Assembly: GCF_008807375.1 (NCBI RefSeq)
Contig: NZ_CP043311.1
Coordinates: forward strand, 4,878,001-4,942,000
DNA from: Pseudomonas lalkuanensis
Lineage (GTDB): Bacteria > Pseudomonadota > Gammaproteobacteria > Pseudomonadales > Pseudomonadaceae
Length of the DNA: 64,000 bases
Reading direction: 5' to 3'
Shown: positions 1 to 64,000 of the stretch, one piece after another
Numbering within the stretch: the stretch's first letter is position 1
How the letters are laid out: each line of letters opens with the position of its first letter
Position numbers and translations under genes: made by a program
Notes under the pieces: model-generated
The model's database searches: none
What the model saw: the letters and a program-made list of their open reading frames with translations, nothing else
What the model was told of the DNA's origin: nothing

Positions 1-18
1 AGCAGAAGAGGCCGACCA

Positions 19-1131
19 ATGCCCCTCCACCTCCTTCGCCCGCTGGCCCTGGCGCTCGGTCTCGGGGCCGGTCTGGCCCAGGCTGAAACCTGGCCCACCA
101 CCGACTGGCAACAAGGCCCCGCCCCCAGCGGCGCCGCAGTCCAGTCCTTCGAGAACTACGCCTTTCCCGAGCGCGATGACAAAGAGCGCAAGGGCGTGCG
201 TACCGACGCCGTCGTGGTAATCCGCGACGGCGAACTCATCTATGAGCACTACGCCGGCCCCACCAACGCCGAGACGCCCCACCTCACCTGGTCGGTGAGC
301 AAGAGCCTGCTGGCCTCCGTGCTCGGCGTCGCCTATGGCGAAGGACGTTTCAAGCTGGACGAACCGGTGGCGCGCTACTACCCGGCCTTCGCCGGCCACG
401 CCAATGTCCACCTCGATGACCTGCTGCACTGGGCGTCCGGCCTCGCCTGGCAGGAGGACTACGAATACGCGCCGCTGAAATCCTCGGTGGTGGCCATGCT
501 CTACACCCGTGGTCGCGGCGACATGGCCGCCTTCGCAGCCGAGCACTCGCTGGATGCCGTACCCGGCAAGCGCTTCCGCTACTCCAGCGGCGATACCAAT
601 GTACTGTCCGCCGCCCTGCGCGGAGTGGTGGGCGAGCAGGCCTACGCGGAATATCCCTGGACCGCCCTGTTCGATCCCCTGGGCATCCGCTCGGCGGTGT
701 GGGAAACCGACGCCGCCGGGACCTACGTCGGCTCTTCCTACACCTACCTCACCGCCCGTGACCTGGCCCGCGTCGGCCTGCTGATGCAGCGCGACGGCCG
801 CTGGGGCGAGCGCCAGTTGCTGCCGGCGGACTGGGTCGCCTTCAATCGCAAGCCTTTCGCCGGCTACAAGCCCGATGCTGCCTCTCCGGGCGAAGCCGTG
901 CCCGGTGGCCACTGGTGGCTGAACACTCAGGTGCAGGGCGCGGCGAAACCTTGGCCGGACGCCCCGGAAGACGCCTTCGCCGCCCTTGGTCACTGGGGCC
1001 AGGCGCTCTACGTGCTGCCCAGCCAGAAGCTGGTGATCGTGCGCTACGCCGATGACCGCGACGGCAGCTACCGCCACAACGACTTCCTCAAGCTGGCCCT
1101 GGCCGCATTCGCCCCGGAGGTGCAGCCATGA
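19..1131 (+). CDS. Serine hydrolase, beta-lactamase/class C (6-aminohexanoate hydrolase-like) family
   Basis: 370 residues with an N-terminal signal peptide (cleavage near AQA-E, residue ~23), so probably periplasmic. The penicillin-binding/class C fold is shown by the SxxK motif (S92-V-S-K95), a Y188-S-S in place of YxN, and a C-terminal HWG in the position of KTG. Such proteins hydrolyse esters, amides or short peptides; the substrate cannot be told from sequence. The start has AGAAGAGG a few bases upstream. Its stop overlaps the next ATG (ATGA), so the two genes are translationally coupled. True beta-lactamase activity is unlikely because the family is dominated by esterase-like enzymes. 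Confidence 0.8.
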   Translation: MPLHLLRPLALALGLGAGLAQAETWPTTDWQQGPAPSGAAVQSFENYAFPERDDKERKGVRTDAVVVIRDGELIYEHYAGPTNAETPHLTWSVSKSLLASVLGVAYGEGRFKLDEPVARYYPAFAGHANVHLDDLLHWASGLAWQEDYEYAPLKSSVVAMLYTRGRGDMAAFAAEHSLDAVPGKRFRYSSGDTNVLSAALRGVVGEQAYAEYPWTALFDPLGIRSAVWETDAAGTYVGSSYTYLTARDLARVGLLMQRDGRWGERQLLPADWVAFNRKPFAGYKPDAASPGEAVPGGHWWLNTQVQGAAKPWPDAPEDAFAALGHWGQALYVLPSQKLVIVRYADDRDGSYRHNDFLKLALAAFAPEVQP

Positions 1132-1460
1132 TCGCCCGTCGCCCCGTCCTCAGCCTGTTCGTGCTGGCGCTCATCCTGCTGGCCGCCACGGCCTGGCAGA
1201 ACCGCCAGCACCTGGCCGCCTTCCCCGGCATCATCAGCGCCTACACCGCCAAGGAGTACTGCTCCTGCCGCTACGTGATGGGCAACCCGGCCGACTACTG
1301 CCAGGGCTACGTGAAGCAATACGTGCCCACCAGCGCTTTCCTCGACGACGCCGAGCACAAGCGCGTGACTGCCAGCGGCCTGGGCCGCAGCAACACGGCG
1401 GCGTGGGTCAGCCCGCAGCAGGGCTGCCGGCTGTTGCCCGAGGCAAACAGCACGTTCTGA
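1128..1460 (+). CDS. Small membrane-anchored or secreted hypothetical protein, cysteine-containing
   Basis: 110 residues. One hydrophobic N-terminal segment (about residues 6-22) acts as an anchor or uncleaved signal, followed by a periplasmic part with a CSC pair and two further cysteines, suggesting disulfides. The ATG overlaps the stop of the serine hydrolase upstream, so the two form an operon that ends in the terminator just downstream. I do not recognise a named domain. The tight coupling suggests a partner or accessory protein of the hydrolase, which is inference. Confidence 0.7.
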   Translation: MIARRPVLSLFVLALILLAATAWQNRQHLAAFPGIISAYTAKEYCSCRYVMGNPADYCQGYVKQYVPTSAFLDDAEHKRVTASGLGRSNTAAWVSPQQGCRLLPEANSTF

Positions 1461-1480
1461 AGCCGCCACCCATAAAAGAA

Positions 1481-1504
1481 AGCCCCCGAATCCGGGGGCT
1501 TTTT
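1481..1504. terminator. Rho-independent terminator, probably bidirectional
   Basis: Stem AGCCCCCG/CGGGGGCT (8 bp) with an AATC loop, followed by TTTTT on the + strand. The - strand copy is also followed by a T-rich run. It lies between two convergent genes (ends at 1460 and 1521). Confidence 0.9.
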
Positions 1505-1520
1505 CGTTGAAGCGCCGACC

Positions 1521-2369
1521 TCAGCGCATGTTGAGCTGCTGCTGCAGGTTCTGCACCTGGCTCTGCAGGGTGCTGATGTTGCGGGTCATTTGTGCGCGGA
1601 AGGCATCGAACTCGGCGGTGCTGGCGCCCTGGGACGGCGCCGGGCGGTTGTCCAGCTCGCTTCGCAGTACCAGCAGGTCCTGCTCCAGGCTCTTGATCGC
1701 CTGGTTCGGGTTGCCTTGTTTCTTCAACGCTTCCACATCGCTGCCCAGGCCCTTCAGACGGCTGTCGAGCTGAGCCATGTCGCCCTGGGCGGCCTTCAGC
1801 TTCACCTGTTCGGCAGCCAGGCCGTCGACCTTGCCATTCAACTGGCTGCCCAACTGGGCGGCAGCGCCCTGGGCCGCCTTGACGTCAGCGGACAGCTGCT
1901 CGACGCGCTTGCCCTGGGTGCCCAGCTGGGCATTGGCGGCCTGCTGTTGCTTGGACAGCTCGATCACCTTGGCCTGCAGCTGCTTGAGCTGCAGCTTCAC
2001 GGACTCATTGCCGGTGGTCATGTTGGATTCGGTGGCGACCACCTTGCCGGAAATGTCCTGGATCCGGCCGGCGGCCTCTTCGCTGATACGGGCGAAGCTT
2101 TCCTGGGTGGCGACCAGTTGCTGCTCCATCAGGCTGATCTGCTGGAAGCTCCACCAGCCCAGGCCGCAGAGGGCGACGACCAGGGCGACCACCAGGGCCC
2201 AGAGCGGACCGGTGCTGGCGGCCTTGGGTACAGGGGCGGGATTGGCATAGCCGTTGGTGTGACGGTGCAGCGGCTCGGCCACCGGGTGATGGCCGAACTC
2301 GTCGCGATCACGGGCATCGGTGGTCAGGCTGGGAACATCATCCAATTCATCGAGAGCGTCATTGCGCAT
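1521..2369 (-). CDS. Membrane-anchored coiled-coil protein of unknown function
   Basis: 282 residues from the ATG at 2369; an upstream in-frame start exists, but the residues it adds look non-coding. An acidic cytoplasmic N-terminus is followed by one transmembrane helix (about residues 56-73), then a long region rich in Gln, Ala, Leu and Lys (about 75-282) with heptad-like spacing that should form extended coiled coil in the periplasm. No catalytic motif is visible. Equivalent proteins sit beside the same epimerase in P. aeruginosa. The role is unknown; a structural or envelope-spanning scaffold is possible. Confidence 0.75.
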   Translation of the reverse strand: MRNDALDELDDVPSLTTDARDRDEFGHHPVAEPLHRHTNGYANPAPVPKAASTGPLWALVVALVVALCGLGWWSFQQISLMEQQLVATQESFARISEEAAGRIQDISGKVVATESNMTTGNESVKLQLKQLQAKVIELSKQQQAANAQLGTQGKRVEQLSADVKAAQGAAAQLGSQLNGKVDGLAAEQVKLKAAQGDMAQLDSRLKGLGSDVEALKKQGNPNQAIKSLEQDLLVLRSELDNRPAPSQGASTAEFDAFRAQMTRNISTLQSQVQNLQQQLNMR

Positions 2370-2675
2370 GGGGGGACCTTTGGAGGGAAACGCATAACCG
2401 CGAATGGCCGGAAGTATACCGGTTCGCACGGCGGTCTTCAGCGTCGCGCCATGGCGGTGCGGGTTGCACCGCGCGGGGGCGACGCCCCTCGATTGACCAC
2501 GCCAGAGCCCCGCAGTTCCGGGCCTTCACGTCTGGTACGGGGCTTGCTAGCCAGATGCCAGCCCCCTGCACGGGGCCATGCCAGGAAATCACCATCGGGA
2601 GCCGACCGCTCCGTCTGGCTCCGAACACTTCACCGGGAAGGAACGGAGCGCTCTTCGACCATGGGGGAAGAAGGA

Positions 2676-2939
2676 ATGGAATTGACCAAGGCCGTGCTGG
2701 ATTGCATGCAGACCCTGCGGCGCCAGCTGCGTGAAGAACAGGCTGTGGATATCCGCCTCAGCCAGCCCGACGCTATCCTGTCCATGCTCAATGCCTGCGC
2801 CGAATCCCATCGCGACGCGACCCGCGAGCTGGGCGAACATCTCAGCATTCTCACCGGCGTGCGCCTGAAACCGGCGGTCCTCAGCGAAGAAGAATTGGTG
2901 CGCAAGTACACCCAGTACGCCGGCCCGCTGCGCGGCTAG
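2676..2939 (+). CDS. Small hypothetical cytoplasmic protein
   Basis: 87 residues from ATG 2676, preceded by GGGGAAG at good spacing; an in-frame ATG at 2661 would add five residues. The protein is charged and helical, with no signal peptide or membrane segment and no domain I recognise. It is convergent with the epimerase gene, and the two stop codons share the palindrome CTAG (2936-2939). Codon use matches neighbouring genes, supporting it as real. Confidence 0.65.
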   Translation: MELTKAVLDCMQTLRRQLREEQAVDIRLSQPDAILSMLNACAESHRDATRELGEHLSILTGVRLKPAVLSEEELVRKYTQYAGPLRG

Positions 2940-3925
2940 GGTTGCTGGGCGCCCCACCAGGCGCAGAACTCGTCCAGCGCCGACCACAGGTTCACCCGAG
3001 GCTCGTACTCCAGGTACTGCCGGGCGCGGCTGATGTCCAGTGAGAAGTCCTTGGCCATCACCGCCACGGCCAGCCGGTAGAGCGCCGGCTCCGGCCGTCC
3101 CGGCAGCAGCCTGCACACCGACTCGTTGAGCAGCGCGGCGCTGTAGGCCAGGCCATAGGGAACGTGGCGGTTCACCTGCGGCACACCCAGCTTGCGAAAC
3201 ACATAGTTGATCACGTCCCAGATCGGTACCGGCTGGCCATTGCTGATGTTGTAGGCCTGCCCCAGAGCCGGGCCGCTGGCCAGCAGGCCGCTGAGCAGGG
3301 CGTCGTTGAGGTTCTGCACACTGGTGAAGTCGACCTTGTTCAGGCCATTGCCGATGATCTTCAGGCGGCCCTTGCGCTGCATGGCGATCAGCCGCGGGAA
3401 GATGCTGGTGTCGCCGGCGCCGGTGACGAAGCGCGGGCGGAAGGCGATGACTTCCAGACCGAATTCCTCGGCAGCGAAGACCTTCTGCTCGGCCAGGTAC
3501 TTGGTGGCGCCGTAGTGGTCGGAGAAACGCTTGGGGACCTGCTCTTCGCGAATGCCCACATGGGAGCGGCCATCGAAGTAGACCGAGGGGGACGACAGGT
3601 GCACCAGGCGCCGTACCCGCTGCTTCAGGCAGGCTTCCACCACGTTCTCGGTGACCTGGACGTTGGCCTGGTGGAAGTGCTCGTACCTGCCCCAGACGCC
3701 CACGGCGCCAGCGCAATGCACCACTGCATCGACGTCATCGCACAGGCCCAGCACCAGCTCCGGGTCTGACAAGTCGCCCTGAATGAACTCGGCACCGCGC
3801 TTGACCAGATGCTCCACGCCTTCCGGACGGCGGCCGTTCACCCGCACGTCGAGTCCCTGCTCCAGGGCGAAACGCGCGAAGCGCCCACCGATGAACCCAC
3901 TCGCCCCCGTCACCAGAATCTTCAT
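2936..3925 (-). CDS. NAD(P)-dependent epimerase/dehydratase (extended SDR family)
   Basis: 329 residues. The N-terminal Rossmann motif TGASGFIGG and the catalytic Tyr-x-x-x-Lys in HYGATKYLAE mark an extended short-chain dehydrogenase of the 3-beta-HSD/sugar-nucleotide epimerase type. It is cytosolic and probably acts on a nucleotide-sugar, steroid-like or other carbonyl substrate that the sequence does not reveal. It stands alone on the - strand, convergent with a small gene to its left and co-directional with argP to its right. The same gene occupies this place in P. aeruginosa (annotated there as a probable oxidoreductase). Confidence 0.85.
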   Translation of the reverse strand: MKILVTGASGFIGGRFARFALEQGLDVRVNGRRPEGVEHLVKRGAEFIQGDLSDPELVLGLCDDVDAVVHCAGAVGVWGRYEHFHQANVQVTENVVEACLKQRVRRLVHLSSPSVYFDGRSHVGIREEQVPKRFSDHYGATKYLAEQKVFAAEEFGLEVIAFRPRFVTGAGDTSIFPRLIAMQRKGRLKIIGNGLNKVDFTSVQNLNDALLSGLLASGPALGQAYNISNGQPVPIWDVINYVFRKLGVPQVNRHVPYGLAYSAALLNESVCRLLPGRPEPALYRLAVAVMAKDFSLDISRARQYLEYEPRVNLWSALDEFCAWWGAQQP

Positions 3926-4051
3926 CTATGGTCCCCTGCCATGCGTCGTTATCCCCGCGACTCTAGCAGCCCCGGCGGCAGCCAGGTGTGGCGTCGCGAG
4001 CCAATAGAACGACTCTGAACGCAATCCCCGCCCATCGTTCCCGCCGGGCCG

Positions 4052-4948
4052 TCAACGCTGCAACGGCACCAGCCAGCGGCCCGCTGCGGCCGCCAGATGG
4101 TCGGTTAGCAGGCTGAGCAACTCGCCGCCGTGGCGCCAGTGGTGCCAGTAGAGCGGCACATCGATGGGCCGGTCGGGAATCAGTTCCTGCAACTCGCCTC
4201 GCGCCAGTTGCGCTCCCACCTGCTGCTCGGGCACCAGTCCCCAGCCCAGCCCACCTTCGGTCAGGCGCACGAAGCCTTCGGAAGAGGGACACAGGTGATG
4301 GATGAAGCCACCCTCGACGCCCAGCGCCGCCAGGTAGCGGTGCTGCAACAGGTCATCCGGGCCGAAGACGATTGCCGGTGAACGGGCCAGCGCCTGAGGC
4401 GTCACGCCCTTGGGAAAATGCCGTTCGATGAAGGCCGGGCTGGCCAGCGCGCGATAGCGCATGGCGCCCAGCGCCAGGCTGCAGGCGCCGGCCACCGGGC
4501 GCTCGGCGGCGCAGACACAGGCCGCGACCTCGCCGGCGCGCATGCGCTTGAGGCCCACTTCCTGATCTTCCACCACCAGCTCCATCAGCACCCGTTGTTC
4601 AGCGCAGAAGTCCCCCACGGCGACAGCCCACCAGGTGGCCAGGCTGTCGGCATTGAGAGCGATGCGCAGGCGCTCCGGCAGGCCGCCCTCTTCCAGGGCC
4701 GGCACCTGGCGCTGCAGGTCGCGCTCCAGCAGGCGCACCTGCTGCACATGGTTGAGCAGGCGAGTGCCCACTTCGGTGGGGGCCGGCGGCGTGGCGCGCA
4801 CCAGTACCGGCTGGCCGACCCGCGCCTCCAGCAGCTTGATCCGCTGGGACACCGCGGACTGCGACAGGCCGAGCAACTGGGCAGCCCGCTCGAAACCACC
4901 CTGCTCCACCACGGCCGCCAGGGCGGACAGCAACTTGTAGTCGAACAA
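4052..4948 (-). CDS. argP: LysR-type regulator ArgP (IciA), controls amino-acid export
   Basis: 298 residues with an N-terminal winged helix-turn-helix (roughly residues 3-60, including GLSQSAVSQRIKLLE) and a C-terminal effector domain. The sequence is very close to ArgP/IciA, which activates the LysE-family exporter argO in response to arginine and is antagonised by lysine in enterobacteria. Here it is divergent from an ACT-domain gene followed by a LysE-family exporter, which fits that role. The old name IciA (inhibitor of chromosome initiation) reflects DNA binding in vitro and is probably not the main function. Confidence 0.9.
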   Translation of the reverse strand: MFDYKLLSALAAVVEQGGFERAAQLLGLSQSAVSQRIKLLEARVGQPVLVRATPPAPTEVGTRLLNHVQQVRLLERDLQRQVPALEEGGLPERLRIALNADSLATWWAVAVGDFCAEQRVLMELVVEDQEVGLKRMRAGEVAACVCAAERPVAGACSLALGAMRYRALASPAFIERHFPKGVTPQALARSPAIVFGPDDLLQHRYLAALGVEGGFIHHLCPSSEGFVRLTEGGLGWGLVPEQQVGAQLARGELQELIPDRPIDVPLYWHHWRHGGELLSLLTDHLAAAAGRWLVPLQR

Positions 4949-5047
4949 ATCAGTTTTCCTAATGAGAGATCAGCAAGATTCGTTTTCCTTATACATTGCC
5001 GCGCCCCAGACTCGCCACATCCCAACCGTCGTATCGAAGGAAGCACC
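4949..5047. promoter_or_regulatory. Divergent argP / ACT-lysE control region
   Basis: 99 bp AT-rich spacer between the ArgP start and the ACT-protein start, where a LysR-type regulator would normally bind. A -10-like TATACA lies at 4990-4995 for the rightward genes, without a convincing -35, as expected for an activator-dependent promoter. GAAGGA precedes the rightward ATG. Confidence 0.5.
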
Positions 5048-5455
5048 ATGGCCGGCGAAACCGCTCTCTCCACCCTGATCCGCAACATGTCGCCGCAGCT
5101 CAACTCCGGCCAATACGTGTTCTGCACCCTGGACGACGCCGCACGCCTGCAGGGCAGCGTGCCGCTGGGCAGTATCCGCGAGCAGGAAGGGCTGACGGTG
5201 ATCCTCGAACGCAGCGAGGCCGATCGCCTGGGGCTGCTCTACGACTACACCGCCGCCTGGATCACCCTCCAGGTGCATTCGTCCCTCAGCGCCGTCGGCC
5301 TGACCGCCGCCTTCGCCGCCGCACTGGCCCAGGCCGGCGTGAGCTGCAACGTGGTGGCCGGCTATTTCCACGACCACCTGTTCGTCGCCAGCGAAGACGC
5401 CGAGCGCGCCGTTTCCACCCTGCGGGCCCTGGCGGCCAACGCCCAGCCGGAGTGA
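5048..5455 (+). CDS. ACT-domain protein, probable amino-acid sensor
   Basis: 135 residues; the start is set by GAAGGA shortly upstream of ATG 5048. The protein resembles the ACT_3/ACT_7 (DUF2241-type) family of small stand-alone ACT-domain proteins, which bind amino acids. The second half (LQVHSSLSAVGLTAAFAAAL) matches the ACT helix that packs against the ligand. It is 5 bp upstream of the LysE-family exporter and divergent from argP, so it probably senses or modulates responses to the exported amino acid. That role is inferred from context only. Confidence 0.75.
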   Translation: MAGETALSTLIRNMSPQLNSGQYVFCTLDDAARLQGSVPLGSIREQEGLTVILERSEADRLGLLYDYTAAWITLQVHSSLSAVGLTAAFAAALAQAGVSCNVVAGYFHDHLFVASEDAERAVSTLRALAANAQPE

Positions 5456-5460
5456 ACGCC

Positions 5461-6063
5461 ATGTGGCAGAGCTACCTGAACGGTCTGTTGATGGCCGCCG
5501 GCCTGATCATCGCCATCGGCGCCCAGAACGCCTTCGTCCTGGCCCAGAGCCTGCGCCGCGAGCACCACCTGCCCGTGGCGGCCCTGTGCGTGCTGTGCGA
5601 TGCGCTGCTGGTCAGCGCCGGTGTCTTCGGCCTGGCGACTCTGCTGGCACAGAACCCCCTGTTGCTCGCTATCGCCCGTTGGGGCGGCGTGGCCTTCCTG
5701 CTCTGGTACGGCGTACAGGCGCTGCGTCGCGCCATCAGCCCCAGCGTCCTCGACCAGTCCGCTGATGCCGGCCCCCGCTCGCGCCGCGCCGTGCTGCTGG
5801 CGGCCCTGGCGGTGACCCTGCTCAACCCCCACGTCTACCTCGACACCGTGCTGCTGATCGGCTCCCTCGGTGCGCAACAGACGGTCCCCGGTGCCTACGC
5901 CCTGGGCGCAGCCAGCGCCTCGCTGGTGTGGTTCTTCGCCCTGGCGCTCGGCGCCGCCTGGCTCGCACCCTGGCTGGCACGGCCGGCCACCTGGCGCCTG
6001 CTCGACCTAGCGGTGGCGATGATGATGTTCGGCATGGCGGCACAATTGGTGAACGGTATCTGA
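5461..6063 (+). CDS. argO: LysE/ArgO-family amino-acid exporter
   Basis: 200 residues, about six transmembrane helices, inner membrane. The family signature GAQNAFVL is at residues 20-27 and a TLLNPHVYLDT motif is at mid-protein, both typical of ArgO/LysE, which export arginine or lysine to prevent toxic build-up. It is co-transcribed with the ACT-domain gene 5 bp upstream and lies opposite argP, its expected activator. The choice between arginine and lysine cannot be made from sequence. Confidence 0.88.
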   Translation: MWQSYLNGLLMAAGLIIAIGAQNAFVLAQSLRREHHLPVAALCVLCDALLVSAGVFGLATLLAQNPLLLAIARWGGVAFLLWYGVQALRRAISPSVLDQSADAGPRSRRAVLLAALAVTLLNPHVYLDTVLLIGSLGAQQTVPGAYALGAASASLVWFFALALGAAWLAPWLARPATWRLLDLAVAMMMFGMAAQLVNGI

Positions 6064-6109
6064 GCCAGGAAGGTCCAGATGGGATAGGCGTGCCAGAGCC
6101 GCCGGCTAT

Positions 6110-6161
6110 GGCTTAACCACACACTTGCTGCGTGGTTAAGCCCTATGCCCGGTGCTATGAT
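6110..6161 (+). promoter_or_regulatory. Perfect inverted repeat and -10 element upstream of sodB
   Basis: GGCTTAACCAC (6110-6120) and GTGGTTAAGCC (6132-6142) form a perfect 11 bp inverted repeat with an 11 bp spacer and no following T-run. A good -10 (TATGAT, 6156-6161) follows, so the right arm covers the -35 position of the predicted sodB promoter. It could be an operator for a dimeric regulator or a read-through-limiting hairpin after argO. Confidence 0.5.
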
Positions 6162-6268
6162 CCGGACTTCGCGGCAAGAATGAGTACGAACTCGCAGCCG
6201 CATTCTCGGCCGACCGTGAACGGCCCCGCGCCTTGCGCAAAAATCCCGACCTGATGAAGGAGATAGAC

Positions 6269-6850
6269 ATGGCTTTCGAATTGCCGCCGCTGCCTTACGA
6301 GAAAAACGCCCTCGAGCCGCACCTGTCCGCCGAGACCCTGGAATTCCACCACGGCAAGCACCACAACGCTTACGTGGTAAACCTGAACAACCTGGTTCCG
6401 GGCACCGAGTTCGAAGGCAAGAGCCTGGAAGAAATCATCAAGACCTCTTCCGGCGGCATCTTCAACAACGCAGCCCAGATCTGGAACCACACCTTCTACT
6501 GGAACTGCCTGAGCCCGAACGGCGGTGGCCAGCCCACCGGCGCCCTGGCTGACGCCATCAACGCCGCTTTCGGTTCCTTCGACAAGTTCAAGGAAGAGTT
6601 CACCAAGACCGCCATCGGCACCTTCGGCTCCGGCTGGGCCTGGCTGGTGAAGAAGGCTGACGGTTCCCTGGCCCTGGCCAGCACCATCGGCGCCGGCGTT
6701 CCGCTGACCAGCGGCGACACCCCGCTGCTGACCTGCGACGTATGGGAACACGCCTACTACATCGACTACCGCAACCTGCGTCCGAAGTACGTAGAGGCCT
6801 TCTGGAACCTGGTCAACTGGGACTTCGTAGCCAAGAACTACGCTGCCTGA
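6269..6850 (+). CDS. sodB: Iron superoxide dismutase
   Basis: 193 residues from ATG 6269, preceded by AAGGAGATAGAC. Metal ligands H27, H74, D157 and H161 are all present, and Q70 next to the metal site is typical of the iron form rather than the manganese form. The cytosolic enzyme dismutates superoxide to peroxide and oxygen. It is a single-gene unit with its own promoter region and a terminator downstream. Position and sequence correspond to P. aeruginosa sodB, next to bifA. Confidence 0.97.
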
Positions 6851-6871
6851 GACCCGCTCCTGCGGTAAGGG

Positions 6872-6904
6872 AAACCCGGCCAATCGCCGGGTTTCTTCAT
6901 TTTT
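6872..6904 (+). terminator. Rho-independent terminator of sodB
   Basis: 9 bp stem AAACCCGGC/GCCGGGTTT with loop CAATC, followed by CTTCATTTTT. Confidence 0.9.
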
Positions 6905-7137
6905 GTGCGTCATTCGTCGTCTTGTTGCGGTACAAGGGAAAAATTGTCGGACACCCCCTCAAGCTCGGACCTGTTCGCACCGACATAAAGTCGAGGAGGA
7001 AATGAATACGGCGATTCCAGAATTGGCTCGACGTATTGAATAGTGGCATTCACATACTGGCCCTTTGACGGCCAGGGCCTGTTTGCCAATACTCACACCC
7101 GTCTGACGCCTGGCGGCATCGAACAAGGAATTTCCAT
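6905..7137 (+). promoter_or_regulatory. bifA upstream region
   Basis: About 230 bp without a long gene. It holds an AGGAGG-preceded 13-codon mini-ORF (7002-7043) and a small hairpin CTGGCC/GGCCAG (7057-7075). AAGGAA (7125-7130) is placed correctly for the TTG start at 7138. No clear sigma-70 promoter stands out. Confidence 0.35.
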
Positions 7138-9204
7138 TTGAAGCTGGATCTCAAACACAGCTTGTCACTGAAGCTGCTGCGCGTGGTGCTGCTGTCCGCA
7201 CTGGTAGTCGGTGTGGTGCTCAGCTGCGCGCAGATCGTGTTCGATGTCTACAAGACACGGCAGGCGGTCTCCAATGACGCCAACCGGATCCTCGGCATGT
7301 TCCGCGACCCTTCGACCCAGGCGGTCTACAGCCTGGATCGCGAGATGGGCATGCAGGTGATCGAGGGCCTGTTCCAGCACGAATCGGTCCGCCACGCCTC
7401 CATCGGCCACCCCAACGAACCCATGTTGGCGGAGAAGGACCGGCCGCTGATGGAGCTGTCGACCCGCTGGCTGACCGACCCCATCCTCGACAGGGAACAG
7501 ACCTTCACCACCCAACTGGTCGGCCGCAGCCCTTACAGCGAGTACTACGGCGACCTCAGCATCACCCTCGACACCGCCCCCTACGGCAAGGACTTCGTCA
7601 CCAGTTCGGTGATCATCTTCATCTCCGGCGTACTGCGCGCCCTGGCCATGGGCCTGGTGCTCTACCTCGTGTACCACTGGCTGCTGACCAAGCCGCTGTC
7701 GAAAATCATCGAGCACCTGTCCAGCATCAATCCCGACCGTCCCAGCGAACACAAGCTGCCCATGCTCAAGGGCAACGAGAAAAACGAACTGGGACTGTGG
7801 ATAAATACCGCCAACGACCTGCTGGCCTCCATCGAACGTAACACCCACCTGCGCCGTGAAGCCGAGAACAGCCTGCTGCGCATGGCCCAGTACGACTTCC
7901 TCACCGGCCTGCCCAACCGCCAGCAACTGCAGCAGCAACTCGACCAGATCCTCGACGACGCCGGCCGGCTGCAGCGTCGCGTGGCCGTGCTTTGCGTGGG
8001 CCTGGACGACTTCAAGGGTGTCAACGAGCAGTTCAGCTACCAGACTGGCGACCAGCTGCTGATCGCCCTGGCTGACCGCCTGCGCGGCCACAGTGGCCGC
8101 CTCGGCGCCCTGGCGCGTCTGGGTGGCGACCAGTTCGCCCTGGTCCAGGCCGATATCGAGCAGCCCTACGAGGCCGCCGAACTCGCCCAGGCCGTGCTGG
8201 ACGACCTGGAAGTGGCCTTCTCCCTGGAGCAGCAGGAAGTACGTCTGCGCGCCACCATCGGCATCACCCTCTTCCCCGAGGACGGCGACAGCACCGAGAA
8301 GCTGCTGCAGAAAGCCGAACAGACCATGACCCTGGCCAAGAGCCGCTCGCGAAACCGCTACCAGTTCTATATCGCCAGCGTGGACAGCGAGATGCGCCGC
8401 CGCCGCGAGCTGGAGAAGGACCTGCGCGAGGCCCTCAACAGGGGCGAGATGCACCTGGTCTACCAACCCCAGGTGGACTACCGCGACCACCGCGTAGTGG
8501 GCGTCGAAGCACTGCTGCGCTGGCAACATCCGCAGCACGGTTTCGTGCCGCCGGATCTGTTCATCCCCCTGGCTGAGCAGAACGGCTCGATCATCGCCAT
8601 CGGCGAATGGGTGCTGGACCAGGCCTGCCGCCAGCTGCGCGAATGGCACGACCAGGGCTTCAGCGAACTGCGCATGGCCATCAACCTGTCCACCGTGCAA
8701 CTGCACCATGCGGAACTGCCGCGGGTGGTGAACAACCTGCTGCAGGTCTACCGCCTGCCGCAACGCAGCCTGGAGATGGAAGTCACCGAAACCGGACTGA
8801 TGGAAGACATTTCCACCGCCGCCCAACATCTGCTCAGCCTGCGCCGCTCCGGCGCGCTGATCGCGATCGACGACTTCGGTACCGGCTATTCGTCCCTGAG
8901 CTACCTGAAGAGCCTGCCGCTGGACAAGATCAAGATCGACAAGAGCTTCGTGCAGGACGTGCTGGAAGACGAGGACGACGCCACCATCGTCCGCGCCATC
9001 ATCCAGCTGGCGCGCAACCTGGGCATGCAGGTGATTGCGGAAGGCGTGGAAACCGCCGAGCAGGAGGCCTACATCATCGCCCAGGGCTGCAACGAGGGTC
9101 AGGGTTACCTCTACAGCAAACCCCTGCCCGCCCGCGAACTCACCCTCTACCTCAAGCAGGCCCGGCGCCTGTCCAACGCGGCCTCCAATCCCGCCACGCT
9201 CTGA
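7138..9204 (+). CDS. bifA: Cyclic di-GMP phosphodiesterase BifA (degenerate GGDEF + EAL)
   Basis: 688 residues, TTG start with AAGGAA 7 bp upstream. An N-terminal transmembrane helix (about residues 14-35), periplasmic region and second helix (about 160-182) precede a degenerate GGDEF domain, GGDQF at 329-333, and an EAL domain starting E457-A-L-L-R-W, with conserved DDFGTGYSS and an EGVET motif. In P. aeruginosa BifA is an inner-membrane c-di-GMP phosphodiesterase that promotes swarming and limits biofilm, with the same GGDQF motif, length and neighbours. The degenerate GGDEF domain should not synthesise c-di-GMP but may bind GTP to regulate the EAL domain. Confidence 0.95.
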   Translation: MKLDLKHSLSLKLLRVVLLSALVVGVVLSCAQIVFDVYKTRQAVSNDANRILGMFRDPSTQAVYSLDREMGMQVIEGLFQHESVRHASIGHPNEPMLAEKDRPLMELSTRWLTDPILDREQTFTTQLVGRSPYSEYYGDLSITLDTAPYGKDFVTSSVIIFISGVLRALAMGLVLYLVYHWLLTKPLSKIIEHLSSINPDRPSEHKLPMLKGNEKNELGLWINTANDLLASIERNTHLRREAENSLLRMAQYDFLTGLPNRQQLQQQLDQILDDAGRLQRRVAVLCVGLDDFKGVNEQFSYQTGDQLLIALADRLRGHSGRLGALARLGGDQFALVQADIEQPYEAAELAQAVLDDLEVAFSLEQQEVRLRATIGITLFPEDGDSTEKLLQKAEQTMTLAKSRSRNRYQFYIASVDSEMRRRRELEKDLREALNRGEMHLVYQPQVDYRDHRVVGVEALLRWQHPQHGFVPPDLFIPLAEQNGSIIAIGEWVLDQACRQLREWHDQGFSELRMAINLSTVQLHHAELPRVVNNLLQVYRLPQRSLEMEVTETGLMEDISTAAQHLLSLRRSGALIAIDDFGTGYSSLSYLKSLPLDKIKIDKSFVQDVLEDEDDATIVRAIIQLARNLGMQVIAEGVETAEQEAYIIAQGCNEGQGYLYSKPLPARELTLYLKQARRLSNAASNPATL

Positions 9205-9209
9205 CGCCA

Positions 9210-9823
9210 CCCCGGCTCCGTTGTAGGGGGGCAAACTCATTGGCTATGTCGGCGCTAGCTGATGCCGAGTTGAATGGAACGCTCTAACCCCGGGCCCTCT
9301 CCCTGAAGAGGAGAGGGGTGACTCGCGCCGGTGCGGGAGAAATCATCCTGAAGCGACCAGCGGCCTGAAACTGGGCAGAGGCGGTGGAGCAGCGACCCCG
9401 CCTCGTCAGGAGGCCGAGCGCAAGCGTTGTAAAACGCAGCGAAGCGAAGTAACAGCCGAAGGCTGGCCCGAAGGGCGAGCGCAGCGAGTCAGGGGACGAG
9501 CGGCATGGCTGGCCCCTGGCGCCGTGCCCCGGTGCAACGATGAAGCGAGGGCACCCTGGCGCAGCCGGGGCCGGATGCAGGGGCAAGCCTTTCGGTTCCT
9601 TTCTGGCGTTTGAAAAAGGGACTCGCCTGGCAAGGCGAAACCAGAAACATCCGCAGAACTCGGCAAGCAGCCCGGCTCAGCGGTTCTAGCAACCTTAAAC
9701 GCGGACATGCCCAATTCATTCGCGAAAGGGCTGCGAAGCAGCCCCAAGGGTGGATGACGCTCTTCCCATCCACCGCTTCGCCGCTCCGAACATCAACGGT
9801 GGATCAGTGAAGCGCGATCCCCT
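9210..9823. repeat. Non-coding repeat island between bifA and the GIDE gene
   Basis: About 610 bp without a credible gene. It starts with a degenerate REP-like stretch, then a CCCTCTCC...GGAGAGGGGTGACTC inverted module (9295-9330). Next comes a ~330 bp unit with many GCGAAG/GAGCGCAGCGAG repeats and the string CTTTCGGTTCCTTTCTGGCG, then a second REP-like piece (ATTCATTCGCGAAAGGG, ~9715). It ends in a GGGTGGATGA...CATCCACC module like those at 33494 and 59491. Short open frames on both strands have low-complexity composition and are not believed to be genes. Confidence 0.6.
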
Positions 9824-10726
9824 CTACAAGAGCCCGGTCACCCTGAGCAGGTAGATCGTCGCCACCGCCCCGGCCACGCAAAGGACCGCGCCGAACAGCG
9901 CCTGCCAGCGGAAGTGCCGCGCCAGCACGTCTTCGCCATGACTGGAGAGCAGGAAGGGCTGGGATTCCCCGGGACGGCGCATGTGGTTCATCGCCGGCGC
10001 CGCACTGGTACGACGATGCCGGTCTTCGGCCTCCAGCTGTGCGGCCAGACGCACGCGGCCCCATTCGGCCTCGTCCAGCTGTCCATCGCCATCGCTGTCG
10101 AAGCGCGTCAGGAGGCCGGTGAAGTCACCCTTCCACTCTCGAATCACGGCGCCCTGGGCTGCGTTCAGATCCAGCCCCTGGCGGCCCCCACCGCTGGTGT
10201 GGAAGTCACCGATGGCATAGAGCGGCTCCCCGGCATGCAGGCGTTCTTCCGTATAGCGGTACTCGCCGCTACCGATCCAGGCGCCCAGGCCGCTCCTGAC
10301 CAGCCCACGCGGATGACGTGAAGCCCCCTTCCACACCTCGCGGGTGGACGGTCGCACCTCGGCACCGCGTGGATCGATCAGGCATTCGCCGGTGGCATCG
10401 GCCAGGCGCAGCCAGGCATCGCTGACGCCGCTGTCCACCACCCGCCAGGTCTTGTTCTTGCCGCTTTCGCTGTATTCCTCGATCCGATAGCGCCACCACA
10501 GGCAGGGCTTGCCCGTCAGCGGTGCGCTGAGCTGGCCGTCCCCCTGCTCGTGCAGGATGCCGTACAGCTCCACGTAGCCCTGGGCGGCGGAGCGGATCTT
10601 CGAAGTCGGGGTATCCAGCAGCATCCGCGCCTGCGACAGGCGGCGCAGGCACCACCAGCCGCCACCAGCGAAGGCGCCAAGGCTGAACCCCAGGCTGATG
10701 GCCAGCCCGGCGACATCCACGGCCAT
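9824..10726 (-). CDS. GIDE-domain membrane protein with an EF-hand
   Basis: 300 residues. An N-terminal transmembrane helix (about 7-28) and a C-terminal one (about 275-297) enclose a GIDE/E3-ligase-like (MUL1-type) domain (about 45-205). After it, residues 210-221 form a textbook 12-residue EF-hand loop, with acidic residues at positions 1, 3, 5, 9 and 12. The protein should therefore bind Ca2+ at the membrane. It begins 1 bp after the lemA stop, so the two are co-translated; this pair is conserved in pseudomonads. Ubiquitin ligase activity is not implied, since there is no RING finger. Confidence 0.75.
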   Translation of the reverse strand: MAVDVAGLAISLGFSLGAFAGGGWWCLRRLSQARMLLDTPTSKIRSAAQGYVELYGILHEQGDGQLSAPLTGKPCLWWRYRIEEYSESGKNKTWRVVDSGVSDAWLRLADATGECLIDPRGAEVRPSTREVWKGASRHPRGLVRSGLGAWIGSGEYRYTEERLHAGEPLYAIGDFHTSGGGRQGLDLNAAQGAVIREWKGDFTGLLTRFDSDGDGQLDEAEWGRVRLAAQLEAEDRHRRTSAAPAMNHMRRPGESQPFLLSSHGEDVLARHFRWQALFGAVLCVAGAVATIYLLRVTGLL

Positions 10727-10727
10727 G

Positions 10728-11300
10728 TCAGCCGAACAGGCTCTTGAGGTCGACGTCGGCCTTTTCGGCCTCGCTGAATTCCAGCAACTCGGCGGCCTTG
10801 AAGCCGAACAGGCCGGCGATGATCACATCCGGGAACTGCTCGATGCGCACGTTATTGAGGTTCACCGCCTCGTTGTACAGCTCGCGGCGGTCGGCGATGC
10901 CGTTCTCCAGGCCACTAATGCGCTGCTGGAGAAACTGGAAGCTCTCGTTTGCCTTGAGTTGCGGGTAGTTCTCCGCCAGGGCGAAGAGTTGCCCGAGGCC
11001 GGCGCGCAGGCCGCTTTCGGCCTGGCCGAGGGCACCGATATCGCCCTTCTCGCGGGCGCTGGCCACCGCATTGCGCGCGGCGATCACCCGCTCCAGGGTG
11101 GTGCGCTCGTGCTGCATGTACTGCTTGCAGGTTTCCACCAGCTTGGGCAGCTCGTCATGGCGCTGCTTGAGCAGCACCTCGATGTTCGACCAGGCCTTTC
11201 CGACGCCGTGCTTGAGGCGCACCAGCGCGTTGTAGAGGATCACCGCATAGGCGGCGACGAGTAGCAGGACCACGATCAGGGCGACGCTGGTCAGACTCAT
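10728..11300 (-). CDS. lemA: LemA family membrane protein
   Basis: 190 residues: one N-terminal transmembrane helix (about 4-22) and a long helical LemA domain, with the family-typical 'ALVRLKHGVGKAWSNIEV' stretch and 'ENYPQLKANE'. The start is supported by AAGGAG 8 bp upstream. LemA proteins have a short N-terminus outside and a four-helix bundle; biochemical function is unknown. It is the first gene of a two-gene operon with the GIDE/EF-hand protein. It is distinct from the GacS sensor kinase once also called LemA. Confidence 0.92.
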   Translation of the reverse strand: MSLTSVALIVVLLLVAAYAVILYNALVRLKHGVGKAWSNIEVLLKQRHDELPKLVETCKQYMQHERTTLERVIAARNAVASAREKGDIGALGQAESGLRAGLGQLFALAENYPQLKANESFQFLQQRISGLENGIADRRELYNEAVNLNNVRIEQFPDVIIAGLFGFKAAELLEFSEAEKADVDLKSLFG

Positions 11301-11422
11301 GCAGGCTTCTCCTTCAGGCTGCGGGTCATGAGGGCTGCGTCGATTCTAATGGCGTTTGGCCAAGGATGCGGAGACCTCGTACTCAGCTGTTGCAAAACGC
11401 CCGATAACAGCCTTTCCAAAAA

Positions 11423-11438
11423 TGAAAATCTTTCGCAT
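11423..11438. promoter_or_regulatory. Candidate Fur box upstream of the first imelysin gene
   Basis: TGAAAATCTTTCGCAT matches 11 of 14 specified positions of the TGAGAATnATTnTCAT Fur consensus. It lies 65 bp before the imelysin start in an AT-rich patch of otherwise GC-rich DNA. Confidence 0.5.
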
Positions 11439-11502
11439 TATGTTGCGGTTTTCATTTGCGCAACTTCATATTGCCATCACCCAGAAGCAAAGGACCTCGC
11501 CC

Positions 11503-12843
11503 ATGATTCGTAAGCCCCTGGCAGCCGCCAGCCTGCTCGCTGTCGCCATTGCCCTCGCCGGTTGCGGTGACGACAAGAAAGAAGCTGCCGCACAGCAAGC
11601 CGCCGCCCCGGCCGCCACCAGCACTGCCGCAGCTCCGGCTGCCGCCGCCAAGGTCGACGAGGCCGAAGCCAAGAAGGTCGTTGCCCACTACGCCGACCTC
11701 GCCCTGGCCGTATTCACCGACGCCCACACCACCGGCGTGAACCTGCAGAAGGCCGTTGACGCCTTCCTCGCCAAGCCCGATGCCGACACCCTGAAAGCCG
11801 CCCGCGAAGCCTGGCTGGCCGCCCGCGTGCCCTACATGCAGACCGAAGTGTTCCGCTTCGGCAACCCGGTGGTGGACGACTGGGAAGGCCAGCTGAACGC
11901 CTGGCCGCTGGACGAAGGCCTGATCGACTACGTCGCCACTGACTACCAGCACGCCCTGGGCAACCCCGGCGCCACCGCCAACATCATCGCCAACACCACC
12001 ATCCAGGTTGGCGAAGACAAGATCGACGTCACCGAGATCACCGGTGAGAAGCTGGCCAGCCTGAACGAGCTGGGCGGTTCCGAAGCCAACGTCGCCACCG
12101 GCTACCACGCCATCGAATTCCTCCTCTGGGGCCAGGACCTGAACGGCACCGGCCCGGGCGCCGGCAACCGTCCCGCCACCGACTTCGTCGTCGGCGAAGG
12201 CGCCACCGGTGGCCACAACGAGCGTCGCCGCGAGTACCTGAAGGCCGCCACCGACCTGCTGGTTTCCGACCTGGAATACATGGTCGGCCAGTGGAAAGCC
12301 GGCGTTGCCGACAACTACCGCGCCAAGCTGGAAGCCGAACCGGCCGAGTCCGGCCTGCGCAAGATGCTCTTCGGCATGGGCAGCCTGTCCCTTGGCGAGC
12401 TGGCCGGCGAACGCATGAAGGTCGCCCTGGAAGCCAACTCCACCGAAGACGAGCACGACTGCTTCAGCGACAACACCCACAACTCGCACTTCTACAACGG
12501 CAAGGGCATCCGCAACGTGTACCTGGGCGAGTACAAGAAGGTCGACGGCACCACCCTGACCGGCCCGAGCCTGTCCTCCCTGGTCGCCAAGATCGACGCC
12601 CAGACCGACACCACGGTGAAAGCCGACCTGGAAGCCACCGAAGGCAAACTGCAAGCCCTGGTGGACAGCGCCAACAAGGGCGTGCACTTCGACCAGCTGA
12701 TCGCCGCCGACAACACCGCCGGTCAGCAACTGGTACGTGACGCCATCGCCTCCCTGGTCAAGCAGACCGGCGCCATCGAAGAAGCCGCCAGCAAGCTCGG
12801 CATCACCGACCTGAAGCCGGACAACGCCGATCACCAGTTCTGA
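11503..12843 (+). CDS. icmP: Imelysin-family (M75) iron-regulated lipoprotein, IcmP-like
   Basis: 446 residues from ATG 11503 (AAAGGA upstream); a longer in-frame reading exists but the lipoprotein signal begins here. Lipobox LAGC is followed by an Ala-rich linker. The imelysin GxHxxE motif is present as G200-Y-H202-A-I-E205. P. aeruginosa PA4370 (IcmP) at the same locus was described as an insulin-cleaving outer-membrane metalloproteinase; structural studies of the family instead favour an iron-linked binding role, so protease activity is uncertain. A candidate Fur box lies upstream and a strong terminator downstream. Confidence 0.88.
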   Translation: MIRKPLAAASLLAVAIALAGCGDDKKEAAAQQAAAPAATSTAAAPAAAAKVDEAEAKKVVAHYADLALAVFTDAHTTGVNLQKAVDAFLAKPDADTLKAAREAWLAARVPYMQTEVFRFGNPVVDDWEGQLNAWPLDEGLIDYVATDYQHALGNPGATANIIANTTIQVGEDKIDVTEITGEKLASLNELGGSEANVATGYHAIEFLLWGQDLNGTGPGAGNRPATDFVVGEGATGGHNERRREYLKAATDLLVSDLEYMVGQWKAGVADNYRAKLEAEPAESGLRKMLFGMGSLSLGELAGERMKVALEANSTEDEHDCFSDNTHNSHFYNGKGIRNVYLGEYKKVDGTTLTGPSLSSLVAKIDAQTDTTVKADLEATEGKLQALVDSANKGVHFDQLIAADNTAGQQLVRDAIASLVKQTGAIEEAASKLGITDLKPDNADHQF

Positions 12844-12864
12844 TCGACGCGCTGTCGAGCGATA

Positions 12865-12898
12865 AGCGGATGCGGCCCAGTGCCGCATCCGCTTTTTT
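12865..12898 (+). terminator. Rho-independent terminator after icmP
   Basis: 12 bp stem beginning AGCGGATGCGGC at 12865, loop CCAGT, matching arm ending at 12893, followed by six T. It separates the first imelysin gene from the next three. Confidence 0.93.
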
Positions 12899-12933
12899 GT
12901 GCACGCCGTTTTGCTCATGAATGGGTGCATTCC

Positions 12934-13032
12934 CTGTGGGGGCGAATTCATTCGCTTAGCAGGCCGCAGGCCCGCCCCATTAGGCTATCGGGGCCGCTGC
13001 GCGCCACTTTGCGAATGAATTCGCCCCCACAG
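12934..13032. repeat. REP pair in inverted orientation (BIME-like)
   Basis: A 22 bp unit at 12934-12955 (CTGTGGGGGCGAATTC followed by ATTCGC) and its exact inverse at 13011-13032 flank a 55 bp spacer. Single copies of the same unit occur at several other intergenic sites in the window. Confidence 0.85.
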
Positions 13033-13148
13033 ATATCGTCCGCCCAACACTCCCCGGCAGACACTTTGCCAAACGCAAATCCCTCTTATTCAAACACCCC
13101 AGTCCTGATAAGCTTGCCCGCCTGTTTCTCGCCGACCGGACCCCGCCA

Positions 13149-14576
13149 ATGCTCGCTCCACCGGCCCTTAGCCGCCTGTCGCCCCTGCTGCTGGCCCTCA
13201 GTCTCAGTGCCTGTGACGACGCTCCGCGGTTCACCCAGGCCGAACCCGGCGAGCGCCTCTCCGGCGGTGCCACGACGGTCCGCCAGTTCGACCACAACGC
13301 CTTCTCCATGCCATCGGCCAACCTGACACCTTCGCGCCGGCTGGATTTCAGCGTGGGTAACAGCTTCTTCCGCAACCCTTGGGTGATCGCCCCCGCCACC
13401 ACCACGGCGCGTGACGGCCTGGGCCCTCTGTTCAACACCAACGCCTGCCAGAACTGCCATGTGAAGGACGGCCGTGGCCATCCTCCAGCTCCGGGCGCGA
13501 ACAATGCGGTGTCCATGCTGGTGCGCCTGTCGATCCCCGCCGACGCATCGGCCGAACATGCGCGGCAACTCGAACGCCTGGGCGTGGTGCCGGAGCCGGT
13601 GTACGGTGGCCAGCTGCAGGACGTCGCGATTCCCGGCGTCGAGCCCGAGGGCAAGGTGCGGGTCAGCTACGACAGCCTGCCGGTGACCTTTGCCGACGGC
13701 ACCACCGTCGAGCTGCGCAAGCCACGCCTGGAAATCTCCCGGCTCGGCTACGGCCCGATGCACCCGGACACCCTGTTCTCCGCGCGGGTCGCCCCGCCGA
13801 TGATCGGACTCGGCCTGCTGGAAGCGATTCCGGAATCCGCGATCCTCGCCAATGCCGACCCCGATGACGCCAATGGCGATGGCATACGCGGCCGCGCCAA
13901 CCAGGTCTGGGACGATGTCGCCGGCAAGACGGTAACCGGTCGCTTCGGCTGGAAGGCCGGTCAGCCGAACCTGAACCAACAGAATTTTCACGCTTTCTCT
14001 GGTGATATGGGCCTGACCACCAACTCCCTGCCAAAGGACGACTGCACGGCGGCACAGGCCGCCTGCAAGGCCGCGGTGAGTGGTGGCGAGCCGGAAGTCA
14101 GCGATAACATCCTGTCCCTCGTACTGTTCTATACCCGCAACCTGGCCGTACCGGCCCGTCGCGGGGCGGACGCCGCGCAGGTGCTGGATGGCAAGGGCCT
14201 GTTCCACCAGGCCGGCTGCCAGGCATGCCATACCCCGAGTTTCACCACCGCGGCCAGTGCCGCAGAACCCGAGCTGGCCAACCAGGTGATCCGTCCCTAC
14301 AGCGACCTGCTGCTCCATGACATGGGTGAAGGCCTGGCCGATGGCCGCCCTGAGTTCCAGGCCGGAGGTCGCGACTGGCGCACCCCGCCGCTGTGGGGTA
14401 TCGGCCTGACCGAAGCGGTGAGCGGACACACCCAGTTCCTGCACGATGGCCGTGCACGCAACCTGCTGGAAGCCATTCTGTGGCACGGCGGTGAAGCCGA
14501 AGCGGCGAAGCAGAAGGTCCTGACTTACAACGCCGAGCAGCGAGCCGCGCTGCTGGCTTTCCTGAATTCCCTTTAA
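13149..14576 (+). CDS. Di-haem oxidoreductase lipoprotein (DUF1111/DHOR family)
   Basis: 475 residues. A signal sequence ends in the lipobox LSAC, so the protein is probably a periplasmic lipoprotein. Two c-type haem sites are visible: C100-Q-N-C-H104 and C357-Q-A-C-H361. The family is the putative thiol oxidoreductase/di-haem peroxidase-like group. It is 10 bp upstream of the second imelysin gene and belongs to a conserved Pseudomonas four-gene set (imelysin, di-haem protein, imelysin, DUF1513), suggesting redox handling of iron or of a ligand held by the imelysins. The exact reaction is unknown. No strong ribosome-binding site precedes the ATG. Confidence 0.85.
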   Translation: MLAPPALSRLSPLLLALSLSACDDAPRFTQAEPGERLSGGATTVRQFDHNAFSMPSANLTPSRRLDFSVGNSFFRNPWVIAPATTTARDGLGPLFNTNACQNCHVKDGRGHPPAPGANNAVSMLVRLSIPADASAEHARQLERLGVVPEPVYGGQLQDVAIPGVEPEGKVRVSYDSLPVTFADGTTVELRKPRLEISRLGYGPMHPDTLFSARVAPPMIGLGLLEAIPESAILANADPDDANGDGIRGRANQVWDDVAGKTVTGRFGWKAGQPNLNQQNFHAFSGDMGLTTNSLPKDDCTAAQAACKAAVSGGEPEVSDNILSLVLFYTRNLAVPARRGADAAQVLDGKGLFHQAGCQACHTPSFTTAASAAEPELANQVIRPYSDLLLHDMGEGLADGRPEFQAGGRDWRTPPLWGIGLTEAVSGHTQFLHDGRARNLLEAILWHGGEAEAAKQKVLTYNAEQRAALLAFLNSL

Positions 14577-14586
14577 GGAGCCACGC

Positions 14587-15651
14587 ATGTTCCGCCCCAA
14601 ACTGCTGTTCACCAGCCTCGCCGCACTGGCCCTCGGCGCCTGCACCCCGCAGGACCAGCAGGCGCAGACCGCAGCCGCCCTGGCCAAGGAAGTGATCCTG
14701 CCAACCTACAGCCGTTGGGTCGAAGCGGACCGCCAGCTCGCCGCCAGCGCCCTGGCCTTCTGCTCCGGCAAGGAAGACCTGGCCAAGGCGCGTGCGGACT
14801 TCCTGGTTGCGCAAAAAGCCTGGGCCGAGCTGCAGCCGCTGATGGTGGGCCCTCTGGCCGAAGGCAACCGCGCGTGGCAGGTGCAGTTCTGGCCGGACAA
14901 GAAGAACCTGGTCGGCCGCCAGGTGGAGCAACTGGTCAAGGCCCAGCCGAACATCGACGCCACCGCCCTGGCCAAGGCCAGCGTGGTCGTGCAGGGCCTG
15001 TCCGCCTACGAGTACATCCTCTTCGACAGCAACCTGGACTTGGCCGACAACGCCCAGAAGGAGCGCTACTGCCCGCTGCTGCAGGCCATCGGTGAACGCC
15101 AGAAGACCCTGGCCGAGGAAATCCTCGCGCGCTGGAACAGCAAGGACGGCATGCTCGACCAACTGAGCAAGTTCCCCAACCAGCGTTACGCCGACTCCCA
15201 CGAAGCCATCTCCGAGCTGCTGCGCGTCCAGGTCACCGCCCTGGATACGCTGAAGAAGAAGCTCGGCACCCCGCTGGGCCGCCAGACCAAGGGCCTGCCC
15301 CAGCCAATGCAAGCCGAAGCCTGGCGCAGCGGAACCTCCCTCTCCAACGTCTCCGCCGCCCTGGCCAGCGCCGAGTCCCTCTGGCTGGGCGTCGACAAGC
15401 ACGGCATCCGCAGCCTGCTGGGCGACGACCAGAAGGCCCTGGCGGAGAAGATCGATGCCGGCTACAGCGAGGCCCGCGGCAAGCTCGACGCCCTCAAGCA
15501 GCCCCTGGGCGAGCTGCTGGCCAGCGAAGAAGGCCGCCAGCAGGTCAACGACTTCTACGACAGCCTGGATCGCGTCCAGCGCCTGCACTCCGGCGACCTG
15601 GCCAAGGCCCTGGGCGTGCAGCTCGGCTTCAACGCCAACGACGGTGACTGA
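14587..15651 (+). CDS. Second imelysin-family (M75) lipoprotein
   Basis: 354 residues with lipobox LGAC and an imelysin domain. The counterpart of the GxHxxE motif here is GLSAYEYILF, which lacks the histidine, so metal binding differs from the first imelysin or is absent. AAGGAG precedes the ATG. The gene lies between the di-haem gene and the DUF1513 gene with tiny gaps (10 bp and 1 bp), so it is part of an operon. It probably acts with them in the periplasm; function is unproven. Confidence 0.85.
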   Translation: MFRPKLLFTSLAALALGACTPQDQQAQTAAALAKEVILPTYSRWVEADRQLAASALAFCSGKEDLAKARADFLVAQKAWAELQPLMVGPLAEGNRAWQVQFWPDKKNLVGRQVEQLVKAQPNIDATALAKASVVVQGLSAYEYILFDSNLDLADNAQKERYCPLLQAIGERQKTLAEEILARWNSKDGMLDQLSKFPNQRYADSHEAISELLRVQVTALDTLKKKLGTPLGRQTKGLPQPMQAEAWRSGTSLSNVSAALASAESLWLGVDKHGIRSLLGDDQKALAEKIDAGYSEARGKLDALKQPLGELLASEEGRQQVNDFYDSLDRVQRLHSGDLAKALGVQLGFNANDGD

Positions 15652-15652
15652 G

Positions 15653-16747
15653 ATGCTCCGCCGCCAGGTACTCACTCTCGCCAGCCTGCTGCTCGGTGCC
15701 GTTGGCCTGGGCGGCTGGACCCTGAGCCGCAAGGGCGATTCGCCCCTGCTGCTCTCCGCCCGCGACGACGCCGACGGCCATCATTACGCGGTCGGCTACC
15801 GCCTGGACGGCACGCAGGTGTTCGCCACCCGCGTCGCCCAGCGCTGCCATGACATCGTCCTGCACCCCAGCGAGCCGGTGGCGTTGTTCGTCGCCCGCCG
15901 TCCGGGTACCGAGAGCTACCTGGTGGACCTCACCGACGGCCGACTGTTGCAGACGCTGACTTCGCTGAAGGACCGCCACTTCTACGGCCATGGCGTCTGG
16001 CATCGCGACGGCGAATGGCTCTACACCACCGAGAACGACACCACCGACCCGGGCCGGGGCATGCTCGGCCGCTATCGCTTCGAAGGCGGCCAGCTGATCC
16101 ACGACGGCGAGCTTTCCACCCACGGCCTGGGCCCGCACCAGGTGTCCTGGATGCCCGACGGCGAAACCCTGGTGGTGGCCAATGGCGGTATCCGCACCGA
16201 GGCGGAAAGCCGGGTGGAGATGAACCTCGATGCCATGGAGCCAAGCCTGGTGCTGATGCGCCGAGACGGCAGCCTGCTGTCGAAGGAAACCCTGCCGCAG
16301 CAGATGAACAGCATCCGTCACCTGGCCATCGGTGCCGACGGCACCATAGTCGCCGGCCAGCAGTACATGGGCGATGCCACGGACCATGCCGACCTGCTCG
16401 CCATCAAGCGTCCCGGCCAGCCCTTCGAGCCCTTCCCGCTGGAGGACGAGCAACGCCTGGCGATGGTCCAGTACACCGCCAGCGTCGCCATCCATGACGA
16501 ACTGCGCCTGGTGGCCCTGACCGCGCCACGCGGCAACCGCTTCTTCATCTGGGACCTGGACAGCGGCGCCGTACGCCTGGACGCCCCCCTGCCGGACTGC
16601 GCCGGCGTCGGCGCGGTGAAGGACGGCTTCGTGGTCACCTCCGGCCAGGGCCGCTGCCGTGTCTACGACTGCCGTGGCGAACAGTTCATCGCCACGCCGC
16701 TGCAACTGCCGGCCAGTTTCTGGGACAACCACCTGCACCTGGCCTGA
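15653..16747 (+). CDS. DUF1513 periplasmic protein, probable beta-propeller, Tat-type leader
   Basis: 364 residues. The N-terminus MLRRQVLTLAS is a twin-arginine-like export signal followed by a short hydrophobic stretch. The body has WD-like strand repeats (for example HGVWHRDGEWLYTTEND and HQVSWMPDGETLVVANGG) and matches the DUF1513 family, expected to be a propeller. It starts 1 bp after the imelysin stop and is the last gene of the cluster. Tat export would suit a protein folded or loaded with a cofactor in the cytoplasm, but no cofactor site is obvious. Confidence 0.82.
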   Translation: MLRRQVLTLASLLLGAVGLGGWTLSRKGDSPLLLSARDDADGHHYAVGYRLDGTQVFATRVAQRCHDIVLHPSEPVALFVARRPGTESYLVDLTDGRLLQTLTSLKDRHFYGHGVWHRDGEWLYTTENDTTDPGRGMLGRYRFEGGQLIHDGELSTHGLGPHQVSWMPDGETLVVANGGIRTEAESRVEMNLDAMEPSLVLMRRDGSLLSKETLPQQMNSIRHLAIGADGTIVAGQQYMGDATDHADLLAIKRPGQPFEPFPLEDEQRLAMVQYTASVAIHDELRLVALTAPRGNRFFIWDLDSGAVRLDAPLPDCAGVGAVKDGFVVTSGQGRCRVYDCRGEQFIATPLQLPASFWDNHLHLA

Positions 16748-16751
16748 TAGG

Positions 16752-16793
16752 CTGTGGGAGCGAATTCATTCGCGAATGGATTCGCTCCCACAG
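16752..16793. repeat. REP-like near-perfect 42 bp palindrome
   Basis: CTGTGGGAGCGAAT and ATTCGCTCCCACAG are exact inverse arms. The 14 bases between them are also palindromic except for one T/G mismatch. It lies just after the DUF1513 stop and may act as a transcript end, although no T-run follows. The rest of the gap to 17025 shows nothing clear. Confidence 0.85.
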
Positions 16794-17025
16794 TACATGC
16801 ACCGACCGCCTTGATCTCCGAGCGAAAGCCCCACCACGCCTGGCTTCCTGGCACATTCGTACCCCACAAACTCCCTGTTTGCACCCTTCAGCGGCACCTC
16901 GCCGTGCCGACTAAGTGAATGCCTGCCCGACGTGCCCAGATGCGCCCTTCCGGCGATCGCACAACTGCAACATTCGTCTGGTAGAGAGCCCACATCTCCT
17001 TTCCTATTCCAAGAGGCGCAACACC

Positions 17026-18657
17026 ATGTCTCTGCGACGCTCCCTGCGTGGCCAGATCCTCACCCTGCTGGGCGGCAGCCTGCTATTACTGCTGCTGATC
17101 GCCCTGGCCTGTTTCCACTTCCTTTCCAGCGGCATCCAGTCCTATCGCGGGCTGGTGGACGGCACGCTGGAAGCATCGAGCCTTGTGGATGAGGCCAACC
17201 TCGAATTCAAGGTGCAGGTCCAGGAGTGGAAGAACGTGCTCCTGCGCGGCAAGGAGCAGGAGAGCCTGAACAAGTACTGGAGCCAGTTCGAAGGCCAGGA
17301 AGCCAAGGTCCAGGCCGTGCTCGGCAAGCTGGTGGTCAGGGCCCAGGCCATGGGCGACAGCGTCCTCAGGAGCAAGGTGGAAAGCCTGCGCAATGAACAC
17401 CGCAACCTCGGCGTCGCCTACCGCAAGGGCCGCGAAGCGTTCATCGCCGCAGGCGCCGACCCGGTGGCCGGTGACAACGCGGTCAAGGGCATCGACCGTG
17501 CGGCCAGCGAGCAGATGGGCGCCCTGGTGGCCGAACTGCACGCCCGTGGCAACCAGCAGTCCGAGGCCATCAGCGCCAGCGCCGACAGCACCGTCAACCT
17601 CGGCATCGTGGTGATGCTGCTGTCGAGCCTCGGCATCGGCCTGTTCAGCCTGTGGCTGATCAATCGCAACCTGATCGCGCCCATCACCTCCCTGATCGAC
17701 TACATCGCCCAGCTCAGCCAGGGCAACTTCGGCCAGCGTGTGGAGGCCACCCGCGAAGACGAACTGGGTCGCCTGGCCCGTGCCGCCAACACCCTGCGGG
17801 ACTTCCTCGCCGACACCTTCAACCGCCTCAAGCAGAGCACCGACCAACTGGACAGCGCCAGCGGCGAACTCCACGCCATCGCCAGCCTGATGGCCGAAGG
17901 CACCCGCGAGCAGTTCTCCCGCACCGACCAGGTGGCGACCGCCATGCACGAGATGTCGGCCACCGCCCAGGAAGTCGCGCGCCATGCCGCCGAGGCCGCC
18001 GGCGCGGCTGACCAGGCCGATCATTCGGCGCAACAGGGCGGTGCCGTGATGCAGGCCACCATCCACAGCATCACCGGCATGCGTGGCGAGATCGCCAACA
18101 CCGCCGAAGTGATCCGCCGCCTGGAAAGCGACAGCGGCCGCATCGGCAAGGTGCTGGAAGTGATTCGCGGCATCGCCGAGCAGACCAACCTGCTGGCCCT
18201 GAACGCCGCCATCGAAGCCGCCCGCGCGGGCGACCAGGGCCGTGGCTTCGCCGTAGTCGCCGACGAAGTCCGCACCCTGGCCCAGCGCACCGCCGAATCC
18301 ACCGCCGAGATCCACCAGATCATCGACACCGTGCAGACCGGCGCCCTCAACGCCGTGCGCGCCATCGAGAGCGGGCAGAGCCGCAGCGAGGAAAGCGTCG
18401 CCCAGGTCACCGAGGCCGGCGCCATGCTGCAGCGCATCACCGATGCGGTGGAAGCGATCCGCGACATGAACCGGCAGATCGCCACGGCAGCGGAGGAGCA
18501 GACGTCCGTGGCCGAGGACATCTCGCGCAACCTCACCGAGATCACCGCCATCGCCACCACCAACGAGGGCAACGTGCAGCGCACCCAGGGCGCCAGCCAG
18601 CACCTGCAAGGTCTTTCCGGCGACCTCAACCAGCTCACCGCCCGCCTCCACGCCTGA
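17026..18657 (+). CDS. Methyl-accepting chemotaxis protein
   Basis: 543 residues from ATG 17026. TM1 (about 11-34), a ~155-residue periplasmic helical ligand-binding region, TM2 (about 192-213) and HAMP (about 214-266) are followed by a cytoplasmic signalling domain with the conserved hairpin tip [18 protein letters not shown] (about 385-402). It senses a periplasmic ligand and controls the CheA/CheW complex. The ligand domain looks like a four-helix-bundle type ([13 protein letters not shown] is family-typical); the ligand is unknown. It has no chemotaxis neighbours and is not part of the equivalent P. aeruginosa stretch as I recall it, so it may be a lineage-specific insertion. Confidence 0.93.
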
Positions 18658-18818
18658 CCGGCACAGGGCACAGGGAAGTGCCTTCAGCCCCCACCCGTTG
18701 ATCAGAAAGGGCCCGATCGCCCCTCAGGCAACTGACACGAAAAGTCGCGATCTACCGGGATTATTCGCCGTTGGAATAGTCTAATCAGCAGAACGCAACG
18801 TCCTGCAATTTCTTGTCT

Positions 18819-18845
18819 TTGACTTGGATCCGGCTCTGGTACTAA
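18819..18845 (+). promoter_or_regulatory. Weak candidate promoter for mexVW
   Basis: TTGACT (18819-18824), then 15 bp, then TACTAA (18840-18845). The -35 is good, but spacing is short and the -10 is poor. It lies 55 bp before the mexV ATG in a 242 bp non-coding gap. Confidence 0.3.
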
Positions 18846-18899
18846 GGTGCATCCCTCGCCTATTCCCAGGCCTATTTTCCCCTGCCAAGGAACCGGAAT

Positions 18900-20051
18900 A
18901 TGTTGCTCCGCCGCATGCTCATCATGCTGGGGGTGGTTGCACTCGTGGTGCTCGCCCTCGCCGCCTACAAAGGCCTCTCGATCTACCAGCAGGTCCAGCA
19001 GTTCTCTGCGCCCCAGCCGCCCATCAATGTCTCCGCCGAGAAATCCGTCGAGCTGCCCTGGCAAAGCCGCTTGCCCGCCATCGGCTCGCTGAAGGCCTTC
19101 CAGGGTGTCGACCTCACCGTGGAAGCCAGTGGCACCGTCCAGGACGTGCTGTTCCTCTCCGGCGAGAAGGTCAGACAGGGCCAGCCGCTGATCCAGATGG
19201 ACAGCGATGTGGAACGCGCCACCCTGGCCACCGCCGAGGCCGAGCTGGCCCTGGCGCGCGTCGAGTTCGAACGCGGCCGCAGCCTGGTCAGCCGCCAGAA
19301 CATCTCCAAGAGCGAGTTCGACCGCCTGTCCTCGGAACTCCAGGCCGCCACCGGCAAGGTCGCCCAGCTCAAGGCCATGATGGACAAGAAGCGCATCATC
19401 GCGCCCTTCTCCGGCACCATCGGCATCCGTCAGGTGGACGTGGGTGACTTCCTTTCCTCCGGCACCATCATCGCCACCCTGCAGGACCTGAACACCCTGT
19501 TCGTCGACTTCTTCCTGCCGGAGCAATCCGCTCCGCTGCTGGCGGTCGGACAGAAGGTACGCATCAGCGTGGCCGCCTTCCCCGGCGAGTACTTCGAAGG
19601 CGACATCGCCGCGCTCAACCCCAAGGTGGAGGAAAGCACCCGCAACCTGCAGGTCCGCGCGGTGCTGCAGAACCCCGACGGCAAGCTGCTGCCGGGCATG
19701 TTCGCCAACCTCGAAGTGCTGCTGCCGGGTGACACGGAGCGCGTGGTGGTGCCGGAAAGCGCCATTACCTACACGCTCTACGGCAACTCGGTGTACGTCA
19801 TCAACGAGAAGAAGAACGCCGAGGGCCAGCCCGAGAAAGGCCAGGACGGCCAGCCCCAGCTGGTGGTGGAACGCCGCTTCGTCGAGACCGGTGAGCGTCG
19901 TGACGGCAAGGTCGTGATCCTCAAGGGCCTCCAGGCCGGCGAACAGGTGGTGACTTCCGGCCAGCTCAAGCTGGACAACGGTTCCCACGTCGCCATCGTC
20001 CCTGACCAGACCCTGGCCACCAAACCGGAAAATCAAGCCCGCGCCGAGTGA
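18900..20051 (+). CDS. mexV: RND efflux periplasmic adaptor MexV
   Basis: 383 residues; AAGGA precedes ATG 18900. An N-terminal hydrophobic anchor (about 5-25) is followed by the barrel-sandwich (lipoyl-like), alpha-hairpin and beta-barrel parts of a membrane fusion protein (VDLTVEASGTVQDVLFLSGE; RIIAPFSGTIGIRQVDVGD). It links the inner-membrane pump MexW to an outer-membrane channel. No channel gene is present here; in P. aeruginosa MexVW is reported to use OprM. The next gene is the pump, 26 bp downstream. Confidence 0.92.
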   Translation: MLLRRMLIMLGVVALVVLALAAYKGLSIYQQVQQFSAPQPPINVSAEKSVELPWQSRLPAIGSLKAFQGVDLTVEASGTVQDVLFLSGEKVRQGQPLIQMDSDVERATLATAEAELALARVEFERGRSLVSRQNISKSEFDRLSSELQAATGKVAQLKAMMDKKRIIAPFSGTIGIRQVDVGDFLSSGTIIATLQDLNTLFVDFFLPEQSAPLLAVGQKVRISVAAFPGEYFEGDIAALNPKVEESTRNLQVRAVLQNPDGKLLPGMFANLEVLLPGDTERVVVPESAITYTLYGNSVYVINEKKNAEGQPEKGQDGQPQLVVERRFVETGERRDGKVVILKGLQAGEQVVTSGQLKLDNGSHVAIVPDQTLATKPENQARAE

Positions 20052-20077
20052 CACGCACGCGCGCGAAGGAACGGAAC

Positions 20078-23000
20078 ATGGCTTTCACAGATCCTTTCAT
20101 CCGTCGCCCGGTACTGGCGACCGTGGTCAGCCTGCTGATCGTGCTGCTGGGCATGCAGGCCTTCAGCAAACTGGTGATCCGCCAGTACCCGCAGATGGAA
20201 AACGCCCTGATCACGGTGACCACCGCCTACCCCGGTGCCAACGCCGAGACCATCCAGGGCTATATCACCCAACCGCTGCAACAGAGCCTGGCCAGCGCCG
20301 AAGGCATCGACTACATGACCTCGGCGAGCCAGCAGAACGCCTCGGTCATCCAGATCTACGCGCGCATCGGCGCCAACTCCGACCGGCTCTTCACTGAACT
20401 GCTGGCCAAGGCCAACGAAGTGAAGAACCAGCTGCCCCAGGACGCCGAAGACCCGGTGCTGTCCAAGGAAGCGGCAGACTCCACGGCGCTGATGTACATC
20501 AGCTTCTATAGCGATGAGCTGTCCAACCCGCAGATCACCGACTACCTGTCGCGGGTGATTCAGCCCAAGCTGGCCACCCTGCCCGGCATGGCCGAAGCGG
20601 AAATCCTCGGCAACCAGGTCTTCGCCATGCGCCTGTGGCTGGACCCGGTGCGGATGGCCGCCTATGGCATCACCGCCAACGACATCCGCGAAGCGGTGCG
20701 CAAGTACAACTTCCTCTCCGCCGCTGGCGAAGTGAAAGGCCAGTACGTGGTCACCAGCATCAACGCCACCACCGACCTCAAGTCGCCGGATGCCTTCGGC
20801 GCCATCCCGGTGAAGACGGTGGGTGACAGCCGCGTGCTGGTACGCGACATCGCACGGGTGGAAATGGGCGCGGAGAACTACGACTCCATCAGCTCGTTCG
20901 ACGGCATCCCTTCGGTCTACATCGGCATCAAGGGCACCCCCAGCGCCAACCCGCTGGACGTGATCAAGCACGTGCGCGCGCTGATGCCGGAGCTGGAATC
21001 CCAGCTGCCGCCGAACCTCAAGGTATCCATCGCCTACGACGCCACCCGCTTCATCCAGGCCTCCATCGACGAAGTGGTGAAGACCCTTGGCGAAGCGGTG
21101 CTGATCGTGATCGTGGTCGTGTTCCTGTTCCTCGGCGCATTCCGCTCGGTGCTGATCCCGGTGATCACCATCCCGCTGTCGATGATCGGCGTGCTCTTCT
21201 TCATGCAGTTGATGGGTTACTCGATCAACCTGCTGACGCTGCTGGCCATGGTGCTCGCCATCGGCCTGGTGGTGGACGACGCCATCGTGGTGGTGGAGAA
21301 CATCCACCGGCACATCGAAGAGGGCAAGACCCCCTTCGACGCCGCCATCGAGGGCGCCCGCGAGATCGCCGTACCGGTCATCTCGATGACCATCACCCTG
21401 GCGGCTGTGTACGCGCCCATCGGTTTCCTCGAGGGCCTGACCGGCGCGCTGTTCCGCGAATTCGCCCTGACCCTGGCGGGCGCGGTGATCATTTCCGGCA
21501 TCGTCGCGCTGACCTTGTCGCCGATGATGTGCTCCAAGCTGCTGCGCCACGACGAGAACCCCACGGGTCTGGCGCACCGCCTGGACATGATCTTCGACCG
21601 CCTCAAGCGGCGCTACCAGCACGCCCTGCACGGCACCCTCAACACCCGTCCGGTGGTGGTGGTGTTCGCGCTCATCGTGCTGTGCCTGATCCCGGTGTTG
21701 CTGAAGTTCACCAAGAGCGAACTGGCCCCGGACGAAGACCAGGGCATCGTCTTCATCATGTCCAAGGCTCCGCAACCCACCAACCTGGAGTACCTGAACG
21801 CCTACACCGACAAGTTCGTGACGATCTTCAAGGAGTTTCCCGAGTACTACTCCTCGTTCCAGATCAACGGATTCGACGGCGTGCAGTCGGGCATCGGCGG
21901 CTTCCTGCTCAAGCCCTGGGATGAGCGCGAGCGCACCCAGATGGAGCTGCTCCACGAGGTCCAGGGCAAGCTCAACCAGATCCCAGGACTGCAGATCTTC
22001 GGCTTCAACCTGCCGTCGCTGCCGGGTACCGGTGAGGGCCTGCCGTTCCAGTTCGTGATCAACACCCCCAACGACTACGAGTCGCTGCTGCAGGTGACCG
22101 AGCGCATCAAGGCTCGCGCCCTGGAGTCGGGCAAGTTCGCCTTCCTCAACGTCGACCTGGCGTTCGACAAGCCGGAGGTGGTGGTGGACATCGACCGGGC
22201 CAAGGCCGCGCAGATGGGCGTTTCCATGGAAGACCTCGGCTCGACCCTGGCCACCCTGCTGGGCGAAGGGGAGATCAACCGCTTCACCATCGACGGCCGC
22301 AGCTACAAGGTGATCGCCCAGGTGGAACGCGCCTACCGGGACAATCCGGGTTGGCTGAGCAACTACTACGTGAAGAGCGATAGCGGCGCCATGGTGCCCC
22401 TGTCGACCCTGATCAGCGTGCATGACAGCGCCCGGCCTACCCGCCTGAAGCAGTTCCAGCAGCTCAACTCGGCAATCATCGAAGGCTTCCCGATGGTGAG
22501 CATGGGCGAGGCCATCGACACCGTGTCGCAGATCGCCCGCGAGGAAGCGCCGCGCGGCTACGGCTTCGACTACGCCGGCGCCTCGCGCCAGTACGTGCAG
22601 GAAGGCAGCGCACTCTACGTCACCTTCGCCCTGGCACTGGCGATCATCTTCCTGGTGCTGGCGGCGCAGTTCGAGAGCTTCCGCGACCCGCTGGTGATCC
22701 TGGTGACGGTGCCGCTGTCCATCTGCGGGGCACTGATCCCGCTGTTCCTCGGCTGGTCGAGCATGAACATCTACACCCAGGTGGGCCTGGTGACGCTGAT
22801 CGGCCTGATCAGCAAGCACGGCATCCTGATCGTGGAGTTCGCCAACCAGCTGCGCCGCGAGAAGGGCCTGTCGGCCCGCGAAGCGGTGGAGGAAGCGGCC
22901 GCCATCCGCCTGCGTCCGGTCCTGATGACCACCGCGGCCATGGTGTTCGGCATGGTGCCGCTGATCATCGCCACCGGTGCCGGTGCGGTCAGCCGCTTCG

Positions 23001-23131
23001 ACATCGGCCTGGTGATCGCCACCGGCATGTCCATCGGTACGCTGTTCACCCTCTTCGTGCTGCCGTGCGTGTACACGCTGCTGGCGAAGAAGGACCTGCA
23101 GCCCGAGGGCCAGCTGGCGGCCAGCCACTGA
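20078..23131 (+). CDS. mexW: RND multidrug efflux transporter MexW
   Basis: 1017 residues from ATG 20078 (AAGGAACGGA upstream). Twelve transmembrane helices and two large periplasmic loops typical of the AcrB/HAE1 family. The proton-relay aspartates in TM4 are present (LVVDDAIVVVENIHR, D400-D401 approximately), as is the TM10 lysine (GLISKHGILIVEFAN). It exports drugs by proton antiport with MexV. Gene order and position match P. aeruginosa PA4374-PA4375. No local repressor gene is visible. Confidence 0.95.
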   Translation: MAFTDPFIRRPVLATVVSLLIVLLGMQAFSKLVIRQYPQMENALITVTTAYPGANAETIQGYITQPLQQSLASAEGIDYMTSASQQNASVIQIYARIGANSDRLFTELLAKANEVKNQLPQDAEDPVLSKEAADSTALMYISFYSDELSNPQITDYLSRVIQPKLATLPGMAEAEILGNQVFAMRLWLDPVRMAAYGITANDIREAVRKYNFLSAAGEVKGQYVVTSINATTDLKSPDAFGAIPVKTVGDSRVLVRDIARVEMGAENYDSISSFDGIPSVYIGIKGTPSANPLDVIKHVRALMPELESQLPPNLKVSIAYDATRFIQASIDEVVKTLGEAVLIVIVVVFLFLGAFRSVLIPVITIPLSMIGVLFFMQLMGYSINLLTLLAMVLAIGLVVDDAIVVVENIHRHIEEGKTPFDAAIEGAREIAVPVISMTITLAAVYAPIGFLEGLTGALFREFALTLAGAVIISGIVALTLSPMMCSKLLRHDENPTGLAHRLDMIFDRLKRRYQHALHGTLNTRPVVVVFALIVLCLIPVLLKFTKSELAPDEDQGIVFIMSKAPQPTNLEYLNAYTDKFVTIFKEFPEYYSSFQINGFDGVQSGIGGFLLKPWDERERTQMELLHEVQGKLNQIPGLQIFGFNLPSLPGTGEGLPFQFVINTPNDYESLLQVTERIKARALESGKFAFLNVDLAFDKPEVVVDIDRAKAAQMGVSMEDLGSTLATLLGEGEINRFTIDGRSYKVIAQVERAYRDNPGWLSNYYVKSDSGAMVPLSTLISVHDSARPTRLKQFQQLNSAIIEGFPMVSMGEAIDTVSQIAREEAPRGYGFDYAGASRQYVQEGSALYVTFALALAIIFLVLAAQFESFRDPLVILVTVPLSICGALIPLFLGWSSMNIYTQVGLVTLIGLISKHGILIVEFANQLRREKGLSAREAVEEAAAIRLRPVLMTTAAMVFGMVPLIIATGAGAVSRFDIGLVIATGMSIGTLFTLFVLPCVYTLLAKKDLQPEGQLAASH

Positions 23132-23148
23132 GCCCGGACGCGATAACG

Positions 23149-23178
23149 AAAAGCCCCGCAATTGCGGGGCTTTTCTTT
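23149..23178 (+). terminator. Rho-independent terminator of mexVW
   Basis: Palindrome AAAAGCCCCGC-AATT-GCGGGGCTTTT at 23149-23174, followed by CTTTG; 11 bp stem. Confidence 0.92.
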
Positions 23179-23190
23179 GCCTGCCTCATC

Positions 23191-23278
23191 GTAGGGCGCG
23201 CCATGCGCACCGGCTCCGCGCCTGAATGGGGATCAAAGGAAACCGGCTAACGCCGTTGGTGCGCGCGGTGCACCCTAC
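23191..23278. repeat. Dispersed inverted repeat (GTAGGGTGCGCC type)
   Basis: Left arm GTAGGGCGCGCCATGCGCAC (23191) and right arm ending GTGCACCCTAC (23278) are imperfect inverses (17 of 21 positions). A related copy starts at 51301. Confidence 0.65.
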
Positions 23279-23311
23279 CCGAGTTCGCGGGGTTTTCGGC
23301 GTATCCTGCTC

Positions 23312-23536
23312 TCACTCCTGGCCACGTAGCCCCTGTGACAGGCCAAACATGAACAGCAGCAGGTTCTGGTCCGGCTGCACATTGGCCTTCAGCCGGGCGT
23401 TGGGTGGCAGCGGGCAATAGCCCAGGCCATTGACACTGACCACGGAGGGCGAAGGCTCATGCCAGGCAGCCACCGCCAGGGAGGCCACTCCCAAGGCGCC
23501 GACGAGGAACAAAGCTCGCGTGACTTCTAACTTCAT
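23312..23536 (-). CDS. Small secreted hypothetical protein
   Basis: 74 residues with a clear signal peptide (hydrophobic residues ~7-22, cleavage near AVA-AWH) and a mature part of about 50 residues with one cysteine. The start has AAGGGG 8 bp upstream, which supports a real gene. No domain recognised. It stands alone between the mexVW terminator and colS, followed upstream (23537-23826) by ~290 bp in which I see nothing clear. Confidence 0.6.
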   Translation of the reverse strand: MKLEVTRALFLVGALGVASLAVAAWHEPSPSVVSVNGLGYCPLPPNARLKANVQPDQNLLLFMFGLSQGLRGQE

Positions 23537-23826
23537 GATCGCAACCCCTTGATAGCGCTGCCAAACGCTGCTTCATAACCGTAGATCAGCAACTACCCGT
23601 GTGCCCAATGCAGCGACGAATGGTGCCTTTTTCTCCCCGGGCCGTGCGCAGGCGCGAGGCCCACTGCCCGGCCTCTTCGGCGCCATTCCGCCAGCCGAAA
23701 GACTGCCGCCCTGGTCCAGGCGGTCGAGGTTAGCAGCCGATTGTTGCAGTTCGAGTGAACGGGAACTTCAAGGCGGGACGGGAAGTGCTGGGTGGCCAAT
23801 GTAGCCGGCAACTGGTGAAAAAATCG

Positions 23827-25116
23827 TCAAGAAGCGGGATTGGCGTTTCCCTTGAGGTCCACCTCGAAACGGCAACCCGTGGGCTGGGAGGCGCTCAGGC
23901 TGACGGTCCAGCCCTGGTTGTCGCAGATCCGCTGCACCAGCGAAAGGCCCAGACCCAGGCCGTCGCCGCGCTTGGCAGGCCCCCGGACGAAGGGGCGGAA
24001 CATCGCCTCGCGATCCTCCTCGGGGATGCCGACGCCGCTGTCCTCCACCACGAATCCGTCGTCCTTCAAGACCAGGCGGATGCTGCCGCTGTCGGTGTAG
24101 TGCAGGGCGTTGCGCAACAGGTTGCCCAGCACCGAGCGCAGGAAAGAAGCGTTATAGCGCCGCTCCTGGGGCTGCCCCGGCTGGTATTCGAAGCGCAGCC
24201 CCTTGTGTTCGATAGCGCCACGCCATTGGCTGGCGAGGTCATCGGCCACGCTGCTCAGGCTCGCCTGGGGCGCCACGCTGGCCTCATCGCGCTGGGAGCG
24301 CGCCAGCATCAGGAAGGTCTGCACCAGGTCGCGCATTTCCTCGGTGGCACGGGCGATGCGCTCCACCTGGTTGCGGCCCCGGGTATCGAGGCTGGGGTTC
24401 TCCGCCAACAGCTCGCAGGATGTGGCCAGCACCATCAGCGGCGTACGCAGCTCGTGGCTGACGTCACTGGTGAACAGGCGCTCGCGGTTCAGTACCTCGT
24501 GCAGCCGGCCCAGGGTGTCGTCGAACGCCTGGGCCAGTTGGCCCACCTCGTCGGAGGCGTAATCCGGCGCCAGCGGCGGCGCCATGCCCAGCAACTGATC
24601 GCGATGGCGGACCTGGCCGGCCAGGCGAACAACGGGCTCGATGACCTTGCGCGCCAGCAGCCAGCCCAGCAGCAGGGCCAGTACCACACTGATGCCGAAG
24701 CCGACCATCACCACGCGGTAGAGCACCTGTTCGCGGGCCTCGAAATCGCTCTGGTCCTGCAGCATCACATAGCGTCGGCCATCGATCTCGCGCACCAGCG
24801 CATGGTAGGAGTTCTCGCCCTCGAAGACTTCGTGGAACCCCAGCTTCAGACCGGCGAGGTCTTCTGGCAGGGCGTAGGGGCCACGTCCGTCGCTGCTGTA
24901 GAAACGGGTGTCGCTGTCCAGGCTGGGCGTCCGGCCCTGGGCGATGTTCTGGGTCAGGACCCGCGTGAGCTCGTTGTTCAGGTCGCGGGAGATCAGCTGC
25001 TCCTCGATTACATGCACCACCTCGATGATCCCCACCGCGAAGGTGCCGCCCACGAGCGCGGTCATCAGTACGAAGGCGATGAGAATCCGTCGAGCCAGGC
25101 TCTGCTTAAACTCCAT
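23827..25116 (-). CDS. colS: Sensor histidine kinase ColS
   Basis: 429 residues from ATG 25116. TM1 (about 9-31), a ~100-residue periplasmic domain, TM2 (about 132-155), HAMP, then a HisKA domain with phospho-acceptor H221 (DVSHELRTP) and an HATPase domain (NLLRNALHY; GDGLGLGLSLV). The periplasmic domain carries H95-E96-V-F-E99: an ExxE iron/zinc-binding motif like the one through which P. putida ColS senses excess Zn2+/Fe3+. It overlaps the colR stop by 11 bp, so kinase and regulator are co-translated. Confidence 0.92.
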   Translation of the reverse strand: MEFKQSLARRILIAFVLMTALVGGTFAVGIIEVVHVIEEQLISRDLNNELTRVLTQNIAQGRTPSLDSDTRFYSSDGRGPYALPEDLAGLKLGFHEVFEGENSYHALVREIDGRRYVMLQDQSDFEAREQVLYRVVMVGFGISVVLALLLGWLLARKVIEPVVRLAGQVRHRDQLLGMAPPLAPDYASDEVGQLAQAFDDTLGRLHEVLNRERLFTSDVSHELRTPLMVLATSCELLAENPSLDTRGRNQVERIARATEEMRDLVQTFLMLARSQRDEASVAPQASLSSVADDLASQWRGAIEHKGLRFEYQPGQPQERRYNASFLRSVLGNLLRNALHYTDSGSIRLVLKDDGFVVEDSGVGIPEEDREAMFRPFVRGPAKRGDGLGLGLSLVQRICDNQGWTVSLSASQPTGCRFEVDLKGNANPAS

Positions 25117-25789
25117 CGGCCGACTCCGCCAGGCGGTAGCCCAGCCCATGCATGGTGTGCAGCAACGGCTTGCCGAAGGGTTTGTCGATCACCTGGCGCA
25201 ACTGGTGGATGTGGCTGCGCAGGCTGTCGCTGTCGGGACAGTCGTCCCCCCACAACGCCTCTTCCAGCGCTTCGCGGCGCACGAGGTGCGGGCTCTTCTG
25301 CATCAGCACGGCGAGCAGCTTGAGACCGATGGGGTTGAGCTTGAGCGTCTTGCCCGCGCGAGTGACCTCCAGCGTGTCCAGGTCATAGCTGAGATCGGCC
25401 ACTTTCAGGCTGCGCTTGCCGCCGCCCTGGGAACGGCGCAGCACCGCCTCGATGCGGGCGGCCAGCTCGGACAATGCGAACGGTTTGAGCAGGTAGTCAT
25501 CGGCACCGGACTTGAAGCCCTGTAGCCGGTCGTCCAGGCCGTCGCGGGCGGTGAGCATGATCACCGGCGTATCGCGCCGGGCTTCGTCGCGCAGGCGGCG
25601 GCAGAGATTGTAGCCATCCAGCCCCGGCAACATGATGTCGAGCACGATCAGGTCGTAGTGCTCGCTGCTGGCCAGGTGCAGGCCGGAGAGCCCGTCCCGC
25701 GCGCAGTCGACGCTGTAGCCCTTGAGTTCAAGGAAGTCGACCATGTTGCCGAGGATGTCGTTGTTGTCTTCGACTAGCAGGATCCGCAT
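25106..25789 (-). CDS. colR: Response regulator ColR
   Basis: 227 residues from ATG 25789. Receiver domain with phospho-acceptor D51 in VLDIMLPGLDGY and the conserved K in LLKPF, then an OmpR/PhoB winged-helix DNA-binding domain (about 125-225, including DSDSLRSHIHQLRQVID). The sequence is nearly the family consensus for ColR, which controls membrane and lipid A modification and metal tolerance genes in pseudomonads. First gene of the colRS operon; 141 bp separates it from the groEL terminator to its right. Confidence 0.94.
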   Translation of the reverse strand: MRILLVEDNNDILGNMVDFLELKGYSVDCARDGLSGLHLASSEHYDLIVLDIMLPGLDGYNLCRRLRDEARRDTPVIMLTARDGLDDRLQGFKSGADDYLLKPFALSELAARIEAVLRRSQGGGKRSLKVADLSYDLDTLEVTRAGKTLKLNPIGLKLLAVLMQKSPHLVRREALEEALWGDDCPDSDSLRSHIHQLRQVIDKPFGKPLLHTMHGLGYRLAESADGV

Positions 25790-25930
25790 CGGCTCAACTC
25801 CATTCAACAGCCCAAAGATGGCCACTTGCGGGCCAACGCGCCTTCGACCGGGTACCCCGTGGGAGATCCCGTCGGCGCCCAGTCACCGATCATAACCACG
25901 CTGCGTGCTCCCGCGCATTCTCGCGGACAA

Positions 25931-25957
25931 GAAAAAGCCCCGCACAAGGCGGGGCTT
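25931..25957 (-). terminator. Rho-independent terminator of groESL
   Basis: 9 bp stem AAGCCCCGC/GCGGGGCTT with a 5-base loop; on the - strand it is followed by TTTTTCTTG. Located 25 bp after the groEL stop. Confidence 0.9.
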
Positions 25958-25981
25958 CTTCGGACCGGATGGCCGGGTGGC

Positions 25982-27634
<1,653 letters not shown>

Positions 27635-27670
27635 TCAATTCTTTGGTGTTTAGACGGAGATTCGCGGAAC

Positions 27671-27964
27671 TCAGGCTTCGACGACAGCGAGGATCTCGCT
27701 TTCGCCCATCACCAGCAGTTCTTCGCCATCGACCTTGATGGTGTTGCTGCCGGAGTACGGGCCGAACACCACCTGGTCACCGACCTTCACGGCCAGCGGA
27801 CGCACTTCGCCGTTGTCCAGCAGGCGACCGGTGCCTACAGCGACGACTTCGCCGCGGTTCGGCTTCTCGGCGGCCGAGCCCGGCAGCACGATGCCGCCAG
27901 CGGTTTTGGTCTCTTCTTCGCTGCGACGGATGACGACGCGGTCATGCAGAGGACGAAGCTTCAT
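27671..27964 (-). CDS. groES: Co-chaperonin GroES (Hsp10)
   Basis: 97 residues from ATG 27964, preceded by GGGAGAGA. The N-terminus [14 protein letters not shown] and the mobile-loop region [11 protein letters not shown] are diagnostic. It forms the heptameric lid of GroEL. First gene of groESL, with a structured leader and a sigma-32 promoter upstream. Confidence 0.99.
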
Positions 27965-28098
27965 TGTCGATCTCTCCCAATAGTGTTGTTGCTCGACCGG
28001 TGCTCGCACCGGTGGGTTGGAATTGCCGGCGGTGCCGGTTGCAGCGCGTCAGGCGCGCCGCTGGAATCTGACCTGCCGTCGGGCAGGAACCTTGCGGT
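27965..28098 (-). ncRNA. Structured 5' leader of groES (Pseudomon-groES RNA candidate)
   Basis: About 130 nt between the predicted sigma-32 start point and the groES ATG. It can form hairpins CCTGCC/GGCAGG (28072-28087), one in the middle around the GCGCGCC stretch, and a perfect ACCGGTGC/GCACCGGT (27996-28013) near the ribosome-binding site. A conserved RNA motif named Pseudomon-groES has been described at this position in pseudomonads; the match is by position and structure only. Confidence 0.55.
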
Positions 28099-28104
28099 GA
28101 CGGA

Positions 28105-28137
28105 TACATAGGGGCGCCCGGAACCATTTCAAGGGGC
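28105..28137 (-). promoter_or_regulatory. Heat-shock (sigma-32) promoter of groESL
   Basis: On the - strand, GCCCCTTGAAA (28137-28127), 12 bp spacer, then CCCCTATGTA (28114-28105). This closely matches the sigma-32 consensus CTTGAAA - 11-15 bp - CCCCATnT. Confidence 0.9.
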
Positions 28138-28158
28138 ACCCGCAAAAAAAATGCACTT

Positions 28159-28611
28159 TTATTGGTCGCGGCGCTCGTATTCGCCTTCGATCACGTGCGG
28201 GCGGGTCTGGCCAGTGCGAGCGGCCAGGTCGTCGGCGAAGGCGCGCTGACGGATGGCCTGGGCTTCGGCGCGCTGGCGCAGGTTGCGGATGAACAGGCGG
28301 CGGGTGAAGGGGATCAGGCACAGCAGGCCGAAGATGTCGCTGATGAAGCCCGGCAACAGCAGCAGGCCGCCACCGACCGCAATCAGCAGGCCTTCGAGCA
28401 TTTCCTGCTCCGGCACCTCGCCGCGGGCCAGGCGCTCACGGGCACGCCAGGCGGTGGCGACACCGGCCACCCGCAGCAAGACGCTGCCGAGCACGGCGGT
28501 ACCGATCACCAGCAGCAGGGTCGGCAGGACGCCGATCGCGCTGCCGACCTGGATCAGGACGGCCAGCTCGATCAGCGGAAAGAGCAGGAACAGAAAGAGA
28601 AAAGCGCGCAT
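28159..28611 (-). CDS. fxsA: FxsA family inner-membrane protein
   Basis: 150 residues from ATG 28611. Several hydrophobic segments: two N-terminal helices (about 4-45) and one around 75-95 with glycines, followed by a charged C-terminal tail rich in Arg, Gln and Glu. The sequence pattern FPLIELAVLIQVGSAIGVLPTL identifies the FxsA family, in which E. coli FxsA overproduction relieves phage T7 exclusion by F plasmids; its normal role is unknown. It lies directly upstream of the groESL promoter, as in P. aeruginosa. Confidence 0.88.
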   Translation of the reverse strand: MRAFLFLFLLFPLIELAVLIQVGSAIGVLPTLLLVIGTAVLGSVLLRVAGVATAWRARERLARGEVPEQEMLEGLLIAVGGGLLLLPGFISDIFGLLCLIPFTRRLFIRNLRQRAEAQAIRQRAFADDLAARTGQTRPHVIEGEYERRDQ

Positions 28612-28677
28612 CTGGGGTTTCCTTGGTGGAAGAACGGCGTCCGGCAATCCGTTAGATGAAGCCGCCCTCCTCCCAAT

Positions 28678-29409
28678 TCAAGCTACCGCCTCTCCACTGG
28701 TCGGCCAGGATTCGGCGCGAGCCAGCTGTACCAAGGCCTGACGGACCGAGCCAGGGTTGTTACAGGATGTTGGGAAGGGTAGCCAGTAAAGTGTCTGACC
28801 AATACGTAGGTGGAATCCTTCAGTGTCGATCCCGACCATCTCCGCGGCAGGCTCCTTCGGCAGCCCGGCCAGCTCCACATAGTGGGCAATGGCAGTGGCG
28901 TGGTCGCTGTTCATGTGCTCCAGCATGCTGATCTCCGCCTCGCCGGCGAAGGCATTGGCCAGCACCAGCTGATCCACCCAGTGGATGGCGCCGAAACCGC
29001 CGATGAAGCGGGCGCGCACCGGTTCCAGGCGCCAGAAATCGAAGTCGTGGGTCCGGTGGTAGTCCTCCGCATGGGGGAAATAGCGGTAGTAACGGGTGGC
29101 GGCGGCTTCCACCTCGGCACCATCGGTTATCTGCCGCGCTTCGGCCAGCAACGTCAGGCGGCCGGCAGCCTGGACGTCTTCGGCGCCGCGCTCGCCCACC
29201 AGCAGGGAGCACCTGGCATCCTTCTGCAGGTTATGGGTGTGCTGGGCGATGCGGCTGATCAGGATCAGCGGCCTGCCTTCGGCGTCCAGGCAATAGGGAA
29301 CCACCGATCCGAAAGGGAAGCCCGGCATGGCTTTGGAATGGGTGGACAGCACACCCTGGTATTCCTTGAGCAGCAATTCTCGTGCATGCTTTGCGGCTTT
29401 CACGCTCAC
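28678..29409 (-). CDS. HugZ-like haem-binding / pyridoxamine oxidase-fold protein
   Basis: 243 residues with a GTG start preceded by GAGGAG at 7 bp. An N-terminal split-barrel flavin/haem-binding domain (about 1-150, including [15 protein letters not shown] and [18 protein letters not shown]) is followed by a C-terminal DUF2470 domain (about 160-235, [16 protein letters not shown]). This layout is that of HugZ haem-degrading or haem-storage proteins rather than true pyridoxamine phosphate oxidase. The protein is cytosolic. Role in haem iron use is likely but not proven. Confidence 0.78.
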
Positions 29410-29513
29410 CTTATGACTCCTCGCAAAGAATCCGTCGGAAACGGACGAGCGGCCAGAATAGCGGTTTCAGGTCGAAAGCGGGGGCAAAGCGACAGTTATT
29501 CGAGGGGATTCTC

Positions 29514-30272
29514 ATGCAACTCAAAGACAAGGTCATCATCATTACCGGTGGTTGCCAGGGCCTCGGCCGTGCCATGGGTGAGTATCTGGCCGCCAAGGGC
29601 GCAAAGCTCGCCCTGGTGGACCTGAATCAGGAAAAACTGGATGAAGCCGTAGCCGCCTGCAAGGCCGCCGGTGGCGACGCGCGCGCCTACATCTGCAACG
29701 TGGCCGTCGAGGAGCAGGTGACCCACATGGTCGCCCAGGTGGCCGAAGACTTCGGCGCCATCAACGGCCTGGTGAACAACGCCGGCATCCTGCGCGACGG
29801 CCTGACCATCAAGGTCAAGGACGGCGAAATGACCAAGATGAGCCTGGCCCAGTGGCAGGCGGTGATCGACGTCAACCTGACCGGTGTGTTCCTCTGCACC
29901 CGCGAAGTCGCCGCCAAGATGATCGAGCTGGAGAACGAAGGCGCCATCATCAACATCTCTTCCATCTCCCGCGCCGGCAACATGGGCCAGGCCAACTACT
30001 CCGCCGCCAAGGCCGGTGTGGCTGCCGACACTGTGGTCTGGGCGAAGGAACTGGCTCGCTATGGCATTCGTGTGGCCGGTGTTGCCCCTGGCTTCATCGA
30101 GACCGACATGGTCGCCAGCATGAAGCCGGAAGCCCTGGAAAAGATGACCTCCGGCATCCCGCTGCGCCGTCTGGGCAAGCCGATGGAGATCGCCCACTCG
30201 GTCGCCTACATCCTGGAAAACGACTACTACACCGGTCGTGTCCTGGAGCTGGACGGCGGCCTGCGCCTGTAA
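29514..30272 (+). CDS. Short-chain dehydrogenase/reductase (FabG-like)
   Basis: 252 residues from ATG 29514 (GAGGGG upstream). Classical SDR: cofactor motif [12 protein letters not shown], structural NNAG (residues ~89-92), catalytic Ser in ISSISRAG and Y-x-x-x-K in NYSAAKAG. C-terminal LELDGGLRL is typical of FabG-like enzymes. The substrate is not evident; in P. aeruginosa the same gene sits at this point as a probable dehydrogenase. Single-gene unit closed by a terminator. Confidence 0.88.
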
Positions 30273-30290
30273 GGCCAAGCCCCCCCAAAA

Positions 30291-30318
30291 AAAGCCCCGC
30301 ATCCGCGGGGCTTTCTTG
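30291..30318 (+). terminator. Rho-independent terminator after the SDR gene
   Basis: 10 bp stem AAAGCCCCGC/GCGGGGCTTT with loop ATCC, followed by CTTGTTT. Confidence 0.92.
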
Positions 30319-30335
30319 TTTCGGTCGACCCTTCT

Positions 30336-30377
30336 TGTGTGGGAGCGATTTCAATCGCGAATGAGTTCGCTCGCACA
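30336..30377. repeat. REP-like palindrome
   Basis: TGTGGGAGCGA...TTCGCTCGCACA arms with TTTCAATCGCGAATGAG between; one mismatch in the arms. Same family as 16752-16793. Confidence 0.75.
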
Positions 30378-30400
30378 GGATCAGGAATCACAGGTGACCT

Positions 30401-31366
30401 CTACTCCCGAATCGCCGCCCCCTCCCCGCACACGGGCAGTGCGCCGCACTGCCCTTTTCCGGTTGCCGGTGTCCCCAGAGGCGACGCCAGGCGCACGTCC
30501 CCGGGTGCCAACTGGCGAGCGCAGGCACGGGCTTGTTGAGCCTGGGCCGCGCAGCCCTTCTCGTTGAGTACTTCGGAGAGGTTGAACCAGCCCAGGGCAT
30601 AGTCCGGCTTGCGCTTCAGGCTTTGACGCAGGGCCGCTTCGGCGCCGTCGCGATCCCCCTCCGCATAGCGGGCGTTGGCCAGGGCGAAGAGCGGCAGCGG
30701 CTCCTTCGACCAATGCTCGGCAGCCGTGCGATAGGCACGTTCCGCTGCCGGGCGCTGGGCAGTCTGTTCCAGGTCGCTGGCCGCCTTGATCCAGGGTTCG
30801 AGTTGCGCTTGCGCCGGCAGCTTGTCCGTCGGCAATGTCACCACGGCCCAGCGCTCGGCACGCTGCCAGGTGCGGTCGAAGCTGCGCAGGTCAGTCACCC
30901 AACGCTTCTCGGTGCCGGAGCGCAGCACCAGCTCATCCTTGCCGCGGTCGTAGCCCACCACCACCGCGAAGTGCCAGCGCGGCAGCCAGTCCAGCCCGAG
31001 GTTCTGCATCACCAGCACCGGGTTGCCCGCGGCCACCTGGGCCAGCAGTGCATCCAGGTTCGGTTCGAGCGGGTAGACCAACATGCCGTACTGGCGCGCA
31101 GCGGCCACCAGTTCCAGCTTCAGGCTGCCCTCACGGGCGGGCAGATAGACCTTGGGGGTGAGCTCTTCGGGTGAAGTCTTCACGCCCCGTTGCACCAGCA
31201 GGGTGGCCAGCGCGGCCGGGCCGCACTGGTAGATTTCCTGCGGGTAGAACGGCGTCTGGATCAGTTCCACCCGCTGGGGCAGCCGGTCGCTCTGCGGCGT
31301 CAGCATGGGTTGCTGCCCGGCGCAACCCGCCAGGGCCAGCACCAGGACGGCGAGCCAGAGCCGCAT
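30401..31366 (-). CDS. C39-like cysteine peptidase with TPR repeats, PA2778 family lipoprotein
   Basis: 321 residues from ATG 31366, which overlaps the upstream stop as TGATG; a GTG at 31378 would add four residues. Lipobox LAGC15. The papain-like C39 domain has catalytic C48 (QIYQCGP-type context, YQC48GPAA) and H132 (RWH132FAVVVGYD). A C-terminal tetratricopeptide region (about 185-290) includes AEALRQSLKRKPDYALGWFN-like helices. The family is named after P. aeruginosa PA2778 and nearly always pairs with a PA2779-family gene, as here. It probably processes or matures a periplasmic partner; substrate unknown. Confidence 0.82.
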   Translation of the reverse strand: MRLWLAVLVLALAGCAGQQPMLTPQSDRLPQRVELIQTPFYPQEIYQCGPAALATLLVQRGVKTSPEELTPKVYLPAREGSLKLELVAAARQYGMLVYPLEPNLDALLAQVAAGNPVLVMQNLGLDWLPRWHFAVVVGYDRGKDELVLRSGTEKRWVTDLRSFDRTWQRAERWAVVTLPTDKLPAQAQLEPWIKAASDLEQTAQRPAAERAYRTAAEHWSKEPLPLFALANARYAEGDRDGAEAALRQSLKRKPDYALGWFNLSEVLNEKGCAAQAQQARACARQLAPGDVRLASPLGTPATGKGQCGALPVCGEGAAIRE

Positions 31367-31773
31367 CAGTTGATGCACTTGATGAAGCTGAAGATGTCAG
31401 TGGCGCAGAGCATGTCGGTGATGATGAAGATCACCAGGAACAGCACGATGATCCCCACCCAGCCGCCGGCCGGTTCCTGCTCCAGGCGCTGGTTGAACTG
31501 CTGCAGCTCCGCCGGCGTCAGGCTGGCGATCCGCGCCTCCACCTGCTCGCGGGGCACGCCGAGGGATTCGAGCTTCTGCTGCACCTGCTTGTCGTCGAGC
31601 ATGGCGCGCAACTGGGCCTGGTCGACCGGTTGATGCTGCTGCAGCGACTGTTCCTGCATGGCCTGCGGCGTGCCGATCATGGCGGCCTGGGCCAGTGGCA
31701 TCTGGGCAAGGAAGACGAACTGGCCGGCAATCAGGACGGAAGCGAGACGACGGTTGCAGTGACGCGAAAGCAT
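31366..31773 (-). CDS. PA2779 family membrane protein, partner of the C39 peptidase
   Basis: 135 residues from ATG 31773 (GGAGAAA upstream). A signal peptide or anchor (about 9-30), a periplasmic helical region with a LTPAELQQFNQRL motif, then a C-terminal transmembrane helix (about 102-122) followed by a short tail with cysteines. It is translationally coupled with the peptidase gene. The layout (signal, short body, C-terminal anchor) would suit a substrate or adaptor of the peptidase, which is inference. Confidence 0.78.
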   Translation of the reverse strand: MLSRHCNRRLASVLIAGQFVFLAQMPLAQAAMIGTPQAMQEQSLQQHQPVDQAQLRAMLDDKQVQQKLESLGVPREQVEARIASLTPAELQQFNQRLEQEPAGGWVGIIVLFLVIFIITDMLCATDIFSFIKCIN

Positions 31774-31875
31774 AGTGATTTCTCCAGGTATTGTTGCCAG
31801 TTGACCACGAAGCGTGTTGGGCGGTTCCAACCTTCCTACAGCAAGTTAAGAAGATTCTTCGATACCCTGTGATTA

Positions 31876-31903
31876 TTGCTGAAGTCTGGCGAGCAACTAT
31901 AGA
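31876..31903 (+). promoter_or_regulatory. Predicted promoter of the ECF sigma gene
   Basis: TTGCTG (31876-31881), 16 bp, TATAGA (31898-31903). It abuts the first possible ATG (31904), so transcription would start inside that reading frame. GAATG-N5-CATTC (31902-31915) overlaps the expected start point, but only weakly resembles a Fur box. Confidence 0.5.
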
Positions 31904-32461
31904 ATGCGAAACATTCCCATTTGCTCCCGAGACCAGCTCTTGAATCACGGCGCCGACGCCCTTTCACCTCCGCCGGCCGACTCCCTGCAAAAGCTCTACA
32001 GCGACCACCATGGCTGGCTGACAGGCTGGCTGCGCCGTCGCCTGGGCTGCCCGCAGAATGCCGCCGACCTCGCCCAGGACACCTTCCTGCGTGTGCTGCT
32101 GGCGCGGGAAAAACCGGTGATCCTCGAGCCCCGCGCCTTCCTCACTACCGTGGCCAGGCGCGTGCTGGCCAACCATTTCCGCCGCCAGGACATCGAGCGT
32201 GCCTACCTCGAAGCACTTGCCGCCCAACCGGAAGCGCTGGCACCGAGCGAAGAAGAGCGCGCCATCATCCTGGAAACCCTGGTGCAACTGGATCGCCTGC
32301 TGGACGGCCTGCCGCCGCTGGCGAAGAAGGTCTTCCTGCTGGCCCAGGTGGATGGCATGACCTATGCCGAAATCGCCGAGCAACTCGACATATCCCTGTC
32401 CACCGTCAAGCGCCACATGGTCAGGGCGGCGCAGCGCTGCTACTTCGCGGAGAGCTTCTGA
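31904..32461 (+). CDS. FecI-type ECF sigma factor
   Basis: 185 residues if ATG 31904 is used. Sigma region 2 (LYSDHHGWLTGWLRRRL...AADLAQDTFLRVL) and region 4 (LDGLPPLAKKVFLLAQVDGMTYAEIA) are characteristic of iron-starvation sigma factors (FecI/FpvI type). It should direct transcription of the TonB-receptor gene two genes downstream, when released by FecR after siderophore binding. The ATG directly follows a good -10 element, so the true start may be an in-frame TTG at 31940. It is followed 1 bp later by fecR. Confidence 0.88.
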   Translation: MRNIPICSRDQLLNHGADALSPPPADSLQKLYSDHHGWLTGWLRRRLGCPQNAADLAQDTFLRVLLAREKPVILEPRAFLTTVARRVLANHFRRQDIERAYLEALAAQPEALAPSEEERAIILETLVQLDRLLDGLPPLAKKVFLLAQVDGMTYAEIAEQLDISLSTVKRHMVRAAQRCYFAESF

Positions 32462-32462
32462 G

Positions 32463-33425
32463 ATGAGGCTTTCCACGGTTGATCGCAGCCGCATCGCCCC
32501 GGCCGTCGCCGAGCAGGCGGTGGAATGGCTGGTGGAACTGCAGGGCGGCGACATCAGCGAGCAACGCCGCCAGGCCTGGCAACAATGGCGCGCCGCCGAT
32601 AGCGAACACGAGCGCGCCTGGCAACGCATCGAAGCCGTCAATCAGGGGCTGCGCGGCCTGGATACGCCGCTGGCCCTGGCAGCCCTCGGCGCCCCCGCCC
32701 AGCGCAACCGCCGCGAAGCACTGAAGCTGCTGATGCTCTGCGCCCTCCTCGGCGGTGGTGCCTTCAGCCTGCGCGACAGCGAACCGCTGCTGGCCATGCG
32801 CAGCGACGAATCCACTGGCGTCGGTGAGCGCCGCGCCCTGCGCCTGGCCGACGGATCGCGGCTGGAACTGAACACCGCCAGCGCCGTGGATATCCGCTTC
32901 GATGCGGGACAGCGGCTGATCGAGATGCGTCAGGGGGAAATCCTCCTCGACGGCGTCAGCGACCCACGACCGCTGCGCATCCACACGCCCCAGGGCCTGA
33001 TCGAAAGCCGTGGCGGGCGCCTGAACGTGCGCATCCTCGAACGCAGCAGCCGCGTCAGCCTGTTCGATGGCAGTGCCGACCTGCTCACCGATGGCCAGCG
33101 CCAGTCGCTGCTGCCCGGCCAACAGGCCAACCTCTCGCCCACCCGCATCGCCCCGCCCGCAAGCGCCAGCGAAGACAGCCTGGCCTGGACCCAGGGAATG
33201 CTGGTGGCAAGCCACATGCGCCTGGACGACTTCCTCGCTGAACTCGGCCGCTACCGACGCGGCCACCTCAGTTGCGACCCACAGGTGGCCGGCCTGCTGA
33301 TTTCCGGCAGCTACCCGCTGGACAACACCGAACGCATCCTCGCCATGCTGCCCAGGGCGCTGCCGGTGGAGGTGCACAGCCTGACACGCTACTGGATCAA
33401 GGTGCACCCGCGCGCCACGGGGTGA
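32463..33425 (+). CDS. FecR-type anti-sigma regulator
   Basis: 320 residues from ATG 32463, 1 bp after the sigma stop. An N-terminal cytoplasmic sigma-binding part (DUF4880-like, residues ~12-60, QAVEWLVELQGGD), one transmembrane helix (about 86-103), a periplasmic FecR domain (RRALRLADGSRLELNTASAVDIRF) and a C-terminal secretin/TonB-interaction segment (LAELGRYRRGHLSCDPQVAGL). It transmits the signal from the receptor's N-terminal extension to the sigma factor. Confidence 0.9.
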   Translation: MRLSTVDRSRIAPAVAEQAVEWLVELQGGDISEQRRQAWQQWRAADSEHERAWQRIEAVNQGLRGLDTPLALAALGAPAQRNRREALKLLMLCALLGGGAFSLRDSEPLLAMRSDESTGVGERRALRLADGSRLELNTASAVDIRFDAGQRLIEMRQGEILLDGVSDPRPLRIHTPQGLIESRGGRLNVRILERSSRVSLFDGSADLLTDGQRQSLLPGQQANLSPTRIAPPASASEDSLAWTQGMLVASHMRLDDFLAELGRYRRGHLSCDPQVAGLLISGSYPLDNTERILAMLPRALPVEVHSLTRYWIKVHPRATG

Positions 33426-33493
33426 CCCCCTGACGCTCGGAACGATGGGTATCGCTGCGCTCGGCGCCATCCCACGAGGCCGTGCAGTTCGTG

Positions 33494-33580
33494 GGGTGGA
33501 CCAGGCTTCATCGGTCCGCCGTTCGAGGCCCGCTCGAGCTCCGTTGGTGGATGTGAAATGCGACATCGCCCTACGCAAGG
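33494..33580. repeat. Dispersed GGGTGGACC...repeat upstream of the receptor gene
   Basis: GGGTGGACCAGGCTTCATCGG followed by GGTGGATGTG...ATCGCCCTACG resembles the element at 59491-59577 over both ends. The remainder of the 260 bp gap holds an AT-rich patch (33600-33640) where a FecI-dependent promoter would be expected; I cannot define it. Confidence 0.5.
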
Positions 33581-33686
33581 GCCGATGCGGCGAGATCCAG
33601 ATTTTTTTGTGAAAGCTGAGCCTTTTTTCCGATCTCGCGTGACAAGGCAGGCAGAGACCTTCCCAATTCACAGTCGAGACGCCTCC

Positions 33687-36233
33687 ATGCAGTATCCGCA
33701 CCGCCTCCATCGCTTTGCCCGCAAGCCCCTGGTCCGTGCCATGCAGCCGCTGCTGCTCGGCCTCAGCCTGGCTGCCGCCCTGCCCAGTGCAGCCATTGCC
33801 GCCAGCCTGGAAATCGGCGCCGAAAGCCAGCGCCAGGCCTTCGACATCCCGGCTGGCCCGCTGGAAGCCGCGCTCAACCAGTTCGGCCGTGAAGCCGGCG
33901 TACTGCTGTCCTTCAGCCCCGAATTGACCGCCGGCCGCCAGACCCAGGGCCTGCACGGCCAGTACGGCGTCGACGAGGGCCTGAACCAGTTGCTGGCCGG
34001 CAGCGGCCTGCACGCCGTGGCCCGGGACGGCGGCTACAGCCTGCAATCCTCCGGCGGCGCCATCGAGGTGGACCGCCAGGTGGTGGTCGGTTCCCGCGCA
34101 CCCACCAGCATCAGTGAACTGCCGGGCACTGTATGGATCATCGACGCGCCGCAGTTGCAGGAACAGACGAAGGGCGGCGTGCCCTTCAAGGAAGCCCTGG
34201 GCCAGTTGATCCCCGGCCTCGACATCGGCCCCCAGGGCCGCACCAACTACGGCCAGAACATGCGCGGCCGTAGCGCCCTGGTGATGATCGACGGGGTATC
34301 CCTGAACAGCTCCCGTGGCATCAGCCGCCAGTTCGACTCCATCGACCCGTTCAACATCGAGCGCATCGAAGTGCTCTCCGGCGCCAGCGCGGTGTACGGC
34401 GGCGGCGCCACCGGCGGCATCATCAACATCGTGACCAAGAAGGGCGAGGCGGGACCGGCGCGTTTCAACAGCGAAGTGGGCCTGCGCAGCGGCTTCGAGA
34501 CCAGCCAGGACCACGACTGGCGCGCAGCCCAGTCGGTCAGCGGCGGCAGCGAGCAGATCAAGGGCCGCGCCTCGGTGGCCTACCAGAAGAACGGCGCCGC
34601 CTACGACGGCAGCGGCGACCAGGTGATGCTCGACATCACCCAGACCGACCTGCAGTACAACCAGTCGGTGGACGTGATGGGCAGCCTCGACTTCGCCTTC
34701 GCCAACGGCCACAGCCTGAGCCTCGGCGCCCAGTGGTACGACTCCGGCTACGACGGCGACAAGGGCGTCGACCTCGGTCGCAACTTCGCCGGCCTGCGTG
34801 GCCTGGAGCCCTTCGAGATCGAAGGCGGCGCCAGCTTCGACCGCGAGCCGCGCACCGAACGCACCCAGTTCAATGCCACCTACCACGCCCCCGAGGTGCT
34901 GGGCCACGACCTCTACCTGCAGGCCTACTACCGCAGCGAAGAGATGGCCTTCCAGCCCTACCCGAGCATCAGCTTCACCGGCACCGGCGCCATCAACCCG
35001 AGCCGCTCCTACTACTCGGCATCCCAGCAGGACACCGACTATTACGGGCTGAAAGCCGTGCTGGTGAAGGAGTGGGACCGCTTCACCCTGACCTACGGCG
35101 CCGATATCGAGCGTGAAAGTTTCGACTCCGACCAGGCCCTGTTCGACCTCAACACCGCCGCCCGGACCGGCGGCCTGGTGGCTGATGAATACGCCAAGGT
35201 CGGCCGCTACCCGGGCATCGACACCGACAGCAACTCGCTGTTCGCCCAGGGCAGCTGGCGCGCCACCGACGACCTCACCCTGTCCGGCGGCGTGCGTCGC
35301 CAGCGCACCAACAATGATGTGGGTGACTTCGTCGCGGCGGCCCAGCAGATCCAGATCAGCAAGGGCAACGGCACCAGCGCCGACGCCATCCCCGGCGGCG
35401 AGAAGGACTACCAGGTCGACCTCTACAACTTCGGTGCCGTCTACAAGCTGAACAAGGCGCAGCAGGTCTGGGCCAACTACTCCGAAGGTTTCGAGCTGCC
35501 CGACCCGGCGAAGTACTACGGCCAGGGCACCTATTCGGCGGCGCCGGTCAATGGCCGCTGGGTGCTGCAGAAGGGCGTGAACGTCAAGGACTCGGCCCTG
35601 GACGGCATCAAGACCAAGCAGGTGGAACTCGGCTGGCGCCACTACGACGGCAACCTGGATGCCCAGCTCGCGGCTTTCTACGCCTGGTCCGACAAGAGCA
35701 TCACCTACAACCGCACCACCCTGCTGGTGGAGCAGCTGGACAACAAGAAGCGCAACTACGGTCTGGAAGGCCAGGCCAACTACTGGCTGAACGACAACTG
35801 GCAGATCGGTACCAGCGCCCTGGCCATCCGTTCCCAGCAGAAGATCGACGACCGCTGGCAGAAGCAGGACGTGACCGCCGCCAGTCCCTCCAAGCTGACC
35901 GCCTTCATCGGCTGGCGCGACGACCACACCAGCCTGCGCCTGCAAGGCGTGCGCACCTTCAACCTCTCCGACGACGGCAACGTACTCGCCAGCGGCCAGT
36001 TCGACGGCAACGACCACAAGATCGACGGCTACGCGACCTTCGACCTGCTGGGCAGCCAGGTCCTGCCGGTCGGCACCCTCAACTTCGGCATCCAGAACCT
36101 GATGGACAAGGACTACACCACCGTCTGGGGCCAGCGTGCGCAGGTGTTCTACAGCGCCAACATCCCTGCCGACCTGTTCGACTACCACGGCCGTGGTCGT
36201 ACCTACAGCTTGAGTTACAGCGTGGAGTTTTAA
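33687..36233 (+). CDS. TonB-dependent ferric-siderophore receptor with signalling domain, IutA/ChtA-like
   Basis: 848 residues from ATG 33687. Signal peptide (cleavage ~39), STN signalling domain (about 47-118), plug domain, then a 22-strand barrel ending in aromatic SVEF. The plug region (TVWIIDAPQLQEQ; QLIPGLDIGPQGRTNYGQN; DSIDPFNIERIEVLSGAS; GGIINIVTKKG) closely follows aerobactin receptor IutA and its relatives ChtA/RhtA, so the ligand is probably a citrate-hydroxamate siderophore. The STN domain plus the upstream sigma/FecR pair indicate cell-surface signalling. No siderophore synthesis genes lie nearby, so it likely uses a xenosiderophore. Confidence 0.9.
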   Translation: MQYPHRLHRFARKPLVRAMQPLLLGLSLAAALPSAAIAASLEIGAESQRQAFDIPAGPLEAALNQFGREAGVLLSFSPELTAGRQTQGLHGQYGVDEGLNQLLAGSGLHAVARDGGYSLQSSGGAIEVDRQVVVGSRAPTSISELPGTVWIIDAPQLQEQTKGGVPFKEALGQLIPGLDIGPQGRTNYGQNMRGRSALVMIDGVSLNSSRGISRQFDSIDPFNIERIEVLSGASAVYGGGATGGIINIVTKKGEAGPARFNSEVGLRSGFETSQDHDWRAAQSVSGGSEQIKGRASVAYQKNGAAYDGSGDQVMLDITQTDLQYNQSVDVMGSLDFAFANGHSLSLGAQWYDSGYDGDKGVDLGRNFAGLRGLEPFEIEGGASFDREPRTERTQFNATYHAPEVLGHDLYLQAYYRSEEMAFQPYPSISFTGTGAINPSRSYYSASQQDTDYYGLKAVLVKEWDRFTLTYGADIERESFDSDQALFDLNTAARTGGLVADEYAKVGRYPGIDTDSNSLFAQGSWRATDDLTLSGGVRRQRTNNDVGDFVAAAQQIQISKGNGTSADAIPGGEKDYQVDLYNFGAVYKLNKAQQVWANYSEGFELPDPAKYYGQGTYSAAPVNGRWVLQKGVNVKDSALDGIKTKQVELGWRHYDGNLDAQLAAFYAWSDKSITYNRTTLLVEQLDNKKRNYGLEGQANYWLNDNWQIGTSALAIRSQQKIDDRWQKQDVTAASPSKLTAFIGWRDDHTSLRLQGVRTFNLSDDGNVLASGQFDGNDHKIDGYATFDLLGSQVLPVGTLNFGIQNLMDKDYTTVWGQRAQVFYSANIPADLFDYHGRGRTYSLSYSVEF

Positions 36234-36239
36234 CGGACC

Positions 36240-36480
36240 TCCCTCACCCCCGGCCCCTCTCCCGCAAGCGGGCGAGGGGTGACTCTCGGCTCACCTGCGG
36301 TGCAGTCCTGGAGGGGATTTTGTGGGGGCGAATTCATTCGAGAAATGAAATGGCACCGAGCGGCCGGAATCGCCCTCACCCCCGCCCCTCTCCCAGAGGG
36401 AGAGGGGTGACTCTCTGCCGACCTTAGGCACAACCCTGTAGGGGCGAATTCATTCGCCATGCGGGCCGCAGGTCCGCCCC
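36240..36480. repeat. Mosaic of dispersed intergenic repeats
   Basis: In order: CCCTCACCCCCGGCCCCTC...GAGGGGTGACTC hairpin module (36241-36287), a REP unit TGTGGGGGCGAATTCATTCG (36321-36340), the string GAAATGAAATGGCACCGAGC (36342-36361), a second CCCTCACCCC/GAGAGGGGTGACTC module (36373-36414) and a second REP unit (36436-36457). The same modules in the same style occur at 44845-45099. No gene is seen here. Confidence 0.7.
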
Positions 36481-36990
36481 TCAATAGGACACCGTCTTGT
36501 ACTTCGGCCCGATGTTCCAGCGGAACCAGTCGTCCAGCATGGTCTTCTCGTAACGCAGGCGGTCGTTGCTGAAGTAGTAGTTGCCGTGCTGCAGGTAAGA
36601 CTGGTCGATCACCGTCGCATCGCGGCTGACCAGGACCCTGCCGTCCTGTTCCAGGCTGTAGTGCAGCTTGATCCGGGGCCAGGTCACTTCGCGCATGAAG
36701 CGCACACCCTGGAAGTTCACCCGCCAGGGTTCGTACTGACCGGCCAGGTCGATGTCGAGGATGTCCACCTTGAGCGTCTGCCCGGGCTGCAGGTAGCGCT
36801 TGCCGAGCTTCTCGATGTGGGCCTTGAGATCCTTCAGCACGAAGTCGTCCGCACCACGGCCGTAATCACGGTACAGGCGCGCGTCGCTGTACGTGTCCGG
36901 ATGGCTGAAGCTGACCTCGGTGGAGGATGCCAGCGCAGTCGGGGACAGGATCACCAGGGCCAGCACGATGAGGGGCAACGTGGGTCGCAT
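36481..36990 (-). CDS. DUF3016-family secreted protein
   Basis: 169 residues from ATG 36990, fixed by a perfect AGGAGG 6 bp upstream. Signal peptide ending near ALA-SST, then a periplasmic domain (VSFSHPDTYSDARLYRDYGR; LKVDILDIDLAGQYEPW) matching DUF3016. Function unknown. It follows the DUF3649/PepSY/DUF3325 genes on the same strand with an 87 bp gap and could be read from their promoter or its own. Confidence 0.72.
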   Translation of the reverse strand: MRPTLPLIVLALVILSPTALASSTEVSFSHPDTYSDARLYRDYGRGADDFVLKDLKAHIEKLGKRYLQPGQTLKVDILDIDLAGQYEPWRVNFQGVRFMREVTWPRIKLHYSLEQDGRVLVSRDATVIDQSYLQHGNYYFSNDRLRYEKTMLDDWFRWNIGPKYKTVSY

Positions 36991-37077
36991 GGAACACCTC
37001 CTGGCGATGACGCGGGACACCGCCACGGTCAGTTTACGCTCGCCGATGACAATGGGTGGCCGCTTCAGTCGTACGGT

Positions 37078-37401
37078 TCAGACCAGCGCCAGCACGCCAC
37101 CACCCAGCAGCAGAAGGGCCACCAGCGGCAGCACCGAGCGGACCTGCCAGGCCAGCAGGGCGACCAGCAGCAGTCCGGAAAGCATCAGTTGGCAGAGCCA
37201 GATCACGCCACCGATTTCTCCGCCCAGTTCGGCAATGGCCAGGGCCAGGCCGACGAGCATGGCGAGCACCGCGCCCACCCGCAGGAGGCGGCTGCGGGAT
37301 TCGCTCGGGGCGGCACTGAAGAGCAGTTTGTGCTGGCGCGACATCGCCAGGGCCAAGCCGGTCATGGCCAGGTAGCAGCAGGAAAAACTCAGGGCCAGCA
37401 T
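37078..37401 (-). CDS. DUF3325-family small membrane protein
   Basis: 107 residues, mostly hydrophobic with about three transmembrane helices. The start overlaps the PepSY stop (TGATG), so it is co-translated. The order DUF3649-PepSY-DUF3325 is a recurrent cluster beside TonB siderophore receptors in proteobacteria. It presumably forms an inner-membrane complex with the PepSY protein; no catalytic residues are visible. Confidence 0.75.
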   Translation of the reverse strand: MLALSFSCCYLAMTGLALAMSRQHKLLFSAAPSESRSRLLRVGAVLAMLVGLALAIAELGGEIGGVIWLCQLMLSGLLLVALLAWQVRSVLPLVALLLLGGGVLALV

Positions 37402-38924
37402 CAGGCGTTCTCCTCCGCCAGGCGACGGCGGACGCGCGGCGCTTTCGCCACCTGCGGCTGCGAACGGCGCCAGGCGAACAAACCGCAGAGCACGCCGGAG
37501 GCGAGCAGCACGAGGTCGATGCCGGCCATGTCCCAGTCACCGCGCGCCAGGGTCGCCAGCAGGCTGCCCTGGGGCGTGAGCAGTGCATTGAGCAGCGGTA
37601 GGCCGAGGGCCAGGACGGCCACCACAACCAGCACGTCGCGGGCGACCTTGCCGCTGTTGCGGCGCAGCACGGCCCAGCCCGCTACCAGCAGCCAGACGCC
37701 GACGAAGACCCAGGTTTCTGCGCTGGCGCGCTCGGCGATGCCGGCCGGCAGCAGGCGGTTGCCATAGAGCAGGCCGAGGCTGGCCACCGGCAGGCCGCCG
37801 ACCACCGCGCCGTTCAGCGCACGCACCAGACCGATGCCGTAACCGCCGCGCGCTTCGCGCTTGCGCAGCCAGACCTGCAGACCGGCCACCAGCATCGCGC
37901 AGCCCATCAGGCCAAGCAGCAGGTAGAGGGCGCGGACGATCTGCCCGCCGAACTGCGCCATGTGCAGGTTGGTCAGCCAAGCGTAGCTCTGGTAGCCGGG
38001 GCTGTAGGGTTTCTGTTCGTGGAGGAGCTCACCTGTGGCGGCGTCGTAAGAAAAGGTCCACTGGAAGTCGACGATGCCCGAGCGATCGTAGCGGCGGATA
38101 TCCACCACCGCGGCGGCGTCGGCCGGGTGATGCACGCTGATCCAACCGGTTTCCTTACCGCCCCAGCGACGCTGGGCATCAGCCACCAGGCGGTCGAGGG
38201 ACATGGGCGGCGGCGCCGGCTGCTTCACGTCTTCGCGCGAATAGGCGCCCATCACATCGTGGAAGAACTCTTCGGCATCGCCGTCATAGGCGCGCTGGAT
38301 ACCGGCGGGCATGTAGAACACCACGAAGATGGCCAGGCCCGTGTAGGCGATGAGCAGGTGGAACGGCAGCCCCACCACGCCGAACAGGTTGTGCGCATCC
38401 AGCCAGGCGCGCTGCCCGTTGGCGTCCGGGCGCAGGGTGAAGAAGTCCTTGAAGATGCGGCGGTGGATGATGATGCCGCTGATCAGCGCCACCAGCATGA
38501 GCATGGCGGCGATGGCCACGATGTACATGCCGACCATGCCGGCGTTGAGGTCGTAGTGCAGGGTGAAGAAGAACAGCCCGCCGACGGTTTCCGGCATCGG
38601 CTCGCCGGTGACCGGGTCGAGGGCGAAGCGCACGAACGCGCTTTCGTCCGCCGGCTCGTAACCGGCCCAGTAGAAGGGTTCGCGCTCGCTCGGCGGACGA
38701 ATCCAGATGGCATGGGCATCCGGCGCCTTGGCCAGCATCGCGTCGCGCACCTGATCGACGGTCATGCCGTGGCTGGAGGGTTCATGCAGCGCCGGGCGCA
38801 TCCAGCGCTCCAGTTCCTTGTCGAAGCAGGCGATGCTGCCGGCGAAGAAGATCACGAACAGCAGCCAGGACGGCAGCAGTCCGCCCCAGGTGTGCAGTCC
38901 GGCCATCGATTGGCGCAGGCTCAT
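37401..38924 (-). CDS. PepSY-associated transmembrane protein, probable ferric-siderophore reductase component
   Basis: 507 residues from ATG 38924. An N-terminal helix (about 14-36) is followed by a PepSY-type periplasmic region, with further helices near 140-165, 195-215, 345-370 and several in the C-terminal third. Conserved histidines within helices (for example LHTWGG, FTLHYDLNAG, NLFGVVGLPFHLL, NLHMAQF) are the kind that hold haem or metal in PepSY_TM iron-siderophore reductases. It overlaps both neighbours by 1-4 bp in an operon with a Fur box. It probably reduces or processes ferric siderophore at the inner membrane, which is inference. Confidence 0.82.
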   Translation of the reverse strand: MSLRQSMAGLHTWGGLLPSWLLFVIFFAGSIACFDKELERWMRPALHEPSSHGMTVDQVRDAMLAKAPDAHAIWIRPPSEREPFYWAGYEPADESAFVRFALDPVTGEPMPETVGGLFFFTLHYDLNAGMVGMYIVAIAAMLMLVALISGIIIHRRIFKDFFTLRPDANGQRAWLDAHNLFGVVGLPFHLLIAYTGLAIFVVFYMPAGIQRAYDGDAEEFFHDVMGAYSREDVKQPAPPPMSLDRLVADAQRRWGGKETGWISVHHPADAAAVVDIRRYDRSGIVDFQWTFSYDAATGELLHEQKPYSPGYQSYAWLTNLHMAQFGGQIVRALYLLLGLMGCAMLVAGLQVWLRKREARGGYGIGLVRALNGAVVGGLPVASLGLLYGNRLLPAGIAERASAETWVFVGVWLLVAGWAVLRRNSGKVARDVLVVVAVLALGLPLLNALLTPQGSLLATLARGDWDMAGIDLVLLASGVLCGLFAWRRSQPQVAKAPRVRRRLAEENA

Positions 38925-39217
38925 GGGCGTACTCCGAAGTCGCCGGGCAGGTAGGCCGCCAGGGCCATCAGGACGGTTGCCCCGATCAGCACCAGCCAGG
39001 CCTGCAGGGCCGAGCGTGCGGCAAAGGCGTAGAGGATGGCGAGGGTGTAGACCGCGAAGCAGGACAGGCTGGCGAATACCACCCGGTCGCTGCGCACCAG
39101 CGGCAGGTAGACCGACAGGAACGCCGTAGCCGCGTAGGCCAGGGCGTAGCCGCCGAGAATCGCCGCCAGCACCCGCGCAGTCACGTCCCGGCGCGAAGAG
39201 GTCTTGGCTTTGCTCAC
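38921..39217 (-). CDS. DUF3649-family small membrane protein
   Basis: 98 residues with a GTG start at 39217 (AAGG about 8 bp upstream). An in-frame ATG at 39304 is rejected because it lies in the Fur box. Three hydrophobic segments. It overlaps the PepSY start by 4 bp and is the first gene of the iron-linked operon. DUF3649 proteins accompany PepSY/DUF3325 proteins near siderophore receptors; biochemical role unknown. Confidence 0.75.
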   Translation of the reverse strand: MSKAKTSSRRDVTARVLAAILGGYALAYAATAFLSVYLPLVRSDRVVFASLSCFAVYTLAILYAFAARSALQAWLVLIGATVLMALAAYLPGDFGVRP

Positions 39218-39282
39218 GTTGCAACCTTGCTCGAGGGCGCCCTGGCGGAACGCGATCCGGCAGAGGCGAAAGAATTTCCAGA

Positions 39283-39306
39283 AATAATCTTGAGAATTAT
39301 TCACAT
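39283..39306. promoter_or_regulatory. Fur box controlling the DUF3649-PepSY-DUF3325 operon
   Basis: TGAGAATTATTCACAT (39291-39306) matches 13 of 14 specified positions of TGAGAATnATTnTCAT, and AATAATCTTGAG just before extends it into an overlapping array typical of Fur sites. It lies 66 bp before the GTG of the leftward operon and 170 bp before the rightward gene at 39478. Confidence 0.8.
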
Positions 39307-39477
39307 ACGACTATTGATTGCAACAGACAATTTCTATCAACCCGCAGAGAACGACCCCGATCCGGCTATCTGCGACACCTGGTCGGAACAGCCCCCTACC
39401 GCCGGTCCTGGCGGTTCGAACTTTGCAGTTGTCCGGACGTCCATCGACTCATCGCTCGACCAACCAGGTGACAGGCC

Positions 39478-39789
39478 ATGTACAACCCCTTCCAGATTCT
39501 CACCGACGCGTTCCAGACGGAGTTCCGGGTCAACCTCAGCCTCGTCAGCCCGGACGGCGGCATCATGCTGACCCTGACCAACGAACAGGGGGTGGTAGCG
39601 CGGCGCATGATCAGCGCGGCCCAGCGCAACGACCCGGTCCGGTTGAAGCGGGTGATCGAAAGCGTTCGCCTGGGGATCGCCATCGAGAGCGGGAACAAGG
39701 TGGGGGAGTTGCTCACCAGCATGACCGGCGGTCATGTGGCACCGGTGCGCACCGGACGGGTGAACGCCGCACAGATAGCGCGCATCTGA
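39478..39789 (+). CDS. DUF3509-like small protein
   Basis: 103 residues, cytosolic, no signal peptide. The pattern LVSPDGGIMLTLTNEQGVVARRMISAAQ resembles DUF3509, a Pseudomonas-restricted family of about 90 residues. AGGTGA precedes the ATG. It is divergent from the Fur-controlled PepSY operon and convergent with psiE. Family assignment is from memory of its pattern, and function is unknown. Confidence 0.6.
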   Translation: MYNPFQILTDAFQTEFRVNLSLVSPDGGIMLTLTNEQGVVARRMISAAQRNDPVRLKRVIESVRLGIAIESGNKVGELLTSMTGGHVAPVRTGRVNAAQIARI

Positions 39790-39811
39790 TGCACGCTATC
39801 CGTGCACGGCG

Positions 39812-40303
39812 TCAGGCTTCCTCTTCCACCTCGACCCGGCGCGCCAGGTTGCGACGACGTGGCGGGGCGTCGGTCTGTACCGAGGGGAAGCGCGAGGAGG
39901 CATAGCGCACCACCAGGATGGCGAGCGCCAGCAGCAGGATGGCGCCGGACACGAATACCGCGCCCAGGTCCGGCCGGTGGTGGTGCGAGACATCGGAAAT
40001 CAGCAGGCGGGTCAGCGCGGTGATCGCCACGTAGATCAGGAAGCGCACCGGCATGTGGTTGGTCTTGAAGTAGATGCCGACCATGGCACCCAGTTCGAGG
40101 TAGATGAACAGCAGCAGGATGTCATCGACCGTGGCGTGCCCCTTGTCCACCATCCCCAGGAAAGCCACCACGGCAGCCCAGGCGGTGATCCCGCCGATGG
40201 CGAACAACGCCAGGTAGTGGAAGCTCTCCACCAGGAGATTGCCCAGCGACTCGGCCAGGCCATGGACGTTTTCGCGCGTTCGTTCAGCCCAGTTGATTTT
40301 CAC
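39812..40303 (-). CDS. psiE: PsiE-like phosphate-starvation-inducible membrane protein
   Basis: 163 residues with a GTG start preceded by AAGGAG at 7 bp. Four transmembrane helices (about 27-48, 58-80, 88-105, 113-132) and a basic/acidic C-terminal tail. Motifs FHYLALFAIGGITAWAA and FKTNHMPVRFLIYVAITALTR are PsiE signatures. Inner-membrane protein of unknown function, linked to phosphate limitation in E. coli. No Pho box is apparent. Confidence 0.82.
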   Translation of the reverse strand: MKINWAERTRENVHGLAESLGNLLVESFHYLALFAIGGITAWAAVVAFLGMVDKGHATVDDILLLFIYLELGAMVGIYFKTNHMPVRFLIYVAITALTRLLISDVSHHHRPDLGAVFVSGAILLLALAILVVRYASSRFPSVQTDAPPRRRNLARRVEVEEEA

Positions 40304-40513
40304 GATACAGCTCCTTGCGACGACGGCCCCGATGGTGACGGGGAAAGGTGACATTGGGGTTATGCAGGATGGGGGCCGCCCTATCGCCTGCGCCACGAGG
40401 CAGGTTGTCGCAGCCCTTGCCGCCAGGTGCGTCACGCAGGAAAAAACTGCGCACTGGACATCACCGTCGCTCACCACGCATAAACACCGCTCATCCCGAA
40501 ATGGAGCTTCGTC

Positions 40514-41509
40514 ATGATCCGCCCGCTTTACCCCCGCCACGTCCTTTTCGCAGCCTTCGCCCTGGCCCTGCCTTTCGCTTCGCCGATCACCACCCAGGCC
40601 GCGCCGGCAGCCAGGCAGCAGACCCAGGTACCCGGCTTCTACCGCATGGCGGTGGGCGAACTGGAAGTCACCGCACTCTACGACGGCTACGTAGACCTCG
40701 GCACCAACCTGCTCAAGGGCGCCAGCGCCGAAGATATCCAGAGCCTGCTGGCACGCATGTTCATCGAGTCCGGCAAGGGCATGCAGACCGCGGTCAACGC
40801 CTATCTGGTCAACACCGGCAAGCGGCTGGTGCTGGTGGATACCGGTTCGTCGAAGTGCTTCGGCCCTACCCTCGGCGGCATCCTCGGCAACCTCAAGGCC
40901 GCCGGTTACCAGCCAGAGCAAGTGGACAGCGTGCTGCTCACCCACCTGCATCCCGACCACGCCTGCGGCCTGCTGGACGCCGAGGGCAAACAGGCCTTCG
41001 CCAATGCCACGGTGTTCGTCGCACAGGATGAAGCCGGCTTCTGGCTGAACCCCGAGGCAGCGGCCAAGGCTCCGGCAGACTCGAAAGCCTTCTTCGAGAT
41101 GGCGCAGAAGGCCGTGGCGCCCTACCAGGCCGCCGGCAAGCTGAAGACCTACAGCACTGGTGATGCCCTGGTGGAAGGCGTCAGCGCCGCCCCCTCGCCC
41201 GGCCATACCCCCGGCCACACGGGCTACCTGTTCAGCTCCGGCGGCCAGGAACTGCTGGTCTGGGGCGACGTGGTGCACAGCCATGCCACCCAGTTCGCCC
41301 ACCCGGACATCGCCATCGAGTTCGATGTGGATAACGCCAAGGCCATCGCCAGCCGCAAGCAGGTGTTCGCCGCTGCCGCGAAGGACAAGCTCTGGGTAGC
41401 CGGCGCGCACCTGCCCTTCCCCGGCTTCGGTCACGTCCGTAGCGAAGGCGAAGGCAAGGGCTATGCTTGGGTTCCAGCGGAATTCGGACCGATTCGCAGC
41501 GATCGCTGA
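40514..41509 (+). CDS. Secreted metallo-beta-lactamase-fold hydrolase
   Basis: 331 residues with a signal peptide (cleavage near TQA-AP, ~30). The metal motif H144-L-H146-P-D148-H149, a later His in SPGHTPGHTG and the Asp in LVWGDVVH complete a two-metal site. The layout (ALYDGYVDLGTNLL near the N-terminus) is that of periplasmic MBL-fold proteins annotated as lactonase-like or methyl-parathion hydrolase-like. The substrate is unknown; lactonase or esterase activity is plausible, beta-lactamase less so. GGAG precedes the ATG. Confidence 0.82.
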   Translation: MIRPLYPRHVLFAAFALALPFASPITTQAAPAARQQTQVPGFYRMAVGELEVTALYDGYVDLGTNLLKGASAEDIQSLLARMFIESGKGMQTAVNAYLVNTGKRLVLVDTGSSKCFGPTLGGILGNLKAAGYQPEQVDSVLLTHLHPDHACGLLDAEGKQAFANATVFVAQDEAGFWLNPEAAAKAPADSKAFFEMAQKAVAPYQAAGKLKTYSTGDALVEGVSAAPSPGHTPGHTGYLFSSGGQELLVWGDVVHSHATQFAHPDIAIEFDVDNAKAIASRKQVFAAAAKDKLWVAGAHLPFPGFGHVRSEGEGKGYAWVPAEFGPIRSDR

Positions 41510-41566
41510 CACAGGCCGGCAAATGGAAATTTCCTGCGGGCTATTTCCATTTGCCATCATTCCGAA

Positions 41567-41586
41567 TACTGTACGCACATCCAGTA
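41567..41586. promoter_or_regulatory. LexA (SOS) box upstream of yebG
   Basis: TACTG-N10-CAGTA: CTGTACGCACATCCAG (41569-41584) fits the CTG-N10-CAG LexA consensus with matching TA flanks. It lies 31 bp before the yebG start. Confidence 0.82.
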
Positions 41587-41617
41587 TTTTCCAACCAATG
41601 AAGGTGAGGGGTGATGA

Positions 41618-41875
41618 ATGGCCGTCGAAGTGGTGTACCGCAGCAGCCGCGATCCGGAGCGCCTGTTCATGGATAAGGCCGAAGCCGACCGTTACGACAA
41701 GATGCTCGAACTGGCCGAGTCCCTGGCCGAGGTCCTGCAGAAGGCAGTGCCGTCCCTGAGCGAGCAGCAGGTGGAAGACATCGGCATCTTCATGGCCAAG
41801 CATCGCGATACCTTCGCCCGCGCCTTCAAGAACCAGCCCGACGCCCTGGCCGAGCTGGAACTGCCCGGCGAGTGA
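41618..41875 (+). CDS. yebG: DNA-damage-inducible protein YebG
   Basis: 85 residues. The N-terminus MAVEVVYRS and the central KAEADRYDKMLELAESLAEVL match YebG, a small SOS-regulated protein of E. coli and pseudomonads. GAGGGG precedes the ATG. A LexA box 31 bp upstream supports SOS control. Cytosolic; molecular role not established. A 9 bp GC-rich hairpin follows the stop. Confidence 0.92.
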   Translation: MAVEVVYRSSRDPERLFMDKAEADRYDKMLELAESLAEVLQKAVPSLSEQQVEDIGIFMAKHRDTFARAFKNQPDALAELELPGE

Positions 41876-41882
41876 TCCCGAC

Positions 41883-41907
41883 GCCCTCCCCCGCTCGCGG
41901 GGAGGGC
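41883..41907 (+). terminator. GC-rich hairpin after yebG
   Basis: GCCCTCCCC/GGGGAGGGC, 9 bp stem with a 7-base loop, 8 bp after the yebG stop. No T-run, so termination may be weak. Confidence 0.5.
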
Positions 41908-41992
41908 CAGATTGCCCGTTGACGTCCGGCCAATCCCGGTCTAATTTCGCCGAGTCCCCATTCCGGGGCCCATCTCCTTCGGCGAATCCCAG

Positions 41993-42145
41993 ATGCCCAA
42001 CGCAAGCGCCCATTCCGCGATGATCACCGATCCCGTCGGTGCGCGCGTTCGCGCCTGCCTGTCGCCGATGTCCCCGCCTGTCGCACCGCCGCCTGCCGTG
42101 CGGGCCGGCTTTCCGCCGCCGCCCCCGTACGCGCTGCACGGCTGA
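41993..42145 (+). other. Possible 50-codon leader ORF upstream of the DMT exporter
   Basis: A short frame starts at ATG 41993 and encodes a peptide whose last third is proline-rich (five prolines in a row, then YALHG). About 80% of its third codon positions are G or C, as in nearby genes. It is followed by nested hairpins GACCG/CGGTC and GCTCCGG/CCGGAGC (about 42160-42215), then the exporter's ribosome-binding site. The ORF lacks a good ribosome-binding site of its own. The rest of the 41876-42239 gap shows nothing else. Confidence 0.3.
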
Positions 42146-42239
42146 TCACCAGCCACTGATACCGCTCCGGTCCTGACCGCTTTCGGTCGGCGTTCGCGCG
42201 CGCCGGAGCCTGTTGCTGCTCACTGACAGGTGAACATTC

Positions 42240-43106
42240 ATGACGTTGGACAAATCCGTCTGGGGCGCTTTCGCCTCGACTTCACTCTTCGTGCTGCTTT
42301 GGAGCAGCGGCGCGATCTTCGCGCGACTGGGCCTGGACCACGCCTCACCCTTCGCCTTCCTCACCCTGCGCTTCGCCCTCGCTTTCGCCACCCTGCTGCT
42401 GGTCTGCGGATGGCGCGGACAGACCCTGCCGCAACCGGGCAGCCGGTTGAAGGTGGCGGGCGTCGGCCTGCTGCTGATCGGCGGCTACACCATCTGCTAC
42501 CTGCTGGCCCTGGATAACGGCATCACCCCCGGCGTGCTCGCCGCCCTGCTAGGGGTGCAGCCGATCCTCACGCTGCTGATGCTGGAGCGGCGCTTCTCCC
42601 TGGCGCGCCTGCTGGGCCTGGCCATCGCCCTGGGCGGCCTGGTGCTGCTGGTGTGGCAAAGCATCGGCCGGGCGCAGGTCTCCACCCTCGGGCTGGTGTA
42701 CGCCTTCGCCTCGCTGGGCAGCATGACTTGCGGCGCCATCCTGCAGAAAGGCCTCAAGCAATCACCCCTGCAGGTCCTGCCGGTGCAGTACGGCGCCAGC
42801 CTGCTGGCCTGCCTGCTGCTGGTGCCCTACAAACCCTTTCACTTCGAGGCGACCCTGGACTTCGCCATCCCCCTGCTGTGGCTGGCGCTGGTGATCTCGG
42901 TGCTGGCGCAGTTGCTGCTCTACCGGCTGATGCAGGCGGGCAACCTGGTGAACGTCACCAGCCTGTTCTACCTGGTGCCGGTGGTGACCGCGGGGATGGA
43001 TTACCTCTTCCTCGGCAACACCCTCGCGCCACTGGGTATCGCCGGGATGGGCGGGATACTGGCGGGGCTGATGCTGGTGTTCAACGTGGGTAACCGGACC
43101 GCGTGA
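42240..43106 (+). CDS. EamA/DMT-family exporter
   Basis: 288 residues, ten predicted transmembrane helices in two EamA repeats (about 10-135 and 150-285). Motifs include LLWSSGAIFARLGL in the first helix and YTICYLLALDNGITPGVLAALLGVQPILTLLM, typical of 10-TMS drug/metabolite transporters. Inner membrane; substrates of the family are amino acids and metabolites, not predictable here. AGGTGAACATTC precedes the ATG. Unusual 364 bp leader upstream. Confidence 0.85.
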   Translation: MTLDKSVWGAFASTSLFVLLWSSGAIFARLGLDHASPFAFLTLRFALAFATLLLVCGWRGQTLPQPGSRLKVAGVGLLLIGGYTICYLLALDNGITPGVLAALLGVQPILTLLMLERRFSLARLLGLAIALGGLVLLVWQSIGRAQVSTLGLVYAFASLGSMTCGAILQKGLKQSPLQVLPVQYGASLLACLLLVPYKPFHFEATLDFAIPLLWLALVISVLAQLLLYRLMQAGNLVNVTSLFYLVPVVTAGMDYLFLGNTLAPLGIAGMGGILAGLMLVFNVGNRTA

Positions 43107-43113
43107 CTACGGG

Positions 43114-43146
43114 CCAGGCGATTGCCGCACAAGGGCAATCGCCTGG
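43114..43146 (+). terminator. Strong hairpin after the DMT exporter
   Basis: 13 bp perfect stem CCAGGCGATTGCC/GGCAATCGCCTGG with a 7-base loop, 7 bp after the stop. No T-run, so it may protect the transcript end or assist Rho. Confidence 0.6.
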
Positions 43147-43222
43147 TCCAACTTGCGCGGTTTATTCAATTCCCGACGGGCGCAAGACGCGACGCTGGAG
43201 GCCCCGGACAAGGAGCCCTCCC

Positions 43223-44104
43223 ATGCGTTCACTCTTCGCCTGCCTCTATGCGCCGCTGTTTCTCTTCGGCTTCCTCACCGCTGCGTTGTGGATAACCACC
43301 CTGCATCCGGCCTACTGGCTTGCCGCCCTGTTGCTGCCGGCCATCGTCCTGGCTTTTCTCGCCGAAGCCTGGCTGCCCTATGAGCCGCAGTGGAACCGGC
43401 CACGAGGGGACAGGCTGCGGGACGGCCTGCATGCGCTGGTCAACGAAACCCTCAACCTGCTGGGCATCGCAGCCATTCCGCTGGCAGCCGCCTGGATACC
43501 GAATGCCGGCGTCTGGCCCCACCACTGGCCTTTGCCGCTCCAGTTGCTGCTGGCCGTCCTGGTCGCCGACCTCGGCGTCACGCTGATGCATTACCTCAGC
43601 CACCGCCTGGAACCGCTCTGGCGCCTGCACGCCGTGCACCACAGCGTGCAGCGCATGTACGGGTTCAATGGGCTGATGAAGCACCCGCTGCATCAGGCCG
43701 TCGAAGCGCTGGCCGGCACCGCGCCCTTGCTGATGCTGGGAATGCCGGTGCAGGTCGCGGCCCTGCTCGCCTTCGCCATCGCCCTGCAACTGCTCTTGCA
43801 GCACAGCAATGTGGACATACGCGTCGGCCTGCTGCGGCACCTGTTCGCCTGGGCGCCGGTGCACCGCTTCCACCACATGAAGTACGGCCGCGCAGGGGAC
43901 GTGAATTTCGCCCTGTTCTTCAGCTTCTGGGACCGCCTGCTGGGCACCGCCTTCCACAGCGATTACCTCATGGGCGTCGATGACCTGGGTATTGGCAGCC
44001 GCCCGGACTATCCCCGCGATTACCTGGCCCAGATGGTCGAGCCTTTCCGCCGCCAGCCCCGGGGAGCCAGCCCGGAAGCACCGGCCGAACTGCGCCGTGC
44101 CTAA
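43223..44104 (+). CDS. Sterol desaturase / fatty acid hydroxylase superfamily membrane protein
   Basis: 293 residues from ATG 43223 (AAGGAG upstream). Multiple transmembrane segments in the first 110 residues. The histidine clusters of the di-iron superfamily are present: HYLSH, HAVHH and HRFHH, plus an intervening HPLH. The enzyme should hydroxylate or desaturate a lipid or other hydrophobic substrate at the inner membrane. The stop overlaps the convergent AraC gene by 4 bp. Substrate unknown. Confidence 0.85.
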   Translation: MRSLFACLYAPLFLFGFLTAALWITTLHPAYWLAALLLPAIVLAFLAEAWLPYEPQWNRPRGDRLRDGLHALVNETLNLLGIAAIPLAAAWIPNAGVWPHHWPLPLQLLLAVLVADLGVTLMHYLSHRLEPLWRLHAVHHSVQRMYGFNGLMKHPLHQAVEALAGTAPLLMLGMPVQVAALLAFAIALQLLLQHSNVDIRVGLLRHLFAWAPVHRFHHMKYGRAGDVNFALFFSFWDRLLGTAFHSDYLMGVDDLGIGSRPDYPRDYLAQMVEPFRRQPRGASPEAPAELRRA

Positions 44105-44778
44105 CCGATGAGTTGCAGCTTCAGCTGTGCCAGGTTGCGGTCGGCGCGGATGCCGAAGGTGGCTCGCATGGTGCGCGAGAAATGCGCGGCATCGGCGAAA
44201 CCGGCGTCCAGGGCGGCTCGGGTCAGCGTCTCGCCTTCCAGGGCCAGGCTCAGCGCCAGGCGCAAGCGGCGCCAGAGAACCAGGCGCCGCACCGAGAGCC
44301 CAACCTGGTCGCTGAACAGTCTTTCCAGCTGGCTCAGTGACAGGCAGGCCCGTTGCGCCAGCGCCACCGCACTGACCTTTTCCTCCAGCAAGGCATCCAC
44401 CGTCGCCAGTGCATTGGCGATTCGCGGGTCCAGCCGTTGCCGTGGTGCAGCCAGCAGCAGAGCGGTCAGCGCTTCCAGGTCCGCCGGGGCATCCTTGAGC
44501 AACTGGCGCAAGGTCGCCGGGCTGAACGCCAGGGGTTCGGCATAGACGGCGACCATGTCCTGGCAGGGGTCCTCGATGGCATGGGCGCGCATCGACTCCA
44601 CCAGCAGGAAGCGCCCGCCACATGGCTCACCCTCCAGGGTCAGGCGCAATGGCGCTGCCTTGGCCAACAGCGCCTGGTGGGCGTAGTGGGCGTGGTTACG
44701 CGCACTGCCGGCAACGCCATCGAGCAGACAGAAGTCGCGGGCCATCCATAGCGCGCCCTGCCAGGGTGATTCGATCAT
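44101..44778 (-). CDS. AraC-family transcriptional regulator
   Basis: 225 residues from ATG 44778, set by AGGAGG 7 bp upstream. A short N-terminal sensing domain (about 1-120) precedes the two-helix-turn-helix AraC domain (about 130-222: AQRACLSLSQLERLFSDQ, then FADAAHFSRTMRATFG). No operon partner; convergent with the desaturase-like gene, which could be a target. Effector unknown. Confidence 0.85.
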   Translation of the reverse strand: MIESPWQGALWMARDFCLLDGVAGSARNHAHYAHQALLAKAAPLRLTLEGEPCGGRFLLVESMRAHAIEDPCQDMVAVYAEPLAFSPATLRQLLKDAPADLEALTALLLAAPRQRLDPRIANALATVDALLEEKVSAVALAQRACLSLSQLERLFSDQVGLSVRRLVLWRRLRLALSLALEGETLTRAALDAGFADAAHFSRTMRATFGIRADRNLAQLKLQLIG

Positions 44779-44844
44779 CAGAGGGCCTCCTGCCGGTTCC
44801 AGGCAGTCAGCAATAGCTGCCGCTTGCCGGTTCGGCAAGGCGTT

Positions 44845-45099
44845 TTGTGGGAGCGATTTCAATCGCGAAATGGATTGGCACCGAGCCGCCGGAAACCACC
44901 CTCACCGCCGGCCCCCGCCCTGCGCCCCGGCCCGATCGCTGCGCGCTCAGGCGTTCATCGGCACCGGAAGCGATGCTTCCAACTGCGTGCCGCTTCAGCC
45001 CAGAGGGCGAGGGGTGATCTCGTGATCATCTTCGGCGCAGTCCTGTGGCACTTCCCCTGTGGGGGCGATTTCAATCGCTGAGCAGGGCGCAGCCCTGCC
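44845..45099. repeat. Mosaic of dispersed intergenic repeats
   Basis: REP unit TTGTGGGAGCGATTTCAATC (44845), then GAAATGGATTGGCACCGAGC (44866-44885), CCCTCACCGCCGGCCCC (44900), an inserted ~90 bp stretch, AGAGGGCGAGGGGTGA (45003), CAGTCCTGTGG (45039) and a second REP unit (45056-45078). It shares module order with 36240-36480. No gene is seen in the 44779-45099 gap. Confidence 0.7.
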
Positions 45100-46206
45100 C
45101 TAGGGCTGCTCCAGCGCCTGCACCAGCGCCTTGAGGAACCTCGCGGCCTCCCCGCCGGTGACAGCCCGGTGGTCGAAGGTCAGCGACAGCGGCAGCACCG
45201 GGTGGATTTCCACCTTGCCCTGCCAGGCCACCACTTCATCGCGGATGCCACCGGCACCGATGATCGCCACCTGGGGCGGGACGACCACCGGGTTGGCGTA
45301 GCGGCCGAACAAGGTGCCGAAGTTCGACAGGGTGATGGTCGCTCCCATCATTTCCTGCGGAGGAATCGAGCGCGCCTTCACGTCGGCCCGTAGCCGCGAC
45401 ATGCCTTCCTTCAGATCCTCGGCACTGCGCCCGCCCACATTGCGCAACACCGGCACGAACAGTCCGTCCTGGGTGTCGACGGCGATGCCGAGGTCTAGCT
45501 TGTCGTGCTGGCGGATGGACAGGGCGCGGCCGTCGAACCAGCTGTTGAGGATGGGCTCCACCTCGCAGGCGGCGGCGATGGCCTTGCCGAGGCGGATCAG
45601 CGGGTCACGGGCCTCCGGCCAGCGGTGCAGGTCGGCGTCGCCGAAGATGGTCACCGGCACCACCTCGGCATGGGAGCGCGCCATGTTGATCGCCATGCTG
45701 CGGCGCACGCCCCGCAAGCGCTCGCCGCCGAAGCTGTCGCGGGCGCTTTGCGCGGCCTGCTCGACATCCGTGCGCGTCACCAGGCCGTCGGGGCCGGAAC
45801 CGGCAAGGGCCGCCAGTTCAACGCCGAGCTGGCGGGCGAGCTGGCGTACCGCCGGGGTAGCGCGAGGCGCAAGGTGCTCGCGGGTGGACGGTGCGGCGCC
45901 GACGAAGAAGCTGTCGGCCTGGGCATTGCCGCCGCCTTCCAGGCGGCCAACCACAGTGCCGGCGTCGGCGTCCTCGCCCTCGTAACCCAGCAGCGGTTCA
46001 CCGACGTGGAGAATGTCGCCCTCCTTGCCGAAGGTCCTGGCCACCACGCCGTCATGGGGGGCCGGGATATCCACGAGCGCCTTGGCGGTTTCCACCGAGA
46101 CGAGCAACTGGTCGGCCTTGACGCTGTCCCCCACCTTCACGTGCCACTGGACGATCTCGGCTTCCTGCAGACCTTCGCCCAGGTCGGGCAGTTTGAAGTA
46201 TTTCAT
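45100..46206 (-). CDS. 2-oxo acid dehydrogenase complex E2 (dihydrolipoyl acyltransferase)
   Basis: 368 residues. Lipoyl domain at the N-terminus with lipoyl-lysine K42 in VETAKALVDIP, a peripheral-subunit-binding segment (about 113-150, ATPAVRQLARQLGVELAAL) and the catalytic acyltransferase domain. The active-site motif is DHRAVTGG, in which the usual Asp of HRxxDG is Thr; catalytic H346 is kept. It receives the acyl group from E1 and transfers it to CoA. It is the last gene of an operon with leucine dehydrogenase, E1alpha and E1beta. No E3 gene here, so a shared one is used. Confidence 0.9.
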   Translation of the reverse strand: MKYFKLPDLGEGLQEAEIVQWHVKVGDSVKADQLLVSVETAKALVDIPAPHDGVVARTFGKEGDILHVGEPLLGYEGEDADAGTVVGRLEGGGNAQADSFFVGAAPSTREHLAPRATPAVRQLARQLGVELAALAGSGPDGLVTRTDVEQAAQSARDSFGGERLRGVRRSMAINMARSHAEVVPVTIFGDADLHRWPEARDPLIRLGKAIAAACEVEPILNSWFDGRALSIRQHDKLDLGIAVDTQDGLFVPVLRNVGGRSAEDLKEGMSRLRADVKARSIPPQEMMGATITLSNFGTLFGRYANPVVVPPQVAIIGAGGIRDEVVAWQGKVEIHPVLPLSLTFDHRAVTGGEAARFLKALVQALEQP

Positions 46207-46221
46207 CGTGCGCTCCTCGTC

Positions 46222-47223
46222 TCAGGCGTAGTTCAGCACCAGGTCACAGGCCGCAAGAATGTCGTCCGGACTGGGGATGTAGAGCTGCTCCAGGCGATAC
46301 AGCGGCGGTGGAATATCCGGCGCGGTGACCCGCTGGATGGGCGCCTGCAGGTCGAGAAGCGCGCGCTCGTAGAGGCTGGCGGCAATCTCCGCACCGACGC
46401 CGCAACTGCGCGGCGCCTCGTGGACGATCACGCAGCGGCCGGTCTTGCGCACCGACGCCTCCAAGGTGTCGAGGTCCAGGGGCTTGATGCTGGCCACGTC
46501 TATCACCTCGGCGGAGACGCCCCGCTCCTCCAGCTTCGCGGCAGCCTGCAGGGTTTCGTGGACGCTGGCACCCCAGCTGACGAGGGTGATGTCCGAGCCT
46601 TCGCGCAGGGTGAAGCAGCTGTCCAGTGGCAGGCGCCTGCCGTCGTCGATGATCGGTTGCGGGTTCATCCGGTAGAGCCGGGTGGGTTCGAGGAAGATCA
46701 CCGGGTCCGGGTCGTCGATGGCTGCCAGTAACAGGCCGTAAGCCCGTGCCGGCGAGGACGGGATCACCACCCGCAGGCCGGGAATGTGGGCGAACAGCGC
46801 TTCGGTGCTCTCGCTGTGGTGCTCCGGCGCGCGGATGCCGGCACCCATGGGGCTGCGCAGCACCATCGGGCAGGTGAGCCGGCCACGGGTACGGCAGCGG
46901 ATGCGGCTGGCGTGGGACACCAGGTGTTCCATGGCGGCGTAGATGAAGCCGAGGAACTGGATTTCCATCACCGGCTTCAGGCCCTGGGCGGCCATGCCCA
47001 CGGCGAGGCCTCCGATCATGGTTTCCGCCAGCGGCGTGTCGATCACCCGCTTGAAGCCGAAGCGATCGCGCAGGCCGAGGGTGGCGCGGAACACGCCGCC
47101 GTTGACGCCCACGTCCTCACCGAGAACCACGACGTTCTCGTCTTCCTGCATGGCGCGGTGCAGGGCCAGGTTGACGGCTTCCAGCAGGGCGCGTTTTTCG
47201 GTGGTGGCGTTGAGGTTAGTCAT
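46222..47223 (-). CDS. 2-oxo acid dehydrogenase E1 beta subunit
   Basis: 333 residues, complete transketolase pyrimidine-binding and C-terminal domains: VVLGEDVGVNGGVFRAT near the N-terminus, and CVIVHEAPRSCGVGAEIAA towards the C-terminus. With E1alpha it decarboxylates 2-oxo acids using thiamine diphosphate. The start overlaps the E1alpha stop by 8 bp; 15 bp separate it from E2. The whole cluster corresponds to P. aeruginosa PA3415-PA3418 as I recall it. Confidence 0.92.
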   Translation of the reverse strand: MTNLNATTEKRALLEAVNLALHRAMQEDENVVVLGEDVGVNGGVFRATLGLRDRFGFKRVIDTPLAETMIGGLAVGMAAQGLKPVMEIQFLGFIYAAMEHLVSHASRIRCRTRGRLTCPMVLRSPMGAGIRAPEHHSESTEALFAHIPGLRVVIPSSPARAYGLLLAAIDDPDPVIFLEPTRLYRMNPQPIIDDGRRLPLDSCFTLREGSDITLVSWGASVHETLQAAAKLEERGVSAEVIDVASIKPLDLDTLEASVRKTGRCVIVHEAPRSCGVGAEIAASLYERALLDLQAPIQRVTAPDIPPPLYRLEQLYIPSPDDILAACDLVLNYA

Positions 47224-48382
47224 GATGGCCTCCGCTGCTCGAAGAGCACATCCGATCCCCCTCTACCGCTTGCGGGAGCGGGTGGCGCGCAGCGCCGGGT
47301 GAGGATTCCTCCCGGCGGGCAACGCGTTCCAGGAGCATTTCTCGCTGCTCGCCAAGGGCCGCGGGCCAGCGCGCATAGACGTGGTCGAGCACCGCTTCCA
47401 CCGGCTGGACTCCAGCGGACTCGAAATTATCCACAGCCGCCTGTACCTGCCGCTGGCAGTCGGCGATCAGTGCCTGCTCGCGGCCTTCGTCCCAGACCCG
47501 GTTGCCGGCGAGGAAGGCCTGCATGCGCTTGATGGGTTCTTCCAGCCAGGCCGCCTTGACCTCCTCGGCGCTGCGATAACGGGTGGCGTCGTCGGCGGTG
47601 GTGTGATCGCCCAGGCGATAGCTGAGGCATTCCAGCAGGATCGGTCCCTTGCCGTGGCGGGCGCGGTCCAGCGCCCATTGCACGCGGTCATAGACGGCCA
47701 GCACGTCGTTGCCGTCCACCTGTTCGCCGTGGAAGCCGGCACCGATGGCCTTCTGCGCCAGGGTGGGGGCGCCGCTCTGGATGCGCCGGGGCACCGAGAT
47801 GGCCCACTGGTTGTTGTTCACCACGAAGACCACCGGTAACTGCCAGGCCCCGGCCACGTTGAGGGCTTCGAGGAAGTCGCCCTTGCTGGTGGCGCCGTCG
47901 CCGCAGGTGGTGACCACTGCGCGGTGCTGTCCCCGGATCTTGATTGCCGTGGCCACGCCACAGGCATGCAGGGCCTGGGTGGCGATAGGCACGCAGATGG
48001 GGAAGTCCTCTTTCGAGCGTGGGTCCTGGAAGTCGCTGCCGCGTTCGTCGCCCCCCCAGTAGAGCAGGATTTCCTCCATGCGCACGCCGCGCATCAGCTG
48101 CACGGCGGTGTCGCGGTAATAGGGCACCAGCACGTCTTCGTCGCGCATCAGGCTGCCGATGGCGACGCCTATGGCTTCCTGGCCCAGGGTCGGGGCATAG
48201 GTACCGATGCGGCCGGTGCGTTGCAGGGCCACCGCCTTCTGGTCGAAGAGGCGGGTCAGCACCATGCGGCGATAGAGCTCGCTGAGCAGGTTGAAATCGT
48301 CGGCCCAGGCTGGCAGTTCGCCGACCAGCCGCCCCTCGGGGTCGAGGAAGCGCGTATAGGGCAAATCGATCCGATTGGACAT
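47216..48382 (-). CDS. 2-oxo acid dehydrogenase E1 alpha subunit
   Basis: 388 residues from ATG 48382 (AAGGAG 7 bp upstream). The thiamine diphosphate motif begins with G161-D-G163 and ends with the NN pair at 189-190. The R-x-x-D-F...E-D-F region (YWGGDERGSDFQDP) resembles branched-chain and acetoin-type E1alpha. It catalyses decarboxylation of 2-oxo acids, probably branched-chain ones given the leucine dehydrogenase gene 92 bp upstream. The C-terminal tail, with a serine stretch and HHD, overlaps E1beta. Confidence 0.92.
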   Translation of the reverse strand: MSNRIDLPYTRFLDPEGRLVGELPAWADDFNLLSELYRRMVLTRLFDQKAVALQRTGRIGTYAPTLGQEAIGVAIGSLMRDEDVLVPYYRDTAVQLMRGVRMEEILLYWGGDERGSDFQDPRSKEDFPICVPIATQALHACGVATAIKIRGQHRAVVTTCGDGATSKGDFLEALNVAGAWQLPVVFVVNNNQWAISVPRRIQSGAPTLAQKAIGAGFHGEQVDGNDVLAVYDRVQWALDRARHGKGPILLECLSYRLGDHTTADDATRYRSAEEVKAAWLEEPIKRMQAFLAGNRVWDEGREQALIADCQRQVQAAVDNFESAGVQPVEAVLDHVYARWPAALGEQREMLLERVARREESSPGAARHPLPQAVEGDRMCSSSSGGHHD

Positions 48383-48474
48383 GGCTTCGCTCCTTACACC
48401 TTTTGAGTGCCTGTGCAGTGCCCGGGGCTTGTGGCTCCGGGAGCTAACGGGCCGGGCCGCTGGTTGGCGGCCGT

Positions 48475-49494
48475 TCAGCCGAACAGCAGGCGCTCGGCCA
48501 GGGCGTCGGCGACCCGCGCGGGGGATCGCTTGTCGGCCTGGGCGTGCGCGTAGATCTCGGTAAGGCGCTGGCGAATCCGCGACAGGTGCGCGGTGATCGC
48601 CGGCAGCGTCTCGCCCTTGTGCTTGAGGGCAACGTAGATGAGCCCTCCGGAATTGATCACATAATCCGGCGCATAGAGGATGCCGCGCGCCTCCATCTCG
48701 TCGGCGATGTCGGGGCTGGCGAGCTGGTTGTTGGCCGCGCCGGCCACTGCCGCGCAACGCAACTGGCCCACCGTCTGGGCGTTGAGCACACCGCCCAGGC
48801 CGCAAGGCGCGAGGATGTCGCACGGCGTGGTGAGGAAGGCGTCGGCGGCCACCGGTTGGGCGCCCAGTTGCTCGATGGCCAGTTGCACGCGGCCGCTGTC
48901 CAGGTCGCTGACCAGCAGCTCGGCGCCTACCGCATGGAGCTGTTCGGCCAGGGCGTAGCCCACGTGGCCGAGGCCTTGCACGGCAACGCGCAAGCCTTCG
49001 AGGTCGTCGCTGCCGAGACGCGCATGGGCGGTGGCACGGATGCCGGCGAAGACGCCGAGGGCGGTGTGCGGCGAAGGATCGCCGGCCGCGGTGGTGCTGG
49101 TGACGTAGCGGGTCTGCTGGGCGATGCAGTCCATGTCGGCACTGGAGGTGCCGCTGTCCACCGCCGTGATGTAGCGGCCATTGAGGGACTCGATCATGCG
49201 GCCGAAGGCTTCGAACAGGGAGGCGCGATCATTCACGTGGGCCGGGCGGATGATCACGGCCTTGCCGCCCCCCTGGTCGAGGCCGGCCAGGGCGGCCTTG
49301 TAGCTCATGCCCTGGGCGAGGCGGATGGCGTCGCGGATGGCGCTTTCATCATCGGGGTAGGCGAGGTAGCGGCACCCGCCCAGGGCCGGACCGAGCCGGG
49401 TGTTGTGGATGGCGATGATGGCCTTGAGTCCGGTGGCGGGATCGTTGGCGAGGTGCAACGCCTCCAGCCGGGCGGTTTCCATCATGGCGAACAT
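48475..49494 (-). CDS. ldh: Leucine (branched-chain amino acid) dehydrogenase
   Basis: 339 residues from ATG 49494 (AAGGGAG upstream). Glu/Leu/Phe/Val dehydrogenase family: N-terminal substrate domain with the catalytic lysine in GLDQGGGK78AVI, and a Rossmann domain beginning AVQGLGHVGYALAE. It oxidatively deaminates leucine or related amino acids to the 2-oxo acid with NAD+. The next three genes decarboxylate that 2-oxo acid to acyl-CoA, so the operon forms a short catabolic route. Phenylalanine as substrate is possible but less likely from context. Confidence 0.87.
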   Translation of the reverse strand: MFAMMETARLEALHLANDPATGLKAIIAIHNTRLGPALGGCRYLAYPDDESAIRDAIRLAQGMSYKAALAGLDQGGGKAVIIRPAHVNDRASLFEAFGRMIESLNGRYITAVDSGTSSADMDCIAQQTRYVTSTTAAGDPSPHTALGVFAGIRATAHARLGSDDLEGLRVAVQGLGHVGYALAEQLHAVGAELLVSDLDSGRVQLAIEQLGAQPVAADAFLTTPCDILAPCGLGGVLNAQTVGQLRCAAVAGAANNQLASPDIADEMEARGILYAPDYVINSGGLIYVALKHKGETLPAITAHLSRIRQRLTEIYAHAQADKRSPARVADALAERLLFG

Positions 49495-49657
49495 GGCGGT
49501 CTCCCTTCCTGACTTTAGGGCCAGTATAGGTCGGCCTGCGCCATCCGCCCCCTTGCATCCGGACATAAGCCGGGGCGCCGAGATAACCGCCGTTCGTGCC
49601 ACTACTGGACGAAAATCAACCAGTTGGCTACAAGGAAACAACCTCTCGGAGATACCC

Positions 49658-50461
49658 ATGGACCCGCGCCAACGCTGTCTAGCCTGCCTCGAACGCGAGC
49701 CTCCGGCGATGCTGGAGGCTGCCCTGTGGATCGCCGCCGAACACGATCCGCGCCTGGACCCGGAACGGGTGCTGCGCGAATTCGGCGGCCTGCTCCAGCT
49801 GGTGGCGGCCGGCCTGCCGAACCTGGCGCCGGCCGAACTGGCCCAGCCGCTGTTGCGGCGGCTGAACGAGCTGGACTTCCACGAGGACGACGACACGCCC
49901 CTGCGCCCCCGTGCCGCGCTGCTGCCCGAGGTGCTCACCCGGCGCCGGGGACAGCCGCTGTCGCTGGCACTGATCGCCCTGGAACTGGCCGCACGCCTGG
50001 GTATTCCCCTGACCGGGGTGGGCTTTCCCGGCCACTTCCTGCTGCGCGTGCCCGGTGCCGACCACCTGCTCGACCCGTGCAGCGGCCGTCGTCTGTACAC
50101 CCGCGATTGCCGCGACCTGCTGGTCCGCGTCCAGGGCCCACAGGCCGAGCTCCAGGCGGCCCACCTGCAGACGGCCAGTGCGAAGGAAATGCTCCAGCGC
50201 CTGTCGCGCAACCTGCGCCTGCTCCACCAGGAGGCCGGCGAGTTCCTCGCCGCACTGAAGGATGCCGAGCGCGTGCTGCTGCTCGGCCCGCCGAACATGC
50301 ACGACCACCTGGCGCGTGCCGATATCTACCAGCGCCTGGACTGCCCCCAGGCGGAGCGCTACGACCTGGAGCGCGCCCTGCTGCTCTGCGACAACCCGGC
50401 CCAGCACCTGCAACTGGCCCAGCGCCTGCGCCGGCTCGGGCATGTGCAGCCGTTGCATTGA
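49658..50461 (+). CDS. SirB1-family transglutaminase-like / TPR protein
   Basis: 267 residues from ATG 49658 (CGGAGA upstream). The N-terminal half holds a transglutaminase-like fold (RRGQPLSLALIALELAARLGIPL; VGFPGHFLLRVPG; LLDPCSGRRLYTRD) as in SirB1/UPF0162 proteins; the C-terminal part has helical repeats of TPR type (AGEFLAALKDAERVLLLGP). Cytosolic. The usual catalytic Cys is not evident, so it is probably non-enzymatic. Divergent from ldh; function unknown. Confidence 0.82.
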   Translation: MDPRQRCLACLEREPPAMLEAALWIAAEHDPRLDPERVLREFGGLLQLVAAGLPNLAPAELAQPLLRRLNELDFHEDDDTPLRPRAALLPEVLTRRRGQPLSLALIALELAARLGIPLTGVGFPGHFLLRVPGADHLLDPCSGRRLYTRDCRDLLVRVQGPQAELQAAHLQTASAKEMLQRLSRNLRLLHQEAGEFLAALKDAERVLLLGPPNMHDHLARADIYQRLDCPQAERYDLERALLLCDNPAQHLQLAQRLRRLGHVQPLH

Positions 50462-50515
50462 TGGCACCCCGGCGGCTCGGGCATGCTTTGGCATTTCTCC
50501 CGCCCTGACCACCCC

Positions 50516-51298
50516 ATGAGTTCGCACGACCAAGCCCCCGATTCCCGGACCGCCGCCACCCGTGACGTGGTGATGCGCTACCACCTGAGCTGGAAAGCCC
50601 GCGACATCGAGGCCGTGCTGGCGCTCTACCACCCCGAGGTGGAATACAACGACTTCTTCCAGAACCGCTGCATGCGCCGCGAGGAACTGCGCGACTACCT
50701 GCACGCGACCATGCCGAGCGGGCCGGAGGACTTCCTCGAACACAACGACCGCATCCGCATCGATGGCGACACCGCCTTCATCCAGTACGCCATCAGTGTC
50801 GCCGGCGGAGGTACCTTCCGCGCCAGCGAAGCCATCACCGTGCGTGACGGGCTGATCTGGCGGATCAACGAGTACGCCCTGCTGGTGCAGCCTGCTGCCC
50901 CGTCCAGCAAGACGCCGTCGCAGCGGCCGGCAGCCAGCCGCCTCGGCCTGTCGGCGCGCCAGCTCAGCCTGCTGGCGCGGGACATCGAGGAATACTTCCA
51001 GCGTTCCCAACCCTACCTGGATCCGGCGCTGGACCTGCACCAGGTGGCCAGCGCCACGGGCTATACCCGCAACCAGATTTCCTACCTGCTGAACCAGATG
51101 CTCGGCCAGAGCTTCTACCAGTACGTCAACCACGCGCGCCTGCAGCACCTGCTCAAGCTGCTGGAAGTCGCCGTGCCGCCGGTGCGCATCGACGAGCTGG
51201 CGTTCACCGCCGGTTTCAATTCGCTCTCCGCCTTCTACCGCTGCTTCCGCCAGCACACCGGACTTTCGCCCAAGGCCTATCTCAAGCAACGGCCCTGA
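50516..51298 (+). CDS. SnoaL-like domain fused to an AraC-type DNA-binding domain
   Basis: 260 residues from ATG 50516 (a start at 50483 is also possible; neither has a strong ribosome-binding site). An N-terminal NTF2/SnoaL-like domain (about 15-125, RYHLSWKARDIEAVLALYHPEVEYNDFF region) is followed by an AraC helix-turn-helix domain (about 155-258, GYTRNQISYLLNQMLG, then FTAGFNSLSAFYRCFRQHTG). The SnoaL pocket may bind a small molecule and serve as sensor. It lies upstream of a FAD oxidoreductase and a cupin gene on the same strand, the probable targets. Confidence 0.83.
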   Translation: MSSHDQAPDSRTAATRDVVMRYHLSWKARDIEAVLALYHPEVEYNDFFQNRCMRREELRDYLHATMPSGPEDFLEHNDRIRIDGDTAFIQYAISVAGGGTFRASEAITVRDGLIWRINEYALLVQPAAPSSKTPSQRPAASRLGLSARQLSLLARDIEEYFQRSQPYLDPALDLHQVASATGYTRNQISYLLNQMLGQSFYQYVNHARLQHLLKLLEVAVPPVRIDELAFTAGFNSLSAFYRCFRQHTGLSPKAYLKQRP

Positions 51299-51300
51299 TC

Positions 51301-51375
51301 GTAGGGTGCGCCATGCGCGCCGAGCGGCATTCAGCCCCGAACCAGGGTTCTGGTGCGCTCGGCGCCCCCTGCGGC
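51301..51375. repeat. Dispersed GTAGGGTGCGCC repeat
   Basis: GTAGGGTGCGCCATGCGCGCC at 51301 and GGTGCGCTCGGCGCCCCCT about 40 bp on form an imperfect inverted pair, related to 23191-23278. Confidence 0.6.
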
Positions 51376-51481
51376 AGGGCATGTGCCACAAGCACATTCC
51401 CAGCGTGCCCGCGCACACGACAAGTCCCCGGCCAGGCTCTAGCCTTGCCAGCCACAACAACCTGCCAACGGGGACCTGCCT

Positions 51482-52888
51482 ATGCCGAACTGGCGCTCGA
51501 TCAGCCTGTGGATGGACACGCTCGACGAAGACCTCGAGCCGCGACCGGCGCTGTCCGGTTCGCTGGAGGTGGACGTGGCGATCATCGGCGCCGGCTATAC
51601 CGGACTGTGGACGGCCTATTACCTCAAGCACCAGGCCCCCGAGCTGAAGATCGCCATCGTCGAGTCGGAGTTCGCCGGCTTTGGCGCCAGCGGCCGCAAC
51701 GGCGGCTGGCTGATGGGCAACCTGCTGGGCGAGGACCGTGCCCTGGCGCCGCTGCCCAGCGAAGTGCGCAAGGCGTCCTTCGATCTGCTCCACGGCATCC
51801 CCGACGAAGTGGCCGACGTGCTGCAGCGCGAAGGCATCGACTGCCACTACCGCAAGGGCGGCATCCTCTATTGCGCCGCACGCTACCCGGAGCAGGAAAA
51901 GCACCTGCGTGAGCAGTTGGCCGACCTCTATGCCGAAGGCCTGACCGAAGCCGACTACCGCTGGCTGAGCCCCGAGGAACTGAACGGCCAGTTGCGGGTG
52001 GCCAACCCCTACGGCGGCATCCACACCCCGCACTGCGCCACCATCCAGCCAGCCAGGCTGGTGCGCGGACTGGCCCGGGCAGTGGAGCGCATGGGCGTGC
52101 AGCTGTTCGAGCAGAGCCCCGCCAGCCACTGGCAGCCGGGGCTGGTACGCACCGCCCAGGGCGAACTCAAGGCGCACTGGGTGGTACCGGCCATCGAAGG
52201 CTACGCCGCCAGCCTGCCGCCGCTGGGCAAGTACCAGTTGCCGGTGCAGAGCCTGCTGATCGGCACCGAACCGCTCTCCGACGAGCAATGGGCGGAGATC
52301 GGCCTGGAACACGGCCAGGCCTTCAGCGAGAGCAGCCGCCAGGTCACCTATGCGCAACGCACCGCCGACAACCGCCTGGCCTTCGGCGCGCGGGGCGGCT
52401 ATCGCTTCGGCGGCAAGCTGCGACAGGACTTCCAGCTCACCGAGGATGAAGTCGGCCTGCGCCGGTTCCTGCTGGGCGAGCTTTTCCCGCAATTGCGCAA
52501 CGTGCGCATCACCCACAGCTGGGGCGGCAACCTGGGCATGGCGCGACGCTTCCGCCCGCACATGCTGGTGGACCGCAGGAACGGCATCGCCCTGTCCGGC
52601 GGCTACGGCGGCGAGGGCGTGGGCGCCAGCAACCTGGGCGGGCGCACCCTGGCCGACCTGATCCTTGGCAAGGAATCCCTGCTCACCCGCCAGCCCTGGG
52701 TGCTGGGCGACGGCCCACTGGAGCGCCTCAGTGCCTGGGAGCCGGAACCCTGCCGCTGGCTCGGCTACAACGCCATCATCCGCAGCTTCGTCCACGAGGA
52801 CCGGGTGCTGGCCAATCCCCACAGCGCGCCCTGGCGCCGGGCCATGGCGCAGAAACTGGCCGGCCTGCTGGAAGGCCTGATGCGCTGA
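51482..52888 (+). CDS. FAD-dependent amine/amino-acid oxidoreductase (DadA/PuuB-like)
   Basis: 468 residues. FAD-binding Rossmann motif GAGYTG with preceding VDVAII at the N-terminus (about 29-40) and a C-terminal FAD contact GGYGGEGVGASNLGG. The arrangement, with ASGRNGGWLMG after the dinucleotide fold, is typical of gamma-glutamylputrescine oxidase-type and D-amino acid dehydrogenase-type enzymes. It is probably an amine-oxidising enzyme in a catabolic route with the cupin gene 74 bp downstream and the SnoaL-AraC regulator upstream. Substrate not predictable. Confidence 0.85.
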   Translation: MPNWRSISLWMDTLDEDLEPRPALSGSLEVDVAIIGAGYTGLWTAYYLKHQAPELKIAIVESEFAGFGASGRNGGWLMGNLLGEDRALAPLPSEVRKASFDLLHGIPDEVADVLQREGIDCHYRKGGILYCAARYPEQEKHLREQLADLYAEGLTEADYRWLSPEELNGQLRVANPYGGIHTPHCATIQPARLVRGLARAVERMGVQLFEQSPASHWQPGLVRTAQGELKAHWVVPAIEGYAASLPPLGKYQLPVQSLLIGTEPLSDEQWAEIGLEHGQAFSESSRQVTYAQRTADNRLAFGARGGYRFGGKLRQDFQLTEDEVGLRRFLLGELFPQLRNVRITHSWGGNLGMARRFRPHMLVDRRNGIALSGGYGGEGVGASNLGGRTLADLILGKESLLTRQPWVLGDGPLERLSAWEPEPCRWLGYNAIIRSFVHEDRVLANPHSAPWRRAMAQKLAGLLEGLMR

Positions 52889-52962
52889 ACGGCGCGAAAC
52901 CTCATTGCACCCATTCGCGAGCGGAGCTCGCTTCTACACCAGGCATTTGCGGAGCCCACGAT

Positions 52963-53307
52963 ATGAAAGCCACCCTGCTGAAGAACACCCACGACCTTCC
53001 CCTGTCCGAACCAGCCCCGGTAGCGGTGCCCGTAGGCGAGCCGGTACCACACACCCGCGTGCATTCGGTGGAGCGCACCGACAACGTGGAAACCGGCGTC
53101 TGGGAATGCAGCCCCGGTCGCTTCCGCCGGCAGATCGTCGAGCAGGAGTTCTGCCACTTCACCCATGGCAGCTGCTCCTTCACCCCGGACGGCGGCGAAA
53201 CCATCGAAATCAAGGCAGGCGACGCCCTGCTGCTGCCAGCCAACAGCCTGGGCGTGTGGGATGTGAAGGAAACGCTGCGCAAGACCTACGTGATCATTTC
53301 CCGCTGA
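52963..53307 (+). CDS. Small cupin (DUF861-type) protein
   Basis: 114 residues, one cupin fold: EFCHFTHGSCSFTPDGGETIEIKAG-like central strands (split here into CHFTHGSCSFTPDGG and the following EIKAGD) match the (S)-ureidoglycine aminohydrolase-type cupin_3 family. GGAG precedes the ATG. It follows the FAD oxidoreductase and accompanies similar oxidoreductases in other pseudomonads. Enzymatic or binding role unknown. Confidence 0.8.
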   Translation: MKATLLKNTHDLPLSEPAPVAVPVGEPVPHTRVHSVERTDNVETGVWECSPGRFRRQIVEQEFCHFTHGSCSFTPDGGETIEIKAGDALLLPANSLGVWDVKETLRKTYVIISR

Positions 53308-53341
53308 TGGAACTGGAGCCGGCAGGGCGTTGCCCTGCCTG

Positions 53342-53363
53342 GCGAATGAATTCGCCCCTACGG
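53342..53363. repeat. Single REP unit
   Basis: GCGAATGAATTCGCCCCTAC: inverse orientation of the REP unit at 12934. Preceded by a GCAGGGC...GCCCTGC hairpin. Confidence 0.7.
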
Positions 53364-53376
53364 TGTTCCATCGCAA

Positions 53377-54150
53377 TCAGTCGTCGAAGCTGCCGTGCCG
53401 CCCCTGCCCCGCCTTGAAGGACCGGGCGCCCGCGCGGGTTTCGCCGCTGTGGATAACCTTCATTCCCCCCTTGAACTCATTGGCGATGGCCGCCTCGAAC
53501 GGCAGCTCCCACTGGGCATAGGCGCTGGCGCGGTCGGCCAGCATGCAGCGCTGTGGAAAGGCCGCAATCGCATGGGCCAGTTCCTCGGCTGCGGCTCGGG
53601 CCTGCCCTGCCGGCACCACTCGATTGGCCAGACCGATCGCCAGGGCTTCCTGCGACCTCACCGGACGTCCGGTCAGGATCAGGTCAAGGGCCCGGCCCTG
53701 GCCGACGATGCGCGGCAATCGCACGGTGCCGCCATCGATCAGCGGCACGCCGAAACGCCGGCAGAACACGCCGAAGATTGCGTCCTCGGCCATCACCCGC
53801 ATATCCGCCAGCAGTGCCAGTTCCATGCCGCCGGCCACCGCGTGACCCTCGATGGCGGCGATCAGCGGCTTTTCCAGTTGCATGCGGCTCGGTCCCATGG
53901 GGCCATCGCCTTCGGCTTCCAGCCGATTGCGCCGTACGCCGTCTTCGGCCACCGCGCCCAGGTCGGCGCCCGCGCAGAAAGTGCCGCCCGCTCCGGTGAG
54001 CACTGCCACCCGCGCTTCGTCGTCCGCCTCGAAGGCCCGCAGCGCAGCCGCCAGGGCCTCGGCGGTGGGGCGATCGACGGCATTGCGCACCTCGGGACGG
54101 TCGATGATGACCGTGGTAACCGGGCCGTTCCTCTCGACTCTGACGTTCAT
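53377..54150 (-). CDS. Enoyl-CoA hydratase/isomerase (crotonase) family protein
   Basis: 257 residues from ATG 54150 (AGGAG upstream). Crotonase fold with oxyanion-hole segments (GAGGTFCAGADL and IEGHAVAGGMELAL). The first catalytic Glu (in GGMELAL, equivalent to rat Glu144) is present, but the second (PE motif, Glu164) is replaced in the FGVFCRRFGVPL segment. Hydratase activity is therefore doubtful, and an isomerase, hydrolase or other crotonase reaction is possible. Cytosolic, single gene, with a fatty-acid-type SDR upstream. Confidence 0.85.
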   Translation of the reverse strand: MNVRVERNGPVTTVIIDRPEVRNAVDRPTAEALAAALRAFEADDEARVAVLTGAGGTFCAGADLGAVAEDGVRRNRLEAEGDGPMGPSRMQLEKPLIAAIEGHAVAGGMELALLADMRVMAEDAIFGVFCRRFGVPLIDGGTVRLPRIVGQGRALDLILTGRPVRSQEALAIGLANRVVPAGQARAAAEELAHAIAAFPQRCMLADRASAYAQWELPFEAAIANEFKGGMKVIHSGETRAGARSFKAGQGRHGSFDD

Positions 54151-54189
54151 GGGAGCTCCTGGGTAGGAAAAGGGAGTACTTGTGGGAGC

Positions 54190-54221
54190 GAAATGAAAAG
54201 GCCGGCAACAAGGCCGGCCTT
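54190..54221 (-). terminator. Rho-independent terminator of the SDR at 54287
   Basis: 9 bp stem AAGGCCGGC/GCCGGCCTT with a 6-base loop; on the - strand it is followed by TTCATTTC. Located about 66 bp beyond the SDR stop. Confidence 0.8.
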
Positions 54222-54286
54222 CAACATAGTGCTTCCCGGCAGCAATGTTCAGCCTGCTGGCGGAACTGCCCCGGTGAACGGCGGGA

Positions 54287-55198
54287 TCAGAGGGCGTACT
54301 TCTGCAGGTTGGCCATCATCTCGCGCAGGGCTTCGACGTTGTCCGCAGGGTGGGCGGCGCCTTCGAAGTCGCAGATGGCCTTCCAGTTGGCTGCCACGTC
54401 CTCGGCGTCGAATCCAGCCTTCGGATCGAAGCCGAAGCCCAGGCTGCGCTCCCAGCGCACCTTGCCGATCCAGCCGCCGCCCACTTCGAACAGGCCGGAG
54501 GTTTCCTGGCACTGCTCGCTGCCAAGGAACACCACCAGCGGGCTGACCAGTTCGGGCTTGAGCTGCTCGAACACCTGCGGCGGAATCAGGCCCTCGGTCA
54601 TGCGCGTGCCACCGGTGGGGGCAATGGCGTTGACCAGGATGTTGTTCTTGCGGCCTTCGATGGCGAGGTTGCGGGTCAGGCCGTAGAGGCCGAGCTTGGC
54701 CATGCCGTAGTTGGACTGACCGAAGTTGCCGTAGATGCCCGAGGTGGACGACGTGAAGATGACGCGGCCGTAGCCCTGCTCGCGCATGTGCGGCCAGGCG
54801 GCGCGGGTAACCTTGTAGGCACCTTCGACGTGGACCTTGTAGACCAGGTCCCAGTCGGCGTCTTCCATCTTGTGGAAGGTCTTGTCACGCAGGATGCCGG
54901 CGTTGTTCACCACCACGTCGACGCGGCCGAAGTGGTCGAGGGCGGCCTGGACGATCTTCTCGCCGTCAGTCACCGAGTCATGGCTGGCCACGGCGGTGCC
55001 GCCGGCTTCGCGGATCTCCGCTACCACGCGGTCGGCGGCCGAAGCGTTGGCGCCTTCACCGTGGGTGCTGCCCCCCAGGTCGTTGACCACAACCCGGGCG
55101 CCATGGCGGGCGAACAGCAGCGCATGGGCGCGGCCAATACCGCCACCGGCGCCGGTGACGACTACGACTTTGTCTTCGAAGCGGATTGCATCGCTCAT
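54287..55198 (-). CDS. Short-chain dehydrogenase, peroxisomal multifunctional (17beta-HSD4-like) type
   Basis: 303 residues from ATG 55198 (AAGGAA upstream). Cofactor motif TGAGGGIGRAHA, NDLGG with the long insertion typical of (3R)-hydroxyacyl-CoA dehydrogenases, catalytic Ser in TSSTSGIYG and Y-x-x-x-K in NYGMAKLG. The C-terminal extension (about 245-303, GFGFDPKAGFDAEDVAANW) is also characteristic of this group. Likely reaction: NAD(H)-linked 3-hydroxyacyl-CoA oxidation or reduction. It lies in a run of lipid-linked genes with a crotonase and a hydrolase. Confidence 0.86.
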   Translation of the reverse strand: MSDAIRFEDKVVVVTGAGGGIGRAHALLFARHGARVVVNDLGGSTHGEGANASAADRVVAEIREAGGTAVASHDSVTDGEKIVQAALDHFGRVDVVVNNAGILRDKTFHKMEDADWDLVYKVHVEGAYKVTRAAWPHMREQGYGRVIFTSSTSGIYGNFGQSNYGMAKLGLYGLTRNLAIEGRKNNILVNAIAPTGGTRMTEGLIPPQVFEQLKPELVSPLVVFLGSEQCQETSGLFEVGGGWIGKVRWERSLGFGFDPKAGFDAEDVAANWKAICDFEGAAHPADNVEALREMMANLQKYAL

Positions 55199-55302
55199 GG
55201 GCAGGTTCCTTGGCGGGTTCTGGTTATTCGCCGAGTCTCCGGCAGCTTCCCCGGCCCCACAAGAATCGGAGCCGCTATGAATGGTGCCCGATAAGGGCGA
55301 CG

Positions 55303-55554
55303 TTACTTGATGGGAATGAACAGGGTTCCGCATGGACGCAGCTTGAACAACCACCAGTTGTAGCTGTGGCAGAGCAGCGCGAGCAGGGCGGATGCCAGCA
55401 GGCAGCCGATCGCGGCCAGCCAGCTCCATAGGCACGGATCGCGCAGGATGGCATAGCCGATGAGGCTGAGGCTGCAGATGAACAGCAGGGCCGCGACGCC
55501 CGGCCCAAGGGTACGGATGACGGGATAGAGGAATACCAGGAGACGGAAGAGCAT
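55303..55554 (-). CDS. Small membrane protein of unknown function
   Basis: 83 residues with two hydrophobic helices (about 3-30 and 42-65) and a short polar tail. GAGG lies before the ATG. No recognised family. Composition and codon use match coding DNA, so it is probably real. It lies between an SDR gene and a hydrolase gene on the same strand, with about 100 bp on either side. Confidence 0.6.
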   Translation of the reverse strand: MLFRLLVFLYPVIRTLGPGVAALLFICSLSLIGYAILRDPCLWSWLAAIGCLLASALLALLCHSYNWWLFKLRPCGTLFIPIK

Positions 55555-55661
55555 GAACGGACCTCGAGGCTGCCGGGCAATCGCTGCCCGGCGGTTCAGG
55601 GAGGTCTGGATACTAGTGCCATGCCCCGTGGAGGCGGTCTAGGAATGATCCGATTCCGTTG

Positions 55662-56537
55662 TCAGAGGCGGTCCTGGAAAGCCAGGTAATGCTCCAGCAC
55701 CTGCTCCGGCGCTTCGGTCTGTGGATAGTGACCGATGCCTTCGAGCAGAACGGCGTCCGCATCCGGGATCAGCTCGCGGTAACGCGCCACCATGTGGGCG
55801 CCGGAGATGGGATCCACCGCCCCGTCGATCACCCGCAACGGCACCCCTCCCCTCTGCATCGCGGCCACCCAGCGGTCGCGCTGTTCGCGCCGTTCGGGAA
55901 TGTAGTGGATCAGCCGGTGCATGACGGCGGGGCCGTCCCGCTCGGCGATCAGTTGCCAGAAGTCGTCCAGCTCGCTGTCGCTGGGCTGGGTGTCGGGACC
56001 GAACACCTGGGCGAAGCTGGCAGCCAGCTTGCGCCGTGAGAACAGCCGCCCGACCAGGCCACCCAGGGGGCTCAGCAGCAGCTTCTGCAGCAGCACCGGA
56101 CGGTGGGTTTCCGGGAACAGTCCGCCATTGAGAAAGACGCAGCTGGCCAACTTGAAGCGCCCTTCGTGATGCCGCGCCAGCAACTCCTGGGCAACGCTGT
56201 CGCCGTAGTCGTGAGCCAGCACGTGCACCGCCCCCTCCACGCCGAGGTGGGCGAGCAGCGCCTGCTTCAGGTCCGCCTGTTCCAGCAGCCGGTAGTCATG
56301 TCCGCGCGGCTTGGCCGAGTAACCGAAGCCCAGCATGTCGCAGGCGATGACGCGAAAGCGCCGGGCCAGGGGTTGCCAGAGGTAGTGCCAGTCCCAGGAG
56401 GCGGTGGGAAAACCGTGGATCAGCAGCAGCGGCTCGCCCTCACCCGCCGTCCAGTAGCGGATGCGCAGGCCGCGGAAGTCCATGTCCCCGGCCTGGGCGC
56501 GCCAGTCGCCCAGGGGGATGCCGGCCAGGGCCGTCAT
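55662..56537 (-). CDS. Alpha/beta hydrolase of the MEST/epoxide-hydrolase type
   Basis: 291 residues from ATG 56537, overlapping the aldolase stop (ATGA). Oxyanion segment HGFPT (41-45), nucleophile D110 in AHDYGDS, acid D242 and H270 in GHYPQTE. An Asp nucleophile in HDYG places it with epoxide hydrolases and haloalkane dehalogenases. The lid region FLNGGLFPETHRPVLLQKLL is strikingly like mammalian MEST (PEG1). Function of that group is unknown. Translational coupling to a class II aldolase suggests a joint pathway. Confidence 0.87.
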   Translation of the reverse strand: MTALAGIPLGDWRAQAGDMDFRGLRIRYWTAGEGEPLLLIHGFPTASWDWHYLWQPLARRFRVIACDMLGFGYSAKPRGHDYRLLEQADLKQALLAHLGVEGAVHVLAHDYGDSVAQELLARHHEGRFKLASCVFLNGGLFPETHRPVLLQKLLLSPLGGLVGRLFSRRKLAASFAQVFGPDTQPSDSELDDFWQLIAERDGPAVMHRLIHYIPERREQRDRWVAAMQRGGVPLRVIDGAVDPISGAHMVARYRELIPDADAVLLEGIGHYPQTEAPEQVLEHYLAFQDRL

Positions 56538-57316
56538 TGGTCGTAACCGGGGAACTGCTGGTCGAGCTTGCGCAGCAGCGCCGGCCACGGCAGCGCACCG
56601 CCCATGCCGGTGGAGGTTTTCATCACGCCGGCGATCATCGCCCGGGCACCGTCGAGGATCTGCTGCGGGATGTGGATGAGTTCGCCGCCGCCGGCCTGGG
56701 CCATCACCTGGATCTCGCAGGCGCGCTGCATGGTGAACATGCCGAGGAAGGCATCGGCGATGCTGCCGAAGGCGGTGAGCAGGCCATGGTTGGGCAGGAT
56801 CATGAAGTTGGCCTGGCCGAGGTCGGCTTGCAGGCGGGCCTTTTCCTCGTGGTGCAGGGCCACGCCTTCGTAGCCGTGGTAGGCCAGGCTGGCGAGCACG
56901 AAGAGCGATTGCTGCGACAGCGGCAGCAGGCCGTTCTTCTGCGCGGAAACGGCGATACCGGCGGTGGTGTGGATATGCAGCACGCAGCCCACGTCCGGTC
57001 GCACCTCGTGCACCGCGCTGTGGATGGTATAGCCGGCCGGGTTGATGTCGTAGGGGCTGTCCATCAGCTTGTTGCCGGCCAGATCGATCTTCACCAGGCT
57101 CGACGCGGTGATCTCGTGGAACATCAGCCCGTAGGGGTTGATCAGGAAGTCTTCGGTGCCGGGGACCTTGGCGGAGATGTGGGTGAAAATCAGGTCATCC
57201 CAGCCGTACAGGGCAATCAGGCGGTAGCAGGCGGCCAGATCGACACGGGTCTGCCATTCGGCGGCGGACACCTTGTCCTTGAGGTTGAGCGACGGGAGGG
57301 CTTGAGCGGCGGTCAT
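56534..57316 (-). CDS. Class II aldolase/adducin family protein
   Basis: 260 residues. Aldolase II fold with metal-binding H-x-H in CVLHIHTTAG and a further His in LPNHGLL; TVHSAVHEVRPDVG-like context is family-typical. These proteins cleave phosphorylated or related sugars, or act as decarboxylases/epimerases; the cytosolic adducin-like bacterial type has no assigned substrate. GAGG precedes the ATG. It is the first gene of a pair with the MEST-like hydrolase. Confidence 0.87.
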   Translation of the reverse strand: MTAAQALPSLNLKDKVSAAEWQTRVDLAACYRLIALYGWDDLIFTHISAKVPGTEDFLINPYGLMFHEITASSLVKIDLAGNKLMDSPYDINPAGYTIHSAVHEVRPDVGCVLHIHTTAGIAVSAQKNGLLPLSQQSLFVLASLAYHGYEGVALHHEEKARLQADLGQANFMILPNHGLLTAFGSIADAFLGMFTMQRACEIQVMAQAGGGELIHIPQQILDGARAMIAGVMKTSTGMGGALPWPALLRKLDQQFPGYDQ

Positions 57317-57410
57317 GGCGGAACCTCGTTGTTGTTGTATGTGCGACGAGTCTAGCCCCGGGCGGCCAGGGCGATAGTCGCCTTGGCAGCCAGCTTAATG
57401 GCCTTGCGAG

Positions 57411-58097
57411 TCAGATCAGCGCGGCGACCAGGGGTGCGGCGAAGAGGTTGAGCAAGCCCATCAGCACCATCACCAGACCGGCCACCGTGCCCTCTTCGCG
57501 GCCCACTTCCCGGGCCCGGCTGACCCCCGCGCCGTGGGCGCCGACACCAAACAGCGCGCCACGGGCCAGGGCGCTCTTCAGCGGCAGCCAGCGGATCAGC
57601 AGGCCGCCGGCGACAGCGCCGAATACGCCGGTGAGCATGACGAAGACGGCCGTCAGTTCCGGAACGCCGCCGAGGTCCTGGGCAAGCGGCATGGCGAAGG
57701 GCGTGGTGATGGAGCGCGGCACCAACGACAGGCTCACCTGGGGCTCCAGCGCCAGCGCATTGCCCAGGCACCAGGAGCTGGCGATGGCCACGCCACTGCC
57801 GGCCAGCATGCCCAGCATCAGTGCCGGCCAATGGCGGGCGAGCAAGGTACGCTGCTGCCAGATGGGCACGGCGAAGGCCACGGTAGCCGGGCCCAGCAGC
57901 AGCATCAGCCAGTGAGTGGCGCCGGCGTATTCGGCATAGGCGGTATGCAGCGGCACCGCAATCGCCAGCAGCAATGCCGGCACGAAGATCAGCGGCGACA
58001 GCAGGTAGCGTCCGGTGCGCCGGTACATCCAGCGGCTGGCCAGGTAGCCGGCCAGTGTCAGGGCCAGCCAGAACCAGGACATGGGCTCAATGTTCAT
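57411..58097 (-). CDS. cidB: LrgB/CidB-family inner-membrane protein
   Basis: 228 residues from ATG 58097, multiple transmembrane helices. The conserved segment SLVPRSITTPFAMPLAQDLGG and GALFGVGAHGAGVSRARE are LrgB-family signatures. With CidA/LrgA it forms a holin/antiholin-like or metabolite-transport system linked to autolysis and overflow metabolism. Its start overlaps the upstream cidA-like stop by 11 bp. Which of the Cid or Lrg roles applies is not decidable by sequence; the divergent LysR gene favours the Cid type. Confidence 0.85.
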   Translation of the reverse strand: MNIEPMSWFWLALTLAGYLASRWMYRRTGRYLLSPLIFVPALLLAIAVPLHTAYAEYAGATHWLMLLLGPATVAFAVPIWQQRTLLARHWPALMLGMLAGSGVAIASSWCLGNALALEPQVSLSLVPRSITTPFAMPLAQDLGGVPELTAVFVMLTGVFGAVAGGLLIRWLPLKSALARGALFGVGAHGAGVSRAREVGREEGTVAGLVMVLMGLLNLFAAPLVAALI

Positions 58098-58473
58098 GGC
58101 GCATCCTCCAGCGGCAAACGGCTTCAACAGTCAGCGCGGTGGCCAGCATCACCAGCAGGGTGCTGGCGCCGATCACCAGCAGGATGCGCAATCCGTCCTG
58201 ACGCAGCAGCGCGCCGTAGTCCAAAAGGCTCATCAACGCCGGAATGAAGAACAGCAGCATCTCGGCCATCAGCAGGCCGGCGCCCAGTTGCAGCGCCGCC
58301 GGTTTCACCCAGCCGCTGGCGAAGGCCGCCAGCAGCAGGCCAAGGCCGATCACGCCACCGGGAATCGGCCAGCCCAGCACGGCCGCGAGCTTGCAGCCCA
58401 GGGCATAAAGGCCGACAAGGGCAACGAGTTCGGCAGCGAGACGAGCGATACGGAGCAGGCGGGAACGGTTCAT
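58087..58473 (-). CDS. cidA: CidA/LrgA-family holin-like membrane protein
   Basis: 128 residues from ATG 58473, about four transmembrane helices. The motif GWPIPGGVIGLGLLLAAF is the CidA/LrgA signature, with a positively charged C-terminus. First gene of the cidA-cidB pair, divergent from a LysR regulator that begins 97 bp away. Expected to form membrane oligomers affecting permeability or transport. Confidence 0.86.
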   Translation of the reverse strand: MNRSRLLRIARLAAELVALVGLYALGCKLAAVLGWPIPGGVIGLGLLLAAFASGWVKPAALQLGAGLLMAEMLLFFIPALMSLLDYGALLRQDGLRILLVIGASTLLVMLATALTVEAVCRWRMRHEH

Positions 58474-58569
58474 GGCGGTGACCCTCGGTACTGGTGGCCA
58501 GCTTAGGTCCGCGCCTATCATCCCAAAAGCGAATTGTTCGACTTGCAGCCATTCGAGATTGGAATAGCC

Positions 58570-59466
58570 ATGGAATTCCGCCAGTTACGCAGCTTCGTCG
58601 AAGTGGTCCGTCAGGGCGGCTTCACCCAGGCCGGCAAGACCCTGCACGCCACCCAGTCCACCGTCAGCAAGCAGGTGGCCCAGCTGGAACAGCGCCTGGG
58701 CGTGCAACTGCTGGAGCGCAGCGGCCCGCACCTGCGCCTGACCGATGCCGGCGCCGTGGTGCTGCGCCATGCCGAGGACATGCTGCGCCAGCGTCAGGAC
58801 CTGCATAGCGAGCTGGACGATCTCAGCCAGCTGCGGCGAGGCGAATTGCGCCTGGGGTTACCACTGCTGGGGGGCGAAGTGCTGTTCGCCGAGTTGTTCG
58901 TCCAATACCGGCGGCGCTACCCGAACATCGTGGTGAGTCTGCTCGAAGGCGGCAGCAAGCTGATGGAAGCGGCGCTGCTGCAGGGGGAACTGGAACTGGC
59001 CGGCAGCCTCACCCCCAATGACCCCGCGCTGGACTACCAAGCGTTCTGCAACGAGCCGCTGGATATCCTCGTGCCCGAGGACCATCCCCTGGCGGGCGAA
59101 GAAAGCCTCGCGCTGGCGCAACTGGCCGAATCGCCCTTCCTGCTTTACCAGCAGAGCTTCACCCTCAACGACCGCCTGTTGCAGGCGTGTCGGCAGGCCG
59201 GCTTCACACCGCGCGAAGCAGGTCGCAGCGGCCAGGCGGATTTCCTCGCCGCGCTGGTGGCCGCCGGCCAGGGCGTGGTGCTGCTGCCACGCATCGTCGC
59301 CCGCCCCTTGCAGCGCCCCGGCCTGCGCCTGGTACCGCTGCGCGAGCCGGACCTGCGCTGGGACATCGCCTTCGTCTGGCGGCGCGGTGCCTACCTGTCG
59401 CGGGCGGCGCAGGCCTGGCTGGAGTTACTGCGGGAGTATTCGCCGCTCGATCAGGGCAAGGCCTGA
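58570..59466 (+). CDS. cidR: LysR-type regulator, CidR-like
   Basis: 298 residues from ATG 58570; an in-frame ATG at 58534 is less likely by homology. N-terminal winged helix-turn-helix (FTQAGKTLHATQSTVSKQVAQLE) and LysR substrate-binding domain (about 90-290). Divergent from cidAB, the usual layout of CidR, which activates cidAB in response to acetate or pyruvate in Gram-positive bacteria and pseudomonads. The 96 bp spacer would hold its operator. Confidence 0.84.
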   Translation: MEFRQLRSFVEVVRQGGFTQAGKTLHATQSTVSKQVAQLEQRLGVQLLERSGPHLRLTDAGAVVLRHAEDMLRQRQDLHSELDDLSQLRRGELRLGLPLLGGEVLFAELFVQYRRRYPNIVVSLLEGGSKLMEAALLQGELELAGSLTPNDPALDYQAFCNEPLDILVPEDHPLAGEESLALAQLAESPFLLYQQSFTLNDRLLQACRQAGFTPREAGRSGQADFLAALVAAGQGVVLLPRIVARPLQRPGLRLVPLREPDLRWDIAFVWRRGAYLSRAAQAWLELLREYSPLDQGKA

Positions 59467-59490
59467 GCAGTCTTCCGTGGGGCAACGTCG

Positions 59491-59620
59491 CAGGGTGGAC
59501 CACACTTCACCGGTCCACCATTCGGGAGTGTGGCCTGGCACTGACCGGTGGATGGAGAAAGCGCCATCCACCCTACGGCAGGACTTCGCCCTGCAATCGC
59601 GAATGCGTTCGCCCCCACAG
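59491..59620. repeat. Dispersed repeat pair: GGGTGGACC element and REP unit
   Basis: GGGTGGACCACACTTCACCGG ... GCCATCCACCCTACGG (59493-59577) resembles 33494-33580. A REP-like AATCGCGAATGCGTTCGCCC unit follows (59596-59620). No gene in this gap. Confidence 0.6.
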
Positions 59621-59622
59621 GC

Positions 59623-60081
59623 TCAGAGCAGATCGCGATCCAGCAACGGCCATTCCCGCTGCGCCTGCGGGTCGTCGGACAGCAGGCGAAAGCCGGCGAA
59701 TTCGAAGCCGGGCGCCACGTTGCAGCCCACCAGGGTATAGGCACCCAGGCAACGTGCGGCCTGCCAGGCGTGGGCGGGTACGGTGCGCTGGGGCAGGCTG
59801 CCCTCCGCCACCGGGCCGAGGAGTTCCCGGCGCACCTCGCCAGGCGATTCGGCGACCAGCAGTTCCAGCGGGTCGCCTTCGTAGAAGTGCCAGGCCTCGT
59901 CGGCATCTACCCGGTGCCAGCGGCTCACACCACCCTGCGGCAACAGGAAGAAGATGGACGACGACGCAGCGCGGCCACCCGGCAGATGGGTGGCCGATTC
60001 GAACACCCGGCGATAGAAGCCACCTTCAGGGTGCGGCTCCAGTTGCAGTTCGCGGATGAGGAATTCGGCGCGCGGGTGCAT
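59623..60081 (-). CDS. Cupin protein, DUF985 family
   Basis: 152 residues. Cupin_5/DUF985 pattern: N-terminal LQLEPHPEGGFYRR, then SSIFFLLPQGGVSRWHRVDA and the metal-site-like HFYEGDPLELL. Its start overlaps the flavodoxin stop (TGATG), so they form an operon. Proteins of this family bind small molecules; the function is unknown. The two-gene unit is divergent from the LOV photoreceptor gene. Confidence 0.83.
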   Translation of the reverse strand: MHPRAEFLIRELQLEPHPEGGFYRRVFESATHLPGGRAASSSIFFLLPQGGVSRWHRVDADEAWHFYEGDPLELLVAESPGEVRRELLGPVAEGSLPQRTVPAHAWQAARCLGAYTLVGCNVAPGFEFAGFRLLSDDPQAQREWPLLDRDLL

Positions 60082-60530
60082 CAGGCTTTCAGCGCCGCGA
60101 TGACGGCATTGAGCCAGGGCTCGGCATCCAGTTCAGGGGTAACGGTTTCGCTGGCGTCCAGGCGCTGCATCTCCACCACTTCGCGCAGGCCGAGCTCGGC
60201 ATAGAGCTCACGCATCAGCTCGCCGCCGCCGCAGAACACGTCGTAGCTGGAATCCCCCAGGGCGAGGATGGCACCCGAGCGGCCACGCCAGTTGGGCAGG
60301 CGGTCGCGCAGCTCGGAATACAGCGGCAGCAGGTTATCCGGCAACTCGCCCATTCCGGTGGTGGCCGTCACGGTGAGCAGCGCCTCGGGGTCGAAGGCGA
60401 TCAGGTCGTCCAGGCTCACCCGGGGCAGGTAGCTGGCGTCCAGGCCAGCGGCCTTGAGCAGCTTTTCCGCGTGACGGGCGACTTCTTCGGCGGTGCCGTA
60501 CACCGAGCCGGACAGGATGGCGACTTTCAT
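60081..60530 (-). CDS. Flavodoxin (MioC-like)
   Basis: 149 residues from ATG 60530. FMN phosphate-binding loop SGSVYGTAEEVA, isoalloxazine loops TATTGMGELPDN and LGDSSYDVFCGGGE. It is an electron carrier of the long-chain flavodoxin/MioC type. The start overlaps nothing upstream; 104 bp separates it from the divergent LOV gene. Its place beside a flavin-based photoreceptor may be coincidental or may link to flavin redox signalling. Confidence 0.85.
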   Translation of the reverse strand: MKVAILSGSVYGTAEEVARHAEKLLKAAGLDASYLPRVSLDDLIAFDPEALLTVTATTGMGELPDNLLPLYSELRDRLPNWRGRSGAILALGDSSYDVFCGGGELMRELYAELGLREVVEMQRLDASETVTPELDAEPWLNAVIAALKA

Positions 60531-60634
60531 GGGGACTCCGAACAGAGGGGCGAAATGCCTCGCATTATGCCGCAACTGGCGAGGTCCGCAGGATGCCGTA
60601 GACTGCTTCCGATCAGATCGACAGAGCCAGGAAC

Positions 60635-61081
60635 ATGATCAACGCCAAGCTGCTGCAACTGGTAATAGACGCGTCCAACGACGGTATCGTGGTCGCCGAG
60701 CAAGAGGGTGAAGACAACATCCTGATCTACGTCAATGCCGCCTTCGAGCGCCTCACCGGCTACGCTCGCGATGAAATCCTCTACCAGGACTGCCGGTTCC
60801 TCCAGGGCAAGGACCGCAATCAGCTGGGCATCCCCGCCATCCGCCAGGCCATCCGCAATGGCCAGCCGTGCCGGCAGATCCTGCGCAACTACCGCAAGGA
60901 CGGCAGCGCCTTCTGGAACGAGCTGTCCATCACCCCGGTATTCAACGAGTCGGACCAGCTCACCTATTTCATCGGCATCCAGAAAGACGTTACCGAGCAG
61001 GTGGAAGCCCGCCAGCGGGTGCGCGAACTGGAAGAAGAAGTGGCTGGGCTCAAGGCAGAACTGGCGGAACTCAAGAGGTAG
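60635..61081 (+). CDS. Short LOV blue-light photoreceptor (PpSB1-LOV-like)
   Basis: 148 residues. The single LOV/PAS domain carries the photoactive cysteine C53 in YQDC53RFLQG, with conserved asparagines in the FMN pocket (YVNAAF; FWNELSITPV) and a C-terminal coiled-coil (about 120-148) for dimerisation. The N-terminus MINAKLLQLVIDASNDG is nearly identical to P. putida PpSB1-LOV. It has no output domain, so it signals by protein contact, in P. putida probably to LitR-type regulators. FMN-contact residue R61 is present, but position 66 is Ile, as in PpSB2-LOV. Lies next to the LitR gene, tail-to-tail. Confidence 0.93.
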   Translation: MINAKLLQLVIDASNDGIVVAEQEGEDNILIYVNAAFERLTGYARDEILYQDCRFLQGKDRNQLGIPAIRQAIRNGQPCRQILRNYRKDGSAFWNELSITPVFNESDQLTYFIGIQKDVTEQVEARQRVRELEEEVAGLKAELAELKR

Positions 61082-61160
61082 GATCGCGCGGGGCTCGCCA
61101 AGCGCTTTGATTGGATCTTTCGCGAGCAGAACTCGCTCCGGCAACGGGACAACGGCCGGT

Positions 61161-62108
61161 TCAGGTATCCAGATGCCCGGCCAGGAACTGCCGAAGGCGG
61201 CGCTGCATCAGTCGCCCCTCGCTGCCGAGGCAGGCCACGGGGGTGCCGTCCAGTTCCTCACTCATCAGATCGGCGGTTTCGCCGGCCAGTGCCATGGGGC
61301 AGTCCAGCCCCAGGGCCAGGCGGTTGAGCTGTTGGCCGAGGTCGTCGGCCGGCGGCTGGTTGGAGAACAGCACCAGCGCCTGGGGTTGCAGCTTGCCGCA
61401 CACCAGCGCCAGTTCCGCTAGTGGCTGACCCAGGCCGAGCACGTTCACCACCACCTCGCCGCTGCCCAGCAACAGGCCGGCCACCAGCAACTCCAGCTCG
61501 CGCCCCTGCCCCGGCAAGGGGGCCAGCAGCACCCGCTGCTGCTGGTTATTGCGCGACAGTTGCAGGCGCTGCAGGACGCGGGCGCGCAGGAAGCTGTCGA
61601 AGAACACCCATTCGCTGCCGCGACCGAACTCGTCCTGGCGCAACAGCAGCGACTGCCAGACCGGCATCAGCACATCGGCGAACGCCACGTGCAGTGGATA
61701 AGTGGAAAACACCTGGCCATAGACCCGCTCCAGCTCGGCCTCGTCCAGGGTGGAGACGGCGTTGCGCACCTGGGTTCGGCGCTCGTTCCATTCCCCCGAA
61801 GCCGCATCCTGGTGGATCGGTGTCACCGGCAGCCTGGCGGCATTGCTACGGGCCAGCAGCTTGCCCACCTTGCTCACCGAAACGCCGCGCTCGATCCAGG
61901 CGAGGATGCTGCGCACCGCCTCGACATCCGCCAGGGAATACAGGCGGTGGCCGCTTTCGGTACGGGTCGGCTGGATCAGTCCGTAACGCCGTTCCCAGGC
62001 TCGCAGGGTGACCGGATTGACCCCGGTCAGGCGCGAAACCTCCCGGATCGGGAAGAGTTCTTCCTGTTTCGGGGCGGCCGAGGCGATGGATGCACCGGAG
62101 TCGGTCAT
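61161..62108 (-). CDS. Class II LitR-type MerR regulator (light response)
   Basis: 315 residues from ATG 62108. MerR helix-turn-helix (about 17-80, IREVSRLTGVNPVTLRAWERR), then a CarH/LitR-like four-helix and B12-binding-fold domain. The bundle region has W151...E166-W167, where B12-dependent relatives have E-H, and the lower cobalamin ligand His (PGxxH motif) is replaced by R203 in LPGQGRELELL. It should therefore not bind B12. P. putida class II LitR proteins PplR1-3 have this feature and depend on LOV proteins for light response. It is next to such a LOV gene here. Confidence 0.88.
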   Translation of the reverse strand: MTDSGASIASAAPKQEELFPIREVSRLTGVNPVTLRAWERRYGLIQPTRTESGHRLYSLADVEAVRSILAWIERGVSVSKVGKLLARSNAARLPVTPIHQDAASGEWNERRTQVRNAVSTLDEAELERVYGQVFSTYPLHVAFADVLMPVWQSLLLRQDEFGRGSEWVFFDSFLRARVLQRLQLSRNNQQQRVLLAPLPGQGRELELLVAGLLLGSGEVVVNVLGLGQPLAELALVCGKLQPQALVLFSNQPPADDLGQQLNRLALGLDCPMALAGETADLMSEELDGTPVACLGSEGRLMQRRLRQFLAGHLDT

Positions 62109-62140
62109 GGCGTGGAAATCGTCAGTGGGAGGATTCACGC

Positions 62141-62168
62141 AGTTTAAACCTTGTTGCGGGGATTCCAA
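62141..62168 (-). promoter_or_regulatory. Predicted promoter of the LitR-type gene
   Basis: On the - strand, TTGGAA (62168-62163), 16 bp, TAAACT (62146-62141), 33 bp before the ATG. No TGTACA-type operator is present in this gap. Confidence 0.45.
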
Positions 62169-62343
62169 TCGACCACAGGCCACGGCAGGCGCGGGGACGA
62201 CCCGCCGGTCATCCTTCCCGCTGGCGCTTTGGCGAAAAACCGGAATAATCCTTGCCTCTTTTTCAGCGCAGCCCACCACCCCGGCGCTGCGTGACGTGCC
62301 CCGGCCCTATCCGGGCGGGCACTCGGTTGCAAGGAGATACACG

Positions 62344-62913
62344 ATGTCTGCCGATCCCGTCACCCTGATGGTGGCCCGCCGCGTCGCCCGCGAGCGCTAC
62401 CACGACTTCATGGCCTGGCTGCGCGAAGGCGAGCAACTGGCCGCCGACTTCCCCGGATACCTCGGCTCTGGCGTGCTGGCACCGCCTCCGGATGACGACG
62501 AGTTCCAGATGATCTTCCGTTTCACCGACGAGCCGACCCTGGCCGCCTGGGAGCACTCCGCTTCGCGCCGCGCCTGGCTGGAGCGTGGCGCCGGACTGTT
62601 CGAGCAGCCCCATGAGCATCGCGCCCTCGGCCTGGATGCCTGGTTCGGCAAGGCCGAGCAGCGGCCGCCGCGCTGGAAGCAGAGCGTGGCCATCTGGCTG
62701 GCCTTCTTTCCCGTGTCCCTGGCCTTCAACCTGCTGTTCGGCGGCTGGCTGGGCGACCTGCCGCTGGCCCTGCGGATATTCCTCAGCACCCTGGCGCTGA
62801 CGCCGCTGATGACTTATTGGTTCATCCCGCTTTCCACTCGCCTGCTGGCACCATGGCTGCAGTCGAGCCGCCCCGCCCCGGTCCGCGGCGCAACGGCGGT
62901 GCAACCCCGCTGA
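62344..62913 (+). CDS. ABM-domain membrane protein
   Basis: 189 residues from ATG 62344, preceded by AAGGAG. An antibiotic-biosynthesis monooxygenase-like (dimeric alpha/beta) domain (about 6-100) is followed by two transmembrane helices (about 115-136 and 142-164). The family is a cofactor-free monooxygenase or haem-binding fold; its fusion to membrane helices is common in Pseudomonas proteins of unknown function. It is divergent from the LitR gene and upstream of folM-folE. Relation to light control is unknown. Confidence 0.78.
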   Translation: MSADPVTLMVARRVARERYHDFMAWLREGEQLAADFPGYLGSGVLAPPPDDDEFQMIFRFTDEPTLAAWEHSASRRAWLERGAGLFEQPHEHRALGLDAWFGKAEQRPPRWKQSVAIWLAFFPVSLAFNLLFGGWLGDLPLALRIFLSTLALTPLMTYWFIPLSTRLLAPWLQSSRPAPVRGATAVQPR

Positions 62914-62930
62914 GGCCGGCCCCGGCAATT

Positions 62931-62954
62931 TGTACAAGCCCCACCCCTGGTATA
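62931..62954 (+). promoter_or_regulatory. Candidate LitR/PplR operator in the folM-folE promoter
   Basis: TGTACA (62931-62936), 12 bp, GGTATA (62949-62954). The direct repeat described for P. putida PplR1 is T(G/A)TACA-N12-TGTA(C/T)A, so this has one mismatch. The second half overlaps a -10 (TATAAC, 62951-62956), so binding would block RNA polymerase. It lies 73 bp before folM. Confidence 0.75.
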
Positions 62955-63026
62955 ACTTGGTGCAGATCAGGCCGTCTGCACCACCTTCCGGCCATCGCCC
63001 TCAGTACCTCCTGCTTCGAGGCGTCA

Positions 63027-63734
63027 ATGAGCCGACCCGCTCCCATCCTCATCACCGGCGCCAGCCAGCGCGTCGGCCTCTACTGTGCCGAACGTCTGCT
63101 GGACGAAGGCCAGCCGGTGATCATCAGCTACCGCACCGAACGCGACGGCGTGAGGCACCTGCGCGAACGCGGCGCCACGGCGCTCGCTGCGGACTTTTCC
63201 AGCGAAGCCGGCATCCTCGCCTTCATCGATGAGCTCAAGGGCTGCACCGACAGCCTGCGCGCCATCGTCCACAATGCGTCGGACTGGCTGACGGAAACGC
63301 CCGGCCACGAGGCCGACGCCTTCCAGCGCATGTTCAGCGTGCACATGCTGGCGCCCTACCTGATCAACCTGCATTGCGAGGAACTGCTGCGCCGCAGCAG
63401 CCCCGCGGACATCATCCACCTGAGCGACGATGTGGCGCGCCGGGGCAGCGAGAAGCGCATCGCCTACTGCGCCAGCAAGGCCGGGCTGGACAACCTCACA
63501 CTGTCCTTCGCCGCCCGCTTCGCGCCAGACATCAAGGTCAACGGCATCGCCCCGGCACTGGTGATGTTCAATGCCGAAGACGATGACGCCTACCGCAAGA
63601 AGACCCTGGCCAAGTCGGCACTGGGCATCGAGCCCGGTCCGCAGGTGGTCTACCAGGCCCTGCGCTACCTCCTGGACAATTCCTACGTCACCGGAACGAC
63701 CCTGACACTCAACGGCGGCCGCCACCTCAAGTAG
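63027..63734 (+). CDS. folM: Dihydromonapterin reductase FolM (SDR family)
   Basis: 235 residues from ATG 63027. The pteridine-reductase-type motif TGASQRVG (about 10-17), the catalytic Tyr-x-x-x-Lys in AYCASKAG and C-terminal TLTLNGG are FolM-like. It reduces dihydromonapterin to tetrahydromonapterin, which is used by phenylalanine hydroxylase in pseudomonads. Folate-branch enzyme folE follows 19 bp later, so the two are co-transcribed. The upstream promoter has a LitR-type operator. Confidence 0.88.
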
Positions 63735-63753
63735 GCGCCGCGAGGACTGCCAC

Positions 63754-64000
63754 CATGAGCGATGAACTGGACCTGTATTACCGGGAAATCCTGCGGGGGC
63801 TGGGGGAAGACCCAGACCGAGAAGGTCTGCGCGAAACCCCCAAGCGCGCCGCCAAGGCCATGCGCTACCTGTGCCACGGCTACGAGCAGAACCTGGACGA
63901 GCTCGTCAACGGCGCCCTCTTCGCCTCGGACAACGACGAGATGGTGACCGTGAAGGACATCGAGCTCTATTCCCTCTGCGAACACCATCTCCTGCCCTTC
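63754..64000 (+). CDS. folE: GTP cyclohydrolase I, 5' part only (cut by window end)
   Basis: 82 residues visible. The start [20 protein letters not shown] and the zinc-site motif C75-E-H-H78 with LLPF identify GTP cyclohydrolase I, which converts GTP to dihydroneopterin triphosphate, the first step to folate and monapterin. The C-terminal half, with the second zinc cysteine, lies beyond the window. It follows folM in one operon. P. putida has a light-induced folE, which this probably parallels. Confidence 0.93.

Follow-up and report, generated by a model that had tools for sequence, protein, structure and literature searches.

The 64,000-nucleotide stretch of Pseudomonas lalkuanensis DNA that we analysed (contig NZ_CP043311.1, positions 4,878,001 to 4,942,000; hereafter, the window) ends in a run of genes in the order flavodoxin (minus strand), short LOV photoreceptor (plus), LitR-like MerR regulator (minus), ABM-domain protein (plus), folM (plus) and folE (plus). 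These genes, and the sequence elements in front of folM, are as follows.

60081..60530, minus strand: flavodoxin (PRK05723, by profile match), a neighbour not known as part of the switch
60635..61081, plus strand: short LOV photoreceptor of 148 amino acids with Cys53 (profile matches to PAS families only)
61161..62108, minus strand: LitR/CarH-like MerR regulator of 315 amino acids (CarH profile, MerR domains)
62344..62913, plus strand: ABM-domain protein (PF03992, by Pfam domain) between litR and folM
62931..62954, plus strand: nominal LitR operator TGTACA-N12-GGTATA (consensus match; the same string is published for P. mendocina folM)
62931..62936, plus strand: left LitR box TGTACA, inside TTGTACA (by sequence; commoner with litR linkage)
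62948..62956, plus strand: extended -10 TGGTATAAC (by sequence; TGnTATA is kept in some promoters without TGTACA)
63027..63734, plus strand: folM, dihydromonapterin reductase (NF005066, 360.8 bits against a cut-off of 249)
63755..64000 and past the window end, plus strand: folE, GTP cyclohydrolase I (domain at contig 4941779-4942300)

Downstream of folE, beyond the window end, lies a gene of the FolB family (L199) that could be folX. The short LOV protein consists of a LOV/PAS core with no effector domain, and its photoactive cysteine, Cys53, lies in YQDCRFLQ. The adjacent LitR-like protein reaches 85.6 bits against the CarH profile, which is below the cut-off of 400. A Pfam search at an E-value of 0.001 found MerR domains and no B12-binding domain in this protein, and the four-helix-bundle domain B12-binding_2 was not found in it at that threshold either. 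Having a MerR helix-turn-helix (HTH) and no B12-binding domain proper, it looks like a class II LitR, and the genome encodes it together with the short LOV adjacent to folM. A second LitR-like protein is encoded at the phrB locus (contig 5009566-5010375), and in this paralogue B12-binding_2 is found with an E-value of 2e-4, just below the cut-off. The two paralogues are 41% identical overall; in the HTH region they agree at 42 of 60 positions, and the stretch TGVNPVTLRAWERRY is the same in both. The C-terminal half of the ABM-domain protein looks membrane-like from its sequence. The source genome also has two FolE genes and three photolyase-type genes. The earlier note's suggestion that the pteridines might provide photolyase-type enzymes with an antenna or cofactor found no support in our analysis. 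According to the accessible part of PMC13259868, the P. aeruginosa FolM homologue is most active on dihydrofolate.

The string at 62931-62954 reads TGTACA-AGCCCCACCCCT-GGTATA, which is one mismatch from the consensus T(G/A)TACA-N12-TGTA(C/T)A, and it lies 96 nt from the folM ATG (63027). It shares 11 of the 12 defined letters and the spacing with the PplR1 operator of P. putida KT2440 (consensus via PMC9758184, as far as given there), but its right box begins with GG rather than TG, and an extended -10 stands in that place. The nominal right half-site GGTATA (62949-62954) overlaps TATAAC (62951-62956) and falls within TGGTATAAC. An earlier note, made from the sequence alone, had described this string, its single mismatch from the PplR1 repeat and the overlap of its second half with TATAAC, and all of these are borne out. 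A consensus scan of 62800-63100 called no standard -35/-10 sigma-70 promoter. TTGTAC (62930-62935) occupies the expected -35 place, with a spacer of 15 nt, and TGG directly precedes TATAAC, as in sigma-70 promoters that combine an extended -10 with a weak -35. The operator overlaps both the -35 and the -10 of this promoter, which is predicted from sequence only; transcription from it would start at about 62962-62964.

With up to two mismatches allowed, the operator consensus has six matches in the window, exceeding all of 100 shuffles (mean 0.76, largest 3), and the folM site is the sole match with fewer than two. The claim that the 60.5-64 kb segment contains no second copy held even when two mismatches were allowed. 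The five other matches in the window, each with two mismatches, start at 24897, 32869, 35422, 36870 and 50076. In the whole genome, the consensus with at most one mismatch occurs at 12 places, as compared with three for a reversed-pattern control. One mismatch alone is therefore weak evidence, and position and conservation have to decide. Thus, a one-mismatch genome scan was dropped as proof of a regulon. The 12 places comprise the folM site, three exact sites and eight others. One of the eight (L015) has GTATAC dyads between a monooxygenase-like gene and a divergent regulator-like gene (gene labels by our own reading) and looks like another regulator's site. Two of the others (L014 and L016) each overlap a small ORF, and the rest are L017 and the matches at 1823215, 2047542, 2742853 and 4155617. 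We also searched the 18 genomes of the genus for the exact composite TGTACA-N11-TGnTATAA. A single copy was found in each of 12 genomes, every one just upstream of folM by coordinate comparison, and the control gave none in all 18. When one mismatch was allowed, the source genome had one copy versus two for the control, so this loose form is not above control.

The same promoter has been studied in another species. The accessible part of PMC9758184 describes, for P. mendocina NBRC 14162, the same boxes (5'-TGTACA-N12-GGTATA-3') 95 bp upstream of folM, a linked litR and short LOV, and a folM-folE-folX operon, and its authors read the string as a two-box LitR operator. The regulator PmlR2 gel-shifts the P. 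mendocina folM promoter, with a complex less stable than that with P6650, and lit PmSB-LOV inhibits both the binding and the repression by PmlR2 at P6650 (PMC9758184). Light induction in P. mendocina is reported there as 2.4-2.5-fold for folM, 1.6-3.3-fold for folE, 27-33-fold for phrB and 25-33-fold for ufaM. In P. putida KT2440, folE2 is listed among the PplR/LOV-dependent light-induced genes in the accessible part of a review (PMC8508746). Going by what PMC9758184 describes, the folM site here is the orthologue of the published P. mendocina site and is confirmed rather than new. Induction and gel shift were measured in P. mendocina, whereas sequence, synteny and conservation were analysed here. 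Our addition is conservation evidence that the second box looks to be kept mainly as an extended -10. From its LitR-type operator at the folM-folE promoter, the earlier note had predicted light-induced synthesis of pteridines (monapterin/folate). By analogy, the P. mendocina string, gel shift and induction speak for light-induced folM-folE transcription under LitR, as do the light-induced folE2 of KT2440, the Cys53 of the adjacent LOV protein and the match, below cut-off, of the adjacent MerR protein to the CarH profile.

The synteny LOV-LitR-ABM-folM-folE is found here and in relatives. We compared folM upstream regions in a named set of 26 loci, 22 with LOV and LitR and four without, and in a family draw of 120 of the 147 non-self genomes. 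The draw was made roughly by FolM match order and overlaps the named set in part; it excludes the genera g3 and g8 and includes only four of the 13 genomes of g6. In the draw, a genome counts as having litR in the locus when tblastn at E 1e-5 finds it within the retrieved sequence, which reaches about 6 kb upstream, and as having a short LOV when the match has an E of at most 1e-50 (97 genomes). Five stretches (L101, L115, L160, L162 and L186) end at a contig edge, where litR could be missed; in L160, the sequence before folM is no longer than 183 nt. In the named set, a script found TGTACA-N12-GGTATA upstream of folM in 17 of the 26 loci, and three more (L024, L025 and L027) have an N13 gap when read by eye. 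The string with either gap is present in 20 of the 22 loci with LOV and LitR, the exceptions being L029 and L041, and in none of the four without.

In the family draw, the 300 nt before folM contain TGTACA in 40 of the 52 genomes that have litR in the locus, as compared with 15 of the 68 that do not (Fisher p 1.7e-9, ignoring relatedness). TGTACA was found at this distance in 11 of 34 genomes with a short LOV elsewhere, in four of 22 with a LitR-like protein elsewhere and no short LOV, and in none of the 12 having neither. When the distance to TATA is included (TGTACA-N14/15-TATA), 32 of the 52 litR-locus genomes have the pattern, versus 13 of the other 68 (Fisher p 3e-6, ignoring relatedness). 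A first-order Markov simulation of the upstream regions gave an expectation of 0.00 for TGTACA-N13..16-TATA, as compared with 32 observed among the 52 litR-locus genomes. Four genomes of the source genus have a TGTACA-TATA gap one base longer, and eight further litR-locus genomes have TGTACA, but not at the folM-site spacing from TATA. In 12 of the 52 litR-locus genomes, TGTACA is missing within 400 nt: ten of g14, plus G127 and G028, which belong to the same genus as the source. Because of these 12, we discarded the notion that a linked litR is always accompanied by the site.

In the ten g14 loci (L099, L101-L103, L108, L109, L111, L113, L117 and L119), LitR and LOV adjoin folM, and TGnTATA remains in all ten. 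By sequence, the folM operator of g14 looks lost or replaced. Three loci of g17 (L121, L123 and L157) and one of g2 (L150), in genomes with a LitR-like protein elsewhere and no short LOV, nevertheless have TGTACA upstream of folM.

We then investigated the right box. Among 45 promoters with TGTACA-N14/15-TATA, TGn precedes TATA in 37, two of which (from g5) are of a different look, and TGTATA, the perfect LitR box, occurs in none. Of the eight lacking TG, six belong to g18. Alignment of 41 promoters shows, where a LitR box would have T, G in 35, A in six and T in none, the TATA itself being imposed by the search pattern. The left box and the spacing at folM fit the LitR operator consensus, but the right box differs from it, and this difference is conserved across folM promoters. 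In 65 folM promoters without TGTACA, TGnTATA[AG] is found in 27 (11 litR-linked and 16 not), and 22 of these 27 read TGGTATAG. A set of 53 promoters lacks both TGTACA within 300 nt and a litR in the locus; TGnTATA[AG] is present in 16 of them (14 from g9 and two from g16) and absent from 37, and 14 of the 53 have TGGTGTAAG. Because TGnTATA is retained without TGTACA or a linked litR, GGTATA looks to be conserved as an extended -10, although this element is not universal among folM promoters. In the LitR-type operator of the earlier note, GGTATA appears to be something other than just a decayed LitR box.

We consider it highly probable that 62931-62954 is a LitR/LOV light-controlled promoter of a folM-folE-(folX/folB) operon and that it relies on the extended -10. 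The neighbouring class II LitR would occupy TGTACA in the dark, covering the place of the -35 and blocking RNA polymerase, and the LitR paralogue of the phrB locus may share in this repression. The short LOV protein encoded nearby would bind LitR under blue light and remove it from the DNA. With a -35 as poor as TTGTAC at 15 nt, the promoter would depend on TGGTATAAC, which would also be what appears as a second LitR box with one mismatch. This element may hold up basal expression, so that induction would be only few-fold; in other words, the extended -10 is presumably the cause of leakiness. By analogy, we infer that the promoter works in the source species as it does in P. mendocina.

Alternatively, the string might be a true two-box LitR operator, the interpretation given in the earlier note and, for P. 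mendocina, in PMC9758184, with GGTATA as a working degenerate half-site overlapping the -10 and LitR contacting both boxes. This reading is compatible with the light-switch model and differs from it on the right box only. In its favour, both the published consensus and the three exact genome sites have an N12 gap too, and the distance from the left box to TATA is N14 in 41 of the 45 promoters. However, promoter geometry explains a fixed gap equally well, and gaps one base longer exist. Since the first T of the half-site is never kept in the aligned promoters and GGTATA persists where both TGTACA and a linked litR are missing, we regard contact of LitR with both boxes as rather unlikely, though a serious candidate. 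It is more doubtful that the folM site is served mainly by the LitR paralogue of the phrB locus. The similarity of the two HTH regions, with TGVNPVTLRAWERRY unchanged, would allow it, and the four genomes of g17 and g2 keep TGTACA before folM with a LitR-like protein only elsewhere and no short LOV; yet the site associates with the adjacent litR. A plain constitutive extended -10 promoter, in which TGTACA is there by chance or serves some other regulator, is very improbable. TGnTATA in nine of ten g9 genomes without a short LOV and the 12 litR-locus genomes without TGTACA are what such a promoter would lead one to expect, but TGTACA-N13..16-TATA is far above its simulated expectation, TGTACA tracks litR linkage, and the homologous P. 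mendocina promoter is light-induced and bound by PmlR2 in the experiments described in PMC9758184.

Within the light-controlled promoter that we favour, the two elements compete for one base: the extended -10 needs G at 62949 and the LitR box needs T, so they are mutually exclusive. We tentatively propose, with slightly more doubt than belief, that the second LitR box was given up for the extended -10 at folM, and that one base here sets a 'dimmer' versus an 'on-off' light switch. If true, the base at 62949 would lie behind the roughly 2.5-fold induction of folM versus the roughly 30-fold induction of phrB and ufaM (P. mendocina values, as given in PMC9758184), and this letter conflict could explain why folM induction is weak. 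It would also account, in a way that can be tested, for the difference between the weak light response of folM and the strong response of DNA-repair genes that the same regulators control. More broadly, the prediction that a blue-light switch reaches the core pterin/folate supply is extended to another Pseudomonas lineage. The conservation pattern is also a caution that LitR half-sites lying on -10 elements are not callable by mismatch count alone.

The other LitR-type sites of the genome offer a comparison. Of the three exact N12 sites, one precedes an FAD oxidoreductase gene and two, 51 bp apart, precede a run of desulfidase-DUF1722 (RudS type), litR and phrB genes. These sites (L013) share the consensus of the folM site and have perfect right boxes. 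The RudS-side site, TATACA-N12-TGTATA, also overlaps a TATAAC -10, as at folM, but has no TGn before this -10: it reads TATACA-N12-TGTATAAC, with a LitR box where folM has the extended -10. A variable-gap search revealed two more sites, TGTACA-N11-TGTACA, which an exact-N12-only search misses; the control for the N8-16 pattern gave none. They lie in L203 (1501-1523) and L204, at contig 3725190-3725212 and 3733346-3733368, with a gap one base below N12. One of these N11 sites precedes a small ORF followed by SDR, FAD oxidoreductase, DUF1365 and CMAS (ufaM-like) genes, and the other precedes Chalcone_3, SDR and cryB-like genes. At the domain level only, the Pfam domains in the runs behind the perfect N11/N12 operators match the kinds of light-induced genes described in the accessible part of PMC9758184.

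Some folM upstream regions contain additional boxes of a kind that the window lacks. In nine loci of the named set (L028, L030-L036 and L043), which we take to be the P. mendocina/oleovorans group, the consensus is matched once more, with at most one mismatch, about 130 bp farther upstream. In 20 of the 120 folM upstream regions of the family draw (L077, L085-L090, L092-L094, L097, L098, L100, L104, L110, L112, L128, L129, L166 and L180), an extra TGTACA lies 95-151 bp upstream of the folM-proximal one. Judging by its sequence, this extra TGTACA is possibly a second operator.
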